Assembly: GCF_004801295.1 (NCBI RefSeq)
Contig: NZ_SSOC01000005.1
Coordinates: 1 to 64,000 of the forward strand
DNA length: 64,000 nucleotides
DNA from: Pseudothauera nasutitermitis
GTDB taxonomy: Bacteria; Pseudomonadota; Gammaproteobacteria; Burkholderiales; Rhodocyclaceae
Reading direction: 5' to 3'
In this document: positions 1-64,000 of the stretch, piece after piece
Position numbering within the stretch: the stretch's first letter is position 1
How the letters are laid out: every line of letters begins with the position of its first letter
Notes under the pieces: model-generated
Database searches by the model: none
The model's input: only the letters and a program-made list of their open reading frames with translations
Told to the model about the DNA's origin: nothing
Program-made: the position numbers and the translations under genes

Positions 1-65
1 TCGACTTGCATGTGTAAAGCATGCCGCCAGCGTTCAATCTGAGCCAGGATCAAACTCTTAAGTTC
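1..65 (-). rRNA. rrs: 16S ribosomal RNA, 5' end only
   Basis: The reverse complement reads through the universal bacterial 16S start, including AGAGTTTGATCCTGGCTCAG followed by ATTGAACGCTGGCGGCATGC, which is typical of Beta- and Gammaproteobacteria. By comparison with the E. coli 5' end the mature RNA should begin near position 65. The gene runs off the left edge, so only about 4 percent of it is present. Its leader and promoter follow at 66-401. Confidence 0.97.
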
Positions 66-192
66 AATCCAGCAAAGTACTCAAAAATCATTACTGACTT
101 TCGCGAGCACTTGAATCATTGCGAAACCATTGCCATCCGAAGATGGCTCGGCCGCACAACAACCAAGCACCCACACTTATCGGTTGTTCAAC

Positions 193-218
193 TTTTTAAA
201 GAACTGCTGCACCAGCAG
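193..218 (-). promoter_or_regulatory. rrn leader boxB-boxA antitermination signal
   Basis: In transcript order, a small hairpin (CTGCTG-GTG-CAGCAG, 204-218) is followed at once by GTTCTTTAAAAA (193-204), a close match to the rrn boxA core TGCTCTTTAA. The boxB-then-boxA order and the place between promoter and 16S are as in E. coli rrn leaders, where NusB/NusE bind boxA. A GTGTGGG-like boxC candidate follows near 170-178. No gene is seen in the leader (66-373). Confidence 0.8.
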
Positions 219-373
219 CGAAGAAGCGAGATTGTGGGGCAATCCAGAAAACTCGTCAACCCCCCTCAAACCAACCAACCCCGGACAACCCAAACCGCCA
301 AATCGCCCGAAAGCCGCTTCTGCGCTCGACCAGAGGGCCGGAAAACACACCGCCCTGCAGCAAAGAGCCGCGA

Positions 374-401
374 ATTATAGGCATAGAAAAAAAACTGTCA
401 A
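374..401 (-). promoter_or_regulatory. rRNA operon promoter (sigma-70)
   Basis: On the minus strand a perfect -35 TTGACA (396-401) and a perfect -10 TATAAT (374-379) are separated by 16 bp containing an A/T-rich run. The position about 310 bp upstream of mature 16S fits an rrn P1-type promoter. Just downstream lies the G/C-rich start region, a likely discriminator. Confidence 0.9.
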
Positions 402-464
402 CCTGGCAACGGAAATCCGCAGCCGGCAAGCTGCGTCCCAGGATGCCGGGCAGGAACCGCCCGT

Positions 465-1862
465 TCAGAGCACCTGATAGACGCGCAGTTCGAAGTCGCG
501 TCCGCTCGCCGCCGCATCGAGCGGCTTGAGCTTGTGCAGACCGCCGTTGGCACTGACGAACAGGGGCACACCGGACATCAGCGCATCCGGAGACACCAGC
601 ACGCGGACTGCCTCGCCCTTGAGCAACGGATCGCACAGCAGGACTTCAGCTGCGGCACGGCCATCGTCGGCGGAAATGATTTCCGGACGCTGGGACACGG
701 TTTCCACGCCGACCAGCCGCCCCTCGCCAGTTGCCCGCTTGCGTCGAACGATGCCGAGGTGCCAGGCATCTCCATCTGCCGAACGCAGGCCGACCAGGTC
801 GCCCATCTGCACTGCGTCGTCCCCTGCGCGGGGAACCAGGGCGCCGATGCCTCCCCGACTGACATCGTACATCTGCCATTCACCGCTCGCCGACGTGCAG
901 GCGCCGCCCTGCAGCAGGGTCTTCAATTCATCGAAGCCACGCACGGCTTCGAGGCGGCCATCGAGCAGATGCCGCCGGTAGCGGCGCAGTGGGGGCATGC
1001 TGGACCAGTGACGCAGCAAGGTCTGCAAGGCGAGCGCGAGCCCCGCTTCGCCGTGACGTCCATTGCCAGCCAGTTCAGCGGGTACGCTGCCCTGGGCCAG
1101 TTGCCCGCTGAGCCCATTGAGAATGCGTACCGCGGCGCCGGGGATCAGGTGCAGCATGCCGGCCATCTGCTCGCCGTGCTCCACCAGACGGCGCGGCGGC
1201 TCGCCATCCGCGGGAACGATACCGTACAGGCTGCTGCCCGCGGGCGAGGAAAGCAGGGAAAGATGGGGCAGCAGCAGATCGATCAGGCGGTCCACGGCGC
1301 CGACGGCATTGGGAGGAATCTGATCCATGCCACAACTCGCGTAGGCCACCGCGCGCAGATACTCCGCATGCAATGCGCGATGCTCCGGGCGGCGCCCGCG
1401 CAATTCGCCGATCAACCGCCAGAGGGTGGCATGACGAGGGCCGCAGGACAGGAATTCCCATTTCACGCGCTGGGCGGCGGCGGCGCACAAGCGCAGGTCG
1501 ATCTGTTCCGCGACGTCTTCGCTCGCCCCTCCTTGCCCGGCCAGGCCGGCATAGGCATCGAGCAGCATGCCGGACACCGCGCATGCTTCGTCGGCCAGAC
1601 GCGGCCAGCCGGCCAGGCCGCGCGACGGCAGGCCTGCGGGATGGTCGAGGACGCGGGCGAGATTCTCGCGCGCATCGTCTTCCAGTTGGGAAATCAGCGA
1701 AAGGCGGGCGGAAGGCGGCAGGCGGTCCGGAATCATCAGGCCGCGCAGCGAGGCTGCCAAGGCCTGCAACCCGGCGATGGCCTGACTGGCGGTGGACGCC
1801 CCCGCACCGCCGGAGGCGGCCGGAGATGGCCGCTCAGCAGCGGTGAGCCTTGCTTCTTCCAT
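465..1862 (-). CDS. PilZ-domain protein, putative c-di-GMP effector
   Basis: A 465-residue cytoplasmic protein without a signal peptide. The C-terminal third carries YDVSRGGIG, matching the [DN]xSxxG half of the PilZ c-di-GMP site, with an arginine cluster (RRYRR) upstream that may supply the RxxxR half. The N-terminal ~300 residues are alpha-helical and Ala/Leu-rich with no recognised domain. I chose the ATG at 1862 because an AGGGAG ribosome site lies 7 nt upstream; the frame stays open to 1955. The gene stands alone between the rrn promoter and the divergent thyA-folA pair. The PilZ call is by motif only; the ligand and partner are unknown. Confidence 0.65.
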   Translation of the reverse strand: MEEARLTAAERPSPAASGGAGASTASQAIAGLQALAASLRGLMIPDRLPPSARLSLISQLEDDARENLARVLDHPAGLPSRGLAGWPRLADEACAVSGMLLDAYAGLAGQGGASEDVAEQIDLRLCAAAAQRVKWEFLSCGPRHATLWRLIGELRGRRPEHRALHAEYLRAVAYASCGMDQIPPNAVGAVDRLIDLLLPHLSLLSSPAGSSLYGIVPADGEPPRRLVEHGEQMAGMLHLIPGAAVRILNGLSGQLAQGSVPAELAGNGRHGEAGLALALQTLLRHWSSMPPLRRYRRHLLDGRLEAVRGFDELKTLLQGGACTSASGEWQMYDVSRGGIGALVPRAGDDAVQMGDLVGLRSADGDAWHLGIVRRKRATGEGRLVGVETVSQRPEIISADDGRAAAEVLLCDPLLKGEAVRVLVSPDALMSGVPLFVSANGGLHKLKPLDAAASGRDFELRVYQVL

Positions 1863-1981
1863 TCCTGTTCTCCCTCGCGCGCCGCGCCGGCCGGTGTGTT
1901 CGGCCAGGCGATCGAATGCCCGGAGATTAGCATAGGCAGTCCGCGCTAGAATCATGACTTCACCCCACGGGAAACGGATTC

Positions 1982-2776
1982 ATGCGCCAGTACCACGAAC
2001 TCATGCGGCATGTGCTCGAACACGGGCACCGCAAGACCGACCGCACCGGCACGGGCACCTTGTCGGTGTTCGGCTGGCAGATGCGCTTCGATCTGGGGGA
2101 AGGCTTTCCGCTGCTGACCACCAAGAAGCTGCACACGCGCTCGATCATCCATGAGCTGCTGTGGTTCCTGCGCGGCGACACCAACATCCAGTATTTGAAG
2201 GACAACGGGGTGTCGATCTGGGACGAATGGGCCGACGAGAACGGCGACCTGGGTCCGGTGTACGGCAAGCAGTGGCGGCGCTGGGAGACCGCCGACGGAC
2301 GCACGGTGGACCAGATCGCCCAATTGGTGGAAGGGTTGAAGAACAACCCGGATTCGCGCCGCCATCTGGTGTGCGCGTGGAACCCCGGCGAAGTCGGCAG
2401 CATGGCGCTGCCGCCCTGCCACGCGCTGTTCCAGTTCTACGTGGCGGACGGCAAGTTGTCCTGCCAGCTCTACCAGCGCAGCGCGGACATCTTCCTCGGC
2501 GTACCGTTCAACATCGCTTCCTACGCGCTGTTTACTTTGATGATGGCGCAGGTGTGCGGCTACGAGCCGGGCGATTTCGTGTGGACCGGCGGCGACTGCC
2601 ATCTGTACGCCAACCATCTCGATCAGGCCCGCCTGCAACTGAGCCGCGAGCTGCGCCCGTTGCCGACGCTGCGCCTGAACCCGGCGGTGAAGGATCTGCT
2701 TGCCTTCCGCTTCGAGGACTTCACCCTGGAAGGTTACGATCCGCACCCGCACATCAAGGCGGAGGTAGCAGTATGA
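1982..2776 (+). CDS. thyA: thymidylate synthase
   Basis: Folate-dependent conversion of dUMP to dTMP using methylene-tetrahydrofolate. The 264-residue length equals E. coli ThyA. The catalytic cysteine is in [10 protein letters not shown] at residue 146, the same number as in E. coli, and the dUMP-binding QRSADIFLG segment follows. The stop overlaps the folA start (ATGA), so the two are translationally coupled. This is the classic pairing, since ThyA produces the dihydrofolate that FolA reduces. A TAGAAT -10-like sequence lies near 1946. Confidence 0.97.
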
Positions 2777-3276
2777 ACAATCCAGAGTTGGTGCTGATCG
2801 CCGCGGTGGCGCGCAACGGCGTGATCGGCCGCGAGAACGCGCTGCCCTGGCGGCTGCGCGCCGATCTGGCGCATTTCAAGGCCACCACCACCGGGCATCC
2901 GGTGTTGATGGGGCGCAAGACCTGGGAATCCCTCGGCCGACCGCTGCCGGGACGGCGCAATCTGGTGCTGAGCCGCGACCCGGCCTGGCGGGCGGACGGC
3001 GCGGAAGGCTTCACCAGCGCGGCGGCGGCACTGCGGGCCGCAGGCGGCGCCGAACGCGTGTTCGTGATCGGCGGCGCCGAGTTGTACCGCCAGTTGATCG
3101 ACCAGGCCGACACGGTCATGCTCACCGAGGTGTGGGCCGACGTGGAGGGCGATGCGCACTTCCCCGGATTCGATCGCCAGCAGTTCGAGGAAATTGCCCG
3201 CGAACCGCGCCAGGCCGACGCCGACAACGAGTTCGACTTCGACTTCGTCACCTATCGCCGACGGCGCGCGCACTGA
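2773..3276 (+). CDS. folA: dihydrofolate reductase
   Basis: Reduces dihydrofolate to tetrahydrofolate with NADPH. It is 167 residues, usual for the family. Visible motifs are the N-terminal [11 protein letters not shown] strand, [13 protein letters not shown] (active-site acidic residue after the LPW), [14 protein letters not shown], and the [14 protein letters not shown]-site segment. The start is fixed by the 4-base overlap with thyA. A strong terminator follows within 13 bp, so thyA-folA forms a complete two-gene operon. Confidence 0.97.
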
Positions 3277-3288
3277 GCCGGAATACAA

Positions 3289-3314
3289 AAGGCCGCCCTG
3301 GGGCGGCCTTTTTT
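3289..3314. terminator. bidirectional rho-independent terminator
   Basis: A 10-bp stem (AAGGCCGCCC / GGGCGGCCTT) with a 2-nt loop, flanked by A-run and T-run on the two sides. It sits between the convergent folA and decarboxylase genes and can serve both. Confidence 0.92.
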
Positions 3315-3327
3315 CATCGTGCGTCGT

Positions 3328-5580
3328 TCAATCCTGGCGCACGCAATCCACGAAGTAGTGCAGCTCACCGTTGCGCTCCTCGCGTACGAGGCCGTGGATG
3401 TCGGTCTCGAAACCCGGGAAGGCCGCATTGAAGTCGCGCGCGAAGCGCAGGTAGCGGCAGATCGTCCCGTTGAAGCGCTCGCCCGGGATCAGCAGGGGGA
3501 TGCCCGGCGGGTACGGGGTGACCAGCATGGCGGTGACCCGGCCTTCCAGTTCGTCGATGGCCACACGCTCGATCTCGCGGTGGGCCATCTTGGCGAAGGC
3601 GTCGGCCGGCTTCATGGCCGGCACCATGTCCGACAAATACATCTCGGTGGTCAGGCGGGCGACGTCGTGCGCCTTGTAGAAGCTGTGGATCTGCGCGCAC
3701 AGGTCCTTCAGGCCGACCTTCTCGTAGCGCGGGTGCTTGGCGATGAAGTCCGGCATCACGCGCCACAGGGGCTGGTTGCGGTCGTAGTCGTCCTTGAACT
3801 GCTGCAGTTCGGTCACCAGGGTGTTCCAGCGCCCCTTGGTGATGCCGATGGTGAACATGATGAAGAAGGAGTACAGCCCGGTCTTCTCGACGATGATGCC
3901 GTGCTCGGCCAGATAGCGCGTGAGGATGCCGGCGGGAATGCCCGAATCGGCGAAGTCGCCATCCACGTCCAGCCCCGGGGTGATCACCGTGGCCTTGATC
4001 GGGTCGAGCATGTTGAAGCCTTCGGCCAGTTCGCCGAAGCCGTGCCAGCGCTCGCCGGCCTTGAGCATCCAGTCTTCGCGGGTGCCCATGCCCTCCTCGG
4101 CCAGATATTCCGGCCCCCACACCTTGAACCACCAGTCGTCGGCGCCGAAGTCCGCCTCCACCTTGCGCATCGCGCGGCGGAATTCCACGGCCTCGGCCAG
4201 CGATTCCTCGACCAGCGCAGTGCCGCCCGGCGGCTCCATCATCGCCGCGGCCACGTCGCACGAGGCGATGATGGCGTACTGCGGGCTGGTGGAGGTGTGC
4301 ATCAGATAGGCTTCGTTGAAGATGTCGCGGTCCAGCTTGCGGGTCTCGGAGTCCTGCACGAGGATCTGCGAGGCTTGGCTGAGGCCGGCCAGCAGTTTGT
4401 GGGTGGACTGGGTGGAGAACACCATGGATTCGCGGCAGCGCGGGCGGTCCGCGCCGATGGCGTGGTAGTCGCCATAGAAATCGTGGAAGGCCGCATGCGG
4501 CAGCCAGGCTTCGTCGAAGTGCAGGGTGTCGATCTGCCCGTCCAGCATCTCCTTGATGGCTTCCACGTTGTACAGCACGCCGTCGTAGGTGGATTGCGTA
4601 ATGGTCAGGATGCGCGGTTTCTTGCCGCCGGCGCCGTTGGCGAACGGGTTGGCGGCGATCTTCTTGCGGATGTTCTCCATGGAGAACTCGGCGAGCGGAA
4701 TCGGGCCGATGATGCCGTAGTGGTTGCGCGTGGGGGTGAGGAACACCGGCACCGCGCCGGTCATGATGATGGAGTGCAGGATGGATTTGTGGCAGTTGCG
4801 GTCCACCACCACGATATCGCCCGGCGCCACGGTGGTGTGCCAGACCATCTTGTTGGACGTGGAGGTGCCGTTGGTGACGAAGTACAGGTGATCGCAGTTG
4901 AAGATGCGCGCGGCGTTGCGCTCCGAGGCGGCCACCGGGCCGGTGTGGTCGAGCAGCTGGCCGAGTTCTTCCACCGCGTTGCACACGTCGGCACGCAGCA
5001 TGTTCTCACCGAAGAACTGGTGGAACATCTGCCCCACCGGGCTCTTCAGGAAAGCCACGCCGCCCGAGTGCCCCGGGCAGTGCCAGGAGTAGGAGCCGTC
5101 CGCCGCGTAGTGGGTCAGCGCGCGGAAGAACGGCGGGGCCAGCGTTTCCAGGTAGTTCTTGGCCTCGCGCACCACGTAGCGCGCGATGAACTCCGGGGTG
5201 TCCTCGAACATGTGGATGAAGCCGTGCATCTCGCGCAGCACGTCGTTGGGGATGTGCCGGCTGGTGCGTGTCTCGCCGTGCAGGAAGATGGGGATGTCGG
5301 CGTTGCGGAAGCGGATTTCCTCGACGAAGGCGCGCAGCCCGGCGATGGCCTTGTCCGAGGCTTCCGACGAGGAGAACTCCTCGTCGTCGATGGACAGGAT
5401 GAAGGCCGAGCCGCGGCTCTGCTGCTGGGCGAAGGAGGTCAGGTCGCCGTAGCTGGTGACGCCGAGCACCTCCATGCCTTCGTCCTCGATGGCCTTGGCC
5501 AGCGCGCGGATGCCCAGGCCCGAGGTGTTCTCGGAGCGGAAGTCTTCATCGATGATGATGACCGGGAAATGAAAGCGCAT
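3328..5580 (-). CDS. Orn/Lys/Arg decarboxylase (class I, AdiA/LdcI type)
   Basis: A PLP enzyme of 750 residues with three parts: an N-terminal response-regulator-like wing domain (about 1-125), the PLP-binding core, and a C-terminal domain ending in the conserved PYPPGIPLLIPGE motif. The Schiff-base lysine is in STQSTHKLLAG (K395), and WHCPGHSGG and LHFDEAW also match the family. Length is nearer AdiA (about 755) than LdcI (about 715), but arginine, lysine or ornithine cannot be assigned from sequence alone. The start at 5580 has AGGAG/GAAGG just upstream. In free-living cells such enzymes act in acid resistance or polyamine synthesis. Confidence 0.9.
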   Translation of the reverse strand: MRFHFPVIIIDEDFRSENTSGLGIRALAKAIEDEGMEVLGVTSYGDLTSFAQQQSRGSAFILSIDDEEFSSSEASDKAIAGLRAFVEEIRFRNADIPIFLHGETRTSRHIPNDVLREMHGFIHMFEDTPEFIARYVVREAKNYLETLAPPFFRALTHYAADGSYSWHCPGHSGGVAFLKSPVGQMFHQFFGENMLRADVCNAVEELGQLLDHTGPVAASERNAARIFNCDHLYFVTNGTSTSNKMVWHTTVAPGDIVVVDRNCHKSILHSIIMTGAVPVFLTPTRNHYGIIGPIPLAEFSMENIRKKIAANPFANGAGGKKPRILTITQSTYDGVLYNVEAIKEMLDGQIDTLHFDEAWLPHAAFHDFYGDYHAIGADRPRCRESMVFSTQSTHKLLAGLSQASQILVQDSETRKLDRDIFNEAYLMHTSTSPQYAIIASCDVAAAMMEPPGGTALVEESLAEAVEFRRAMRKVEADFGADDWWFKVWGPEYLAEEGMGTREDWMLKAGERWHGFGELAEGFNMLDPIKATVITPGLDVDGDFADSGIPAGILTRYLAEHGIIVEKTGLYSFFIMFTIGITKGRWNTLVTELQQFKDDYDRNQPLWRVMPDFIAKHPRYEKVGLKDLCAQIHSFYKAHDVARLTTEMYLSDMVPAMKPADAFAKMAHREIERVAIDELEGRVTAMLVTPYPPGIPLLIPGERFNGTICRYLRFARDFNAAFPGFETDIHGLVREERNGELHYFVDCVRQD

Positions 5581-5675
5581 CCTTCTCTCCTGCGTCCCGC
5601 CCCGGCGCGGTGCCGGGGCAAAAGGGCATGTTACCCGTGTGGTGGTTGCCGCCGCGTTACCGCCGGAAAGCACAA

Positions 5676-5694
5676 GGGGCCGGCAACCGGCCCC
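5676..5694 (-). terminator. possible terminator hairpin downstream of dcd
   Basis: An 8-bp GGGGCCGG/CCGGCCCC stem with a 3-nt loop lies in the 141-bp gap between dcd and the decarboxylase. On the minus strand it is followed by a weak T-containing stretch (TTGTGCTTT). The structure is clear; the terminator role is inferred. Confidence 0.5.
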
Positions 5695-5721
5695 CATGAT
5701 TCCGCCGTCGCGCGTGGGCGT

Positions 5722-6288
5722 TCAGATTTTCGGCAGGGTCACGCCGGTCTGTCCGAGATACTTGCCGCCACGGTCCTTGTACGAGGTTTCGCAGACCTCG
5801 TCGGACTCGAAGAACAGCATCTGCGCCACGCCCTCGTTGGCGTAGATCTTGGCCGGCAGCGGCGTGGTGTTGGAGAACTCCAGCGTCACGTGGCCTTCCC
5901 ATTCGGGCTCCAGCGGGGTGACGTTGACGATGATGCCGCAGCGCGCGTAGGTGCTCTTGCCCAGGCACACGGTGAGGATGCTGCGCGGAATGCGGAAGTA
6001 CTCGACGGTGCGCGCCAGCGCGAAGGAGTTCGGCGGGATGATGCACACGTCGCCGGTGAAATCGACGAAGTTGCGCGCGTCGAAATCCTTGGGGTCGACG
6101 ATGGTCGAGTTGATGTTGGTGAAGATCTTGAATTCGTTCGCGCAGCGCACGTCGTAGCCGTAGCTCGAGGTGCCGTAGGACACGATGCGGCCATTCTCGT
6201 TGGTGCGCACCAGCTCGGGTGCGAACGGCTCGATCATGCCGTGCTGTTCCGCCATGCGGCGGATCCACTTGTCGGACTTGATGGACAT
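5722..6288 (-). CDS. dcd: dCTP deaminase
   Basis: Deaminates dCTP to dUTP, feeding dUMP to thymidylate synthase. The 188-residue length is the family norm. Conserved segments include [12 protein letters not shown], the [15 protein letters not shown] strand and [11 protein letters not shown], with the usual SSYGYD and substrate-binding RS/T residues. I chose the start [11 protein letters not shown] at 6288, preceded by AAGGAA; the frame continues upstream without family similarity. Its presence about 3 kb from thyA-folA links three pyrimidine/folate steps in the same neighbourhood. Confidence 0.96.
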
Positions 6289-6370
6289 CGGCGCGAATTC
6301 CTTGGCCGCCGGGGCCGGCGGGTGAAAAATCCGCGTAGTGTAGGGCAAGCGCACGCGAATCGAAAGCGCC

Positions 6371-6404
6371 GCGGCGGACGGGCCGGCAGGGGCCCGTCCG
6401 CCGC
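6371..6404 (-). terminator. strong hairpin after apbC
   Basis: A perfect 14-bp G/C stem (GCGGCGGACGGGCC and its complement) with a 6-nt loop directly after the apbC stop. The T-tract is poor (GGCGCTTTC), so it may be a weak terminator or an mRNA 3'-end stabiliser. Confidence 0.6.
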
Positions 6405-6411
6405 CCGGTGC

Positions 6412-7503
6412 TCAGGTGTTCTGCACCACGATGTTGGGGAATTTGTGGCTCATGTCCTTGGCCTTTTCGGCCACGCGCACGGCCACCTTGCGGGCGATCT
6501 CGCGGTACAGCGCGGCCACCCGGCCGTCCGGATCGGCCACCACGGTGGGCGCGCCGCCGTCGGCCTGCTGGCGGATGTGCAGGTCCAGCGGCAGGGCGCC
6601 GAGGAAGGGGATGCCGTAGTCCGCACAGAGCTTCTGCCCGCCGCCGGTGCCGAAGATGTGTTCTTCGTGGCCGCAGTTGGAACAGATGTGGATGCTCATG
6701 TTCTCCACCACGCCGACGATGGGCACGCCGACCTTCTCGAACATCTTCAACCCCTTGCGCGCGTCCAGCAGGGCGATGTCCTGCGGGGTGGTGACGATCA
6801 CCGCGCCGGTCACCGGCACGCTCTGCGACAGGGTGAGCTGGATGTCGCCGGTGCCCGGCGGCATGTCGATGATCAGGTAGTCCAGATCCTTCCAGTTGGT
6901 GTCCTTGAGCAACTGGTTGAGGGCCTGCGTGGCCATCGGGCCGCGCCACACCATGGGCGTTTCCTGATCGACCAGGAAGCCGATGGACATCGCCTGGATG
7001 CCGTGCGCCTCCAGCGGCTCCATGCTCTTGCCGTCCAGCGATTGCGGGCGCTCGGCGCCGATGCCCAGCATCTGCGGCTGCGAGGGGCCGTAGATGTCGG
7101 CGTCCAGCAGCCCGACGCGCGCGCCCTCGGCAGCCAGCGCCAGCGCCAGGTTGACCGCCGTGGTGCTCTTGCCCACGCCGCCCTTGCCGGAGGCCACGGC
7201 GATGATGTTGCGCACGCCGGGCAGCAGCTTCACGCCATGCTGCACCGCATGCGCGACGATCTTGCTGCGCACGTCCACTTCCACGCTGGTCACGCCCGGC
7301 AGCTTGCCCACGGCCTCGGCCAACAGGGCGCGGATCGGCTCGATCTGGCTGTTCGCCGGATAGCCCAGTTCCACCGTGAAGCTCACCCGGCCGTCGCGCA
7401 CGGCGAGGTCGCGGATACCTCGCGCGGAGGCGAAATCCTTGCCGGTGTTCGGATCGATCACGCTCTTCAGCGCATCGTTGATGGATTCGACGGTCACACT
7501 CAT
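6412..7503 (-). CDS. apbC: iron-sulfur cluster carrier protein ApbC/Mrp
   Basis: A 363-residue P-loop ATPase that binds and transfers Fe-S clusters in the cytoplasm. The N-terminal ~85 residues are a MIP18/DUF59-like domain, followed by a ParA/MinD-type ATPase with the deviant Walker A SGKGGVGKST. The cluster-binding CSNCG pair sits in ENMSIHICSNCGHEE. The ATG at 7503 has GAGGA upstream. It is divergent from the lipoprotein gene at 7655, with 151 bp between for promoters. Confidence 0.95.
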   Translation of the reverse strand: MSVTVESINDALKSVIDPNTGKDFASARGIRDLAVRDGRVSFTVELGYPANSQIEPIRALLAEAVGKLPGVTSVEVDVRSKIVAHAVQHGVKLLPGVRNIIAVASGKGGVGKSTTAVNLALALAAEGARVGLLDADIYGPSQPQMLGIGAERPQSLDGKSMEPLEAHGIQAMSIGFLVDQETPMVWRGPMATQALNQLLKDTNWKDLDYLIIDMPPGTGDIQLTLSQSVPVTGAVIVTTPQDIALLDARKGLKMFEKVGVPIVGVVENMSIHICSNCGHEEHIFGTGGGQKLCADYGIPFLGALPLDLHIRQQADGGAPTVVADPDGRVAALYREIARKVAVRVAEKAKDMSHKFPNIVVQNT

Positions 7504-7654
7504 TTGATTCGGTCCTCAGGGGGCCCGCCGGGCGGGCGCAACGCAGCGGATGATACCGGAGCGCCGGACGGCGCTCACCCTCTTCGCCGGCAGGGTTTAT
7601 CGACACGGGCGCGGCGCGCTACCATCCCCGCCTTGCGCTTTCCAGGCTTCGACC

Positions 7655-8221
7655 ATGTCCGTGCCGTTCCGCTCCCTGCCGCTCGCCGCATTGCTCTGCG
7701 CGCTGCTCGCGGCCTGTGCCACCGTACCCGGCGACACGCCGCCGCCCCCTGCGAGCAGCCCCGCCTCCACGCCGGCCCGCCCGGTGATCGACTGGGCGGG
7801 CATCTCCGCCGGGCTGGCCCGCGAACTGGAGGCATTGCCGGGCATCCAGCTGGATCGACAGGATGAGGGCGCGCTGCGCCTGCGCATTCCGGCAGCCGAC
7901 GGTTTTGCTTCCGGGCAGAACACCCCGCGCGCCGAACTCGCCGCCCGGCTCGACCGCATCGCGGCCGTCCTGCGCACCCAGCCGATGGCGGCGGTGGAGG
8001 TGATCGGCCACACCGACAGCCTGGGCAGCGAACTCTTCAACCTGCGACTGTCCATCGAACGCGCGGAGGCGGTCATGGAAGCCCTGCGCGGCCGCGGCGT
8101 CGAACTGTTGCGTCTGTCCGCCGACGGACGCGGCGAGGCCGAACCGATCGCCGACAACGGCACGCCGGAGGGCCGCGCCACCAACCGGCGGGTCGAACTG
8201 ATCCTGCGCCCACTTTACTAG
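7655..8221 (+). CDS. OmpA-family outer-membrane lipoprotein
   Basis: A 188-residue lipoprotein. The signal peptide ends in a lipobox LLAAC (Cys21) and is followed by a Pro-rich linker. The C-terminal ~110 residues are an OmpA/MotB peptidoglycan-binding domain with EVIGHTDSLGSELFNLRLS and the NRRVEL end motif. It should anchor outer membrane to cell wall, Pal/YiaD style. The start was chosen at the methionine of the signal peptide; an upstream in-frame ATG at 7550 would destroy the signal. It is not next to tol genes, so it is unlikely to be Pal itself. Confidence 0.88.
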   Translation: MSVPFRSLPLAALLCALLAACATVPGDTPPPPASSPASTPARPVIDWAGISAGLARELEALPGIQLDRQDEGALRLRIPAADGFASGQNTPRAELAARLDRIAAVLRTQPMAAVEVIGHTDSLGSELFNLRLSIERAEAVMEALRGRGVELLRLSADGRGEAEPIADNGTPEGRATNRRVELILRPLY

Positions 8222-8227
8222 CCCCCT

Positions 8228-8295
8228 GCAGGAGCAGCCTTGGCCGCGATCCGTGGCAGTTCGGACGCTGTTATCCCGGGCAAGCCCGCTCCTGC
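8228..8295. repeat. REP-like palindromic element
   Basis: A 68-bp element bounded by GCAGGAGC and its exact complement GCTCCTGC, with internal CCTTGGCCGCGATC and CGGGCAAGCCCG. This layout (GGAGC-GG-CTTG-GCCGCGAT) matches the REP sequences scattered in Pseudomonas, Xanthomonas and some Betaproteobacteria. It lies 7 bp after the lipoprotein stop and may also end that transcript. Only one copy is seen here. Confidence 0.6.
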
Positions 8296-8363
8296 GCCAC
8301 AATCGTCCGCGTGCGGGCGCCAGCGTTTGTTAAGATTTCGGTTTTCGCCTCAGCCCATACGAC

Positions 8364-10538
8364 ATGTCCCGCAAGATCCTCGTCACCAGCGCCCTGCCCT
8401 ACGCCAACGGCGACATCCACCTCGGCCACCTGGTGGGCTACATCCAGGCCGACATCTGGGTGCGCTACCAGCGCATGCGCGGCAACACGGTGCATTACGT
8501 ATGCGCGGACGACACCCACGGCACACCCATCATGCTGCGCGCCGAGAAGGAAGGCGTGAGCCCGGAGCAGCTCATCGCCCGCGTGCATGGCGAGCACCTG
8601 CGCGACTTCACCGACTTCGGCGTGGCCTTCGACCACTACCACTCCACCCACAGCGAGGAAAACCGCGCCTACGCGGAAGATTTCTACGCCAAGCTGAAGG
8701 CCGCCGGCTTCATCGACACGCGCGCCATCGAGCAGTACTACGACCCGGTCAAGAACATGTTCCTGCCGGACCGCTTCATCAAGGGCGAGTGCCCGAAGTG
8801 CAGCGCGGCCGACCAGTACGGCGACAACTGTGAGGTGTGCGGCGCGGCCTACGCGCCCACCGAGTTGAAGAACCCGTATTCCGCGGTGTCCGGCGCCAAG
8901 CCGGAACTGCGCAGCTCCGAGCACTTCTTCTTCCGCCTCTCCGATCCGCGCGCGGTAGCCTTCCTGCGCGAATGGACGCGCGGCACCAACGCCAACGGCC
9001 AGCGCCGCCTGCAGAGCGAGGCGGCCAACAAGATGCAGGAATGGCTGGGCGGCGAGGACGAGAACAAGCTCTCCGACTGGGACATCTCGCGCGATGCACC
9101 CTATTTCGGCTTCGAGATTCCCGGCGCACCGGGCAAGTACTTCTACGTCTGGCTGGACGCGCCGATCGGCTACCTGGCGAGCTTCCGCCACCTGGCCGGC
9201 AAGCGCGGCGCGGCGGGTGAGCAGATCGCCGTGGAGGACTACACCGACCCCGCACGCGCGGCCGCCACCGGCACCGAGATGGTGCACTTCATCGGCAAGG
9301 ACATCCTCTACTTCCACGCCCTGTTCTGGCCCGCCATGCTGCAGTTTGCCGGCTACCGCACGCCCACCCAGCTGTGCGTGAATGGCTTCCTGACCGTGGA
9401 CGGCGCCAAGATGAGCAAGAGCCGCGGCACCTTCATCACCGCGCGCTCCTACACCGAGCAGAAACTGGACCCAGAATGGCTGCGCTACTACTTCGCCAGC
9501 AAGTCCAACGGCAGCATGGAAGACGTGGACCTCAACCTCGACGACCTGATCGCCAAGGTCAATGCGGACCTGGTCGGCAAGTTCGTCAACATCGCCAGCC
9601 GCTGCGCGGGCTTCATCGCCAAGCGCTTCGACGGCAGGCTGGGCGCGAGCGACCCGCGCGCCACCGGCGAGTTCGAGACCGCCTATGAAGCGGCGCTGAT
9701 CGCGCGCGCCTACGAGGAGCGCGACTACGGCCGCGCGCTGCGCGAGATCATGCGCCTGGCCGACCTGGCCAACCAGTACGTCAATGACCACAAGCCGTGG
9801 GAACTGGCCAAGCAGGCAGACCAGGAAGCGCAGCTGCACAGCGTGTGCAGCACCGCGCTGACCCTGTTCCGCGACCTCACCCTGTACCTCAAGCCAGTGC
9901 TGCCGGCCCTGGCCGCCAAGGTGGAAGCCTTCCTGGCCATCGAGCCGCTGACCTGGAACGCCGGCTGGCACCCGCTGCCCGCCGGCCATGCCATCAACGC
10001 CTACCAGCACCTGATGACCCGCGTGGAGCGCAAGCAGATCGACGCCCTGCTGGCGGCCAACCGCGAATCGCTCGCCCCGGCCGCCGCCGAGCCGGCCAAG
10101 ACGAACAGCTCGCAGCAGCGCCACGCGGAAAAGCAGCAGCACGACGCCCAGGCGGCCGAGGCAACGCAAACGAGCGCCGCCGCGCACATCTCCATCGACG
10201 ACTTCGCCAAGGTGGATCTGCGCATCGCGCGCATCGTCGATGCCCAGCACGTGGAAGGTGCCGACAAGCTGATCCGCCTGCAACTGGACATCGGCGAAAC
10301 CGACGAGGCCGGCAACCCCAAAGCGCGCCAGGTGTTCGCCGGCATCAAGTCGGCCTACGATCCGGCCGCGCTGGTCGGCCGGCTCACCGTGATGGTCGCC
10401 AACCTGGCGCCGCGCAAGATGAAGTTCGGCCTTTCCGAAGGCATGGTGCTGGCCGCCTCCGACGCGGACGGCGCCACGCCGGGCCTGTACATCCTGTCGC
10501 CGGACGCGGGCGCGGCGCCCGGCATGCGGGTCAAGTAA
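8364..10538 (+). CDS. metG: methionyl-tRNA synthetase
   Basis: Charges tRNA-Met in the cytoplasm; 724 residues, long form. Visible are the HLGH version of the class I HIGH motif ([14 protein letters not shown]), a zinc knuckle CPKC...[13 protein letters not shown], and a C-terminal tRNA-binding OB domain ([14 protein letters not shown] onward, about 610-724) that dimerises the enzyme. An Ala/Gln/Lys-rich linker (about 570-608) joins the two. The ATG at 8364 begins the conserved strand [15 protein letters not shown]. Confidence 0.97.
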
Positions 10539-10679
10539 GCCCCGCGTCAGCAAAACACGCTTTCATGCCTCTGACTCCTTCCAAGCGCTGGATCGCGCAT
10601 CAGCACAACGGCTTCGGGCATCTTCGCCCGCAAGCCGCGCTGTTCGCCCGCCAGTTCATGGAAGAAATCCGGAGGCATC

Positions 10680-12371
10680 ATGATCGCGTTCCGCCCCAAG
10701 CTGCTTGACACCCTGCCCGGCTACGGCCGGGCGGCCTTCGCCGCCGACCTGTCGGCCGGCGTCACCGTGGGCGTGCTGGCCCTGCCGCTGGCCATGGCCT
10801 TCGCCATCGCCAGCGGATTGAGCCCGGCCGCCGGCATCTGGACGGCCATCGTCGCCGGTTTCCTGGTTTCCGCACTGGGCGGTTCGCGCGTGCAGATCGG
10901 CGGCCCCACCGGCGCCTTCATCCCCATCATCTACGCCATCGTCGTCGATTACGGCGTGGCCAACCTGCTGATCGCCACGATGATGTCGGGCGTGCTGCTG
11001 CTGGCGATGGGCGCGTTCAAGCTCGGCAGCATGATCCGCTTCATCCCGTTGTCGGTGGTCATCGGCTTCACCAACGGCATCGCGGTGGTCATCTTCATCT
11101 CGCAGATCAAGGATTTCCTCGGGCTGGAGATCGAACAGCTGCCCGGCGAATTCTTCGCCCGCATGGAGGCGCTGGGCACCCATCTGCACACCATCCACCT
11201 GCCCACCGTGGCACTCGCGGTGGCCTCGCTGGCCGTGCTGCTGAGCTGGAACCGCCTGGCCGCCACGCGCTACGCCTGGATGCGCCGCCTGCCCGGCCCG
11301 CTGGCCGTGCTGATCATCGCCACCGCGTTCAACGCGCTGTTCGCCCTGCCGGTGGACACCATCGGCAGCCGCTTCGGCGGCATCCCGCAGAGCCTGCCGG
11401 ATTTCGGCCTGCCTGAGCTGTCGCTGAGCACGCTGGGCAAGCTGATCACCCCGGCGATCACCATCGCGCTGCTCGGCGCCATCGAATCGCTGCTCTCCGC
11501 GCGCGTGGCCGACAGCCAGGTCGACGACCGCCACGACCCCAACCAGGAACTCATGGCGCAAGGCATCGCCAACGTCGCCGCGCCGCTGTTCGGCGGCTTC
11601 GCCGCCACCGGGGCGATCGCGCGCACCGCCACCAACATCCGCACCGGCGGGCGCACCCCGGTGGCCGGCATGGTGCATGCCGGGGTGCTGCTCGCCATCG
11701 TGCTGGTGCTGGCGCCGCTGGCCAGCCACATCCCGCTCGCCACGCTGTCGGCCATCGTAGTGGTGGTGGCAGTGAACATGGGCGAATGGCACGCGTTCGC
11801 ACCGGGCGAGCTGAAGCGCTATTCGCTGAACTATCGCACCATCCTGCTCGGCACCTTCCTGATCACCGTGGTGTTCGATCTGACCCTGGCGGTGGAGATC
11901 GGCCTGGTGATGGCCAGCCTGTTCTTCATCTACCGCATGTCGGACCTGACCCGCATCGAACGCATCTCCCTGGATGCGCGGCCCGGCGCCGAAAACCTCC
12001 TGCGCGCCGACGGCAGCCCGCGCGTGGTGGCCTACCGCATGTACGGCAGCCTGTTCTTCGGCGCGGCGAACAAACTGGAAAACCTGCTGCTGATGCAGGA
12101 CGGCCATCCGGAGGTGGTGATCCTCGACCTCAACAAGGTGATCAACATCGACACCACTGGCCTGGACATCCTGCAGACCCTGCAGCGCAACCTGGACAAG
12201 CGCGGCGCCCAGCTCATCCTGTGCGACCTGAACACCCAGCCCGCCTCCCTGGTGCGCCGCTCCGGCTTTTTCGACAAACTGGGAGAACCCAACGTGGTCG
12301 CCAATCTGGCCGAGGCGCTTGCGCGCGCGGGACAGCTCGGCGGCCGGGACGCGGAGATCGCCTATGCCTGA
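10680..12371 (+). CDS. SulP-family inorganic anion transporter with STAS domain
   Basis: A 563-residue inner-membrane transporter. The N-terminal ~400 residues carry multiple hydrophobic helices with the SulP signature region (PLAMAFAIASGLSPAAG...GGPTGAFIPI). The C-terminal ~110 residues form a STAS domain (VVILDLNKVINIDTTGLDIL). SulP substrates include sulfate, bicarbonate and C4-dicarboxylates; no neighbour fixes the substrate. An excellent CCGGAGG ribosome site precedes the ATG. The stop overlaps the acylphosphatase start by 8 bp. Confidence 0.92.
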   Translation: MIAFRPKLLDTLPGYGRAAFAADLSAGVTVGVLALPLAMAFAIASGLSPAAGIWTAIVAGFLVSALGGSRVQIGGPTGAFIPIIYAIVVDYGVANLLIATMMSGVLLLAMGAFKLGSMIRFIPLSVVIGFTNGIAVVIFISQIKDFLGLEIEQLPGEFFARMEALGTHLHTIHLPTVALAVASLAVLLSWNRLAATRYAWMRRLPGPLAVLIIATAFNALFALPVDTIGSRFGGIPQSLPDFGLPELSLSTLGKLITPAITIALLGAIESLLSARVADSQVDDRHDPNQELMAQGIANVAAPLFGGFAATGAIARTATNIRTGGRTPVAGMVHAGVLLAIVLVLAPLASHIPLATLSAIVVVVAVNMGEWHAFAPGELKRYSLNYRTILLGTFLITVVFDLTLAVEIGLVMASLFFIYRMSDLTRIERISLDARPGAENLLRADGSPRVVAYRMYGSLFFGAANKLENLLLMQDGHPEVVILDLNKVINIDTTGLDILQTLQRNLDKRGAQLILCDLNTQPASLVRRSGFFDKLGEPNVVANLAEALARAGQLGGRDAEIAYA

Positions 12372-12663
12372 TGCCACTTCCACCAGCCCCATCGTCCGCC
12401 ACCTGCACATCCACGGGCATGTGCAGGGCGTGTGGTACCGCGCCAGCGCCAAGGCCGAGGCCGATCGCCTCGGCCTCGCCGGCTGGACCCGCAACCTGCA
12501 GGACGACAGCGTCGAGGCGCTGGTGGCCGGCCCCGCACAGGCCGTGGCCGAATTCATCGCCTGGGCCCACCAGGGACCCCCCAAGGCACGTGTGGAGCGC
12601 ATCGACGTTTCCGACAGGGAGGCCCCAGCAGACACGGGCTTCCACATCCTTCCGGACGCCTGA
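12364..12663 (+). CDS. acyP: acylphosphatase
   Basis: A 99-residue hydrolase of carboxyl-phosphate bonds. The catalytic arginine lies in HVQGVWYRA (R26) and the catalytic asparagine in GWTRN (N44), as expected for the family. The start overlaps the end of the SulP gene, so it is translated from the same message. No known functional link to anion transport. The 139 bp that follow hold no gene. Confidence 0.93.
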   Translation: MPDATSTSPIVRHLHIHGHVQGVWYRASAKAEADRLGLAGWTRNLQDDSVEALVAGPAQAVAEFIAWAHQGPPKARVERIDVSDREAPADTGFHILPDA

Positions 12664-12802
12664 ACGCTCCGCCCCGGCCTCGCCGCGCGGCAGCACGAAC
12701 TGCCCGCGCTGCGGAAACGCTTCGGCACGCGACGCCCCCGCGCCACCAGGGCGCCCGCCACCGCCTGCTGGAAATCCCCCCACCCAACCTTTTGAAACCG
12801 CC

Positions 12803-13474
12803 ATGCGCCTGCTGGTCATCGAAGACAATCGCGACATCCTCGCCAACCTCGCCGACTACCTGGGCATGAAGGGCTATGTGGTGGACTGCGCCGCCGACGG
12901 CCTGACCGGCCTGCATCTGGCGGCCACCCAGCACTACGACCTGCTCGTGCTCGACGTGATGCTGCCAGGGCTGGACGGCTTCAGCCTGTGCGAGCGCCTG
13001 CGCGGCGGCGAGCGCAGGAACGTCCCGGTGATCATGCTGACCGCGCGCGACGCGCTCGACGACCGCCTGCAAGGCTTCCGCACCGGGGCCGACGACTACC
13101 TCACCAAACCGTTCGCCCTGCCCGAACTGGCCGCACGCATCGAAGCGGTACTCAAGCGCAGCCAGGGCGGCGCGCGCCACGAACTGCGCGTCGGCGATCT
13201 GAGCTACGATCTGGACACCCTCGAAGTGCGCCGCGCCGGGCAGGTGCTGCACCCCGGACCGATCGGCCTCAAGCTGCTCGCCGAGCTGATGCGCAGAAGC
13301 CCCGCCGTGGTCCGCCGCGAAGTGCTCGAAGAAGCCTTGTGGGGCGACAGCCCGCCGGACAGCGACGCGCTGCGCAGCCACATCCACGCGCTGCGCCAGC
13401 AGATCGACAAGCCGTTCGAAAGCGCGCTGCTGCATACCGTGCATGGCATCGGCTACCGCTTGGCCGAACGCTGA
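12803..13474 (+). CDS. colR: OmpR-family response regulator, ColR-like
   Basis: A 223-residue regulator: a receiver domain (about 1-118; acidic pair E7/D8, phospho-acceptor D51 in VLDVMLPG, K in LTKPF) and a winged-helix domain (about 128-220) ending in HTVHGIGYRL. The downstream methyltransferase and InaA-like kinase are the same families found next to colRS in Pseudomonas, so ColR is the best match. The gene symbol is by synteny and carries that uncertainty. The matching kinase is 1.4 kb downstream, separated by the two effector genes. Confidence 0.82.
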   Translation: MRLLVIEDNRDILANLADYLGMKGYVVDCAADGLTGLHLAATQHYDLLVLDVMLPGLDGFSLCERLRGGERRNVPVIMLTARDALDDRLQGFRTGADDYLTKPFALPELAARIEAVLKRSQGGARHELRVGDLSYDLDTLEVRRAGQVLHPGPIGLKLLAELMRRSPAVVRREVLEEALWGDSPPDSDALRSHIHALRQQIDKPFESALLHTVHGIGYRLAER

Positions 13475-13566
13475 CCCGCCGCCTTGACGTTTTCTTCACA
13501 TCCCCCCGACTTTTCCTTGACTACCGCTGGACCAAGCTACGCGCTCACGCATCCGCTGGAGCCGTC

Positions 13567-14259
13567 ATGTCCCGCAACACCGCCTCGGCCAGCATCGAGC
13601 TGCCGTTCAGCGACAAGTACACCCCGAACCATTCGCAGGCCTACCACGACAAGCACCAGGGAGACCTGCGCCGCCGCCTGTCCAACCTGCGCGATCAGCA
13701 ACTCGCACGCCGCGCGCTCGCCCTCGCCGGCCAACCCCGACTGGTGCTCGATCTGCCCTGCGGTGCCGGGCGTTTCTGGGAAACCCTGGCCGAGCACCCC
13801 GAACGCCAGATCATCGCCGCCGACAATTCGGCCGCCATGCTGGAGGTGGCGCTCAAGAACGCCGATGCAGGCCTGCTTGAACGCATCCGCCCGCTGCACA
13901 CTTCAGCCTTCTCCATCGACCTGCCGGATCAGTCGGTCGATAGCATTTTCTGCATGCGCCTGATGCATCACATCGGCGAAGCCGAGCACCGCCTGAGCAT
14001 GCTGCGCGAATTCCATCGCGTAACCCGCGGCACGGTGATACTCTCGCTGTGGGTGGATGGCAACTACATGAGCTGGCGGCGCAAGCGGCAGGAAGAACGC
14101 CGCAAAACGCGCGGCCAGCATGGATACCAGAACCGTTTCGTGCTTCGCCGCTCCACGGTCGAAGCCGAATTCGCGTTCACCGGCTTCGACGTCGCCGCCC
14201 ACCTGGACTTCCTACCGATGCATTCCATGTGGCGTACCTATGTCTTGCGAAGAAGCTGA
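13567..14259 (+). CDS. class I SAM-dependent methyltransferase, WarA-like
   Basis: A 230-residue Rossmann methyltransferase. SAM motif I is VLDLPCGAGRFWE, followed by an acidic residue in IIAADNSAAML and a motif near RLMHHIGEAEHRL. A basic stretch (RRKRQEERRKTRG, about 180-193) precedes the C terminus. Family and position beside an InaA/WaaP-like kinase suggest LPS or cell-envelope modification, as described for the corresponding gene pair in Pseudomonas. The methylated substrate is not deducible. The 3' end overlaps the next gene by 20 bp. Confidence 0.8.
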   Translation: MSRNTASASIELPFSDKYTPNHSQAYHDKHQGDLRRRLSNLRDQQLARRALALAGQPRLVLDLPCGAGRFWETLAEHPERQIIAADNSAAMLEVALKNADAGLLERIRPLHTSAFSIDLPDQSVDSIFCMRLMHHIGEAEHRLSMLREFHRVTRGTVILSLWVDGNYMSWRRKRQEERRKTRGQHGYQNRFVLRRSTVEAEFAFTGFDVAAHLDFLPMHSMWRTYVLRRS

Positions 14260-14914
14260 CCTCTCGCACTCAATTCACACGATTTCCGATTTCGAATACT
14301 GGTGGTCGCTGCCCGGCGACTGGGTCGAACCCCCGAACGAACGCCGCGGCGGCTGGAGTGGGGTGGTCCGCGCCGAGGTCAACGGGCGCATCCTGTACAT
14401 CAAACGTCAGCTCAATCACCTGTACCGCAACCTGCGCCATCCGTTCGGCCACCCCACGGTCAGTCGCGAATGGCATTACCTGTGCGCGCTGGAAAGCCTG
14501 GGCATCCCGGCGCCACGCCCGGTGTTTCATCAAGCCAGACGCACTCGGGGCGGCGTCGAGGCAGTACTGGCGACCGAAGCCCTGGACGGATACCGGGCGA
14601 TGTCGGAGTTTGGTTCGCTGCCCACCGAACAACGCGTCTTGCTGGCACGCAAGCTGGGCACCCTGCTCGGCCGCCTGCACCGCGCCCGTCTGCAGCACAG
14701 CTGTCTGTACGACAAGCATGTGATGATCCGTCCGAACGGCGAAGGCGAACTGGACGTCGCCCTGCTCGATCTGGAAAAGATGCGACCGCGCCTGACCCGC
14801 AACCGGGCCGCCCGTCACGACCTCTCCCAACTGCGCAGACGCCAGTCCCTGCTCGATGATCAGGACTGGCGCGTTCTGATGGAAGCCCACGCCCGCCAGA
14901 TCGACAGCGTGTGA
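14240..14914 (+). CDS. InaA/WaaP-family lipopolysaccharide kinase
   Basis: A 224-residue protein of the Kdo/WaaP kinase superfamily. The segment CLYDKHVMIRP followed by VALLDLEKMRPR matches the InaA pattern of catalytic loop and metal-binding DLEK. An N-terminal YIKRQ supplies the probable ATP lysine. The likely substrate is a core-LPS sugar, inferred from family and from the partner methyltransferase. It overlaps the methyltransferase upstream by 20 bp and the sensor kinase downstream by 4 bp (GTGA), a tightly coupled operon. Confidence 0.82.
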   Translation: MSCEEADLSHSIHTISDFEYWWSLPGDWVEPPNERRGGWSGVVRAEVNGRILYIKRQLNHLYRNLRHPFGHPTVSREWHYLCALESLGIPAPRPVFHQARRTRGGVEAVLATEALDGYRAMSEFGSLPTEQRVLLARKLGTLLGRLHRARLQHSCLYDKHVMIRPNGEGELDVALLDLEKMRPRLTRNRAARHDLSQLRRRQSLLDDQDWRVLMEAHARQIDSV

Positions 14915-16197
14915 AAACCTCCTTATCCCGCCGCCTGTTCCGCACGCTCTTCGCCATCAGCCTGATCAACGTCGGGGTCACGCTGATGGTTCTGGAGTTC
15001 GTGTACGAGGACATGGAAGAAACCATCCTGCAGCAGGAGCTCGCACTGGAGCGCAGGTTCCTCGAAGAGCGCATTACCGAGGCGCGCGCGCGCACCTGGA
15101 GCACCGCGCTGCTGAACGCCGTATACATTCCGGATGGTGATGAGGAGTTCGAGCTCCCTTCCCTGTTCCAGGGTCGTGAAATCCCCTTTTCCGCTGAGGT
15201 GGAAGTGGGAGCGCTGACCTTTCTGATTTCCATTGAGCGCACCACCGAACCACCCGGCGTCCTGTACCTCGCCCAGGAAATCACCTTGATGGAAAATCGC
15301 GAGGACGTACTGCAAATCGGCGTCGGCCTGTTCGCCCTCTTCGCCCTGGGCATGGTGCTGCTGCTCGCACGCATCGGCACCCGGCGCGTCGTCGGCCCGC
15401 TGGAGAATCTGGCCCGCGAGATCGCCCGCGTTCGCCCGGGCACCCTCTACGCCCGCATCCAGACACCCTACGCGGACGCCGAACTGGCCAACATCGCCGA
15501 TACCCTCAACCAGCTTCTGAATGAACTCGACGCCTACGTGCAGCGCGAGAAATCCCTGGTCAGCCTGGCCAGCCACGAACTGCGCACGCCGGTCGCCGTC
15601 ATCTCCGGCGCGCTCGACGTGCTGGAGCAACGCGATTCACTCGGCGAGGCCGACCGCCGGACGGTGGCGCGCATCCGCCGCGCCGCCGACGAAATGCATG
15701 CCGATGTGCAGACCCTGCTCAAGCTCGCCCGCCGCTCCAGCGAGCACGAGCAGAGCGAGGCGGTCGACCTGGCCGCCAGCGTACGCGCGGTGATCACCGA
15801 TCTCAGTGGCGGAAATCCGGCCCTGAAGGAGCGCATCGAATGCGTCTGGCCCGCCCAGGCTCCCGTGATCGATGCCGATCCGGCGCTGGTGCGCATGCTG
15901 CTGCGCAATCTGGTGCAGAACGCGGTACGCCATACCACGGGGCAGGTCCGCATCGCACTGGGTCCGCACAGCCTGAGCATCATCGACACCGGCGCAGGGC
16001 TGCCGGAGCACATCCGCGCGCGCCTCAGCGGCCCGCAGGACCGGCGGATCCCGGAAGACGGCCTGGGGCTGTTCATCGTCCGGCTGATCTGCGAACGCCT
16101 CGGCTGGCTGCTGCAGGCCCGGCGCGGCGATACTGGCGGCACCATCTTCGATCTGCTGTTCCTGCCGGACGCGGCCCGCGCCATGCCCTCCGACTGA
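14911..16197 (+). CDS. colS: sensor histidine kinase, ColS-like
   Basis: A 428-residue membrane kinase with a GTG start overlapping the preceding stop. TM1 is about 12-30, then a periplasmic region of about 100 residues rich in Glu/Asp (YEDMEET contains an ExxE pair, the kind of motif ColS uses to sense metals), TM2 about 134-155, HAMP, HisKA with H222 in LASHELRTP, and an HATPase domain with N-box LVQNAVRHTT, DTGAGLP and a GLGLFIV G-box. Metal sensing is an inference from the Pseudomonas family. Its partner should be the regulator at 12803. Confidence 0.82.
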   Translation: MKTSLSRRLFRTLFAISLINVGVTLMVLEFVYEDMEETILQQELALERRFLEERITEARARTWSTALLNAVYIPDGDEEFELPSLFQGREIPFSAEVEVGALTFLISIERTTEPPGVLYLAQEITLMENREDVLQIGVGLFALFALGMVLLLARIGTRRVVGPLENLAREIARVRPGTLYARIQTPYADAELANIADTLNQLLNELDAYVQREKSLVSLASHELRTPVAVISGALDVLEQRDSLGEADRRTVARIRRAADEMHADVQTLLKLARRSSEHEQSEAVDLAASVRAVITDLSGGNPALKERIECVWPAQAPVIDADPALVRMLLRNLVQNAVRHTTGQVRIALGPHSLSIIDTGAGLPEHIRARLSGPQDRRIPEDGLGLFIVRLICERLGWLLQARRGDTGGTIFDLLFLPDAARAMPSD

Positions 16198-16202
16198 GCA
16201 TC

Positions 16203-17627
16203 CTAGCGCGAACGCAACACGTCCAGATCGGCCTGATTGCGCTCATCCGAATACAGGACAGCCTCATCCATCGGTGCATCGGCGAAGCACTGCACCAGCA
16301 CATTGCTCAGCGACCGGTCGTGAAACAGGATTTCCACCGCGCAGCGTCCATATTCGGCCTCGATGGTCGCCAGCAGGTTGCGCGCATAAGGCGTGGCCAG
16401 ACGTGCATCGAGCAGCAGATTGGCGAACAGGATGCCGTCCGGCGCCAGCGCGCGCCGCGTATCGCGCCAGAACTCCCGCGTGACCAGATGCGCCGGAATG
16501 CTGGTGAGCGCACTGTAGGCATCGACCACCACCACATCGAAGCGCTCGCGCGTCGTGGCGACGAACTGGCGCGCATCGTCGGCCACGAAGCGGCCCCGGA
16601 TCGGCTCCCCAAGAAAATCGCGCTCGGCCAGTTCGCGGATCGCCGGGTCGATGTCCACATAGACGAACTCGTTCTCCTCCGCGCGGTGCGACAGCGTGAA
16701 CCCGCCCGCGCCGAGCACCGCGATGCGCCTGCCGCGCAGCCCCATTTCCTCGAATCGCGCGCGCAGGCGCTCGATGTAGCGGCTGTAGCGCGGCGGCTCG
16801 TGGCGGTCGATGATCGACGCCACTGAATTGTTGACCCAGAAAACCCGGGGCTGCTGCAGGCCGGGCAGACGCACCTGCTCCACCCGGTACGTGGCATAGG
16901 CGGTTTCGGTGTGCTGGGGCAGCAGCAGATTCGCCCCCAGCGCCCCCAGGCCGATCGACAGCGCGGCGAACCATTCCCGTCCGCCCCCCGGCGCCGGGCC
17001 GATGAACGGCGCCACCGCCAGCAGCATGCCGGCGCATACCAGCACCGCGGCGGAAACCCCCAGCCACTGCATGACCAGCAGCGAAAGCGACAGCGAGCCG
17101 AGAAAGGAGCCCAGCGTGGACCAGTACAGGGCCATGCCGCTGCGCGCGCCCACATGCTCGTGGCGCAGCAGGTTGGTGAGGATGGGCACGGTCTGCCCGA
17201 GCAGCCAGGCCACCGGGCACAGCACGCCAAGAACGAACACCAGATAGGCCAGCAGCACCGGCTGCAGCGCGGCGAACAGCGCATCGACCACCGGCCCGGC
17301 CAGGCCGAAGGCGATCAGCGCGGCGGAGATCAGGAAGTTGCGCCGCACCCGCGCCAGGTAATCGCCCGCCACCCGCCCCCCGGCGTGATAACCCAGCGCC
17401 AGGGCCAGCAGGAAGAAGCCGATGGTGGGCGCGGTGACGGTGATCGCGCTGCCCATGTAGGGCACCAGCCGGCGCAGGGCGATGATCTCCGCGCCGAGCG
17501 AGGAGAAGCCTTCGACGAACACCATGACGAACAGCAAGGCGCCTGGCAGGGCACTCGCCGGCGCGGGGCCGGCATTTTCGGCAGAGGACATGAACTGGAC
17601 CAGAGGACGCAGAAATCGGCAACGCAT
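16203..17627 (-). CDS. membrane-fused spermidine-synthase-like protein
   Basis: A 474-residue protein. The N-terminal half has six or more hydrophobic helices; the C-terminal half (about 250-474) is a SpeE-like Rossmann domain with IAVLGAGGFTL, EFVYVDIDPAI and FDVVVVDAYS. The glycine motif is GAGGF rather than the GGGDGG of true spermidine synthases, so aminopropyl transfer is doubtful. Two starts are possible: 17627 (used) and 17591 (MSSAENAG); neither has a good ribosome site. It converges on the ColS-like gene with only 5 bp between. The real substrate is unknown. Confidence 0.75.
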   Translation of the reverse strand: MRCRFLRPLVQFMSSAENAGPAPASALPGALLFVMVFVEGFSSLGAEIIALRRLVPYMGSAITVTAPTIGFFLLALALGYHAGGRVAGDYLARVRRNFLISAALIAFGLAGPVVDALFAALQPVLLAYLVFVLGVLCPVAWLLGQTVPILTNLLRHEHVGARSGMALYWSTLGSFLGSLSLSLLVMQWLGVSAAVLVCAGMLLAVAPFIGPAPGGGREWFAALSIGLGALGANLLLPQHTETAYATYRVEQVRLPGLQQPRVFWVNNSVASIIDRHEPPRYSRYIERLRARFEEMGLRGRRIAVLGAGGFTLSHRAEENEFVYVDIDPAIRELAERDFLGEPIRGRFVADDARQFVATTRERFDVVVVDAYSALTSIPAHLVTREFWRDTRRALAPDGILFANLLLDARLATPYARNLLATIEAEYGRCAVEILFHDRSLSNVLVQCFADAPMDEAVLYSDERNQADLDVLRSR

Positions 17628-17687
17628 CGGGGGTCACATCACCCGGTGCGTGCCCCCGGGCCGATGATCCGGACAGGCGGCGCGCTG

Positions 17688-17822
17688 TCAATGCCGTTCC
17701 ACCATGTTGCCCGCCACCTTGCGGGTTTCCAGCCAGCCGGCCATCAACGCACGGCACACCTCCACCGGCAGCAGCACGCGCAACTGCTCGGCGGTGACCT
17801 GCTCACTCGCCTGCCGGTACGG
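17688..17822 (-). pseudogene. possible C-terminal gene remnant
   Basis: The 418-bp gap 17628-18045 has no intact gene. On the minus strand a frame ending at 17688 reads as ordinary protein for its last ~45 codons (EQVTAEQLRVLLPVEVC, then a tail ending in GNMVERH). Upstream it turns into low-complexity, non-coding-looking sequence, and a second frame (AFVSPDGDSERLRVQ) looks coding instead. This suggests a frameshifted or truncated gene. No family recognised. Confidence 0.3.
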
Positions 17823-18045
17823 ACACTGCCGTCCCGCTGGACGCGTAGCCGCTCCGAATCGCCGTCGGGCGATACAAAAGCTCGATGAGCTTTGTTAGCT
17901 GATCGTCAAAGCTCCGGAACTTTCAAAGATAGGCGGGGCACCATCGAACCATCCATCGAGATGGATTCGCGGGCATTGGATCTCCTTCTTGCCGGCGAGC
18001 AGCCACATGAAAGGTGCGAGCGTGCGAGACATTTCCTTCACGCTC

Positions 18046-18435
18046 TCAGGCGGTCTTGGCGAACAAGGCCACGTCCCGCAGCCCTTTGAAGTGCGCATCG
18101 CAGGTGAGCAGTTCGGCGCCCTGGTGCCGTGCCGTCGCGTAGACGATGGCATCGGCGGTGGCCAGCTTGTGCTCGCGATGCAGGTCTGCCGCCAACAGGG
18201 CGATGCGGGTATCCAGCGGCACAACGACGCATTTTTGCGTGTAGGCAATCACCTGGTCGGCCTGTTCCTCGCCCAGTTCGCGCACCAGCCACTTCGACAG
18301 TTCGAGCTGCACGATGGTGGGCACGATGCACTGCGGCTTGTCCGGGAACTGCTTGCCCAGCTTCTTGCCGACCGCGCTGCCGGTGAGCCATTCGATCCAG
18401 GCCGAGGTATCGACCACGCGCAGCGGCGCCGCCAT
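18046..18435 (-). CDS. vapC: PIN-domain toxin, VapC family
   Basis: A 129-residue PIN ribonuclease. The acidic metal site is complete: D in VVDTSAWIEWL, E in QLELSKWL, D in ATADAIVYATA and D in LTCDAHF. VapC toxins cleave tRNA or rRNA. Its ATG overlaps the stop of the antitoxin gene by one base (TAATG), the normal VapBC coupling. It is complete and probably active. The pair lies between the spermidine-synthase-like gene and the cytochrome operon. Confidence 0.9.
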   Translation of the reverse strand: MAAPLRVVDTSAWIEWLTGSAVGKKLGKQFPDKPQCIVPTIVQLELSKWLVRELGEEQADQVIAYTQKCVVVPLDTRIALLAADLHREHKLATADAIVYATARHQGAELLTCDAHFKGLRDVALFAKTA

Positions 18436-18647
18436 TAGTAACGGTCCTCGCGGTCGCGGTAGCCGTCGGTGCGCGCCCCCTTGGCGATGCCGGCCAACTG
18501 CTCCAGCTCGAGCACCGGCATGACCAGCACGCCCTTGCCCTTGGGAATGAACACGAACTCCTGCCCGGCTTCCCAGTGCTGCTCCTCGCGCACGGCCTTG
18601 GGGATGGAAATCTGGAACTTGCTGGACAGGGTGGCGGTGGCGGTCAT
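18435..18647 (-). CDS. vapB: AbrB/MazE-type antitoxin, VapB family
   Basis: A 70-residue antitoxin. The N-terminal swapped-hairpin DNA-binding domain is seen in SSKFQISIPKAVREEQ and GQEFVFIPKG; the C-terminal ~25 residues would wrap the toxin. The start is taken as MTATATLSS at 18647; the frame stays open to 18722 but the extra residues are not conserved-looking. It should repress its own promoter in 18648-18720 and neutralise the VapC encoded just downstream. Confidence 0.88.
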   Translation of the reverse strand: MTATATLSSKFQISIPKAVREEQHWEAGQEFVFIPKGKGVLVMPVLELEQLAGIAKGARTDGYRDREDRY

Positions 18648-18876
18648 TTTCGTACCCTCAAAGCGTCGATAACGATTTGGTAAGAATACACCCCTGCGCC
18701 CTGGGCAGCCAGCCACGTTCATCCCACCTCCATCCCCCGCTGCCAGCCGAATCCCCAGCTCACGCTGCCGCCGCGCACCACCACGCCCCTGGACTCACGT
18801 AAATCATTGATAAACCTGACACAGCAGGCTAGATCGTAGTCCAGCGAAGTTCGGCGCTGGAGTCAGCTTGAAACAG

Positions 18877-18906
18877 AAAAAGGCCGGGGAAGTCTCCCCG
18901 GCCTTT
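18877..18906 (-). terminator. rho-independent terminator of the cytochrome operon
   Basis: Stem AAAAGGCCGGGGA / TCCCCGGCCTTTT with a short loop, flanked by A and T runs on both sides. It lies 38 bp past the stop of the CbcL-like gene and ends the 18.9-24.8 kb operon. The rest of the 18648-18943 gap holds no gene I can support. Confidence 0.9.
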
Positions 18907-18943
18907 TCCATGCGATGGCACGCCGGCGGCATGCCGGCCGCCG

Positions 18944-20932
18944 TCAGTGGGTGAAGAAACCGACTCCCACCAGCACCAGCAGCACCAGCCCGATGGTAAT
19001 CAGCGTCAGCCCCAGGACCACCGAACCGACATGCAGCGGCCTGGACGGCTCATCCACCAGATACTTCTCCAGCTCGCCACTGGCCAGCAGGCGCTGGTAC
19101 TGGGCCGGATGCTCGCGGCGAAACTCTTCCAGCGACTGCGTGCCGGTGAACATCACCACGTCGGGCGGCGGCAGCTTGTCGGGGCGGAAGTGGTTGTTGA
19201 AGAAATGCACGGTGAAGAGGAACACCGCCGCGAGGAAGGCTTCCTCACCATGCACCAGCGTCGCCACGTTGAACACCCAGCCCGGCAGGAAGCTCGCGGT
19301 GACGTGCGGGAAGGCCAGCATCAGCCCGCTCCAGCCGATCACGTTCACCCCCCAGAATACCGCCCAGTAGTCGAACTTCTCGAAATAGGTCCAGCGGTCG
19401 AACTTCGGCTTCGGACCCTTGCCCAGGAACCACTTGAACATGCCCACGCAGTCGTCCAGATCCTTCCAGTTGGGCAACAGCGAATCCGGGCCGAACCAGC
19501 GGAAGTTCCTGTCGCGCAGCAGCTTCTGCATCACGTAGAGGAAGTGGATCAGGAAGATGCCGACGAAGAAGCCCGCGGCGATCCGGTGCACGATGCCCAT
19601 GTTGCGCGGACCGCCCAGGGCCGCGGCCACCTGCGGCGCCCAGTCGGTATGGGCGAACAGTGCCGCCGTGCCGGTGACGATGAGCGTCATGGTCACCAGC
19701 GCGAACACCAGGTGGGCAACGCGCCAGCCCCACGGGAAGCGGCGGAAGTGCTTCTCCGGCAAGGCCAGGGTGGCGGTATCCACATGGGTCTCCAGCCTGT
19801 GTTCCTTGCGCTCCTTCCACTCGCGGTAGTACCACAGCGCGCAATGCGTCCAGAAGAAGGCGAACACGACGATCAGCAGCCCCACCATGAAGCGGGTGGC
19901 GATCCACATCTGCGGATACTTCTCGAAGTCGTGGCTGTTGGCGTGCGGGCCGAAGGTGACGAAGCCCGCGGTGGCCGTGACCATGCCCGGCTTGCGGTCG
20001 TTGTGGCACTGCTGGCAGGTCTTCAGGCGGTTGTCCATGTGCACCTTGGAGTCCGGATCTTCCGCCCCCAGGATGCCGTGGCTGCCGTGGCAGTCGGAGC
20101 ACTTGGCCGTGTAGGTCCAGCCCAGCTTGCTGACCTGGCCGTGGTAGGTGTCGCGATAGCTGTTCAGCTCCGCCAGGTGGCAGCCGCCGCAAGCCTCGAT
20201 GTTCTCCAGTTTGAACGGATCGGACGACGCGCCGCGCACCTCGTGGGTGGTGTGGCAATCGGTGCACACCGCCCCCTTGGCGTCGCCCTCGCCCATCACC
20301 AGTTGGCCATGCACCGAGGTCTCGAAGTCCTCCAACTGGTCCTCGTGGCAGGCCAGCCCGCAAGTCTGCGGAATGGACAGCCGCCATTGCTCGCGCTCCG
20401 GCGTGCCCGCCTTGGGTACGGCGAAATCGTGCGTGTTGTGGCAGTCGCTGCAGGCAGCCTTGGGCCGGTCCGGATAATCGGTATCCGGGCGGGCATGGAA
20501 GGAGTCCTTGTACGCGGCGATGTTGGCGGCCACCACGCCCAGGCGGTCCTTGTTCTTCGACTCGCCGCGCGCCTGCGCTTCGTCCCACAGCTTCGCGTGG
20601 CAGCTGGAGCACTCGGCAGGCGCCACGCCCTCGGCCTTGACGTGGTTTTCCTGGGCGTCGACGATCTCGGCATGGCATGAGACGCAGCTCATGCCGGCAT
20701 GCACGCCCTTGCCGAAGCGCTCCGCATGGATCGTGGCAAGCGGCCTCGGCTCGTCGTCCAGGCCGGGCACTTCGATTTCCTCCGCACCATCCGCGTGGCA
20801 GGAGAGACAGGTGGCATCATCCAGGGCTGCGTGCGGACTGGCCGGCGAGGCCGCGGTCGCGTGGGCCGTGGCGAAGCCCGCCACACAGGCGCAGACCATC
20901 AGCAGGCGCGCCACGAGATTCTTGGTTGGCAT
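18944..20932 (-). CDS. CbcL-like fused multihaem c / dihaem b quinone oxidoreductase
   Basis: A 662-residue inner-membrane protein. A signal peptide (cleavage near ATA-ASP) leads into a periplasmic domain (about 35-320) with eight CxxCH haem sites (CLSCH, CVSCH, CSSCH, CSDCH, CTDCH, CGGCH, CSDCH, CQQCH) plus one CGLACH (CX3CH), nine in all. A TM helix at about 340-362 is followed by a cytochrome b domain (about 395-600) with paired histidines (VAHLVF, IVHRIA, LIHFLY, LVHGEE, TVHFFN), and a last TM helix near 638-660. Fusion of a nonahaem c domain with an FdnI/HydC-type b domain is the architecture of Geobacter CbcL. Role: exchange electrons between quinone pool and periplasmic cytochromes. 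Last gene of the operon. Confidence 0.85.
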   Translation of the reverse strand: MPTKNLVARLLMVCACVAGFATAHATAASPASPHAALDDATCLSCHADGAEEIEVPGLDDEPRPLATIHAERFGKGVHAGMSCVSCHAEIVDAQENHVKAEGVAPAECSSCHAKLWDEAQARGESKNKDRLGVVAANIAAYKDSFHARPDTDYPDRPKAACSDCHNTHDFAVPKAGTPEREQWRLSIPQTCGLACHEDQLEDFETSVHGQLVMGEGDAKGAVCTDCHTTHEVRGASSDPFKLENIEACGGCHLAELNSYRDTYHGQVSKLGWTYTAKCSDCHGSHGILGAEDPDSKVHMDNRLKTCQQCHNDRKPGMVTATAGFVTFGPHANSHDFEKYPQMWIATRFMVGLLIVVFAFFWTHCALWYYREWKERKEHRLETHVDTATLALPEKHFRRFPWGWRVAHLVFALVTMTLIVTGTAALFAHTDWAPQVAAALGGPRNMGIVHRIAAGFFVGIFLIHFLYVMQKLLRDRNFRWFGPDSLLPNWKDLDDCVGMFKWFLGKGPKPKFDRWTYFEKFDYWAVFWGVNVIGWSGLMLAFPHVTASFLPGWVFNVATLVHGEEAFLAAVFLFTVHFFNNHFRPDKLPPPDVVMFTGTQSLEEFRREHPAQYQRLLASGELEKYLVDEPSRPLHVGSVVLGLTLITIGLVLLVLVGVGFFTH

Positions 20933-21048
20933 ATCACTGTTCCAGAAACGGGCTCTCCGGCCGCCTGCGGCAGTCCTGGAACCGCCAAGACCCCGACGTC
21001 CCGGTGAATCATGGACGCGGCGGAGTCTCGGCGGCCCGAGCCTTTTAT

Positions 21049-23256
21049 TTATTGGAATTTGTAGATGTAACGCACGCTGAAGAAGTTGGAGACCTGCTTC
21101 GGCTTGGTATAGACCGTGGTGCCATCGACGTTCGCGTTGGCGCCATAGACGAAGGGCGAGCCGTCGGCGAACTGCCAGGTCCAGTCATCCGTCTTCCAGC
21201 GTTCGTGGATGAAGTCGAAGCGCACGTCGGCGGATTTGTCGATCGCGTAGGTCGAGAACAGCGAGAGGCGCAGGAGCTTGTTCTCGATGTCCGGCACGCC
21301 CAGCGAGAGGTTGGCCTGCGTGGGGAACACGGCCACGCCGCCAGCGGCCAGCGGGGAGACATCCTGGCCATACTTGCTGACCGAGCGGAACCATTCCAGA
21401 TCCGCGCCGAAGTTCAGGCGGGAAGTGAATTCCCAGCGCAGGCCCAGGCCCAGGGAGTTGCCCGTATCCTGCAGGTCCGTGTACTTGACCGCCGGATCGC
21501 CGAAGCCGCCGCCGGATCCGCCCGTGGTATGGGTGCGGTAGTGGGACTGCTCGGCCTTGTTCTGGTCGTAGCTGTACCAGGCGGTGAGCTTCAGTTCGTC
21601 GCTCACCGTGTAGACCGCATCAATGCTGTACAGGCGGTTCGTCCCCTTGTCCAGGCCGTGGGTCATGGTGGCCTGGTTGTCGTAGTCATCCCGCCCTTCC
21701 TCGGCGCTGAACTGGAAGGACAGCGCCTCGGACGGCGACCAGTCCACGCTCAGCCGCAGCCGGTCGCGGTCGCGCCCGGCCATGTGCAAGGGGTTAGTCA
21801 GGTTGCGGATGTCCTGCAGGCCGCCGAGGCCGACGTCGTCGGAGTGGTCCCACAGCGCCCGCTTGTAGCGGTTGCCGCTGCGGCGGCTGTGCAGGTAGGA
21901 GATGCGCCCGTTGGCGACGTCGGATAGGGAACGGCGCAGCTCCAGCCGCCCCGTCGTCTCATCCACCTGGCTGCGCAGGGGCACCACGATCTCTTTCTCC
22001 GCGCCGGTCACGCGCAGGGGCCGGTCCCGGTCCTGACGCTTGTCCTCCACCCCGGCGGTGAAGCTGTAGACCTTGGCGAAGCGGTAGGTGCCTTCCAGCT
22101 TGCTGGTGACGGTCGTGTAGGAGTTGCGCACGTAATCCGGAGAGGTGGCGTTGTACGCGGCGCCCGCCGTGGAGTAGGTGCGGATCGGCGTCTTGTCCTC
22201 GACATCGTGGTAGCGCAGGCTGGCGTTCAGGGAAAAGTTCTTGAACGGCCGGGAGGTCAGGCCCAGATGGACCAGCCTGGTATCCACCTTGCCATCCAAC
22301 TTGTCCGGGCCAACGGCCCGCTGGTGTTCAGACGGCCAGTCGGTGACGCCATTGGTGGGCAGGGAATCGTCCTGGATGGCGCGGGCGTACTCCAGCTTGA
22401 GGGTGGCGCGCGTGGTCGGCGTAAAGTTGTAGCCGCCGTTCAGGAAGAACTGATGCGCCTCGTTGTCTCCCGGGAAGGAGAGATAGGTCGGATTGGTGAC
22501 GGACCCCGCGCCGGTGTAGCCGACCCGCACCAGCGGATTGTTGTTTTTATACCAACTGCCGTTGTAGCCCCCGCGCAACTGCCATTTCTTGGTGGTGTAG
22601 GAGAGGGCCGTCTCGATCTGGCGCGTGGTGCTGTCGACGGGCTCGGTGACGAAATGCACGGAATGGCCCGGGCTCCAGGCACGCGTGCCGGTCTTTTCCT
22701 CGTGCTGGTAGTTGATGTTGAGGTCCAGCCCCGGCAGGAGGTTCTTGTAGAGCCCCAGGCTGGTCTGCTCACGCAGGGTCCCCAGGGTGAGGTCGCGGCG
22801 CGGGGCCGTGTCGAGCCCGGTATTGACGACGGTCTGCTTCGTCGTGCCGGCGCCCTGCAGCGGGGTGTTGAAGGTCTGGGGCGATTCGCGGGTGATACGG
22901 TTGTATTCCAGCTTGATGCCGATATCCCCCTGGCGCAGGTATTCCCCCTGCAGCGAGCGGCTGCCGTCCACCCCCAGGCTGTCGGTCTTCAGGGTCATCC
23001 ACGTTCCAGTGACCTCGTCCCGCTTGACGATGTCCGCATCCAGCAGCCAGAACGCCTTGTCCCCCTCGCGCATGCCGTCGTAGATACCCTGCTGGGCCCG
23101 GTCTTTCGACCAGACGCCGATGCCCACGGAAACCTTGCTTTCCGGCTTGATCAGTTCGTCCAGTTCATCCATTTCCTGGGCCCAGGCGGTGCCGCCGAAG
23201 GCGGAATACAGGGCCATGGCCACGGCGCTCAGGCGGAAGCTCTTGTGCATGTTCAT
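21049..23256 (-). CDS. mtrB: MtrB/PioB-family outer-membrane beta-barrel
   Basis: A 735-residue barrel protein. The signal peptide ends in GGTAWA-QEM. Many alternating aromatic/polar strands follow, and the protein finishes in RYIYKFQ, the aromatic C terminus used for barrel insertion. No haem motifs. The family forms a sheath around a decahaem cytochrome so that electrons cross the outer membrane (MtrAB, PioAB, MtoAB). The decahaem gene ends 18 bp upstream. An AGGGAG site precedes the ATG at 23256. I see no CxxC near the N terminus such as Shewanella MtrB has. MtoB or PioB would be equally valid names. Confidence 0.88.
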   Translation of the reverse strand: MNMHKSFRLSAVAMALYSAFGGTAWAQEMDELDELIKPESKVSVGIGVWSKDRAQQGIYDGMREGDKAFWLLDADIVKRDEVTGTWMTLKTDSLGVDGSRSLQGEYLRQGDIGIKLEYNRITRESPQTFNTPLQGAGTTKQTVVNTGLDTAPRRDLTLGTLREQTSLGLYKNLLPGLDLNINYQHEEKTGTRAWSPGHSVHFVTEPVDSTTRQIETALSYTTKKWQLRGGYNGSWYKNNNPLVRVGYTGAGSVTNPTYLSFPGDNEAHQFFLNGGYNFTPTTRATLKLEYARAIQDDSLPTNGVTDWPSEHQRAVGPDKLDGKVDTRLVHLGLTSRPFKNFSLNASLRYHDVEDKTPIRTYSTAGAAYNATSPDYVRNSYTTVTSKLEGTYRFAKVYSFTAGVEDKRQDRDRPLRVTGAEKEIVVPLRSQVDETTGRLELRRSLSDVANGRISYLHSRRSGNRYKRALWDHSDDVGLGGLQDIRNLTNPLHMAGRDRDRLRLSVDWSPSEALSFQFSAEEGRDDYDNQATMTHGLDKGTNRLYSIDAVYTVSDELKLTAWYSYDQNKAEQSHYRTHTTGGSGGGFGDPAVKYTDLQDTGNSLGLGLRWEFTSRLNFGADLEWFRSVSKYGQDVSPLAAGGVAVFPTQANLSLGVPDIENKLLRLSLFSTYAIDKSADVRFDFIHERWKTDDWTWQFADGSPFVYGANANVDGTTVYTKPKQVSNFFSVRYIYKFQ

Positions 23257-23274
23257 GATCGTTCTCCCTGTCGA

Positions 23275-24255
23275 TTAGCGGCGCAGGCTCTGAGATTGGA
23301 CGTAGCCGCCCGCGGTGCCGTCGGCGCTGTTCTGGGTGCTGTTGCTGCCGTGGATGTTGGTGTGGCAGTTCAGGCAAGCACGCCCCACGGTCTGGAACTG
23401 GCCACTGCCCGGACCTTGCGGCAGGGAAGCCGCCGCGCCGTGGTGGCTCAGGCCGTCGTGGCAGCTCTGGCACAGGAAGGGCGGGCGCGACTTCAGCAGG
23501 TTGGGGCTGGTCGTGCCATGCGGGTTGTGGCAGATGGCGCAGTCCTCGGTCACCGGCTGGTGGCTATGCACGAACGGGCCGCGCTTTTCCATGTGGCAGG
23601 AATAGCAGGTGTCGTTGGTGCTGCTCTTGATGAGCGTCTTCGGGTTGTCGTTATGCACGTCGTGGCAGGAAGTGCACGCCACCTTGCCTTCGAGCACCGG
23701 GTGGTGGGACGGGCGGTTCACCTGGACGCGCTGTTCCTTGTGGCAGGCGAAGCAGACCTCGGTCTGGGCCTTCTTGTCGCGCACCTTGTCATGGTCCGTA
23801 TGCACCTTGTGGCAGGAGGTGCAGGCCACGTCGCTGTTGGCATGCACGCTGGACTGCCAGTTGATGTGCTTGCCGCCCTGGTGGCAGCTCAGGCAGCTTT
23901 CGTTGCGCAGGAGGGCGGGCGTATCGGTGTTCTTGCCGAACCACAGATCCGGCTTCGGCGGCTTGCCGCTGCCCTTGTGGTTCAAGTGCGATTCGCTTTC
24001 GCCGTGGCAGTCCGTGCAGGTCGGCGTGCGGCCGTCGGCGGTGACGCCGTGCCTGGTCTTGCCGATGGCGAGCACCGATGGCCGCAGCTCCAGCATCGTC
24101 GGTTTGGAATCGTCGGCGTCATCGTGACAGGAGGTGCATTGCGCATCTCCTCTCAGGATCAGATCGTCGTCACCCTTTTCCGCGGCGTACGCGGTACTCA
24201 AAAAAAATGCGCTGACGCAAAGCGCCAACGCATAAGCCGTTCTCGAACTTATCAT
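23275..24255 (-). CDS. mtrA: periplasmic decahaem cytochrome c, MtrA/MtoA/PioA family
   Basis: A 326-residue secreted protein with signal peptide cleaved near TAYA-AEKG and exactly ten CxxCH motifs in order: CTSCH, CTDCH, CLSCH, CTSCH, CFACH, CTSCH, CYSCH, CAICH, CQSCH, CLNCH. Length and haem number fit MtrA/MtoA. Additional histidines near each site suggest bis-His ligation. It would plug the barrel encoded directly downstream. The ATG at 24255 has GGAG at a good distance; a GTG four codons upstream is possible but not needed. Confidence 0.92.
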   Translation of the reverse strand: MISSRTAYALALCVSAFFLSTAYAAEKGDDDLILRGDAQCTSCHDDADDSKPTMLELRPSVLAIGKTRHGVTADGRTPTCTDCHGESESHLNHKGSGKPPKPDLWFGKNTDTPALLRNESCLSCHQGGKHINWQSSVHANSDVACTSCHKVHTDHDKVRDKKAQTEVCFACHKEQRVQVNRPSHHPVLEGKVACTSCHDVHNDNPKTLIKSSTNDTCYSCHMEKRGPFVHSHQPVTEDCAICHNPHGTTSPNLLKSRPPFLCQSCHDGLSHHGAAASLPQGPGSGQFQTVGRACLNCHTNIHGSNSTQNSADGTAGGYVQSQSLRR

Positions 24256-24406
24256 TATTTTCTCCACGCAGCCTCAGGCCCAATGCAGCGCTCCGGTCGC
24301 ATCAGCGGCCTGCCCTGCAAGCTTTCTTGCGGGTTATCAAATCGCAGCATTTGGCGCATTTGCTGCGGCATCCGGACCGCCCGGCCATCACCCCTCACCC
24401 TGGGAA

Positions 24407-24434
24407 TTCCCCGGGCCTGCGCTTGCCCCGGGAA
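24407..24434 (-). promoter_or_regulatory. hairpin between monohaem and decahaem genes
   Basis: Arms TTCCCCGGGC and GCCCCGGGAA pair at 9 of 10 positions around an 8-nt loop in the 209-bp gap between the two cytochrome genes. No T-run follows, so it may be an mRNA processing or stability element that sets unequal cytochrome levels. No other feature seen in the gap. Confidence 0.4.
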
Positions 24435-24464
24435 CGGTGTGGCCGGCGTTTCTCATGCACGGAT

Positions 24465-24809
24465 TTAGTGCCCCAGTATCCAGGCGATCAGGTTCTGGAG
24501 TTCGGCGTCATCCTTGACTTCGATGATTCTGTGCTCCTCTTCGGAACCGTCTTCCAGCTTGACCACGGGGCCCGACTTCATGTGCTCGATGAGCTTTGCC
24601 GCGGCGTCGGCCTGCCCCCTGTGGTCTTCGGCGATCTTCTTCAGCGAAGGGCCTTTCTTGGATCTGGCGGGCGCATGGCACTTGGTACAGTCTTCCTTCT
24701 TGAACAGCCTCGAGGCGGCATCCGCATCGACGGCGCTGGCGCCTGCGGAGAACGACAGCAAGGCAACGGAAGAAACGAGCAAAGTTAGGCGGGAGGGATT
24801 GAGCTTCAT
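24465..24809 (-). CDS. periplasmic monohaem cytochrome c (class I, MtoD-like)
   Basis: A 114-residue secreted cytochrome. The signal peptide is cleaved near GASA-VDA. One haem site CTKCH follows, then a lysine-rich helix (RSKKGPSLKKI) and a candidate methionine ligand in IEHMKSGP. Small monohaem cytochromes of this kind shuttle electrons in the periplasm; MtoD plays that part beside MtoAB in iron-oxidising Betaproteobacteria. GAGGAG precedes the ATG at 24809. It is the first gene of the operon. Confidence 0.85.
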   Translation of the reverse strand: MKLNPSRLTLLVSSVALLSFSAGASAVDADAASRLFKKEDCTKCHAPARSKKGPSLKKIAEDHRGQADAAAKLIEHMKSGPVVKLEDGSEEEHRIIEVKDDAELQNLIAWILGH

Positions 24810-24941
24810 GATTTCTCCTCTTCTGTAAAAACGTTTGGGGGAGTGTTTCCCCATGTAAATTTCCGGCGAATCTTCCCCCCGCAAGAAGGGAAATAAAATC
24901 GGAAGAAATTTAAAGTGCACGTAGGATGAAGCCTCTTTCCA

Positions 24942-25006
24942 TAGGAAATTTCCTACACGCCCGGTGACGGTTTTTCAGTGCCGTACGGCACTCATGACTT
25001 AGGTCA
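24942..25006. promoter_or_regulatory. palindrome cluster upstream of the cytochrome operon
   Basis: Three inverted repeats in 65 bp: TAGGAAATTTCCTA (24942-24955), AGTGCCGTACGGCACT (24977-24992), both perfect, and TGAC-TTAG-GTCA (24995-25006), whose 4-bp spacing resembles CRP/FNR-type sites. They lie 130-200 bp before the first cytochrome start, and the intergenic 24810-25260 holds no gene. The NarL-type regulator encoded just upstream is a candidate ligand. The sequences are certain; the regulatory role is inferred. Confidence 0.55.
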
Positions 25007-25165
25007 AAAACCGCGCACGGCCGGGCGCAACGCACCATTAACCACTTTTCTAAAGGGGGTAAGGCGAGCAGAGGGAAATGCGATTCCTTCTCGACTCTGT
25101 ACTTCGTCCAGAACACGGGCACTACCCCGATCGGAGTATTCCGACACAGCCCTCTTCCGCCCAAG

Positions 25166-25192
25166 AAAAAGCCCCGACATTTCTGCCGGGGC
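25166..25192 (-). terminator. terminator of the two-component operon
   Basis: On the minus strand a stem GCCCCGGCA / TGTCGGGGC (one mismatch, 4-nt loop) is followed by TTTTT. It lies about 70 bp past the response-regulator stop and separates this operon from the cytochrome genes. Confidence 0.85.
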
Positions 25193-25260
25193 CGGTTGAA
25201 AGCGCACTGCCGGGTGTACGAAATACAACAGCAGGACTGCCTGCCGATACCGATGAAGTG

Positions 25261-25917
25261 TTACGTCCCACCCTCCGGCATGCGATCGAGCAGGTCGTGG
25301 GCAATCGCGTAGCGGATCAGTTCGGACAGGCTGGTCAGGTTCATCTTCGCCAGGATGCGCGTCTTGTGCGTGCTCACCGTCTTGACGCTCAGGTTCAGTT
25401 CGGTGGCGATGTCCGAAAGCCCCTTGCCGACGATGAGCATCTGGAAGATCTGGTACTCGCGGTCGGACAACCGGGTGTGCGGCGGCCCTTCCGTCACGCT
25501 CGGGATCAGGCCGCGCGCGAGCTGCTCGGCCATCGCCGGGCTCAGGTAGACGCCCCCGTTCATCACCTTCCGGATGATCGTGACCAACTGCTCGGCATCA
25601 TTCTCCTTGGTCACATAGCCCGACGCCCCGGCGCGCAGCGCGCGCAACGCATATTGCCCTTCCTGGTGCATGGTGAGCACCAGGATCGGCATCAGCGGCT
25701 TCTCGGTGCGGATCTGCTTGATCAGATCCAGCCCGTTGCGGCCCGGCATCGAGATGTCGAGCAGCAGGATGTCCCAGTCGCGCTCGCGGATCTTCGCCAG
25801 CACCTCGTGGCCGTTGGCCGCCTCGCCGACCACGGCGAACTCTTCCTCGTCGGCCAGGATCATCTTCAGCCCGTCGCGGATGATGGCGTGATCGTCGGCA
25901 ATCAGAACGCTGCTCAT
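25261..25917 (-). CDS. NarL/FixJ-family response regulator
   Basis: A 218-residue regulator. Receiver domain 1-122 with D8/D9, phospho-acceptor D54 in LLLDISMPG and K in YVTKEND. LuxR-type helix-turn-helix about 150-212 (LSDREYQIFQMLIVGKGLSDIATELNLSVKTVSTHKTRI, read in pieces). Its ATG overlaps the kinase stop by 4 bp. Cognate kinase: the gene immediately upstream. Its place directly in front of the cytochrome operon makes that operon the obvious target, though this is inference. Confidence 0.9.
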   Translation of the reverse strand: MSSVLIADDHAIIRDGLKMILADEEEFAVVGEAANGHEVLAKIRERDWDILLLDISMPGRNGLDLIKQIRTEKPLMPILVLTMHQEGQYALRALRAGASGYVTKENDAEQLVTIIRKVMNGGVYLSPAMAEQLARGLIPSVTEGPPHTRLSDREYQIFQMLIVGKGLSDIATELNLSVKTVSTHKTRILAKMNLTSLSELIRYAIAHDLLDRMPEGGT

Positions 25918-28013
25918 GCTTGAACCTCCTCGGTCACTGGACGCGACATCGGCACCACGACTTCCACCGTCGTTCCCCTGCCGATCTCGCTCGTGATGTA
26001 CACCTCGCCGCCCAGCATCCACACTCTCTCGCGGATGCCGATCAGGCCAAACGAACCGTGCGGCCGGCCATGCTCCTCGAGCCGGATGCCCTTGCCGTCG
26101 TCCGCGACACGCAACTGCAGGCGCTCGCAGTCGACCTTCAGCGCCACCCTCACGTGCCTCGCCTCGGCGTGGCGCACCACGTTGGTCAGCGATTCCTGCA
26201 GGATGCGGAACAGCGCGCTCGACGCCTCGTCGCTGATTTCCAGCGGTACCTCGTCGTCCAGGTCCGCATCGATGAGCAGCCCGCTCTTCTGCGCCACGTC
26301 GTCGATCAGCCAGCCCACCGCGGGGAACAAGCCCAGATCGTCGAGCATCAGCGGACGCAATTCGGTTCCCAGCCGGCGCACGGAACTGATCGCCATGTCG
26401 ATCTGCCCCTGCACGGTAACGACGCGCTCTTCCAGATCCGGACAATCCTTGCGCAGCCTCGCACGGATCGACGACAGGCCCAGCTTGAGTCCAGAGAGCT
26501 GCTGGCCGAGATCGTCGTGCAGTTCGCGGGCGATGCGCGTGCGCTCCTCTTCGCGCACCGATTGCAGCGAAGCGGAAAACTCGCGCAACTGCCGGTTCAG
26601 CCGGCGCAGTTCGGCCTCGTGCTCGAGGCGCATGGTGATGTCGCGCAGGATCGCCGTGAACAGCTTCTTGCCCGCGACGTTCAACTGCGAGATCGACGCA
26701 TCCACGATGACCTCCTCGCCGGTCACGCGGCGGGCGACGATGTCCGCCCGCGCGCGCTTGATCCGCGCCGTCTGGCCGCTTTCGGAAAATTTGTCGATGT
26801 GGCTGCGGTGGCCGAAACGGTAGCGCTCGGGGATGAAGCGCTCGAGGGGCGTGCCCAGCGCATCGGCGGCGGAACAGCCGAACAGCTTTTCCGCCGCCGG
26901 GTTGAACAGCACGATGCGCTGGTTCTCGTCGATGGTGACGATCGCGTCCATCGCCGAACTGATGGTGCCCTGCAGCCGGGCCTGGCTTTCGCGCAGCGAC
27001 TGCTCCAGCCCTTCCTCGCGCCTGAGCTCCCGGGCCAGCGCGAACGCCCCCAGCCCGAGCAGCACGATCACCCCCACCACCCATCCGGCGGTAAACATGG
27101 CCTGATCGTTCCAGGCGCTCAGCGAGGTGCTCACGGAGACCGAGATGGTGGCCATCAGCGGAAAGCCGTCCACGTCGCGCAAGGCGACGATGCGCGGCTC
27201 GCTTCCATGCGTGCGGTGCAGGATCTGCGGCGGGTCGCGTTCGGTGGCGCGCCACATCTCCCGGTCGCCGGTCAGCTCCTCGAGGAGCTCGCTCGACATG
27301 TATTCGGTGTACAGCGGCACGCCGTCGCGCTTGAAGAGCGCGATCGAAGCACTGTCGTCGGGGGTGATCGAACGATACAGCTCGTCGAAGTAGTTCACCG
27401 GCACGCTTGCGACCACCACGCCGAGGTAGCGGCCATCCTCCCCCTCCAGCCTGCGGCTGACGAAGATCGACCACGCCCCGTCGACGCGGTTGCGCACGCG
27501 CAGCCCGATGAATGCCCCGTCGACCGTGCCATTGCGCTGCGCCACCACGTAATCGCGGTCGCCGACGAAGATGCCGACCGGAGACCCCAGCGCCGAATAG
27601 GCGACCCGGCCGTCCTCGCCGACGATGAACAGGGAACGCACCTGCTTGGCGCCGTGCATACGCGCATTCAGGATGGCGTTGATCGCGCCGACGTGGCTGC
27701 CGTCCCTCCGGGTCCACACCTCCTCCTGATGGAGACGCTCCACGGTGCCCTGCAGGATCAGATCGACACTCTGGAAAGCGCGGGCGGTCTGCTCGGAGAG
27801 GATCAGGCTGAGCGCGGAGAGGTTGCGCTCGATGCTGTCGACCTGCCGGCTGCGCGCATTCCACAGCGTCAGCGCGGCGGTCAGCGCCAGCACGCAGGAA
27901 ACGATCAGCCAGAAGCACAGCACGGCCCGCGCCGGCCGTACATGCAGCCTGCCCGGCGGCCTCAGGCCATCGGCCCTAGGGTCTGTCGAGACCCTGTTCG
28001 ACGTCGCATCCAT
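25914..28013 (-). CDS. NarX-like membrane sensor histidine kinase with PAS domain
   Basis: A 699-residue kinase. TM1 about 28-52; a large periplasmic sensor (about 53-300) resembling a double-Cache fold; TM2 about 304-328; a PAS domain (about 345-465, MDAIVTIDENQRIVLFNPAAE); HisKA_3 with H499 in IARELHDDLGQQ; and an HATPase domain with FGLIGIRERV. Cache domains usually bind small organic ligands directly. Start: ATG at 28013; a GTG at 28055 is also in frame. The dnaE stop is only 51 bp upstream with no terminator seen, so read-through is possible. Confidence 0.88.
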   Translation of the reverse strand: MDATSNRVSTDPRADGLRPPGRLHVRPARAVLCFWLIVSCVLALTAALTLWNARSRQVDSIERNLSALSLILSEQTARAFQSVDLILQGTVERLHQEEVWTRRDGSHVGAINAILNARMHGAKQVRSLFIVGEDGRVAYSALGSPVGIFVGDRDYVVAQRNGTVDGAFIGLRVRNRVDGAWSIFVSRRLEGEDGRYLGVVVASVPVNYFDELYRSITPDDSASIALFKRDGVPLYTEYMSSELLEELTGDREMWRATERDPPQILHRTHGSEPRIVALRDVDGFPLMATISVSVSTSLSAWNDQAMFTAGWVVGVIVLLGLGAFALARELRREEGLEQSLRESQARLQGTISSAMDAIVTIDENQRIVLFNPAAEKLFGCSAADALGTPLERFIPERYRFGHRSHIDKFSESGQTARIKRARADIVARRVTGEEVIVDASISQLNVAGKKLFTAILRDITMRLEHEAELRRLNRQLREFSASLQSVREEERTRIARELHDDLGQQLSGLKLGLSSIRARLRKDCPDLEERVVTVQGQIDMAISSVRRLGTELRPLMLDDLGLFPAVGWLIDDVAQKSGLLIDADLDDEVPLEISDEASSALFRILQESLTNVVRHAEARHVRVALKVDCERLQLRVADDGKGIRLEEHGRPHGSFGLIGIRERVWMLGGEVYITSEIGRGTTVEVVVPMSRPVTEEVQA

Positions 28014-28064
28014 CGCTTTCCCGTGTTGATCGAAGCAACATCCCCGTGCTGCCACTCCCGCAAC

Positions 28065-31000
28065 TCAGCCGTAGATCACATCCACCGAATCCGACGACAA
28101 CCATTCACGCAGACTTTCCAGCAAGGCGTCTTCCGGACGCACCCGCCAATCCGCGCCCAGCGGCAGATCGGCCTCGGCCTCGACGTTGCGGTAGCGCACG
28201 CGCACCGGGCAGCCGCCATCGCGGAACGGCGTCAACAGATGCTGCAGGCGCTCGGCGGCGGCCAGCGCACCGCCCGGGGCCGACGCTTCGCCATTGATGC
28301 GGATCTGCACGGCGCGCGCATGGCGCGCACGCGCCTCGCCCAGCGTGTACAGCCGGTCGGCGATGATGCGCAGGCCGCCCTCGCCGTTGAAATCGTCCTT
28401 GCTCACCTTGCCTTCGACCACCAGGATTTCGTCGGTGACGATCTTGCCCCGGTTGGCGTCGAGCACTTCCGAATACACCGCCACCTCGCGCGCCTGCGTG
28501 CCGTCGTCGAGCTGCACGAAGGCCATCTTGCCGCGGTTGCCCATCTTGGTGCGCGCTTCCATCACCACGCCGACCATCGTCACCGGCTCGCGCGAGGGTT
28601 CGAGCTGCGCCAGCGTGCGGCGCAGGAAACGGCGCACCTCGGCCTTGAAGGCATTGAACGGATGGCCGGAAAGGAAGAAGCCGATCGCGGTCTTTTCTTC
28701 CTTCAGGCGCTCGCGCTCGGTCCACGGGCGCACCGTGGCGAACTGGGGCGCCGCGCCGGCGGCCTCCGGAATCAGGTCGAACAGCCCGCCCTGCATGGCG
28801 TTGGCGGCGGCCTGCTCGGCGGCCTCCATGGCCAGGCCGACGGTGGCCAGCATCTGCGCGCGGTCGATGCCCGCATGGCCGGCCAGGGTGTCCACGGCGC
28901 CGGCGCGGATCAGCGCCTCGATGACGCGGCGGTTCACCATGCGGCGGTCGACGCGCTCGCAGAAATCGAACAGATCGCGGAACGCCCCGCCGCCCTCGCG
29001 CGCGGCAAGGATGGCGCGCACCGCCGGCTCGCCGCAGCCCTTCACCGCACCCAGGCCGTAGCGGATGGTCTTGCGGTCCACCGGCACGAAGCGGTAGTCG
29101 GACTCGTTCACGTCCGGCGGCAGCACGGCGATGCCGTTGGCTACCGTGTCTTCGTAGAAGATCTTGACGGTGTCGGTGTTGTCCAGGTCGGACGACATGG
29201 TCGCCGCCATGAAGGCCGCACAGTGGTGCGCCTTCAGCCACGCGGTGTGGTAGGTCACCACCGCGTAGGCTGCGGTGTGCGACTTGTTGAAGCCGTACTC
29301 CGCAAACTTGGTCATCAGGTCGAAGAGCTGCTCGGCGAGCTGAGGGTCGTAGCCCTTCTGCTTGGCCCCCTCGGCGATGGTGGCGCGGTGCTTGGCCATC
29401 TCCTCGGGCTTCTTCTTGCCCATCGCGCGGCGCAGCATGTCGGCGCCGCCCAGGGTGTAGCCGCCGATGATCTGGCTGATCTGCATCACCTGTTCCTGGT
29501 ACACGATCACGCCGTAGGTCGGCTCCAGGCAGGCTTTGAGGTCCGGGTGGAAGTAGTCGATCTCCTGCTGGCCTTTCTTGCGCAGGATGAAGTCGTCCAC
29601 CATCCCGGAACCCAACGGGCCGGGACGGTAGAGCGCGAGCACCGCGATGATGTCCTCGAAACGGTCGGGCGCGAGCTTCTTCAGCAGCTTCTTCATCCCG
29701 TCCGATTCCACCTGGAAGATCGCCGTGGTGTTGGCGTCCTTGAGGATCTGGTAGGCGGCGGGGTCTTCGAAGCCCAGGCTCATCAGGTCGATGCGCTCGC
29801 CGGTGAGGCGCTGCACGTAGTCCAGGGCGAGCTCGATGATGGTGAGGTTGCGCAGGCCGAGGAAGTCGAACTTGACCAGGCCGACGGCCTCCACGTCGTC
29901 CTTGTCGAACTGCGACACCGGCGAGGCGTCGTCGCCGTCGGCAATGTACAGCGGGCAGAAGTCGGTGAGCTTGCCCGGCGCGATCAGCACGCCGCCGGCG
30001 TGCATGCCCACGCCGCGGGTCAGGCCTTCCAGCGGTTCGGCCAGGCTCCACAGTTCCTGCACCGATTCGCCGTCGTTGCCGTCGGCCATCATCTCGGCGA
30101 TCTGCGGCTCCATGTCGTAGGCCTTGGCCAGCGACACCGGCTTGGCGCCCTCGATGGGCACCAGCTTGGACAGGCGGTCGCACAGGCCGTAGGGCAGGTC
30201 CAGCACCCGGCCCACGTCGCGCACCACCGCCTTGGAGGCCATGGTGCCGAAGGTGGCGATCTGGCTCACCGCGTCCTTACCGTAGCGCTCGCGCACGTAC
30301 TCGATGACGCGGTAGCGGTTGTCCTGGCAGAAGTCGATGTCGAAGTCGGGCATGGAGACCCGCTCCGGGTTCAGGAAGCGCTCGAACAGCAGCGCATACT
30401 CCAGCGGGTCGAGGTCGGTGATTTCCAGTGAGTAGGCCACCAGCGAACCCGCGCCCGACCCACGCCCCGGCCCCACCGGCACGCCGTTGCGCTTGCCCCA
30501 GCGGATGAAGTCCGCAACGATGAGGAAGTAGCCCGGAAAGCCCATCTGGATGATGGTGTCGGTCTCGAACTTCAGACGCTCTTCGTAGCGCGGGCGCTGC
30601 TTCTCCCGTTCGTCCGGATGCGGGTAGAGCTGCGCAAGGCGCTCTTCCAGCCCTTTCTTCGCTTCCTGCACCAGGAAGTCGTCCAGGCTCATGCCCTCCG
30701 GCGTGGGGAACTGCGGCAGGAAGTTCTTGCCCAACTGCACCGTCAGCGAGCAGCGCCGGGCGATCTCCACGGCGTTTTCCAGCGCTTCGGGCAGATCGGC
30801 GAACAACTCGCACATCTGCGCCTGGGTCTTGAAGTATTGCTCTTCGGTGAAGTTCTTCGGCCGCCGCTTGTCGGCCAGCACGTAGCCCTCGGCAATGCAC
30901 ACGCGCGCCTCGTGTGCGCGGAAATCATCCGGCTTGAGGAACTGCACCGGATGCGTGGCCACCACCGGCAGACCGAGCCGCCCCGCCAGTTGCACCGCCT

Positions 31001-31574
31001 CGCGGATGTAGCGCTCCGTGCCCGGATGCCCGGCACGCTGCAGCTCGATGTAGAACCCACCGGGGAACAGCCGCGCCCAGTCGGCGGCCAGTTGCTCGGC
31101 CAGCACGCTGTTGCCGTGGGCCAGCGCCACGCCCACGTCGCCGTGCATCGCGCCCGACAGGCACAGCAACTGACTGGCCGCGCCGTGCTCGAACCACTCG
31201 CGGCGCAGTTCGGCGCGGCCGCGGTACTTGTTCTCCAGATAGGCGCGGGTGAGCAGTTCGCACAGCTGGCCGTAGCCTTCGCGGTTCTTGCAGATCAGCA
31301 GCACGCGCGTGGGCTTGTCGCGCTCCGCATCGTTGGTGATCCACACATCCACCCCGACGATGGGCTTGATCCCGCGCCCGCGCGCGCCCTTGTAGAACTT
31401 GACCATGCCGAACAGGTTGCCCAGGTCGGCGATGCCCAGGGCCGGCATGCCGTCGTCGGCGGCGGCCTTGAGGGCCTGGTCGATCTGCACGATGCCGTCC
31501 ACCACCGAGAACTCGGTGTGCATGCGCAGGTGGACGAAACGGGGTTGCGTGGGAGATGCGGCGGCTTGACTCAT
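28065..31574 (-). CDS. dnaE: DNA polymerase III subunit alpha
   Basis: The replicative polymerase, 1169 residues, close to E. coli DnaE (1160). The N-terminal PHP domain begins FVHLRMHTEFSVVDG. The palm has the catalytic MPDFDIDFCQD pair; GVGMHAGGV and GFNKSHTAAYA are conserved DnaE segments; an OB fold (about 985-1060) precedes the tau-binding tail. The ATG at 31574 is conserved. No gene partner is needed. Confidence 0.97.
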   Translation of the reverse strand: MSQAAASPTQPRFVHLRMHTEFSVVDGIVQIDQALKAAADDGMPALGIADLGNLFGMVKFYKGARGRGIKPIVGVDVWITNDAERDKPTRVLLICKNREGYGQLCELLTRAYLENKYRGRAELRREWFEHGAASQLLCLSGAMHGDVGVALAHGNSVLAEQLAADWARLFPGGFYIELQRAGHPGTERYIREAVQLAGRLGLPVVATHPVQFLKPDDFRAHEARVCIAEGYVLADKRRPKNFTEEQYFKTQAQMCELFADLPEALENAVEIARRCSLTVQLGKNFLPQFPTPEGMSLDDFLVQEAKKGLEERLAQLYPHPDEREKQRPRYEERLKFETDTIIQMGFPGYFLIVADFIRWGKRNGVPVGPGRGSGAGSLVAYSLEITDLDPLEYALLFERFLNPERVSMPDFDIDFCQDNRYRVIEYVRERYGKDAVSQIATFGTMASKAVVRDVGRVLDLPYGLCDRLSKLVPIEGAKPVSLAKAYDMEPQIAEMMADGNDGESVQELWSLAEPLEGLTRGVGMHAGGVLIAPGKLTDFCPLYIADGDDASPVSQFDKDDVEAVGLVKFDFLGLRNLTIIELALDYVQRLTGERIDLMSLGFEDPAAYQILKDANTTAIFQVESDGMKKLLKKLAPDRFEDIIAVLALYRPGPLGSGMVDDFILRKKGQQEIDYFHPDLKACLEPTYGVIVYQEQVMQISQIIGGYTLGGADMLRRAMGKKKPEEMAKHRATIAEGAKQKGYDPQLAEQLFDLMTKFAEYGFNKSHTAAYAVVTYHTAWLKAHHCAAFMAATMSSDLDNTDTVKIFYEDTVANGIAVLPPDVNESDYRFVPVDRKTIRYGLGAVKGCGEPAVRAILAAREGGGAFRDLFDFCERVDRRMVNRRVIEALIRAGAVDTLAGHAGIDRAQMLATVGLAMEAAEQAAANAMQGGLFDLIPEAAGAAPQFATVRPWTERERLKEEKTAIGFFLSGHPFNAFKAEVRRFLRRTLAQLEPSREPVTMVGVVMEARTKMGNRGKMAFVQLDDGTQAREVAVYSEVLDANRGKIVTDEILVVEGKVSKDDFNGEGGLRIIADRLYTLGEARARHARAVQIRINGEASAPGGALAAAERLQHLLTPFRDGGCPVRVRYRNVEAEADLPLGADWRVRPEDALLESLREWLSSDSVDVIYG

Positions 31575-31623
31575 GGCGCAATTCTACCCGACCCCCTCCC
31601 CCGCCGTGGCCCGTCAACGCAAA

Positions 31624-31652
31624 CGGGGCGGACCGCAAAACGCTCCGCCCCG
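31624..31652 (-). terminator. terminator after the mechanosensitive channel gene
   Basis: A perfect 9-bp stem CGGGGCGGA / TCCGCCCCG around an 11-nt loop, followed on the minus strand by TTTGCG. It lies in the 103-bp gap between the channel stop and dnaE start. Confidence 0.6.
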
Positions 31653-31677
31653 CCGATTCTTCAGGCAGGAAGCCGGC

Positions 31678-33153
31678 TTATTCCTTGCCGCCGTCCTTCT
31701 TGCGCAGTTGCGCCAGCCAGTACTCCATCTGCCGGCCGGCCGCCTCGCGGCCGCCCAGGCCGAAGGACAGCGCCACGGCAACGGCCACGGCGCCCAGCGT
31801 GAGGCCGAAGGCCAGATTGACGATGTCGTCGGCGATGCCCATGGCGCGCAGGCCCATGGCGATCACCAGGCCGAGGATGGCCACGCGGGCCACGCGGGCC
31901 AGCCCGGTGGTGTGCTCGCCGCTGGCCTTGTTGATCGCCGCGTAGGCCAGATTGGCCAGCCAGAAGCCGATCACCAGGATCACGCCGCCGAGCAGGATGT
32001 CGCCGCCGAACTGGATGAACAGCGCGACGATGTCGCCGACCTGCTCGAAGCCCAGGCGGTTGGCCGCTTCCACGGTGGCGAACAGCATGGCGAAGAACAG
32101 CACCAGGCGGCCGACCAGGGCCGAGGCGGTCAGCTCACCCTTGAAGACGTGCGCGAAACCCAGGCGCTCCGGCAGCAGATCGAAGCCCACGCCGGCCAGC
32201 AGCTTGCCGATCAGACCGGCGGCGAAGCGCGCGACGAACCAGGTCACCACCAGGATCAGCGCGGCGGCGAGGATCTGCGGCACGGCGGCGAAGAACTGCT
32301 CCAGCATGCCGATGGCCGGACCGGACACCGCTTCGATCTTCAGCGCGTCCAGCGCGGCGATCAGCGAGGGCACGAACACCAGGATGAACACCACGATGCC
32401 GGCCAGGCGCGAGAGCTTCACGTCCTCCGCCAGCCCCAGGCAACCGCTCAGCTTGTCGGCGCCGGCGGCGGCCAGCAGATTGGCCACCAGCCCGCGCAGC
32501 ACGCTGGCGACCAGCCAGCCGACGAAACCGATCACCGCCGCGGCGAAGATGTTCGGCACCATGCCCAGCGCCTGGTCGATCATCGACTGCACCGGCTCCA
32601 GCAAGCCGTGCAGCTGGAAGGCGCCCAGCACCGCCGGCAGGAACAGCAGGATCACCAGCCAGAACAGCACGTTGGCCAGATTGGCGCTCATCGGCTCCAT
32701 GCCCGCCTCGGCGGACAGACGATCATCCAGCGTGGTGGCTTCCAGCGCCTTGCGCGCCAGCGCGCGCAGCACGCCGGCCAGCGCCCAGGCCACCAGCGCC
32801 AGCACGCTGCCGGCAAGCAGGTGCGGCAGATAGGTGGTGATGCGTTCGAGCAGCGCGGCGAACGGTTCGGAGACGGTCTGCAGGTTCAGCGTGTTGAGCA
32901 CCGCAATCAGCGTCACCAGCAGCACCAGCCAGAACACGCCGAGCGCCAGCGCGTTCTGCACGTCCAGCGTGTGCCCGGTGCTCCTGCCGAGGCGCTCGTT
33001 GAGGTGGGCGGCCCCCAGCAGGCGGCGCACCAGCGCGCGCAGGGCGACCGCCGCGAACCAGCCGATGGCCAGAATCGCCAACGCCCCCAGAATGTTCAAC
33101 AGGCCGGTGCCGAAAGCGGCTCCCAGCGCACCCCACATCGTGCTTTGCTCCAT
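31678..33153 (-). CDS. mechanosensitive ion channel family protein (CmpX-like)
   Basis: A 491-residue inner-membrane protein with repeated blocks of a hydrophobic helix followed by a conserved (V/A)xxxLRxLV-type segment: ILAIGWFAAVALRALVRRL, LALVAWALAGVLRALARK, VIGFVGWLVASVLRGLVANL and LILVVTWFVARFAAG. This is the TM-helix repeat pattern of CmpX-type channels. The C terminus (FGLTLGAVAVAVALSFGLG) is the pore-like segment. Role: pressure release or signalling under hypo-osmotic stress. GGGGAG precedes the ATG at 33153. Confidence 0.85.
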   Translation of the reverse strand: MEQSTMWGALGAAFGTGLLNILGALAILAIGWFAAVALRALVRRLLGAAHLNERLGRSTGHTLDVQNALALGVFWLVLLVTLIAVLNTLNLQTVSEPFAALLERITTYLPHLLAGSVLALVAWALAGVLRALARKALEATTLDDRLSAEAGMEPMSANLANVLFWLVILLFLPAVLGAFQLHGLLEPVQSMIDQALGMVPNIFAAAVIGFVGWLVASVLRGLVANLLAAAGADKLSGCLGLAEDVKLSRLAGIVVFILVFVPSLIAALDALKIEAVSGPAIGMLEQFFAAVPQILAAALILVVTWFVARFAAGLIGKLLAGVGFDLLPERLGFAHVFKGELTASALVGRLVLFFAMLFATVEAANRLGFEQVGDIVALFIQFGGDILLGGVILVIGFWLANLAYAAINKASGEHTTGLARVARVAILGLVIAMGLRAMGIADDIVNLAFGLTLGAVAVAVALSFGLGGREAAGRQMEYWLAQLRKKDGGKE

Positions 33154-33192
33154 ACCGTGTTCTCCCCTGAGCAAGAGTGAAAAAAGAAAAAA

Positions 33193-33272
33193 GCCCCCAC
33201 GCTCCGCCGCTGCGCGGGTCGCTGCCCCCCGAGGGGGCGCTTTTTGCCTTGGGGCGGCCCGGCGGCAAAAAA
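33193..33272 (+). repeat. dispersed intergenic repeat, copy A
   Basis: About 80 bp: GCCCCCACGCTCCGCC, GCGGGTCGCTGCCCCCC, GAGGGGGC, then CTTGGGGCGGCCCGGCGGC and an A-run. The same blocks recur at 44233-44299 and, reversed, at 60684-60754. It folds into a G/C hairpin (CCCCCC-GAGGGGG) and lies in the promoter side of the channel gene. The remainder of 33154-33386 is featureless. Confidence 0.8.
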
Positions 33273-33386
33273 GGGACCGCGCGCAGCGGCGCTTATCTGT
33301 CCACCATAAACGGTAGACGTCTCGGGCGTTTGTTGCAATTCGAAACTTTTGCGCCGCACAATCGGCGGGCCGGCGCACGCCGCGGC

Positions 33387-33761
33387 TCAGCGTCCGGGCA
33401 GATGTGCGTTGACCGCGCTCAGCGCGGCCTTGCGGCGCTCGTCGGCATCCAGGATGGCGCGCTTCTGTTCCTCGCTCAGCGCCCGGCCCAGATCCTGTTC
33501 CAGTGCGGCGATCAAGCGCGTGCCGACGGCGGTGATGCGCCGCTCCTCGGGCATGGCCGCGCGCACGCGCGCATGCCCGAGCCCGACCACGCCGGCCACC
33601 TCCGCGATGAAACGCTCTTCCACGTTGCGGCTCGCCGCCTTGGCGTAGGCGGCCTGCGCCGGCGTCGGCACGGGCGGCTGCGCCGTCACGCCGGCCGCTC
33701 CGCCGGCCAGCAGGAAAGCCAGCAGCGCGAGGCGCGCGTGGCGGCGGGCCGTCCTGCTCAC
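33387..33761 (-). CDS. secreted protein of unknown function
   Basis: A 124-residue protein with a clear signal peptide (RLALLAFLLAGGAAG, cleaved near VTA-QPP). The mature part is short, helical and charged (LEQDLGRALSEEQKRAILDADERRKAAL), without cysteines. A GTG start overlaps the stop of the quinone oxidoreductase gene (GTGA), so the two are co-translated. I do not recognise the family. The Glu/Lys helix pattern recalls periplasmic Spy/CpxP-like helical proteins but lacks their LTxxQ motif. Confidence 0.7.
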   Translation of the reverse strand: MSRTARRHARLALLAFLLAGGAAGVTAQPPVPTPAQAAYAKAASRNVEERFIAEVAGVVGLGHARVRAAMPEERRITAVGTRLIAALEQDLGRALSEEQKRAILDADERRKAALSAVNAHLPGR

Positions 33762-34732
33762 GGCAGCAGCACGGTCGATCCGGTGGTGCGGCGCCCTTCC
33801 AGGTCGCGGTGCGCCTGGGCGGCGTCGCGCAGGGCGTGGTGCTGATTGACCTGGATGCGCACCTGTCCGCCAAGCACCACGTCGAACAGTTCGGCGGCCA
33901 TGGCGAGCAGATCGGCACGCTTGGCAGCGTAAGTGAACAGCGTGGGCCGCGTCAGGAACAGCGAGCCATGCTTGGCGAGCAGGCCGACGTCGAACGGCGG
34001 CACCGGGCCGGAAGCTGCGCCGAACAGCACCATGGTGCCGAGCGGACGCAGGCAGGACAGCGAATCCAGGAAGGTATCAGCGCCGATGGAGTCGTACACC
34101 ACCGGCACGCCCTCGCCGCCGGTGATCTCGCGCACGCGCTCGGCGAACTTCTCACGGGTGTACAGGATGGGATGGTCGCAACCGTGCGCGCGGGCCAGCG
34201 CGGCCTTTTCCTCGGAACCCACGGTGCCGATCACCGTGGCGCCCAGGGCCTTGGCCCATTGGCAGACGATCAGCCCGACCCCGCCGGCGGCAGCATGGAT
34301 CAGGATGGTATCGCCGGGCTGCACGCGGTAGGTACGGCGCAGCAGGTACTGCGCGGTGAGGCCCTGCAGCATCATCGCCGCACCCTGCTCGAAGGACAGT
34401 GCATCCGGCAGCCCAACCAGCCGGTCGGCCGGTAGATTGCGCACTTCCGCGTAGGCGCCCAGCGGGCCGCCAGCATAGGCCACGCGGTCGCCCGGCGCGA
34501 GGTCGGTGACGTCCGCGCCCACCGCCTCCACCACGCCGGCGCCTTCCAGACCGATGCCCGAGGGCAGCGGCACCGGATACAGGCCGCTGCGGTGGTAGGT
34601 GTCGATGTAGTTCAGGCCGACGGCATGGTGGCGCACCTGCGCCTCGCCGGGGCCGGGCGGCGGCACGGCCACCTCTTCCCATTGCAGCACTTCGGGGCCA
34701 CCGGTACGGTGGAAACGGATGGCATGGGTCAT
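33758..34732 (-). CDS. qorA: NADPH:quinone oxidoreductase (zeta-crystallin type)
   Basis: A 324-residue medium-chain dehydrogenase/reductase without zinc ligands. Motifs are GLNYIDTYHRSGLYP, the Rossmann AAAGGVGLIVCQWAKALGA and VVYDSIGADTF, as in E. coli QorA (327 residues). It reduces quinones by one electron with NADPH in the cytoplasm. GGGAGG precedes the ATG at 34732, chosen over an upstream in-frame ATG that would add a Pro/Cys-rich, non-conserved stretch. Confidence 0.93.
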   Translation of the reverse strand: MTHAIRFHRTGGPEVLQWEEVAVPPPGPGEAQVRHHAVGLNYIDTYHRSGLYPVPLPSGIGLEGAGVVEAVGADVTDLAPGDRVAYAGGPLGAYAEVRNLPADRLVGLPDALSFEQGAAMMLQGLTAQYLLRRTYRVQPGDTILIHAAAGGVGLIVCQWAKALGATVIGTVGSEEKAALARAHGCDHPILYTREKFAERVREITGGEGVPVVYDSIGADTFLDSLSCLRPLGTMVLFGAASGPVPPFDVGLLAKHGSLFLTRPTLFTYAAKRADLLAMAAELFDVVLGGQVRIQVNQHHALRDAAQAHRDLEGRRTTGSTVLLP

Positions 34733-34750
34733 GACGGCCTCCCAGGATCG

Positions 34751-34856
34751 GCGGGGCGGCGCCCCGCATTGCGGCGGATGCTGCACGATGGCGTCCTGCC
34801 CCGCCCATGGAGCGGGGCAGGGCGCCGGCCGCGGGACGGGGCACCCCGTCCCGCGG
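34751..34856 (-). repeat. three consecutive hairpins between maeB and qorA
   Basis: Three inverted repeats in a row: GCGGGGC-GGC-GCCCCGC (34751-34767), CTGCCCCG/CGGGGCAG with a 9-nt loop (34796-34820), and a 13-bp perfect stem with a 2-nt loop (34829-34856, CCGCGGGACGGGG and complement). The last begins 5 bp past the maeB stop. They could terminate or protect the maeB transcript; no T-run is seen. Confidence 0.6.
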
Positions 34857-34861
34857 GCCAC

Positions 34862-37156
<2,295 letters not shown>

Positions 37157-37617
37157 GGTTCTCCCTTCCGGAATGGGTGCGATGATTCTTCGGGCCGTCA
37201 TGAGCAAGGGCGTGGCCTGCGCGGCCTCGTCCTTTGCGCGCATCCACGGCCTGCAAGAGTTGGGTACGACCACGGCACGAGCCGGCGGGTCACCGCGGAG
37301 CGGGCCCCTCGGGCCCGCCTGCCACCGACTTCTGGGGAGGACTGGAGCGCATGACTGACGAACGTGCAGTTTAGCGCACGGGCGCCTTCTTTGGCAGAGG
37401 CTCTCTAGGGTAAACCCGGGTGCTCCGATATGGCGCAATCGTTAATTTATTTGCACAAGCGTGACTTATTACCGCTTTCGACATAAAAAATTGCCGCCCC
37501 TGGCCGGATACACGCTATTACCCACCGGCGGCGTTGGCCTCCTCATGATTCAAGATGGCATAATCCACGCCGCTCGAAGGGGAACTCAGAACTGCCATCC
37601 GGGAGGGGCTTTCAGTT
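37157..37617. other. divergent intergenic region maeB / msh operon
   Basis: 461 bp without a gene. It holds an 8-bp hairpin GCGGGCCC-CTC-GGGCCCGC (37300-37318), an A/T-rich stretch (about 37440-37495) unusual for this genome that probably carries the maeB promoter, and a CATAAT -10-like hexamer near 37558 facing the msh operon. GGGAGGGG at 37601-37608 is the ribosome site of mshI. No sigma-54 consensus seen. Confidence 0.5.
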
Positions 37618-38550
37618 TTGTTCGGTAAGCTTGTCGGAAAGCGCAGCGGCTCCGCCGCCGATGGCCACGTCGGCCTCGCCCTCTCGGGCGAGCGTCTGTG
37701 CGCCGTACATCTACGACGTATGGCGGATCAGCCACCCGAGTTGCTCGCCCGCCTCGACGCCCCCGGCGATCCCGCCCGCGCGCTCGAAGCGCTCGCCCCC
37801 TGGGTTGCCCGGCACGGACTGCGCGGCGTACCCGCCGCCCTCACCCTCGACTACGGCGACTACCTCATCCAGCAGATGGAAAAGCCCTCGGTGCCGGCCG
37901 AGGAACTGCGCTCCGCCCTGCGCTGGCGGCTCAAGGACCAGCTCGACTACTCGCCCGCCGACGCGGTCATCGATTACTTCGAGGCGCCCGCCGCGCGGCA
38001 GAAACGCATCGAACCCGTGCAGGTGGTCGCGGCGCGCGCCAGCCAGCTCAAGCCGCGCATCGACGCGATCCGCGCGGCCGGACTGGACCCGCAGCGCATC
38101 GACATCCCCGAGTTCGCCCTGCGCAATCTGGTCAGCCGCGCCCTCAACGTGCGGGAAACCACCGCGCTGCTGTATTTCCAGCCCCGGCGCGGCACCCTGC
38201 AGATCCTGCGCGAAGACCAGTTCTATTTTGCCCGGGCGCTCGACCAGGGTCTCGAAGCCCTGGCGCGCGGCGGCGATGGCGGCTTTTCCGACATCGACGA
38301 CCGCATCGCCCTGGAGGCCCAGCGCACCATGGACTATTACGACAGCCACTTCGGCCACGGCCCGGTCAAGCGCGTGCTGGTACTCGGCGGCGGCGCCGAC
38401 CTGCGCCGCCTGGCCGACTACGTGACCACCGCGCTGGGCGTGCCCGCCAGTCTGGTCGGCCCCGCCGAACTGGCACGCGGGCTGGAAGACGATGCCGACA
38501 CGCGCACGCTGCCGCCCCTGGCCGTCGGCGGCGCGCTGGGGTTCGAATGA
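37618..38550 (+). CDS. mshI: MSHA biogenesis protein MshI (PilM-like)
   Basis: First gene of the MSHA pilus locus. 310 residues with a PilM/actin-like fold: an N-terminal HVGLALSGERLCAVHL strand pair, a central SALRWRLKDQLDY segment and a C-terminal VLVLGGGADLRRLADYV. PilM proteins form the cytoplasmic ring under the pilus assembly platform. The start codon is TTG, with GGGAGGGG 9 nt upstream; the next in-frame ATG is too far in. The 3' end overlaps the next gene by 4 bp. Confidence 0.88.
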   Translation: MFGKLVGKRSGSAADGHVGLALSGERLCAVHLRRMADQPPELLARLDAPGDPARALEALAPWVARHGLRGVPAALTLDYGDYLIQQMEKPSVPAEELRSALRWRLKDQLDYSPADAVIDYFEAPAARQKRIEPVQVVAARASQLKPRIDAIRAAGLDPQRIDIPEFALRNLVSRALNVRETTALLYFQPRRGTLQILREDQFYFARALDQGLEALARGGDGGFSDIDDRIALEAQRTMDYYDSHFGHGPVKRVLVLGGGADLRRLADYVTTALGVPASLVGPAELARGLEDDADTRTLPPLAVGGALGFE

Positions 38551-39188
38551 GCGCCGTGGCCCGTCAACAGATCAACCTCCTGCAAGCGGAATTGCAGGAG
38601 CGCAAGACCGTTCTGCCCGCCACCCAATTGCTCGCCATCGTCGGCATCGCGGCCCTGCTGGCCGTCGTGCTGTCGGTGGCGGCGAACTGGCGCGCCCAGG
38701 CCGCGCGCGCCGAAGTGGCGCGCCTGCAAAGCGAAGCCACCCAGCGCGAGGCCGTGGTGACCGTGCTGCAGACCGAACTGGAGGCACGCTCCCCCGATCC
38801 CGCGCTGACCCGCGAGGCCAACCGCCTCGAACGCCAGCTGCGCCACCTGCGCCGCGTCGTCGAACTGGCCCAGCCGCAACCGGCCACCCCGCTTTCCGGC
38901 TACCTCGCCGGCCTCGGCCGCCAGCGCCAGGAAGGCCTGTGGCTGACCGGCATCACCCTGGCCAATCGCGGCCGCGACGTGGAACTGGACGGCCGCACCC
39001 TGTCGCCCGACCTGCTGCCCGCCTACCTCGCCGCGCTCGGCCAGGAGCCGGCATTCTCCGGTCTGGCCTTCGGCGACCTCAAGCTCGAACGCAGCGCGGA
39101 TGAACCGCGCTGGCTGGCCTTCCGCATCGCTGCCGGCTGCCTGGCCGCCGACAAGGACTGCCTGACGCGCGCGGAGGCCCGGCCATGA
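38547..39188 (+). CDS. MSHA biogenesis PilN-like protein
   Basis: A 213-residue bitopic inner-membrane protein. A short cytoplasmic tail with the PilN-type QQINLLQAEL motif (binds PilM) leads to one TM helix (about 24-45), a coiled coil (about 46-100) and a periplasmic ferredoxin-like domain. This gene is named mshI1 or mshI2 in some loci. It links the MshI ring to the periplasmic part. Overlaps neighbours on both sides by 4 bp. Confidence 0.85.
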   Translation: MSAVARQQINLLQAELQERKTVLPATQLLAIVGIAALLAVVLSVAANWRAQAARAEVARLQSEATQREAVVTVLQTELEARSPDPALTREANRLERQLRHLRRVVELAQPQPATPLSGYLAGLGRQRQEGLWLTGITLANRGRDVELDGRTLSPDLLPAYLAALGQEPAFSGLAFGDLKLERSADEPRWLAFRIAAGCLAADKDCLTRAEARP

Positions 39189-39865
39189 AGAACGTCTGGA
39201 GCGCCCTGCTCAAGCGCATCGACGCGCGCACCGAGCGCGAGCGCGTGCTGCTGCTCGTCGCCGGGCTGGCGATCTGCCTGCTGCTCGCCGGCGCGCTGTT
39301 CGTCGAACCGGCCTGGCGCACGCAGCGCGCCGACCAAGCCCGCCAGCTCGAAACCCGCGCCCGCCTGACCGCTCTGGAACAACGCGAAGCCACCCTGCGC
39401 GCGGAACTGGCGCGCGACCCCGACGCCGGCACCAAGGCACGCATCGCCACCCTGCAAGGCGAAGTCGGCCGCGCCGACGCCTGGCTCAACGAAGCCCTCG
39501 CGCGCTTCATCACCCCGGCGCAGATGAACCGCGTGCTGCGCGAGCTGGTCGGCCGCACCGGCGGCCTGCGCCTGGACGGCCTGCGCAGCCTGCCCGCCGA
39601 AAAGGCCGGCCCTTCCCCGGAAGCGGCCGCCGACGCCAGCGCCGAACACGCCGGCCCGCCGCCGGTGCAGATCTGGAAGCGTGGCGTGGAGCTGCGCCTG
39701 CGCGGCAGCTACAACGCCCTGCTGGCCTACCTGGATGCCGTCGAGAACCTGCCCTGGCAACTCGAATGGGATCTGCTCACCGTCGACGGCGAGCAGTACC
39801 CCGAATCGGAGTTCATCCTGCGCCTGCATACCCTCAGCCTGGAGGAGGACTGGATCGGTGTCTAA
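39185..39865 (+). CDS. mshJ: MSHA biogenesis protein MshJ (PilO-like)
   Basis: A 226-residue bitopic protein. TM helix about 21-40, then a coiled coil (about 42-95), and a PilO-like domain (about 105-226) with LRLRGSYNALLAYLDAVENL, the strand-helix seen in PilO/GspM. It should pair with the PilN-like product in the periplasmic alignment complex. Order and spacing match msh loci of Vibrio and Aeromonas. Confidence 0.88.
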   Translation: MKNVWSALLKRIDARTERERVLLLVAGLAICLLLAGALFVEPAWRTQRADQARQLETRARLTALEQREATLRAELARDPDAGTKARIATLQGEVGRADAWLNEALARFITPAQMNRVLRELVGRTGGLRLDGLRSLPAEKAGPSPEAAADASAEHAGPPPVQIWKRGVELRLRGSYNALLAYLDAVENLPWQLEWDLLTVDGEQYPESEFILRLHTLSLEEDWIGV

Positions 39866-40229
39866 GCGCACGCTCCCGCACGCTCCCCTCGCCGCGCTGC
39901 TCGCCGCCTGCGCCTTCGGCGCCCAGGCCGCACCAGAAGTATCCGACCCGCTGCGCCCGCCCGCGCTCGCCCGCCAAGCGGAACCTGCCGCCGCGCCGGC
40001 TGCCGCCGCGCTGCGCCTGCAGGCCACGCGCATCGGCCGCGACGACCGCTACGCCGTCATCGACGGCATCACCGTGCGCCGGGGCGAACGCATCGGCGAC
40101 CTCACCGTGGTGCGCATCGACGCCGCCGAGGTCACCGTCCGCGACGATCAAGATGTCGACCGGGTATTGCGCTTCGACGCCCCCGGCCTGAACAAACGGC
40201 CTGTCGGCCGCACTGGGAAACCACAATGA
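39858..40229 (+). CDS. mshK: MSHA biogenesis protein MshK (PilP/GspC-like)
   Basis: A 123-residue secreted or anchored protein. The GTG start with GGAGGAGG upstream opens a hydrophobic N terminus ending ACAFGAQA-APE. The mature part begins SDPLRPP, typical of MshK/PilP pilotin-like proteins, and holds a small beta domain (RYAVIDGITVRRGERIGDLTV). Likely bridges the inner-membrane complex to the secretin. Overlaps mshJ by 8 bp and mshL by 4 bp. Confidence 0.82.
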   Translation: MSKRTLPHAPLAALLAACAFGAQAAPEVSDPLRPPALARQAEPAAAPAAAALRLQATRIGRDDRYAVIDGITVRRGERIGDLTVVRIDAAEVTVRDDQDVDRVLRFDAPGLNKRPVGRTGKPQ

Positions 40230-41941
40230 TGCATCCGAGCACCCGACCAGCCCTCGCCGCCCTGGCCCTGCTGCTGACCGCCTGCGCCACACCACGCCCC
40301 GCACCGGGTCCGGATGCGCCCCACACCCAGTTGCGCGCCGAAATCGCCGCCCAGCAGCCCGCCGCCGGCGCCGAACTGCCGCCCGATGCCGCCGCCGCGC
40401 TGCTGCCGCCGGTGGCCCTGGAAATCCCGCGCGCGCCGGAACACCGCTTCGACATCGACGTGCGCGAAGTCGATGCGCGCACCTTCTTCATGTCGCTGCT
40501 GCACGACAGCGCCGAGAACATCGTCGTGCATCCCTCCGTGCAGGGCACGCTGACGCTGAGCCTGCGCAACGTCAGCGTGGCCGACGTGCTCACCGCCGTG
40601 CGCGACGTCTACGGCTACGACGTGCGCCGCGTCGCCACCGGCTGGCAGGTGTTCCCCGCCGCGCTGCAATCGCGCATGTTCAACGTCAACTACATCAACC
40701 TCACCCGCGAAGGGCGCACCGAAACCCGCGTGAACTCCGGCCAGCTGCGCGGCGGCGGCTCGCGCACCGGCAGTTCGGGCAGCAGCAGTGAGGATGGCGG
40801 CAGCGACAACGGCAGCCAGGGCAGCAGCACCATCCCCAGCAGCCGCATCCAGACCTCCAGCAGCAGCAACTTCTGGACTGAACTGGAACAATCGCTGCGC
40901 GTGATCGTTGGCGTCGACAACGGCCAGCCTGAAGGCCGCGCCGTGGTGGTCACCCCGCATACCGGCCTGGTGCTGGTGCGCGGCATGCCCGCCGAGTTGC
41001 GCGAAGTGGAAAGTTTCCTGCGCTCCCTGCAGAACAGCGTGACCCGTCAGGTACTGCTGGAAGCAAAGATTCTGGAGGTCACGCTTTCCGACGGCTACCA
41101 GGCCGGCATCAACTGGGCTGCGCTGGGCAAGCCGGGCAGCGGCAAGACCATTACCGCGGGCACCCAGATCGTTACCCGCAATGCCGATGGCACGCCGAGC
41201 CTGATCAGCCCCAACACCCCGATCACCGGAAGTCAGGTCAACAGCACCCTGGAGTCGGCCCTGGGCGGCGTGTTCTCGCTCGCTCTGGACCTGAACGACT
41301 TCACCGCCTTCATCGAACTCCTCAAGACCCAGGGCGACGTACAGGTGCTCTCCAGCCCGCGCATCGCCACGATGAACAACCAGAAGGCGGTCATCAAGGT
41401 CGGCTCCGACGAGTTCTTCGTCACCCGCATCTCCAGCAACAACACCACGACCAGCACGACCACCACCGTCAATCCGGAAATCGAGCTCACACCCTTCTTC
41501 TCCGGCATCGCCCTGGATGTCACCCCGCAGGTGGACGGCGGCGGCGACGTGATCCTGCACATCCGCCCGTCGGTCAGCAAGGTGGTGGATCAGACCAAGA
41601 AGCTCACCGTGTTCGGCCAGGAACAGACCCTGCCCCTGGCACACAGCACCATGCGCGAGTCGGACAGCATCGTGCGCGCCCGGAACCAGCAGGTCGTCGT
41701 CATCGGCGGGCTGATGGAAGACTCGCAGGAAGAAAACCGCGCGGGCATTCCACTCCTCGGCGACATCCCCGGCCTCGGCCACCTGTTCCGCAACACCCAG
41801 CAAAGCCGCCGCAAGACCGAACTGGTGATCCTGCTCAAGCCCATCGTGGTCGACGACGGCGGCGTCTGGCAGAGCGATCTGACCGGTACGCTGGACCGCA
41901 TCGACGGCTTTTTCACGGCCCCGCGCCCGCGCGCGCAGTAA
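40226..41941 (+). CDS. mshL: MSHA secretin MshL
   Basis: A 571-residue outer-membrane secretin lipoprotein (lipobox LLTAC, Cys20). An N-terminal STN-like domain (about 72-140) and a Ser/Gly/Asn-rich linker (about 170-212) precede the secretin core (about 290-550) with VLSSPRIATMNNQKAVIKVG and the closing GIPLLGDIPGLGHLFR signature. It forms the pore through which the pilus leaves. The Ser-rich linker is longer than usual. Confidence 0.94.
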   Translation: MMHPSTRPALAALALLLTACATPRPAPGPDAPHTQLRAEIAAQQPAAGAELPPDAAAALLPPVALEIPRAPEHRFDIDVREVDARTFFMSLLHDSAENIVVHPSVQGTLTLSLRNVSVADVLTAVRDVYGYDVRRVATGWQVFPAALQSRMFNVNYINLTREGRTETRVNSGQLRGGGSRTGSSGSSSEDGGSDNGSQGSSTIPSSRIQTSSSSNFWTELEQSLRVIVGVDNGQPEGRAVVVTPHTGLVLVRGMPAELREVESFLRSLQNSVTRQVLLEAKILEVTLSDGYQAGINWAALGKPGSGKTITAGTQIVTRNADGTPSLISPNTPITGSQVNSTLESALGGVFSLALDLNDFTAFIELLKTQGDVQVLSSPRIATMNNQKAVIKVGSDEFFVTRISSNNTTTSTTTTVNPEIELTPFFSGIALDVTPQVDGGGDVILHIRPSVSKVVDQTKKLTVFGQEQTLPLAHSTMRESDSIVRARNQQVVVIGGLMEDSQEENRAGIPLLGDIPGLGHLFRNTQQSRRKTELVILLKPIVVDDGGVWQSDLTGTLDRIDGFFTAPRPRAQ

Positions 41942-41951
41942 TCCGCCGCCC

Positions 41952-42857
41952 ATGTACGAGCAGCACTTCGGCCTGCGTGAAGCGCCCTTCCTGCTGACCC
42001 CGGACACCGGCTACTTCTACGCCTGGCGGGCCCATCAGGAAGCGCTCAACGTGCTGCGCGTGGCGCTGGCCGCCGGCGAGGGCTTCATCAAGATCACCGG
42101 CGAGGTCGGCACCGGCAAGACCCTGCTGTGCCGCAAGCTGCTCGCCGCCGCCGGCGACGGGCTGGTCACCGCCTGGCTGCCCAACGCCCTGCTCGAACCG
42201 GACGCCCTGCACGAAGCGCTGGCCGGGGAACTCGGCATCGAAGCCCCGCGCGAAGCCGGCCGCCATCGCCAGCTCGCGCTGATCAACCAGCGCCTGATCG
42301 ACATCGCCGCGCAGGGCGGCCGCGTGGTGGTGTGCCTGGACGAAGCCCAGGCCATGCCCGACCACACCCTCGAAGCCCTGCGCCTGCTGAGCAATCTGGA
42401 AACCGAGCGGCGCAAGCTGATGACCGTGATCCTGTTCGGCCAGCCCGAACTCGACCAGCGCCTGGCCGCCGACCAGCTGCGCCAGCTGCGCAGCCGCATC
42501 GGCTTCTCCTACCGCCTGCAGGCGCTCGATTTCGACGGCCTGCGCAACTACGTCGCCCACCGCCTGCAGATCGCCGGCTGCGCGCGCGCCGCCACGCTGT
42601 TCCGCCCCGGCGCGCTGCGCTGCCTGCACCAGGGCAGCCGGGGCATCGCCCGCCTGGTGAACATCCTCGCCCACAAATCGCTGCTCGCCGCCTATGGCGA
42701 AGGCGCCAGCGAAGTACACAGCCGCCACGCCCTGCGCGCCATCGCCGATACGGAGGATGCCACGCCGGTGGCGCGCTTCGGCCTCACCCGCCTGCGCGCC
42801 ACCTTCGCCAGCCTCGCCCCGGCGCTGGCCGCCACCTTGCTGCTGGGGGCCGCATGA
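41952..42857 (+). CDS. mshM: MSHA biogenesis ATPase MshM (ExeA-like)
   Basis: A 301-residue AAA-type ATPase. The N-terminal FGLREAPFLLTPDTGYFY is the ExeA signature; Walker A GEVGTGKT; Walker B VVCLDEAQ; then a winged-helix lid. The C terminus ends in a short hydrophobic stretch (ALAATLLLGAA), perhaps a membrane anchor. ExeA relatives help place the secretin in the cell wall. The stop overlaps the mshN start by 4 bp. Confidence 0.92.
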   Translation: MYEQHFGLREAPFLLTPDTGYFYAWRAHQEALNVLRVALAAGEGFIKITGEVGTGKTLLCRKLLAAAGDGLVTAWLPNALLEPDALHEALAGELGIEAPREAGRHRQLALINQRLIDIAAQGGRVVVCLDEAQAMPDHTLEALRLLSNLETERRKLMTVILFGQPELDQRLAADQLRQLRSRIGFSYRLQALDFDGLRNYVAHRLQIAGCARAATLFRPGALRCLHQGSRGIARLVNILAHKSLLAAYGEGASEVHSRHALRAIADTEDATPVARFGLTRLRATFASLAPALAATLLLGAA

Positions 42858-44224
42858 GCCTGATCAACGACATGCTGCGCGACATCGACCGGCGCGGCGT
42901 GCAAGCTTCCGGCGAACATCACGCCGTGCTCGACGACACGGTGATCGTGCCGGCGCTGCGCACCCGGCGCTGGCCGCCGGCCTGGGCGCTGCTGCTGTCC
43001 GTCGGCGCGGTGCTGTGCGCGCTGGCCGCCTGGCTGCTGTACGGCCAGCAAAGCGGCATCGGCCGCCCGCTGCCCGAACCCGTGCGCCTGGCCGCCGCGC
43101 TGGCCGAAGCCCAGACAGCCCCACCCGCAGAACCCGCGACACCGGTGGAACCCGCCGAACCAGCCGCCCCCGAGCAGCCGGCCGCCCCCTCCGAACCGGA
43201 TGCCCCCGCGCCCGACCCGGCAACCGGGGCGGAACCGACCGTTCCGGCAGCGGAGGCACCACAATCCTCTGCTGCGGAAAGCCAGCCTGCGCCCAGCGCC
43301 ACCGCAAGCACTCCTCCCCCGCCCGCCGAGCCAGCCCCGCGCATCGCCGATGCCGGCCAGCCGGTCTACATCCTGCCGGGCAAGCGGGTCAATCTGCGTA
43401 CCGGCCCCGCGCTCAACGCCGAAGTCCTTCACGTGATCAGCGCGCGCAGCCCGCTCGTGCTCACCGACCGTGCGAACGACTTCCTCGGCGTGCGCACCCA
43501 AGGCGGCGTCAGCGGCTGGATCAGTGCGGAATTCGCCCAGGTCGGCGGCGTACCGCCCGCCGCCACGGTGGCGGAACCCGCCGCCCCGGCCCTTGCGGCG
43601 CATCCAGTCGCTGTGCCGGCCACCCCGGCGACGCGCCCCGGCACGCGCCCGGAAGACGCGCGCGCCCTGCACACCGAAGCCCTGCGCGCCCTCGAACGCG
43701 GCCAGGCTGCCGCCGCCGAAGCCAGCCTGCTCGACGCCCTGCGCGCCGATCCGCGCTTCGCCCCCGCGCTCAACACACTGAGCGCCCTGCTGCTGCAACA
43801 GGGCCGCCGCGCCGAACTGGAAGCCCGCCTGACCGAACTGGCGCGCCAGGGCCACCCGGACGCCACCGCCGCCACCTTGCGGGCCCGCCTGCAGGCCGAA
43901 GACGGCAACCCCACCGCCGGCCTGAGCCTGCTCGAAGCCTTGCCGGCGGATCGTCTCAACGGCGAACAGCTGGTGGTGCTGGCCACCCTGCGTCAGCGCG
44001 TCGGCCGCCACGAAGACGCCGTGGACGCCTACCGCCGTGCCCTTGAGCTCGGCCAGCGCGGCGGCGCCACCTGGGCCGGCCTGGCCGCCTCGCTGGACAT
44101 GCTGGGCAGCGCCGCCGAAGCGCGCCAGGCCTGGCAGGCCGCGCTGGCCGCCGGCCCGCTCGGCGCCGCGCTGGAGCGCCACGCCCGCGCCCGCCTCGCC
44201 GCCCTGGGCGGCCCCGGAGACTGA
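42854..44224 (+). CDS. mshN: MSHA biogenesis TPR protein MshN with SH3 domain
   Basis: A 456-residue bitopic protein. The N-terminal SLINDMLRDIDRRG is the MshN signature. TM helix about 43-65; Pro/Ala/Glu-rich periplasmic spacer (about 70-160); a bacterial SH3 domain (about 170-232, with KRVNLRTGPALNAEVLHVI and VSGWISAEF); then TPR repeats (about 255-455). The SH3 domain is not a usual part of MshN and could bind peptidoglycan. Third member, with MshL and MshM, of the secretin-placement group. Confidence 0.88.
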   Translation: MSLINDMLRDIDRRGVQASGEHHAVLDDTVIVPALRTRRWPPAWALLLSVGAVLCALAAWLLYGQQSGIGRPLPEPVRLAAALAEAQTAPPAEPATPVEPAEPAAPEQPAAPSEPDAPAPDPATGAEPTVPAAEAPQSSAAESQPAPSATASTPPPPAEPAPRIADAGQPVYILPGKRVNLRTGPALNAEVLHVISARSPLVLTDRANDFLGVRTQGGVSGWISAEFAQVGGVPPAATVAEPAAPALAAHPVAVPATPATRPGTRPEDARALHTEALRALERGQAAAAEASLLDALRADPRFAPALNTLSALLLQQGRRAELEARLTELARQGHPDATAATLRARLQAEDGNPTAGLSLLEALPADRLNGEQLVVLATLRQRVGRHEDAVDAYRRALELGQRGGATWAGLAASLDMLGSAAEARQAWQAALAAGPLGAALERHARARLAALGGPGD

Positions 44225-44232
44225 GATGAACG

Positions 44233-44299
44233 ACCCCCACGCTCACTACGTTCGCTGCCCCCCAGGGGGGCGCAGGCCCCCTGGGGGCGGCCCGGCGGG
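44233..44299 (+). repeat. dispersed intergenic repeat, copy B
   Basis: A 67-bp element (CCCCCACGCTCACTACG, TTCGCTGCCCCCCAGGGG, CCCCTGGGGGCGGCCCGGCG) that nearly fills the 84-bp gap between mshN and mshE. It matches the block order of copies at 33193 and 60684. It can fold into two G/C hairpins and may modulate mshE expression within the operon. Confidence 0.78.
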
Positions 44300-44308
44300 A
44301 GGCCTGAC

Positions 44309-46081
44309 ATGAGCGAAACCCCCGCCGCCGGCCGCAAGCGCATCCGCCTGGGCGACCTACTGGTCGAAAACGGCATGATCAGCCAGCAGCAGTTGGAAGC
44401 CGCGCTGGCCGAGCAGAAGAAGAGCGGCCAGCGCCTGGGCCGCACCCTGGTCGACCTGGGCTACCTCGACGAACAGGCCCTGCTCAACTTCCTCTCGCGC
44501 CAGCTGCAGGTACCCTACGTGGACCTGCGCCAGTACCAGTTCCGCCCGGAACTCGTCCGCCGCCTGCCGGAAACCCTGTCGCGGCGCTTCCGCGCCATCG
44601 TGCTCGACGACAAGGGCGGCGCCTTCCTGGTCGGCGTGGCCGACCCCACCGACCTGTTCGCCCAGGACGAGCTCGCACGCATCCTCCAACGCCCGGTGAG
44701 CATCGCCGTGGTGCGCGAAGCCGACCTGCTCACCGCCTTCGACAACGTCTTCCGGCGCACCGACGAGATCAGCTCGATCGCCGAGGAACTGGGCGAGGAA
44801 CTCGCCGAAAGCGACATCGACCTGGCCCGCCTCGCACAAGGCGTGGACGTGGCCGACGCCCCGGTGGTGCGCCTGCTGCAGACGCTGTTCGAAGACGCCG
44901 TGCAGGTCGGCGCCTCCGACATCCACATCGAACCGGACGAAAACGTGCTGCGCCTGCGCCAGCGCATCGACGGCGTGCTGCAGGAACAGGTGATGAAAGA
45001 GCGCCGCATCGCCGCGGCGCTGGTCTCGCGCCTCAAGCTGATGGCCGGCCTGAACATCTCCGAGCGCCGCCTGCCGCAGGACGGCCGCTTCAACATCCGC
45101 GTGCGCGAGCGCAGCATCGACGTGCGCCTGTCCACCATGCCCACCATCCACGGCGAATCCGTGGTGATGCGCCTGCTCGACCAGTCGCAGGGCATCCTCG
45201 GCCTGGACCGCATCGGCATGCCCGCCGACATGGTGCGGCGCTTCCGCCGCGCCATCCACCGCCCGCACGGCATGGTGCTGGTCACCGGCCCCACCGGCAG
45301 CGGCAAGACCTCCACGCTGTACTCCGCGCTGGCCGAACTCAACGAACCCGGCAAGAAGATCATCACCATCGAAGACCCGGTGGAATACCGCCTGCCGCGC
45401 GTCAACCAGGTGCAGATCAACTTCAAGATCAACCTCACCTTCGCCGGCGTGCTGCGCACCGCGCTGCGCCAGGACCCGGACATCATCCTGGTCGGCGAAA
45501 TGCGCGACCAGGAAACCGCCGAGATCGGCCTGCGCGCCGCCATGACCGGCCACCTGGTGCTGTCCACCCTGCACACCAACGACGCGGTGAGCACCGCCAA
45601 CCGCCTCATCGACATGGGCGCGCCGGGCTACCTGGTGGCCACCTCGCTGGACGCCGTGCTCGCCCAACGCCTGGTGCGGCGCATCTGCCCCAACTGCGCC
45701 GAGCCGCATGCCCCGGACGCCCACGAACAAGCCTGGCTGCGCAGCATGCCGGAACTGGAACTGCCGGCCGGCACCAACGGCTTCCGCCGCGGCGCCGGCT
45801 GCATGCAATGCAACAACACCGGCTACAAGGGCCGCCTGGGCGTGTTCGAACTGCTGGAAATCGACGACACCCTGGCCGACGCCCTGCGCCGCAACGACGC
45901 CAGCGCCTTCCACCAGGCCGCGCTCGCCAAGCCGGGCTTCCGCACCCTGTCGCAGAACGCCCTGGAGATGGCCGCGCGCGGCATCACCACGCTGGAAGAA
46001 GTCGTACGCATCGGCGGCGAGTTCGATGCCGAACCCGATGCCTACGAACCCATCGACACGGCCGCCCACGGGCAGGCCTGA
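44309..46081 (+). CDS. mshE: MSHA pilus extension ATPase MshE, c-di-GMP-binding
   Basis: A 590-residue GspE/PilB-family ATPase that drives pilus extension. The N terminus carries the tandem MshEN c-di-GMP motif: RLGDLLVENGMISQQQLEAA followed by QRLGRTLVDLGYLDEQALLN. The core has Walker A GPTGSGKTS (about 327-335), Asp box, Walker B and the His box GHLVLSTLHTND. A zinc site is CPNC...CMQC. The start is ATG at 44309, 10 bp past repeat copy B. In Vibrio, c-di-GMP binding to this domain promotes MSHA extension. Confidence 0.95.
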   Translation: MSETPAAGRKRIRLGDLLVENGMISQQQLEAALAEQKKSGQRLGRTLVDLGYLDEQALLNFLSRQLQVPYVDLRQYQFRPELVRRLPETLSRRFRAIVLDDKGGAFLVGVADPTDLFAQDELARILQRPVSIAVVREADLLTAFDNVFRRTDEISSIAEELGEELAESDIDLARLAQGVDVADAPVVRLLQTLFEDAVQVGASDIHIEPDENVLRLRQRIDGVLQEQVMKERRIAAALVSRLKLMAGLNISERRLPQDGRFNIRVRERSIDVRLSTMPTIHGESVVMRLLDQSQGILGLDRIGMPADMVRRFRRAIHRPHGMVLVTGPTGSGKTSTLYSALAELNEPGKKIITIEDPVEYRLPRVNQVQINFKINLTFAGVLRTALRQDPDIILVGEMRDQETAEIGLRAAMTGHLVLSTLHTNDAVSTANRLIDMGAPGYLVATSLDAVLAQRLVRRICPNCAEPHAPDAHEQAWLRSMPELELPAGTNGFRRGAGCMQCNNTGYKGRLGVFELLEIDDTLADALRRNDASAFHQAALAKPGFRTLSQNALEMAARGITTLEEVVRIGGEFDAEPDAYEPIDTAAHGQA

Positions 46082-46109
46082 AGCGCATGGACACCCAGGC
46101 TAGCCCGCG

Positions 46110-47333
46110 ATGAGCACCTACCGCTACCGAGCCCGCGACGCCAGCGGCGCCCTGCGCGAGGGCACGCTGCAGGCCGATTCCGAACAGGCCGCCGCCGCCC
46201 AATTGCTGGACAGCGGCGCCAGCCCGCTGGAGATCGTCGAACAAGCCACGCAGGCCGGCAAGGGCCGGCTGGGCGCCAGCCTGTTCGAGCGCAAGGTGCA
46301 GCTCGACGACCTGATCCTGTTCAGCCGGCAGATGTACAGCATCACCAAGGCCGGCGTGCCCATCATCCAGGGCCTCGCCCGCCTGGCGGACTCCACCCCC
46401 AACCCGCGCTTCGCCGCCATCCTGCGCGAAATCTCGCGCGACCTCGAAGGCGGGCGCGACATCTCCGGCGCCTTCGCCCGCCACGCCGACGTGTTCGGCA
46501 CGCTCTACGTCAGCATCCTGCGCGTGGGCGAAATGACCGGGCAGATCGAAACGGCCTTCCAGAGCATGTACGACTACCTGTCGCGCGACAAGGTGGTCAT
46601 CGACCGCGTCAAGGCCGCGATGCGCTATCCGATGTTCGTCATCATCGCCATTTGCGCGGCCATCGGCATCATCACGGTAAAAGTCATTCCCGCCTTCGCA
46701 GGCGTGTTCGCCAGCTCCCATCTCGAATTACCGCTAGCAACCCGAGCCATTCTCGCCATATCGGATTTCGCCAGTCACTACTGGTCACTGCTTCTGGTCG
46801 CCATATCGTTGGGAATACTGGCCTTCAATCGCTGGACCGCCACCGAAAGCGGCCGCCTCACCTGGGACCGCTTCAAACTGCGCATCCCCAAGATCGGCGA
46901 CGTGCTGCTGCGCGCCACCCTGGCGCGCTTCACCCGCGCGCTCGGCGTGGCACTGACCGCCGGCGTGCCCATCACCCAGGCCCTGGCCGGCGTGGCACGC
47001 GCCTGCGGCAACATGCACATCGCCGAGAAAATCCTCGCCATGCGCACCGGCGTGGAACGCGGCGACTCGCTGCTGCGCACCGCCGCCGGCGCCCAGGTGT
47101 TCACCCCGGTGGTACTGCAGATGATGGCCGTCGGCGAGGAAACCGGCCAACTCGACACCATGATGCTGGAGGTGGCCGATTTCTACGACCGCGAGGTCGA
47201 ATACGACATCGCCAACCTCAGCGCCATCATCGAGCCGGTACTCACCGTGGTGGTCGGCATCATGGTGCTCGTCCTGGCCCTCGGCGTGTTCCTGCCGATG
47301 TGGGAACTTACCCAACTGGCAAGCCAGCGATGA
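46110..47333 (+). CDS. mshG: MSHA inner-membrane platform protein MshG (GspF/PilC family)
   Basis: A 407-residue polytopic protein with two GspF repeats (about 70-195 and 272-397) and three TM helices (near 172-193, 220-240, 377-397). Typical segments are FSRQMYSITKAGVPIIQGL and FTRALGVALTAGVPITQAL. It sits over the MshE hexamer and turns to add pilin. Codons 190-240 (about 46673-46820) use rare triplets (ATA, TTA, CTA, CGA) unlike the flanks. Confidence 0.93.
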   Translation: MSTYRYRARDASGALREGTLQADSEQAAAAQLLDSGASPLEIVEQATQAGKGRLGASLFERKVQLDDLILFSRQMYSITKAGVPIIQGLARLADSTPNPRFAAILREISRDLEGGRDISGAFARHADVFGTLYVSILRVGEMTGQIETAFQSMYDYLSRDKVVIDRVKAAMRYPMFVIIAICAAIGIITVKVIPAFAGVFASSHLELPLATRAILAISDFASHYWSLLLVAISLGILAFNRWTATESGRLTWDRFKLRIPKIGDVLLRATLARFTRALGVALTAGVPITQALAGVARACGNMHIAEKILAMRTGVERGDSLLRTAAGAQVFTPVVLQMMAVGEETGQLDTMMLEVADFYDREVEYDIANLSAIIEPVLTVVVGIMVLVLALGVFLPMWELTQLASQR

Positions 47334-47443
47334 ACGGCCAAACCCGTCACGAGCGTGACGTATTTCACGCCCACGACATCCGGAGGCATCCGGCCGCTGG
47401 GCTATACTCAACCAAAGTCGTACTTGAAGAAGGGGTATTCGAC

Positions 47444-47932
47444 ATGTCGCACCATCAACGCCAGAAAGGCTTCACGCTGATCGAGCTGATTATCGTGCTG
47501 GTCATTCTCGGCATTCTCGCCGCCATCGCCATCCCTCGCTTTATTTCACTGCAGCGCGAGGCACGCATCGCCACTGTGGATTCCTATTTCACCGCGCTAC
47601 GATCCGGCACGAATCTCGTATTCGCCAAGAGTGCCGCTGCTGGCCTGAATACTGCCGCCGCAGCCTGCGTCAATCTGGAAACCGGTGCCACAGCAGCCAC
47701 GCACGGCGATGCCGCCTGCAACGTCGGCACCCAAGGCGTCAATACCGTGTACGGCTACCCTGCGGCCGCGCAGAACAGCCTCTCCCCGTTGTTCGATGAT
47801 TTGTCGGCACGCTGGAGCTTTTCCGGTGGCACCGCCCAACTCGACGCCATCGCCACCTGCAGTGTCGCCTATGTCGCCCCCACGGCCGCCGGAGGGCGTC
47901 CGACCATCACCCGCGACGTTACGGGCTGCTGA
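47444..47932 (+). CDS. mshB: type IV pilin, MshB-like
   Basis: A 162-residue prepilin. Leader MSHHQRQKG is cut before [19 protein letters not shown], the class III signal with G-1, F+1 and E+5. The C-terminal domain has paired cysteines. It is the first pilin after mshG; in known loci mshB precedes mshA, and mshF would lie between mshG and mshB but is absent here (110-bp gap). A GAAGAAGGGG site precedes the ATG. Confidence 0.85.
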
Positions 47933-47964
47933 ACGTTTTGTTTTACCGACTGGAGTATCCAAGC

Positions 47965-48378
47965 ATGAAACAGCAACAAGGCTTCACCCTGATCGAACTG
48001 GTCATCGTCATCGTCATTCTCGGCATTCTGGCGGCAGTGGCGGTGCCGAGGTTCGTCGACCTCTCGGTCGATGCGGAAAGAGCGGCCACGCAAGGCGTCG
48101 CTGGCGCACTGAGTTCGGGTTCGGTGATCAACCTTGCCGCGCGCCGCGCCGGCAATGCCCAGGCTACGGCACTGAACGCCGCAAACATCTGCACTGCGAC
48201 CATTTTGAATCCGCTGATGACCGGGGATCCGTTTGTCGATGCCACTCCGACCAACCAGCAGTACACCATCACTGGTACGGGCGATTGCACGGCGGCTACG
48301 GCTAATGATGTGGTTACCTGCACGGTAAACTCCCAAAACAGCCAGACCGCAGACGCTCAGATTTTCTGCGCTCGCTGA
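47965..48378 (+). CDS. mshA: major MSHA pilin MshA-like
   Basis: A 137-residue prepilin with the short leader MKQQQG cut before [19 protein letters not shown]. Short length, small Ala/Thr/Asn-rich head and a C-terminal disulfide pair (CTVNS...IFC) suit a major pilin. Its place after mshB and before a strong hairpin also suits high expression. GGAG lies 11 nt upstream of the ATG. Confidence 0.85.
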
Positions 48379-48393
48379 TCTACGGCACGCTTC

Positions 48394-48425
48394 ACGAACA
48401 TGGCGCATATCAGCGCCATGTTCGT
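48394..48425 (+). terminator. 13-bp perfect hairpin after the major pilin gene
   Basis: ACGAACATGGCGC pairs perfectly with GCGCCATGTTCGT around a 6-nt loop, 15 bp past the mshA stop. No T-run follows, so partial termination or 3'-end protection of the mshA message is likely, giving excess pilin over the minor pilins downstream. Confidence 0.7.
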
Positions 48426-48497
48426 ACTTGGCTCCGCTTGCGACCCATGTGCGCCCGGCACCATGCCATCCCTTGCCGCTCCGTGCCTCCCAACGCC

Positions 48498-48938
48498 ATG
48501 GAACGCGGCTTCACCCTGATCGAACTCGTCCTCGTCATCATCGTGCTGGGTATTCTGGCTGCTGTTGCATATCCCAGACTGAACACCGCGGAGTTCGATG
48601 AATACGGCTACAGGGAAGAAGCAGCCTCCGCATTACGCTACGCGCGCCAAGTCGCGGTAGCACGCAATAGCACCGTGACTGCGGTGTTCGGCAACGGTGC
48701 ATATCGCATTTGTGCCGCTAATGATTGCCCAGCGAACGGGGGCGCCTACTTGCTTAATCCGGGTAACGGCAGACTATGGAATGGCGCTACCCAAGGACAA
48801 GGGCTCGCCCCAGCCGGCGTTCAGGTCAGCAACGCCACTTTGTCGTTCGACGGACTGGGGCGGCCGAATACCGGAACAGTCATAGCCATCGGAGGGCGCA
48901 ACATTGCCGTGGAAGCCAACACAGGCCATGTACGCTGA
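48498..48938 (+). CDS. mshC: minor pilin MshC-like
   Basis: A 146-residue prepilin with leader MERG cut before FTLIELVLVIIVLGILAAV. The GspH-like head (ALRYARQVAVARNST) fits a minor pilin. Start choice is uncertain: an in-frame ATG at 48438 would give a 24-residue leader, and neither has a clear ribosome site. The 3' end overlaps mshD by 11 bp. The pilin has two cysteines (CAANDC). Confidence 0.8.
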   Translation: MERGFTLIELVLVIIVLGILAAVAYPRLNTAEFDEYGYREEAASALRYARQVAVARNSTVTAVFGNGAYRICAANDCPANGGAYLLNPGNGRLWNGATQGQGLAPAGVQVSNATLSFDGLGRPNTGTVIAIGGRNIAVEANTGHVR

Positions 48939-49371
48939 ACGCCTCCGCTCCCTTGGATTCACACTGATCGAATTGATCGTCGTGATCGTCGTACTGGCCG
49001 CCGGCCTGGTCGGCATTCTCGTGGTATTCAACCAGACCGTGGCGCGCAGCGCCGACCCCATGCTCCAGCAACAGGCCATTGCCGCTGCTGAAGGCTACAT
49101 GGAAGAAATCCTGAGCATGCGCTGCCCTGGCAGTGACGGTGCGGCACGCGGCGCGCGCGAATTCGCCCTGGACTACGATGGCACCAACGAAGTCCCGCGC
49201 AACATGGCCGGCGCGCCGATCGCCGCGCTCGGCGCATACAACGTGGCAGTGCAAGTCACTACGCTGACAGTGGATCCTCCCGTCGGCGAACCCGGCTGCC
49301 GCATCCGCGTCACGGTCACCGGCCCCGATGGCGCGCGCAGCCAGTTGGCCGGTTTCCGCGCCAACGACTGA
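48928..49371 (+). CDS. mshD: minor pilin MshD-like
   Basis: A 147-residue prepilin with leader MYAERLRSLG cut before FTLIELIVVIVVLAAGLVG. PilV/GspI-like (AGLVGILVVFNQTVARSAD, AAEGYMEEIL). An earlier TTG at 48904 is in frame but the ATG at 48928 gives a normal leader. It overlaps mshC by 11 bp and is followed by mshO after 11 bp. Confidence 0.82.
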   Translation: MYAERLRSLGFTLIELIVVIVVLAAGLVGILVVFNQTVARSADPMLQQQAIAAAEGYMEEILSMRCPGSDGAARGAREFALDYDGTNEVPRNMAGAPIAALGAYNVAVQVTTLTVDPPVGEPGCRIRVTVTGPDGARSQLAGFRAND

Positions 49372-49382
49372 GGGGAGCGACG

Positions 49383-50230
49383 ATGAACCGCTCCCGCCCG
49401 CCTCCGCATACCGCCGGCTTCACCCTGGTGGAGTTGGTCATCGTCATCATCATTCTGGCCATCCTCGGCGGGCTGACCGTCGGCATCCTGCTCAACCCTT
49501 TCCAGGCCTTCCAGGACCAGGCCAACCGCGCTCAACTGGTAGTGGAAGCCGACCTGGCACTGACCCGTATGGTGCGCGAACTGCGCATGGCATTGCCCAA
49601 CAGCGTGCGGGTGGGCGGCGGCGGGCAGTACATCGAATTCATCCCCACCCTCGCAGGGGGGCGCTATCGCGCGCGCCCTGATCCAAATTCAACGCAGCCA
49701 GCCGACCAAGACCGACTCGATTTCGGCGGCGACACGTCCTTCCAGATACTTGGACCACTGCTCAGCGGCACAACGGACATCAGCCAGCTTCCGGGGCGAC
49801 GCCTGGTCATCTACAACGCTTCTGCGGACGGCAGCAGTCCCGCCAGTGCCTATACGCCGAACTCGAACTGGAGCACGGTCAATGCTTTCGACCCCGACAC
49901 CGGCATCCTGAGTTTTACCAGCAAGATTTTCCCGTTTGCCTCCCTCGAAAGCCAGCGATTCGACATCGTCGATACGCCGGTCAGCTTTTTCTGCAGCAAC
50001 GGCACTTTGTGGCGTGCCGACAGCTACGGTTTTTCGGCCAATCAGCCAATCACCGCAGCAGCGTTCAACAGCGGCAATGTGCGAGTATTGGCGGAAGGCG
50101 GAGCAACCTGCACGTTCGCGTACCAGGCCGGCGATCACGTCCGCAATGGCGTGGCCAGCCTGCGCCTGACGCTGACCCGCAACAATGAGACCATCACCCT
50201 GCTCTACCAGGCCCAAGTGGTGAACGCACC

Positions 50231-50234
<4 letters not shown>
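49383..50234 (+). CDS. mshO: minor pilin MshO
   Basis: A 283-residue PilW/GspJ-like minor pilin. Leader MNRSRPPPHTAG is cut before FTLVELVIVIIILAILGGL. The large beta-rich head contains two cysteines (FFCSNGT, GATCTFAY). It should belong to the initiation or tip complex. GGGGAGCG precedes the ATG. It overlaps mshP by 4 bp. Confidence 0.88.
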
Positions 50235-54378
<4,144 letters not shown>

Positions 54379-54600
54379 GACGCGGCGGGCAGGCGGGCGG
54401 GGGATCGCGCCAGGCAGCTTGAGGGGCGGCTGTCGCTGCGCAGCCCGGTCGATGTGTACCTGGCGGCTGGCATGGCGGCGCATCTGTTGTACACGGCACG
54501 CCGGACCGAGGCGGAAAGCCGGGCCGTACCTCGCGGATGAGGCGGCATTTGCCAGGTTCGTCCCCGGCCGGGCCGGTGCCGGCCTGGACGTGTCACCAAT
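54379..54600. other. intergenic region after mshQ, no supported gene
   Basis: 222 bp. Directly after the mshQ stop the same frame stays open to 54540 and reads like protein (RLSLRSPVDVYLAAGMAAHL), which could be a remnant of a longer or neighbouring gene. A TGTCAC motif lies at 54591. No terminator hairpin with T-run was seen for the msh operon. Confidence 0.35.
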
Positions 54601-54789
54601 TCAAGCGGCTTTCTTGGCCAGATCGTTCTGTGCGCGCTTGCTCACGGACAGGATTTCGATGCCGACAAGGGTTCCGCTTTCATCGTAGTCGGCGATGATG
54701 CCGGGCTCGATTTCACGGGTGGAGGCGACTTCCTTTTCGGAGATTCCGACGTAGGCGCAGTCTGCGATGGGATCGAACTCAAGTTTCAT
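54601..54789 (-). CDS. DUF2283 family protein
   Basis: A 62-residue acidic protein: MKLEFDPIADCAYVGI then EIEPGIIADYDESGTLVGIEIL. This is the DUF2283 pattern (Y-D---D-LYI...V-D-D--G-V-GIEIL). Often encoded beside a DUF4258 protein, as here, and suspected to be a toxin-antitoxin-like pair. It overlaps the upstream gene by 11 bp. Function not established. Confidence 0.8.
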   Translation of the reverse strand: MKLEFDPIADCAYVGISEKEVASTREIEPGIIADYDESGTLVGIEILSVSKRAQNDLAKKAA

Positions 54790-54991
54790 GGCTGTCTGCC
54801 TCTTCGAAGCAGGCGGTGATGATGAAGGGCGGATTCGTCGTTTCCTTGTAGATCACGCGCAGCACTTTGAACCGTTCCGGGACATAGAGCAGGGCGTGGG
54901 CTAGTTCTGGATCGTCGTGGTCGGGCTCGATCCGCAGTGGATTCTCCAGGGCGGCCTGGACCCACTCGGTGCGGACCTTCCGCTGCGCCAA
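54779..54991 (-). CDS. DUF4258 family protein, 5' end uncertain
   Basis: About 70 residues from a TTG at 54991 (QRKVRTEWVQAALENPLRI, then LYVPERFKVLRVIYKE). The family normally begins with a TxHAxxRxxxR helix. Here that helix (LTEHAKKRLAQRK) is in frame but upstream of the TTG, and no ATG or GTG opens it before a stop. So either a CTG start is used or the start has been lost by mutation. Pairs with DUF2283 downstream. Confidence 0.65.
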   Translation of the reverse strand: MAQRKVRTEWVQAALENPLRIEPDHDDPELAHALLYVPERFKVLRVIYKETTNPPFIITACFEEADSHET

Positions 54992-55262
54992 GCGTTTCTT
55001 GGCGTGTTCAGTCAGGCATGAATTCCATGGGATGTTCCTGGCTGGACTGGTGACAGACGTAGCTGCTCAATGGACCTGTTTGTCACCGAGCCGGACTCTA
55101 CCACCGTTTTAGTGACAGAACCGCCAGGGCAGGGCCAAGGCACAGAGGGCCATCGCATGAAAGGCCGTGCCCAGGCCAGTCACATGCCGGCTGGCGGCAG
55201 CTCCTCGCGCCGGCGCCGTGCTTTTTCGGCATAATTCCCCCAGCCAACCGGGAGGGAAGACG
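54992..55262. other. intergenic region with evenly spaced TGTCAC/GTGACA motifs
   Basis: 271 bp without a gene. GTGACA (55050), TGTCAC (55081) and GTGACA (55112) lie exactly 31 bp apart; another TGTCAC is at 54591 on the far side of the DUF pair. Such repeated short motifs resemble multiple terminal repeats of IS21-type ends, so this may be an insertion-sequence scar. GGGAGGGAAG before 55263 is the parA ribosome site. Confidence 0.4.
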
Positions 55263-56042
55263 ATGCGACGCGTGGTGTTCAATCAGAAGGGCGGAGTGGG
55301 CAAATCCACCATCACCTGCAACCTGGCCGCCATCGGCGCGCACCAGGGGCTGCGCACGCTGGTGGTCGATCTGGACCCGCAGGGCAATTCCACCCAGTAC
55401 CTGCTGGGCGCCGACGGTGCGGACCAGGACGTCACGCTGGCCGATTTCTTCGACCAGACGCTCAACTTCAAGCTCAACCCCAAGGCCACCGAGGAGTTCA
55501 TCGTGGCCTCGCCGTTCGAGGGCCTGCACGTGATGCCCTCGCACCCGCAGCTGGAAGAGCTGCAGGGCAAGCTGGAATCGCGCTACAAGATCTACAAGCT
55601 GCGCGACGCGCTGGACGAACTCTCGGGCGACTACGACTGCGTGTGGATCGACACGCCGCCGGCGCTCAACTTCTACACCCGCTCGGCGCTGATCGCCGCC
55701 AACGCCTGCCTGATCCCCTTCGACTGCGACGATTTCTCGCGCCGCGCGCTGTACGCGCTGCTGGAAAACGTGGAAGAGATCAAGGCGGACCACAACCGCG
55801 ACCTGGCCGTGGAAGGCATCGTGGTGAACCAGTTCCAGCCGCGCGCCACCCTGCCGCGCAAGGTGGTGGAAGAGCTGGTGGCCGAGGGCCTGCCGGTGCT
55901 GGAGCCGTATCTGTCGGCCTCGGTGAAGATCAAGGAATCCCACGAGCAGGCCAGGCCGATGATCCACCTGGACTCGCGCCACAAGCTGTCGCAGGAGTTC
56001 ATCGATCTGCACGATACGCTGGCGCGCAGGTACGGGGCTTGA
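55263..56042 (+). CDS. ParA-family ATPase, orphan
   Basis: A 259-residue ATPase with the deviant Walker A NQKGGVGKST, VVDLDPQGNST and CVWIDTPPAL, all of ParA/Soj type. There is no parB or parS-like repeat next to it, so it is not a standard chromosome partition pair. Orphan ParA proteins place various cargoes. The ATG at 55263 follows GGGAGGGAAG; an upstream start at 55167 would add a non-conserved tail. High GC and ordinary codon use suggest a resident gene. Confidence 0.85.
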   Translation: MRRVVFNQKGGVGKSTITCNLAAIGAHQGLRTLVVDLDPQGNSTQYLLGADGADQDVTLADFFDQTLNFKLNPKATEEFIVASPFEGLHVMPSHPQLEELQGKLESRYKIYKLRDALDELSGDYDCVWIDTPPALNFYTRSALIAANACLIPFDCDDFSRRALYALLENVEEIKADHNRDLAVEGIVVNQFQPRATLPRKVVEELVAEGLPVLEPYLSASVKIKESHEQARPMIHLDSRHKLSQEFIDLHDTLARRYGA

Positions 56043-56128
56043 GTGGCGGGCGGGCCTTGCCCGATCCGAACGCGCTTCCTGGATCATGCCCATAATCTGG
56101 CCAACCAAATCGCTCAGGAAGTACCGCG

Positions 56129-56383
56129 ATGAGGACCGTTCCCGTCTATGAAGCCAAAACCAGGCTTTCCGAGCTGCTCGCCGCAGTGGAACACGGCGAG
56201 CAGGTGACCATCACCCGCCACGGACGCGCAATCGCCCGTCTCGTTTCGGCCGTCGAGGCCGACGCATCGGTGCAGTCGCAACGCCAGCGGGTCGTCGGCG
56301 CCTTTGCGCGGCTCCGCGAGTTGCGCAAAGGGGTAAGCCTGGGGCAGGAACTCAGGGAGGCCATGGAAGAGGGGCGCGACTGA
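56129..56383 (+). CDS. Phd/YefM-family antitoxin, orphaned
   Basis: An 84-residue antitoxin: VPVYEAKTRLSELLAAVEHGEQVTITRHGRAIARLV is the complete Phd DNA-binding fold; the C-terminal ~35 residues (RLRELRKGVSLGQELREAMEEG) are the toxin-binding part used by VapC partners. The stop overlaps an ATG (TGATG) where a vapC should begin, but that gene is cut off. The antitoxin itself appears intact. Confidence 0.88.
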   Translation: MRTVPVYEAKTRLSELLAAVEHGEQVTITRHGRAIARLVSAVEADASVQSQRQRVVGAFARLRELRKGVSLGQELREAMEEGRD

Positions 56384-56423
56384 TGCCCTTCGTACTGAGA
56401 AGCGCAGGCGGCGCCTCCCCGGT
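56383..56423 (+). pseudogene. vapC remnant, first codons only
   Basis: The ATG overlapping the antitoxin stop opens MPFVL, the usual beginning of VapC toxins (MPFVLDxS). After the fifth codon the sequence no longer resembles a PIN domain (no DxS), and from 56424 it is the 3' end of the convergent fic gene. A deletion or insertion has replaced the toxin. Confidence 0.4.
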
Positions 56424-57548
56424 TTACACCCGGACCTGCCGCATCAGCGGCTCGAAGCGATACATCGCAGAACGCCGCCCGGACGCCTCCCGCACCGTCT
56501 GCAACAGGCCTTCCTGTAGCAGTACCCTGGTAAAGCGGGCTGCGGTCTGCACTGGGATGCTGGCATTACGGGTGAAGCGGCTGTTGCTGAAAACCGGGTT
56601 GGTGAACAGGTAGTCCAGCGCCGCAACGGCATACTTGGAGGCCAGCAGTTCCGCAAAGATCGGCTTCATCTCCGCGTAGAAATCGCTGATCGCCCGCGCC
56701 GCCTCCAGGTTGCGCACCGCTTGCTGTTCGACGGCCGCCAGAAAGAACAGGCACCAGCCATCCCAGTCGTTCTCGGCCGATACCTTGCGCAACCGTTCCA
56801 GATACTCATCCTTGTGGTCTTCGAAGTAGCGGCTGATGTAGAAGTGGGGAGCGGCAATGACCTTGCCCTGCCATAGCATGAGCGTTATCAGCATGCGTCC
56901 CACCCGGCCGTTGCCATCCTCAAAGGGGTGCAAGGCTTCGAACTCCGCATGCGCGAGCGCGGTGCGCAGCAGCACCGGCATGGATTCGTCACTGATGAGC
57001 CGGAACAGGCTTTCCATGCCCACGGGCAGATGCTCCGGCGCAATCGGCACGAAACTCACTTGCCGGCTGCCGCGCTCGCCAATGTAGTTTTGCTCGCGCT
57101 TGTAGGCCCCCGGAGACTTGTTGGCGCCGCGCCCGAAGGACAGCAACTGGCGGTGGATGCTTTTCAGCAGGGATTCGGACAAGGATTGGCCCTGCTCCAT
57201 CCGTAGCTGGGCGGTATTCAGGGCGCGCCGGTACAACGCGGTTTCGATCGCGTCGGAGCGAAACTCGTGTGAGGCATTCACATCGTCCTCGCCAAACTCG
57301 GCCTCCAGTTGAAGGATCTCGTCCAGCGTGCTGATGGTGCCTTCCATACGCGAGGAGACCACGGCCTCCTGGCCTCGCAGGGGCGCCAGAAAGAGTTCGC
57401 TGTTGTGCAGACCGCTCAGCATCTGATCGTAGCGGGCGAGCGCCGAAGTGGCCCCCAGCAAGGGTTGCATCAGACGCGCCAGATCGAGCCGGGCAGGTGG
57501 AAAGTGGCCGAGGTGGTAGTGGACTGCCTGGCTGATATCAAAGCTCAT
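56424..57548 (-). CDS. Fic family protein (class II, AMPylator-like)
   Basis: A 374-residue protein. Fic core motif HPFEDGNGRVGR (H207 catalytic). An N-terminal inhibitory motif SSRMEGT (SxxxEG, E69) makes it class II. A C-terminal winged-helix domain (about 300-370) is usual in this subgroup. Fic enzymes transfer AMP or other nucleotides to hydroxyl groups of target proteins. The ATG at 57548 was chosen over a TTG four codons upstream. Target unknown. Confidence 0.9.
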   Translation of the reverse strand: MSFDISQAVHYHLGHFPPARLDLARLMQPLLGATSALARYDQMLSGLHNSELFLAPLRGQEAVVSSRMEGTISTLDEILQLEAEFGEDDVNASHEFRSDAIETALYRRALNTAQLRMEQGQSLSESLLKSIHRQLLSFGRGANKSPGAYKREQNYIGERGSRQVSFVPIAPEHLPVGMESLFRLISDESMPVLLRTALAHAEFEALHPFEDGNGRVGRMLITLMLWQGKVIAAPHFYISRYFEDHKDEYLERLRKVSAENDWDGWCLFFLAAVEQQAVRNLEAARAISDFYAEMKPIFAELLASKYAVAALDYLFTNPVFSNSRFTRNASIPVQTAARFTRVLLQEGLLQTVREASGRRSAMYRFEPLMRQVRV

Positions 57549-57575
57549 TTTCGCGTGCAAAATATCATCAAAAGC

Positions 57576-57694
57576 TCTTGTTGTTTACGTATACGCCATT
57601 TTTCAACAACAAGAAAGCTAGCTGATGATGAGTGATCGACAAGCACGTTTGTCGTTAAAATTTTTCACGACGTCAACGACAAGCGGATTTGTTG
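57576..57694. promoter_or_regulatory. repeat-rich promoter region of fic
   Basis: The A/T-rich gap between fic and uvrD holds an inverted repeat TCTTGTTGTT / AACAACAAGA (57576-57585, 57605-57614) and two copies of an 18-bp motif, CGACAAGCACGTTTGTCG (57637) and CGACAAGCGGATTTGTTG (57677), exactly 40 bp apart. The first copy is itself an inverted repeat. They look like operators, perhaps bound by the Fic winged-helix domain. Confidence 0.5.
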
Positions 57695-57753
57695 CTCACC
57701 TGTAAACATCGAGCTCGGTTGTCTTCAAGATTTCCCGGCTTTTGCAACACAAC

Positions 57754-59973
57754 TCAGCAAGGCTCCAGCTTGGCCACGCCGAGCAGCAGCCACTTCACCC
57801 CGGCATCGCCGAAGTTGATCTGCACGCGGGCGTCCGACCCACTGCCCTCGGCGGCGATGATCACGCCCTTGCCGAAGCGCGCGTGGGCCACCAGTTGACC
57901 AATGCGCAGGCCGCCGGGCAGTTCCTGCGTGGACTTGGGCGCTGGCGGCGTTGCCGCGCGGCTGGAAAACGCGCCGCGCGGGGGCTGGTAGAACCCACGG
58001 CTGCTTTCCTGCGCGAAGCTGCGCGGATGCTGTGGGGTGAGCCAGCGCGTGAGCCCCTCCGGGATCTCTTCCAGAAAGCGCGAGCGCGGGTGGTAGCGCG
58101 TCTGGCCATGCAGCATGCGGCTTTGCGCGAAGGAAATGTACAGGCGTTTGCGCGCGCGGGTGACCGCCACGTACATCAGCCGGCGTTCTTCTTCCAGGCC
58201 ATCGGGGTCCTGGATGCTGTTCTCGTGCGGAAACAGCCCCTCTTCCAGGCCGGAGAGGAACACCGCGTCGAATTCCAGCCCCTTGGCGGCATGCACGGTC
58301 ATCAGTTGCACGGCGTCCATGCCCTGGTCGGCCTGGTGCTCGCCAGCCTCCAGCGAGGCATGGGCGAGAAAGTCGGCCAGCAGGGCGTGGTCGGCTGCCA
58401 GCGCGTCGGTGTCGGCCTGGGCCTCGGCGACGAAGTTGGCCGCGGCGGCGATCAGTTCGTCAAGGTTTTCCAGGCGCTCGCGGCCTTCGCGTTCGGCCTG
58501 GTAGTGCGCGCGCAGGCCGGAGGCGTCGAGCACGTGGTCGACCAGTTCGGGCAGTTGTAACTTGGCGGTGTCGCGGCGCAGGTTTTCCACCAGGCGCACG
58601 AAATGCCCCAGCGAGGTGCCCGGCTTGCCGCTCAGATGCGGCACGGCGGCGTACAGGCTGGTGTTCCAGGTGCGCGCGGCTTCCTGCAGGGCTTCGACGG
58701 AACGCGCGCCGATGCCGCGCGTGGGGAAGTTCACCACGCGGGCGAAGGCGGTGTCGTCGTCCGGATTGGCGATCAGGCGCAGATAGGCCAGTGCATGCTT
58801 GATCTCCTGGCGCTCGAAGAAGCGCAGGCCGCCATACACGCGGTAGGGGATGCCGGCGGAGAACAGCGCGTGTTCCAGCACGCGCGACTGCGCGTTGGAG
58901 CGGTACAGCAGGGCGATGTCGGCACGCAGCGCGCCCTCGCGCACCAGTTGCTGCACTTCGTCGACGATCCAGCGCGCCTCGTCCTTGTCCTCGAAGGCCT
59001 CGAAGATGCGGATCGGTTCCCCCGCGCCGCTCTCGGTCCACAGATTCTTGCCCAACCGCCCGGCATTGTTGCGGATGATGGCGTTGGCCGCATCGAGGAT
59101 GTTGCCGTGGGAGCGGTAGTTTTGCTCCAGGCGGATCACTTCCTGGATGTGGAATTCGCGCTCGAAGTCGCGCATGTTGCCCACTTCGGCGCCCCGGAAG
59201 GCGTAGATGGACTGGTCGTCGTCGCCCACGCAGAACAGGCTGGCCGGCGGCTCGCCGCCAGCCAGCAGCTTCAGCCAGCGGTACTGCAGCACGTTGGTGT
59301 CCTGGAACTCATCGACCAGGATATGGCGGAAGCGGCCCTGGTAGTGGCGGCGCACCGGCTCGTTGCGTTCCAGCAGTTCATAGCAACGCAGCAGCAATTC
59401 GGCGAAATCCACCACGGACTCGCGCTGGCATTGCGCCTCGTACTCGCGGTACAGCTCGACCCGGCGCTTGGTGTAGTCGTCCCAGGCTTCCACCGCCTCG
59501 GGCCGCAGGCCGGCTTCCTTCTGCGCGTTGATGAAGTGCTGCAGTTCGCGCGGGGGGAATTTCTCGTCGTCGATGTTGAGCGTCTTCAGCAGGCGCTTGA
59601 TGGCGGCCAGTTGATCGGCGGAATCGAGGATCTGGAACAGCTGCGGCAGGCCGGCATCGCGGTGATGCGCGCGCAGCAGGCGGTTGCACAGACCGTGAAA
59701 GGTGCCGATCCACATCCCCCGGGTGTTGATCGGCAGCATCGCGGTCAGGCGCGCCACCATCTCCTTGGCCGCCTTGTTGGTGAAGGTGACCGCCAGGATA
59801 TTGGCCGGACTGCAATCCCCCTGGCTGAGCAGCCAGGCGATGCGCGTGGTGAGCACCCGCGTCTTGCCCGAGCCGGCGCCGGCGAGGATCAGCGCATGCT
59901 GCGCCGGCAGGGTGACGGCACGCTGCTGGGCTTCGTTGAGATGGGCGACGAGCGGGGAAGAAGTGGCGGGCAT
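57754..59973 (-). CDS. uvrD: DNA helicase II (UvrD)
   Basis: A 739-residue superfamily 1A helicase for nucleotide excision and mismatch repair. Motifs: Q-motif LNEAQQRAV, Walker A AGAGSGKTRVL, Walker B ILVDEFQDTN, DDDQSIYAFRGA, LEQNYRS, VQLMTVHAAKGLEFDAV and YVAVTRARKRL. The C-terminal Tudor-like end (GQLVAHARFGKGVI...VKWLLLGVAKLE) marks UvrD rather than Rep. AAGGAA precedes the ATG at 59973; another ATG at 59997 is in frame. Confidence 0.95.
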   Translation of the reverse strand: MPATSSPLVAHLNEAQQRAVTLPAQHALILAGAGSGKTRVLTTRIAWLLSQGDCSPANILAVTFTNKAAKEMVARLTAMLPINTRGMWIGTFHGLCNRLLRAHHRDAGLPQLFQILDSADQLAAIKRLLKTLNIDDEKFPPRELQHFINAQKEAGLRPEAVEAWDDYTKRRVELYREYEAQCQRESVVDFAELLLRCYELLERNEPVRRHYQGRFRHILVDEFQDTNVLQYRWLKLLAGGEPPASLFCVGDDDQSIYAFRGAEVGNMRDFEREFHIQEVIRLEQNYRSHGNILDAANAIIRNNAGRLGKNLWTESGAGEPIRIFEAFEDKDEARWIVDEVQQLVREGALRADIALLYRSNAQSRVLEHALFSAGIPYRVYGGLRFFERQEIKHALAYLRLIANPDDDTAFARVVNFPTRGIGARSVEALQEAARTWNTSLYAAVPHLSGKPGTSLGHFVRLVENLRRDTAKLQLPELVDHVLDASGLRAHYQAEREGRERLENLDELIAAAANFVAEAQADTDALAADHALLADFLAHASLEAGEHQADQGMDAVQLMTVHAAKGLEFDAVFLSGLEEGLFPHENSIQDPDGLEEERRLMYVAVTRARKRLYISFAQSRMLHGQTRYHPRSRFLEEIPEGLTRWLTPQHPRSFAQESSRGFYQPPRGAFSSRAATPPAPKSTQELPGGLRIGQLVAHARFGKGVIIAAEGSGSDARVQINFGDAGVKWLLLGVAKLEPC

Positions 59974-60285
59974 TGGCGTTTCCTTGTTTGCCGCCATTTT
60001 ATCCGCCCTGCGGCATGCGCTGCGGGCGCCAGGCGCCGGCACACCTTTGTTGCGACGCAACAACATTTGACTTGCGGGGACAGACTGGCTGCGCTATCTT
60101 GCAATTGCGTGATTGTGCGCAGCAACAATTTGCTACTAAAGACATAGTTGAAAAACGCGTATCGGCCCTAAAATTCAGGCTAACGCGCAATGTCGCAACG
60201 CACACCACAGAGAGCCGCCCGCGTCTCCGGCCCACAAGGCCCGACAGGGCAACAGGCCGAGATCCGGCCGACAGGAGAACAGAAC
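59974..60285. other. intergenic region uvrD / small gene
   Basis: 312 bp without a gene. It has an odd palindrome TTGTTGCG-A-CGCAACAA (60047-60063), an operator-like sequence near the uvrD side, and a possible promoter for the small gene: TTGAAA (60148-60153) and TAAAAT (60169-60174), spacing 15 bp. ACAGGAGAAC at 60271-60280 is the ribosome site. Confidence 0.45.
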
Positions 60286-60612
60286 ATGAACACACCGAAA
60301 CTGCTGCCTTGGTACGCCAGCAAGGCCGGCGTATCCGAAGAACGCGCCGCCGTACTGTGGCGCAAGGCCGTGCGCAAGGCCACGGCGGAAACCGGCTGGG
60401 TCGGCACCTCCGAATACTGGGGTGCGACCATGACCCACTTCCAGCGCCTGCTCGAAGAAGAACGCGACACCCTCTGTGCGCCGCAGGTCACCGCGCTGGT
60501 GCGCAGCCAGAACCGCATGTGGCGCCTGCCGCTGATCGCCATGGAAGACATGTGCTCCGCGATCAACGCCAACTGGCAACGCAATCTGAACACTCACCGC
60601 CGGGCTGCCTGA
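60286..60612 (+). CDS. small protein of unknown function
   Basis: A 108-residue soluble protein without signal or membrane segment. Tryptophan-rich (LLPWYASKAG, VLWRKAV, TGWVGTSEYWG, MWRLPL, ANWQRNL), basic and probably all-helical. An excellent AGGAG precedes the ATG, and a strong terminator follows, so it is a stand-alone unit. I do not recognise a family. Its own palindrome-bearing promoter region suggests regulation. Confidence 0.75.
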   Translation: MNTPKLLPWYASKAGVSEERAAVLWRKAVRKATAETGWVGTSEYWGATMTHFQRLLEEERDTLCAPQVTALVRSQNRMWRLPLIAMEDMCSAINANWQRNLNTHRRAA

Positions 60613-60658
60613 GCGCGACCCGGCCTACCGTCTCCCTCCTCTCCTTCAATAGGAGTTC

Positions 60659-60692
60659 GGCATCCGGTGCACACCGGATGCCGTTTTTTTTT
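60659..60692 (+). terminator. rho-independent terminator
   Basis: A perfect 12-bp palindromic stem GGCATCCGGTGC / GCACCGGATGCC-type (60659-60682) followed by G and nine T. It closes the 60286 gene. The T-run is shared with repeat copy C. Confidence 0.92.
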
Positions 60693-60754
60693 GCCGCCGG
60701 GCCTCCCCAACGCAAAGAACGCCCCTCGGGGCAGCGACCCGCGCAGTGGTGGAG
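60684..60754 (-). repeat. dispersed intergenic repeat, copy C
   Basis: Reversed copy of the element at 33193: on the minus strand GCTCCACCACTGCGCGG, GTCGCTGCCCCGAGGGGC, GTTGGGGAGGCCCGGCGG, then an A-run. Divergence from copy A is in the spacer between blocks. It lies 105 bp upstream of leuS. The rest of 60613-60858 holds no gene. Confidence 0.78.
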
Positions 60755-60849
60755 CATGGAGGCCCTTGAATACGTACGCCGCCCGGCCACGCGGCGGGCC
60801 ACCCCGCCTTCGCGCTATACTTGCACGTTATCTTCGCGCCCAACCCTAG

Positions 60850-63480
<2,631 letters not shown>

Positions 63481-63489
63481 GGCCCAAAC

Positions 63490-63996
63490 ATGACCGATCT
63501 CTCCCGACGCCGTCTGCTCGCCGCCGGTGCCCTGCTGGCCACCGGCCCGCTGCTCGCCGGCTGCGGCTTCCGCCTGCGCGGCCCGCAGCCGATGGCTTTC
63601 TCCACCATCTATCTGGGCGTCAACCCGCACAGCGGCCTGGGCCCCCTGCTCGCCCGCCAGATCCGCACGTCGGGCAGCACCACGGTGACCGACGACCCGG
63701 CGCAGGCCGACGTGCGCCTGCAGATTCTGCGCGATACGCACAGCCGGGAGATTCTCAGCCTCACCGGTGCCGGCAAGGTGCGCGAGTACGAACTGACCCG
63801 CGAACTGGGCTTCCAGCTCGTCGCCCGCAGCGGCGAGGTACTGATCGAGCCCACACTGCTGACCGCGCGGCGCGACTACACCTTCGATGACTCCCGCATT
63901 CTCGCCAAGGAGCAGGAAGAAGCCCTGCTGCTGCGCGACATGCAGGACGAACTGGTGCGCCAGTTGATCCGCCGCCTGTCCGCCGTGCAGATGTGA
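63490..63996 (+). CDS. lptE: LPS-assembly lipoprotein LptE
   Basis: A 168-residue outer-membrane lipoprotein. Signal peptide with lipobox LLAGC (Cys25), then GFRLRG, the LptE hallmark. It plugs the LptD barrel that inserts LPS. The signal opens with SRRRLL, twin-arginine-like, though LptE is normally Sec-exported. Usually followed by holA, which would lie beyond the window edge. Confidence 0.93.
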   Translation: MTDLSRRRLLAAGALLATGPLLAGCGFRLRGPQPMAFSTIYLGVNPHSGLGPLLARQIRTSGSTTVTDDPAQADVRLQILRDTHSREILSLTGAGKVREYELTRELGFQLVARSGEVLIEPTLLTARRDYTFDDSRILAKEQEEALLLRDMQDELVRQLIRRLSAVQM

Positions 63997-64000
63997 GCTC

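Follow-up and report, generated by a model that had tools for sequence, protein, structure and literature searches.

Four genes in the 64,000-nucleotide stretch of Pseudothauera nasutitermitis DNA analyzed here (the window) in all likelihood form an mtoDABC operon, an electron conduit between the quinone pool and the cell exterior of an already described type. All four are open frames that run in one direction on the minus strand. The first, mtoD (positions 24465 to 24809), encodes a periplasmic monoheme cytochrome c of 114 residues that has one CxxCH motif, matches PF00034, and resembles PDB 4XXL (E value, 2.5e-25), the MtoD of Sideroxydans lithotrophicus ES-1 (PMC4412085). The second, mtoA (23275 to 24267), encodes a periplasmic decaheme cytochrome with ten CxxCH motifs that matches chain A of 6r2q (5e-56) and the DmsE/MtrA-type model TIGR03508 (252.9 bits; cutoff, 192.2). 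It adjoins, at a spacing of 18 bp, mtoB (21049 to 23256), which encodes an MtrB/PioB outer-membrane barrel (PF11854, 5.7e-129; TIGR03509 above cutoff) and is the sole PF11854 match across the whole genome. The last, mtoC (18944 to 20932), encodes a multiheme c domain fused to a cytochrome b domain, and is followed on the same strand by an intrinsic terminator (18873 to 18913), the hairpin of which (−30.2 kcal/mol; z score, −6.2) carries T's on its 3' side. The original prediction had recognized the four codirectional genes and the terminator from the sequence; coordinates and family matches confirm the genes, and the terminator is real. The same mtoD-mtoA-mtoB-mtoC order is found in Pseudothauera rhizosphaerae, Dechloromonas hankyongensis, Aromatoleum, Azoarcus, and an Accumulibacter metagenome-assembled genome, and because the arrangement is seen again in many relatives, it is not due to chance.

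MtoC belongs to the CbcL/MtrH/MtoC family: it joins an N-terminal multiheme c domain to a C-terminal cytochrome b domain with six transmembrane segments, and its gene is clustered with mtoA, mtoB, and mtoD. It matches PF01292 above cutoff and has six hydrophobic segments beyond the signal peptide. The c domain had been predicted to bind nine hemes, and this count holds if CxxxCH is included, as there are eight CxxCH motifs and one CxxxCH motif. The same composition was found in 95 of 111 MtoC frames, among which some genes appear twice (as named and unnamed loci); 13 others had nine CxxCH motifs, and the remaining three were stubs or truncated. Alignment of 79 rows shows no variation at the nine histidines of the heme motifs or at nine others in the c domain, which fits nine bis-histidine hemes. 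H363, H407, H449, H561, and H576, which lie within or beside membrane segments, are likewise invariant in the 79 rows. An AlphaFold model built from 13 aligned rows was unusable (pLDDT, 52.7). The closest MtoC among the best 80 of 452 named loci is that of P. rhizosphaerae (83% identity). The original prediction treated CbcL as a Geobacter protein and its pairing with MtoAB as a novel hybrid. The first idea is outdated, as the family defined by Zhong and Shi in 2018 is spread over 15 phyla, and the second is superseded by descriptions of mtoC-mtoA-mtoB-mtoD clusters (excerpts of PMC6295460 and PMC5566968).

Quinone partner and direction of electron flow

How electrons would move through the conduit can be proposed from the proteins that the operon encodes. 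MtoA seated in the MtoB barrel would carry electrons across the outer membrane, monoheme MtoD or another periplasmic carrier would ferry them, and MtoC, anchored via its cytochrome b domain, would take the role of CymA/ImoA in electron exchange with the quinone pool. A path from MtoA through MtoD to MtoC is not safe, as MtoD of ES-1 showed no binding to MtoA or ImoA, and another monoheme protein, PmcA, bound both; in Shewanella, MtoD was able to carry electrons from CymA to MtrA (PMC13390432, in the portion available).

The place of CymA had been assigned in the original prediction to the CbcL-like fusion, with the supposition that it would work at a different quinone potential; the assignment would be undone by a CymA homolog serving the conduit. 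A profile search found two NapC/NirT (PF03264) genes in the genome, both away from mto. One adjoins napH (NCBIfam, 431.9 bits; cutoff, 234) and a napB-like gene that scored below cutoff (144.4 bits; cutoff, 230). The other lies next to what we take to be nirS, encoding cytochrome cd1 nitrite reductase, a name for which NCBIfam gave no confirmation. Both genes thus sit in what look like denitrification clusters. Since the genome has a single MtrB and its NapC/NirT genes are distant from mto, MtoC is the best candidate for the quinone partner of the conduit, although a NapC/NirT protein may serve it from a distance. NapC/NirT matches are common in the family (188 of 249 genomes).

The direction of flow is most likely inward, a reading that we hold somewhat more readily than all others together. 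The donor would lie outside the cell and could be Fe(II), reduced humics, a partner, or an electrode, and its electrons would pass to quinone and then to denitrification. We prefer this direction because no surface MtrC is seen at the locus and because the host has denitrification genes. No convincing form I or form II RuBisCO was found in the genome, and the single match (52.4 bits; Pfam cutoff, 30.1) is read as a RuBisCO-like protein. Without a convincing RuBisCO, autotrophic oxidation of Fe(II) looks unlikely; the host looks heterotrophic, and its use of the conduit is probably mixotrophic rather than autotrophic iron oxidation.

Alternatively, and with distinctly lower probability, the operon exports electrons, with quinol as their source and Fe(III), humics, or electrodes as acceptors, in the manner of MtrCAB with MtrH/CbcL; MtoC would then be a low-potential quinol oxidase. 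The heterotrophic appearance of the host is consistent with export, as is the position of Rhodoferax ferrireducens MtrH next to mtrABC, and Zhong and Shi, in the excerpted text, report no feature that separates quinol-oxidizing from quinone-reducing members of the family (PMC6295460). Against export, no gene for an MtrC/OmcA-type surface decaheme cytochrome was seen next to the mto cluster; genome-wide, the Paired_CXXCH model matched MtoA alone and missed MtoC, and it is therefore a weak probe for surface cytochromes. A reversible or other role of the conduit takes the small share that the inward and outward directions leave.

Distribution of mtoC and an apparent exchange of mtoAB

How closely mtoC is tied to mtoAB was followed in 249 genomes of the family, with at most four candidates scored per genome and with co-occurrence counted from 68 MtoC rows of at least 400 bits and 115 MtrB rows of at least 100 bits. 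Among the matches listed, MtoC occurs in 55 genomes, MtrB in 69, and both in 37. An MtrB lies within 5 kb of 25 of the 64 full-length mtoC genes listed, and 22 of the 64 (in 19 genomes) are at most 400 bp downstream of MtrB on the same strand; conversely, mtoC lies within 5 kb of 24 of the 101 long MtrB rows listed. The original prediction had proposed to check how often such genes are adjacent. Among the matches listed, no MtrB row reaches 100 bits in 18 of the 55 mtoC genomes, and 17 of the 18 have none at all. Reading 1.5-kb flanks in seven of the MtrB-less genomes, we found a mtoD-like gene preceding mtoC in all seven. Within the genus, mtoC was found in only two of six genomes.

The named loci tell a similar story at closer range. 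Among the best 80 of 452, 78 were kept and two were too short. Both mtoA and mtoB lie within 5 kb of mtoC at 37 of the 78, and 35 of these 37 also have a mtoD-like gene within 7 kb. The rest comprise six loci with one of mtoA and mtoB, 14 on short stretches, and 21 open loci that have at least 4 kb on each side and no match to either gene within 5 kb, at a BLAST threshold that may miss distant barrels. A mtoD-like gene lies within 500 bp of mtoC at 20 of these 21, and therefore the monoheme gene, not the conduit, is the steadier partner of mtoC. We note that this steady partnership sits awkwardly with the binding results for ES-1, in which MtoA and ImoA were both bound by PmcA and neither by MtoD (PMC13390432, in the portion available).

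In the MtoC tree, a strongly supported set (100/99.8) of 16 of the 38 rows holds the window's MtoC together with those of Aromatoleum, Dechloromonas, Azonexaceae, and others. Among the 18 rows of the window's MtoC set, both mtoA and mtoB lie no more than 5 kb away in 14, two are on short contigs, one is the window itself, and one, L045, has mtoB at 3.7 kb and mtoA at 5.8 kb. Three loci (L040, L041, and L042) have the gene order of other mto clusters and yet differ from the window unevenly along it: MtoC is 71%, the regulator 60%, and MtoD 49 to 52% identical to the window's proteins, whereas MtoA is 46 to 47% and MtoB 22 to 24% identical. For comparison, the corresponding values for D. hankyongensis (L044) are 71% for MtoC, 62% for the regulator, 53% for MtoD, 71% for MtoA, and 53% for MtoB. 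In the MtoA tree, L040 to L042 group with three Gallionellaceae rows and one Rhodocyclaceae row (support, 97/98). Constraining them with L044 in that tree cost 114 log units (AU test, P = 1.3e-46), and forcing their MtoC onto the same four Gallionellaceae and Rhodocyclaceae rows cost 736 log units (P = 3.5e-8); the groups for these tests were chosen after the trees had been seen, and the MtoA tree includes four long rows, L107 among them. The reverse mismatch was seen at L071, L087, and L107, where MtoC falls outside and MtoA inside the window's set. The simplest reading is that, in L040 to L042, mtoAB was apparently swapped in place between a conserved mtoD and a conserved mtoC. We found no earlier account in print of such an in-place exchange. 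Apparent replacement of mtoAB, with mtoD and mtoC left in place on either side, suggests that the inner module and the outer one evolve independently.

The mtoC genomes that lack a listed MtrB indicate that MtoC can have a role apart from MtoAB as well. One might go further and suppose that MtoC and MtoD are mainly a periplasmic quinol:cytochrome c module, with MtoAB an optional add-on. Both the MtrB-less genomes and the open loci that keep mtoD point that way, as do L040 to L042, which apparently swapped mtoAB and kept mtoC, mtoD, and the regulator pair. We nonetheless regard this supposition as improbable, as nearly all rows of the window's own MtoC set have mtoAB, and as the MtrB-less count comes from at most four scored candidates per genome, with distant barrels that BLAST could miss and with Cyc2 and PCC3 outside the search. 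A conduit that carries electrons inward remains our preferred account of the window's operon.

A regulator pair and a conserved palindrome

When the conduit is switched on is probably decided by two genes that lie directly 5' of the mto operon. On the minus strand, they encode a NarL/LuxR-type response regulator (25261 to 25917; PF00072 and PF00196 above cutoff) and a sensor histidine kinase (25914 to 28055; start codon uncertain) of dCache-like, PAS, and HisKA_3 composition (PF07730, PF02518, and PAS above cutoff; dCache_1 at 37.7 bits, below its cutoff of 45). Orthologs of the regulator, 55 to 65% identical, lie beside 18 other mto clusters. At more than 200 bits, an ortholog was found at 17 of the 37 loci with both mtoA and mtoB (17 of the 34 that have at least 6.5 kb upstream) and also at L045. 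The 21 open loci that lack mtoAB gave no such ortholog, and where an ortholog was absent, the top regulator match reached 118 bits. Loci with the pair were picked by this regulator score, and the kinase also exceeded 200 bits at 17 of 18, with 161 bits at the remaining one.

Between the regulator gene and the operon, about 146 nt 5' of mtoD, lies a perfect palindrome, TAGGAAATTTCCTA (24942 to 24955; pattern TAGGAN4TCCTA), that we propose as an operator. With up to three mismatches, it is conserved about 130 to 190 nt 5' of mtoD at 18 of 18 regulator loci, the window included, with relatives' mtoD starts projected from BLAST; shuffled sequences would be expected to give 0.2 of 18. L045, left out of the 18 by a 7-kb limit, carries both regulator and palindrome. 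Among 54 loci without the regulator, two of which are far too long and wrongly cut and neither of which has the TAGGA palindrome, the site was found in two, L050 and L067; the contig of L050, from Aromatoleum, stops short of where the regulator would lie. The resulting Fisher P value of 4.6e-15 overstates the association, because the palindrome was first noticed in the window and the loci are related. Exact matches to the half-site pattern number 19 in 1.40 Mb from 80 loci, where 0.4 would be expected, and all 19 sites lie 133 to 255 bp before a mtoD-like match. When the half-site letters were arranged in 30 orderings, the TAGGA palindrome was present at 16 of 17 regulator loci and the next-best ordering at one. 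A second palindrome of the window, GTGCCGTACGGCAC, was not conserved and, with up to three mismatches, was found in the window alone among the 18 regulator loci.

We conclude that the palindrome is probably the operator of the adjacent NarL-type regulator, through which the kinase and regulator pair would switch mto transcription. The case is strengthened by one locus (L039) where the regulator pair lies beyond the other side of mtoC and a palindrome with one half-site change is still found before mtoD. It is strengthened also by the genome as a whole, which holds three TAGGAN4TCCTA sites, one before mtoD and two on another contig, C1. One C1 site is 5' of a hybrid kinase gene, and the other is about 180 nt before a clade II (Sec-dependent) nosZ (TIGR04246, 930 bits). 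Between them lies the gene for the closest paralog of the mto regulator (52% identical; second, after the regulator itself, of 68 matches), such that the two sites flank the gene cluster of that paralog.

Perhaps, instead, the palindrome is a shared element of a different kind, for example a promoter or an FNR-like site, and the neighboring regulator does not bind it; we consider this possible and rather unlikely. Binding of the palindrome by the regulator is read from conservation, and the wider distribution of the site gives such an element some room. Across the 249 genomes, 92 sites occur in 72 genomes, and the positions of 75 were examined, with about 17 others outside. Fifteen of the 75 lie 1.3 to 2.2 kb before an MtrB match (in a comparison with 53 MtrB rows picked by eye for genomes with sites), and 11 precede a clade II nosZ match by at most 1.5 kb, the distance being 284 to 376 bp for nine of these. 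The other 49 are neither before MtrB nor just before clade II nosZ, and in most genomes the frequency of the pattern does not exceed that of its reversed control. The signal is in where the sites lie and not in their genome-wide frequency, and the way the palindrome follows the regulator, at 18 of 18 loci with it against two of 54 without it, argues against an unrelated element. Among 20 stretches read around sites, a ten-CxxCH protein adjoins one site and monoheme cytochromes another, both among the 15 before MtrB. Of two otherwise unexplained sites, one adjoins a monoheme cytochrome, and at the other we read a nosZ start beside the palindrome.

Only 11 of 72 genomes with clade II nosZ above cutoff have a listed site, and therefore the site is not general for nosZ. 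We speculate, a little short of even confidence, that in denitrifying Rhodocyclales the conduit and, in some genomes, clade II nosZ may come under one code, in which paralogous NarL-type regulators would bind TAGGAN4TCCTA before mtoD and nosZ. If so, outside electrons and the last step of denitrification would be switched by related signals, with a possible link of the conduit to reduction of N2O, a greenhouse-gas sink. The palindrome offers a direct and inexpensive way to test when the conduit becomes active, the question that Mto systems of heterotrophic denitrifiers pose. In the open-access literature, we found no relevant account of mtoA or mtoD with a two-component system, histidine kinase, or regulated promoter and no earlier account of the palindrome before mtoD and nosZ. 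A search with five spellings of the palindrome returned only an unrelated mouse paper, and the half-site letters had no match in PMC1274295.

Comparison with known conduits

Among relatives, the MtoC of D. hankyongensis is 71% identical overall to the window's. To our knowledge, the CbcL gene of Geobacter sulfurreducens does not lie beside MtrAB-type genes. As described, that CbcL also has a nine-heme c domain and a six-transmembrane cytochrome b domain; it is about 35% identical to MtoC/MtrH by the published figure, and MtoC and CbcL fall into separate clusters (PMC6295460, as excerpted). S. lithotrophicus ES-1 shares homologs of MtoA, MtoB, and MtoD with the window and has tetraheme CymA/ImoA where the window operon has MtoC (PMC4412085 and PMC13390432, in the portions available). 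Rhodoferax ferrireducens MtrH belongs to the same family as MtoC, is clustered with mtrAB, and is 55% identical to the MtoCs of Dechloromonas aromatica RCB and Gallionella capsiferriformans ES-2; unlike the window, its cluster adds mtrC and two cymA genes (PMC6295460, as excerpted).

The closest published likenesses are the mto clusters of D. aromatica RCB and G. capsiferriformans ES-2, which have the same monoheme MtoD, MtoA, MtoB barrel, and MtoC (a nonaheme protein in ES-2); they belong to other genera than the window's and are likened here by published description, sequence comparison being with relatives. Zhong and Shi reported mtoC clustered with mtoA, mtoB, and mtoD in both and mtrH/mtoC genes clustered with mtrAB/mtoAB in seven bacterial species (PMC6295460, as excerpted), and He et al. 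in 2017 gave the D. aromatica operon as mtoABCD and described ES-2 MtoC as a nonaheme protein (excerpt of PMC5566968). Baker et al. in 2022 reported that the occurrence of mtoC and mtoD next to mtrCAB is nearly confined to one betaproteobacterial group (excerpt of PMC8805035). The window operon is thus of a published type, and the parts worth following are the regulatory palindrome and the apparent exchange of mtoAB seen in relatives; the operon extends a known MtoC-type conduit to this genus, alongside other Rhodocyclales that include cultured Aromatoleum strains.

The mto genes in related genomes

In the family genome survey, an MtrB row was absent from nearly complete genomes that carry mtoC, the nine-haem c/cytochrome b fusion gene, including G006, G028, G073, G120, G124 and G194. 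Of the 18 mtoC genomes that lacked the MtrB row, seven had their flanks read, and in all seven an mtoD-like gene lay 5' of mtoC. In three relative loci (L040, L041 and L042; about 6.1-12 kb), the mtoAB genes found between mtoD and mtoC of the window lineage belong to a different lineage, and mtoAB appears to have been swapped in place. At another locus, L036, two mtoA/mtoB-type pairs flank a single mtoC.

Genes beyond the mto terminator

Past the terminator of the mto operon, PIN-domain and MazE/AbrB-type genes (18046-18722) likely constitute a toxin-antitoxin pair. The gene at 16203-17627 encodes a membrane protein whose C-terminal domain resembles spermidine synthase, with weak Pfam matches.

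The palindrome within and beyond the host

The proposed operator, TAGGAN4TCCTA, is found 5' of mtoD (24942-24955) and twice more in the host, on contig C1 (613943-613956 and 618542-618555), once 5' of a kinase gene and once before clade II nosZ; a paralogous regulator adjoins the C1 palindromes. Additional copies (TAGGAATATTCCTA) were found in other family genomes, on G009:C108, G011:C40, G011:C161, G030:C73, G070:C125, G188:C229 and G230:C7, each distant from mto and outside the immediate nosZ promoter. Because some of these copies lie near what we take to be response-regulator or nos-type cytochrome genes, the sequences suggest a palindrome regulon wider than mto and the immediate nosZ promoter.
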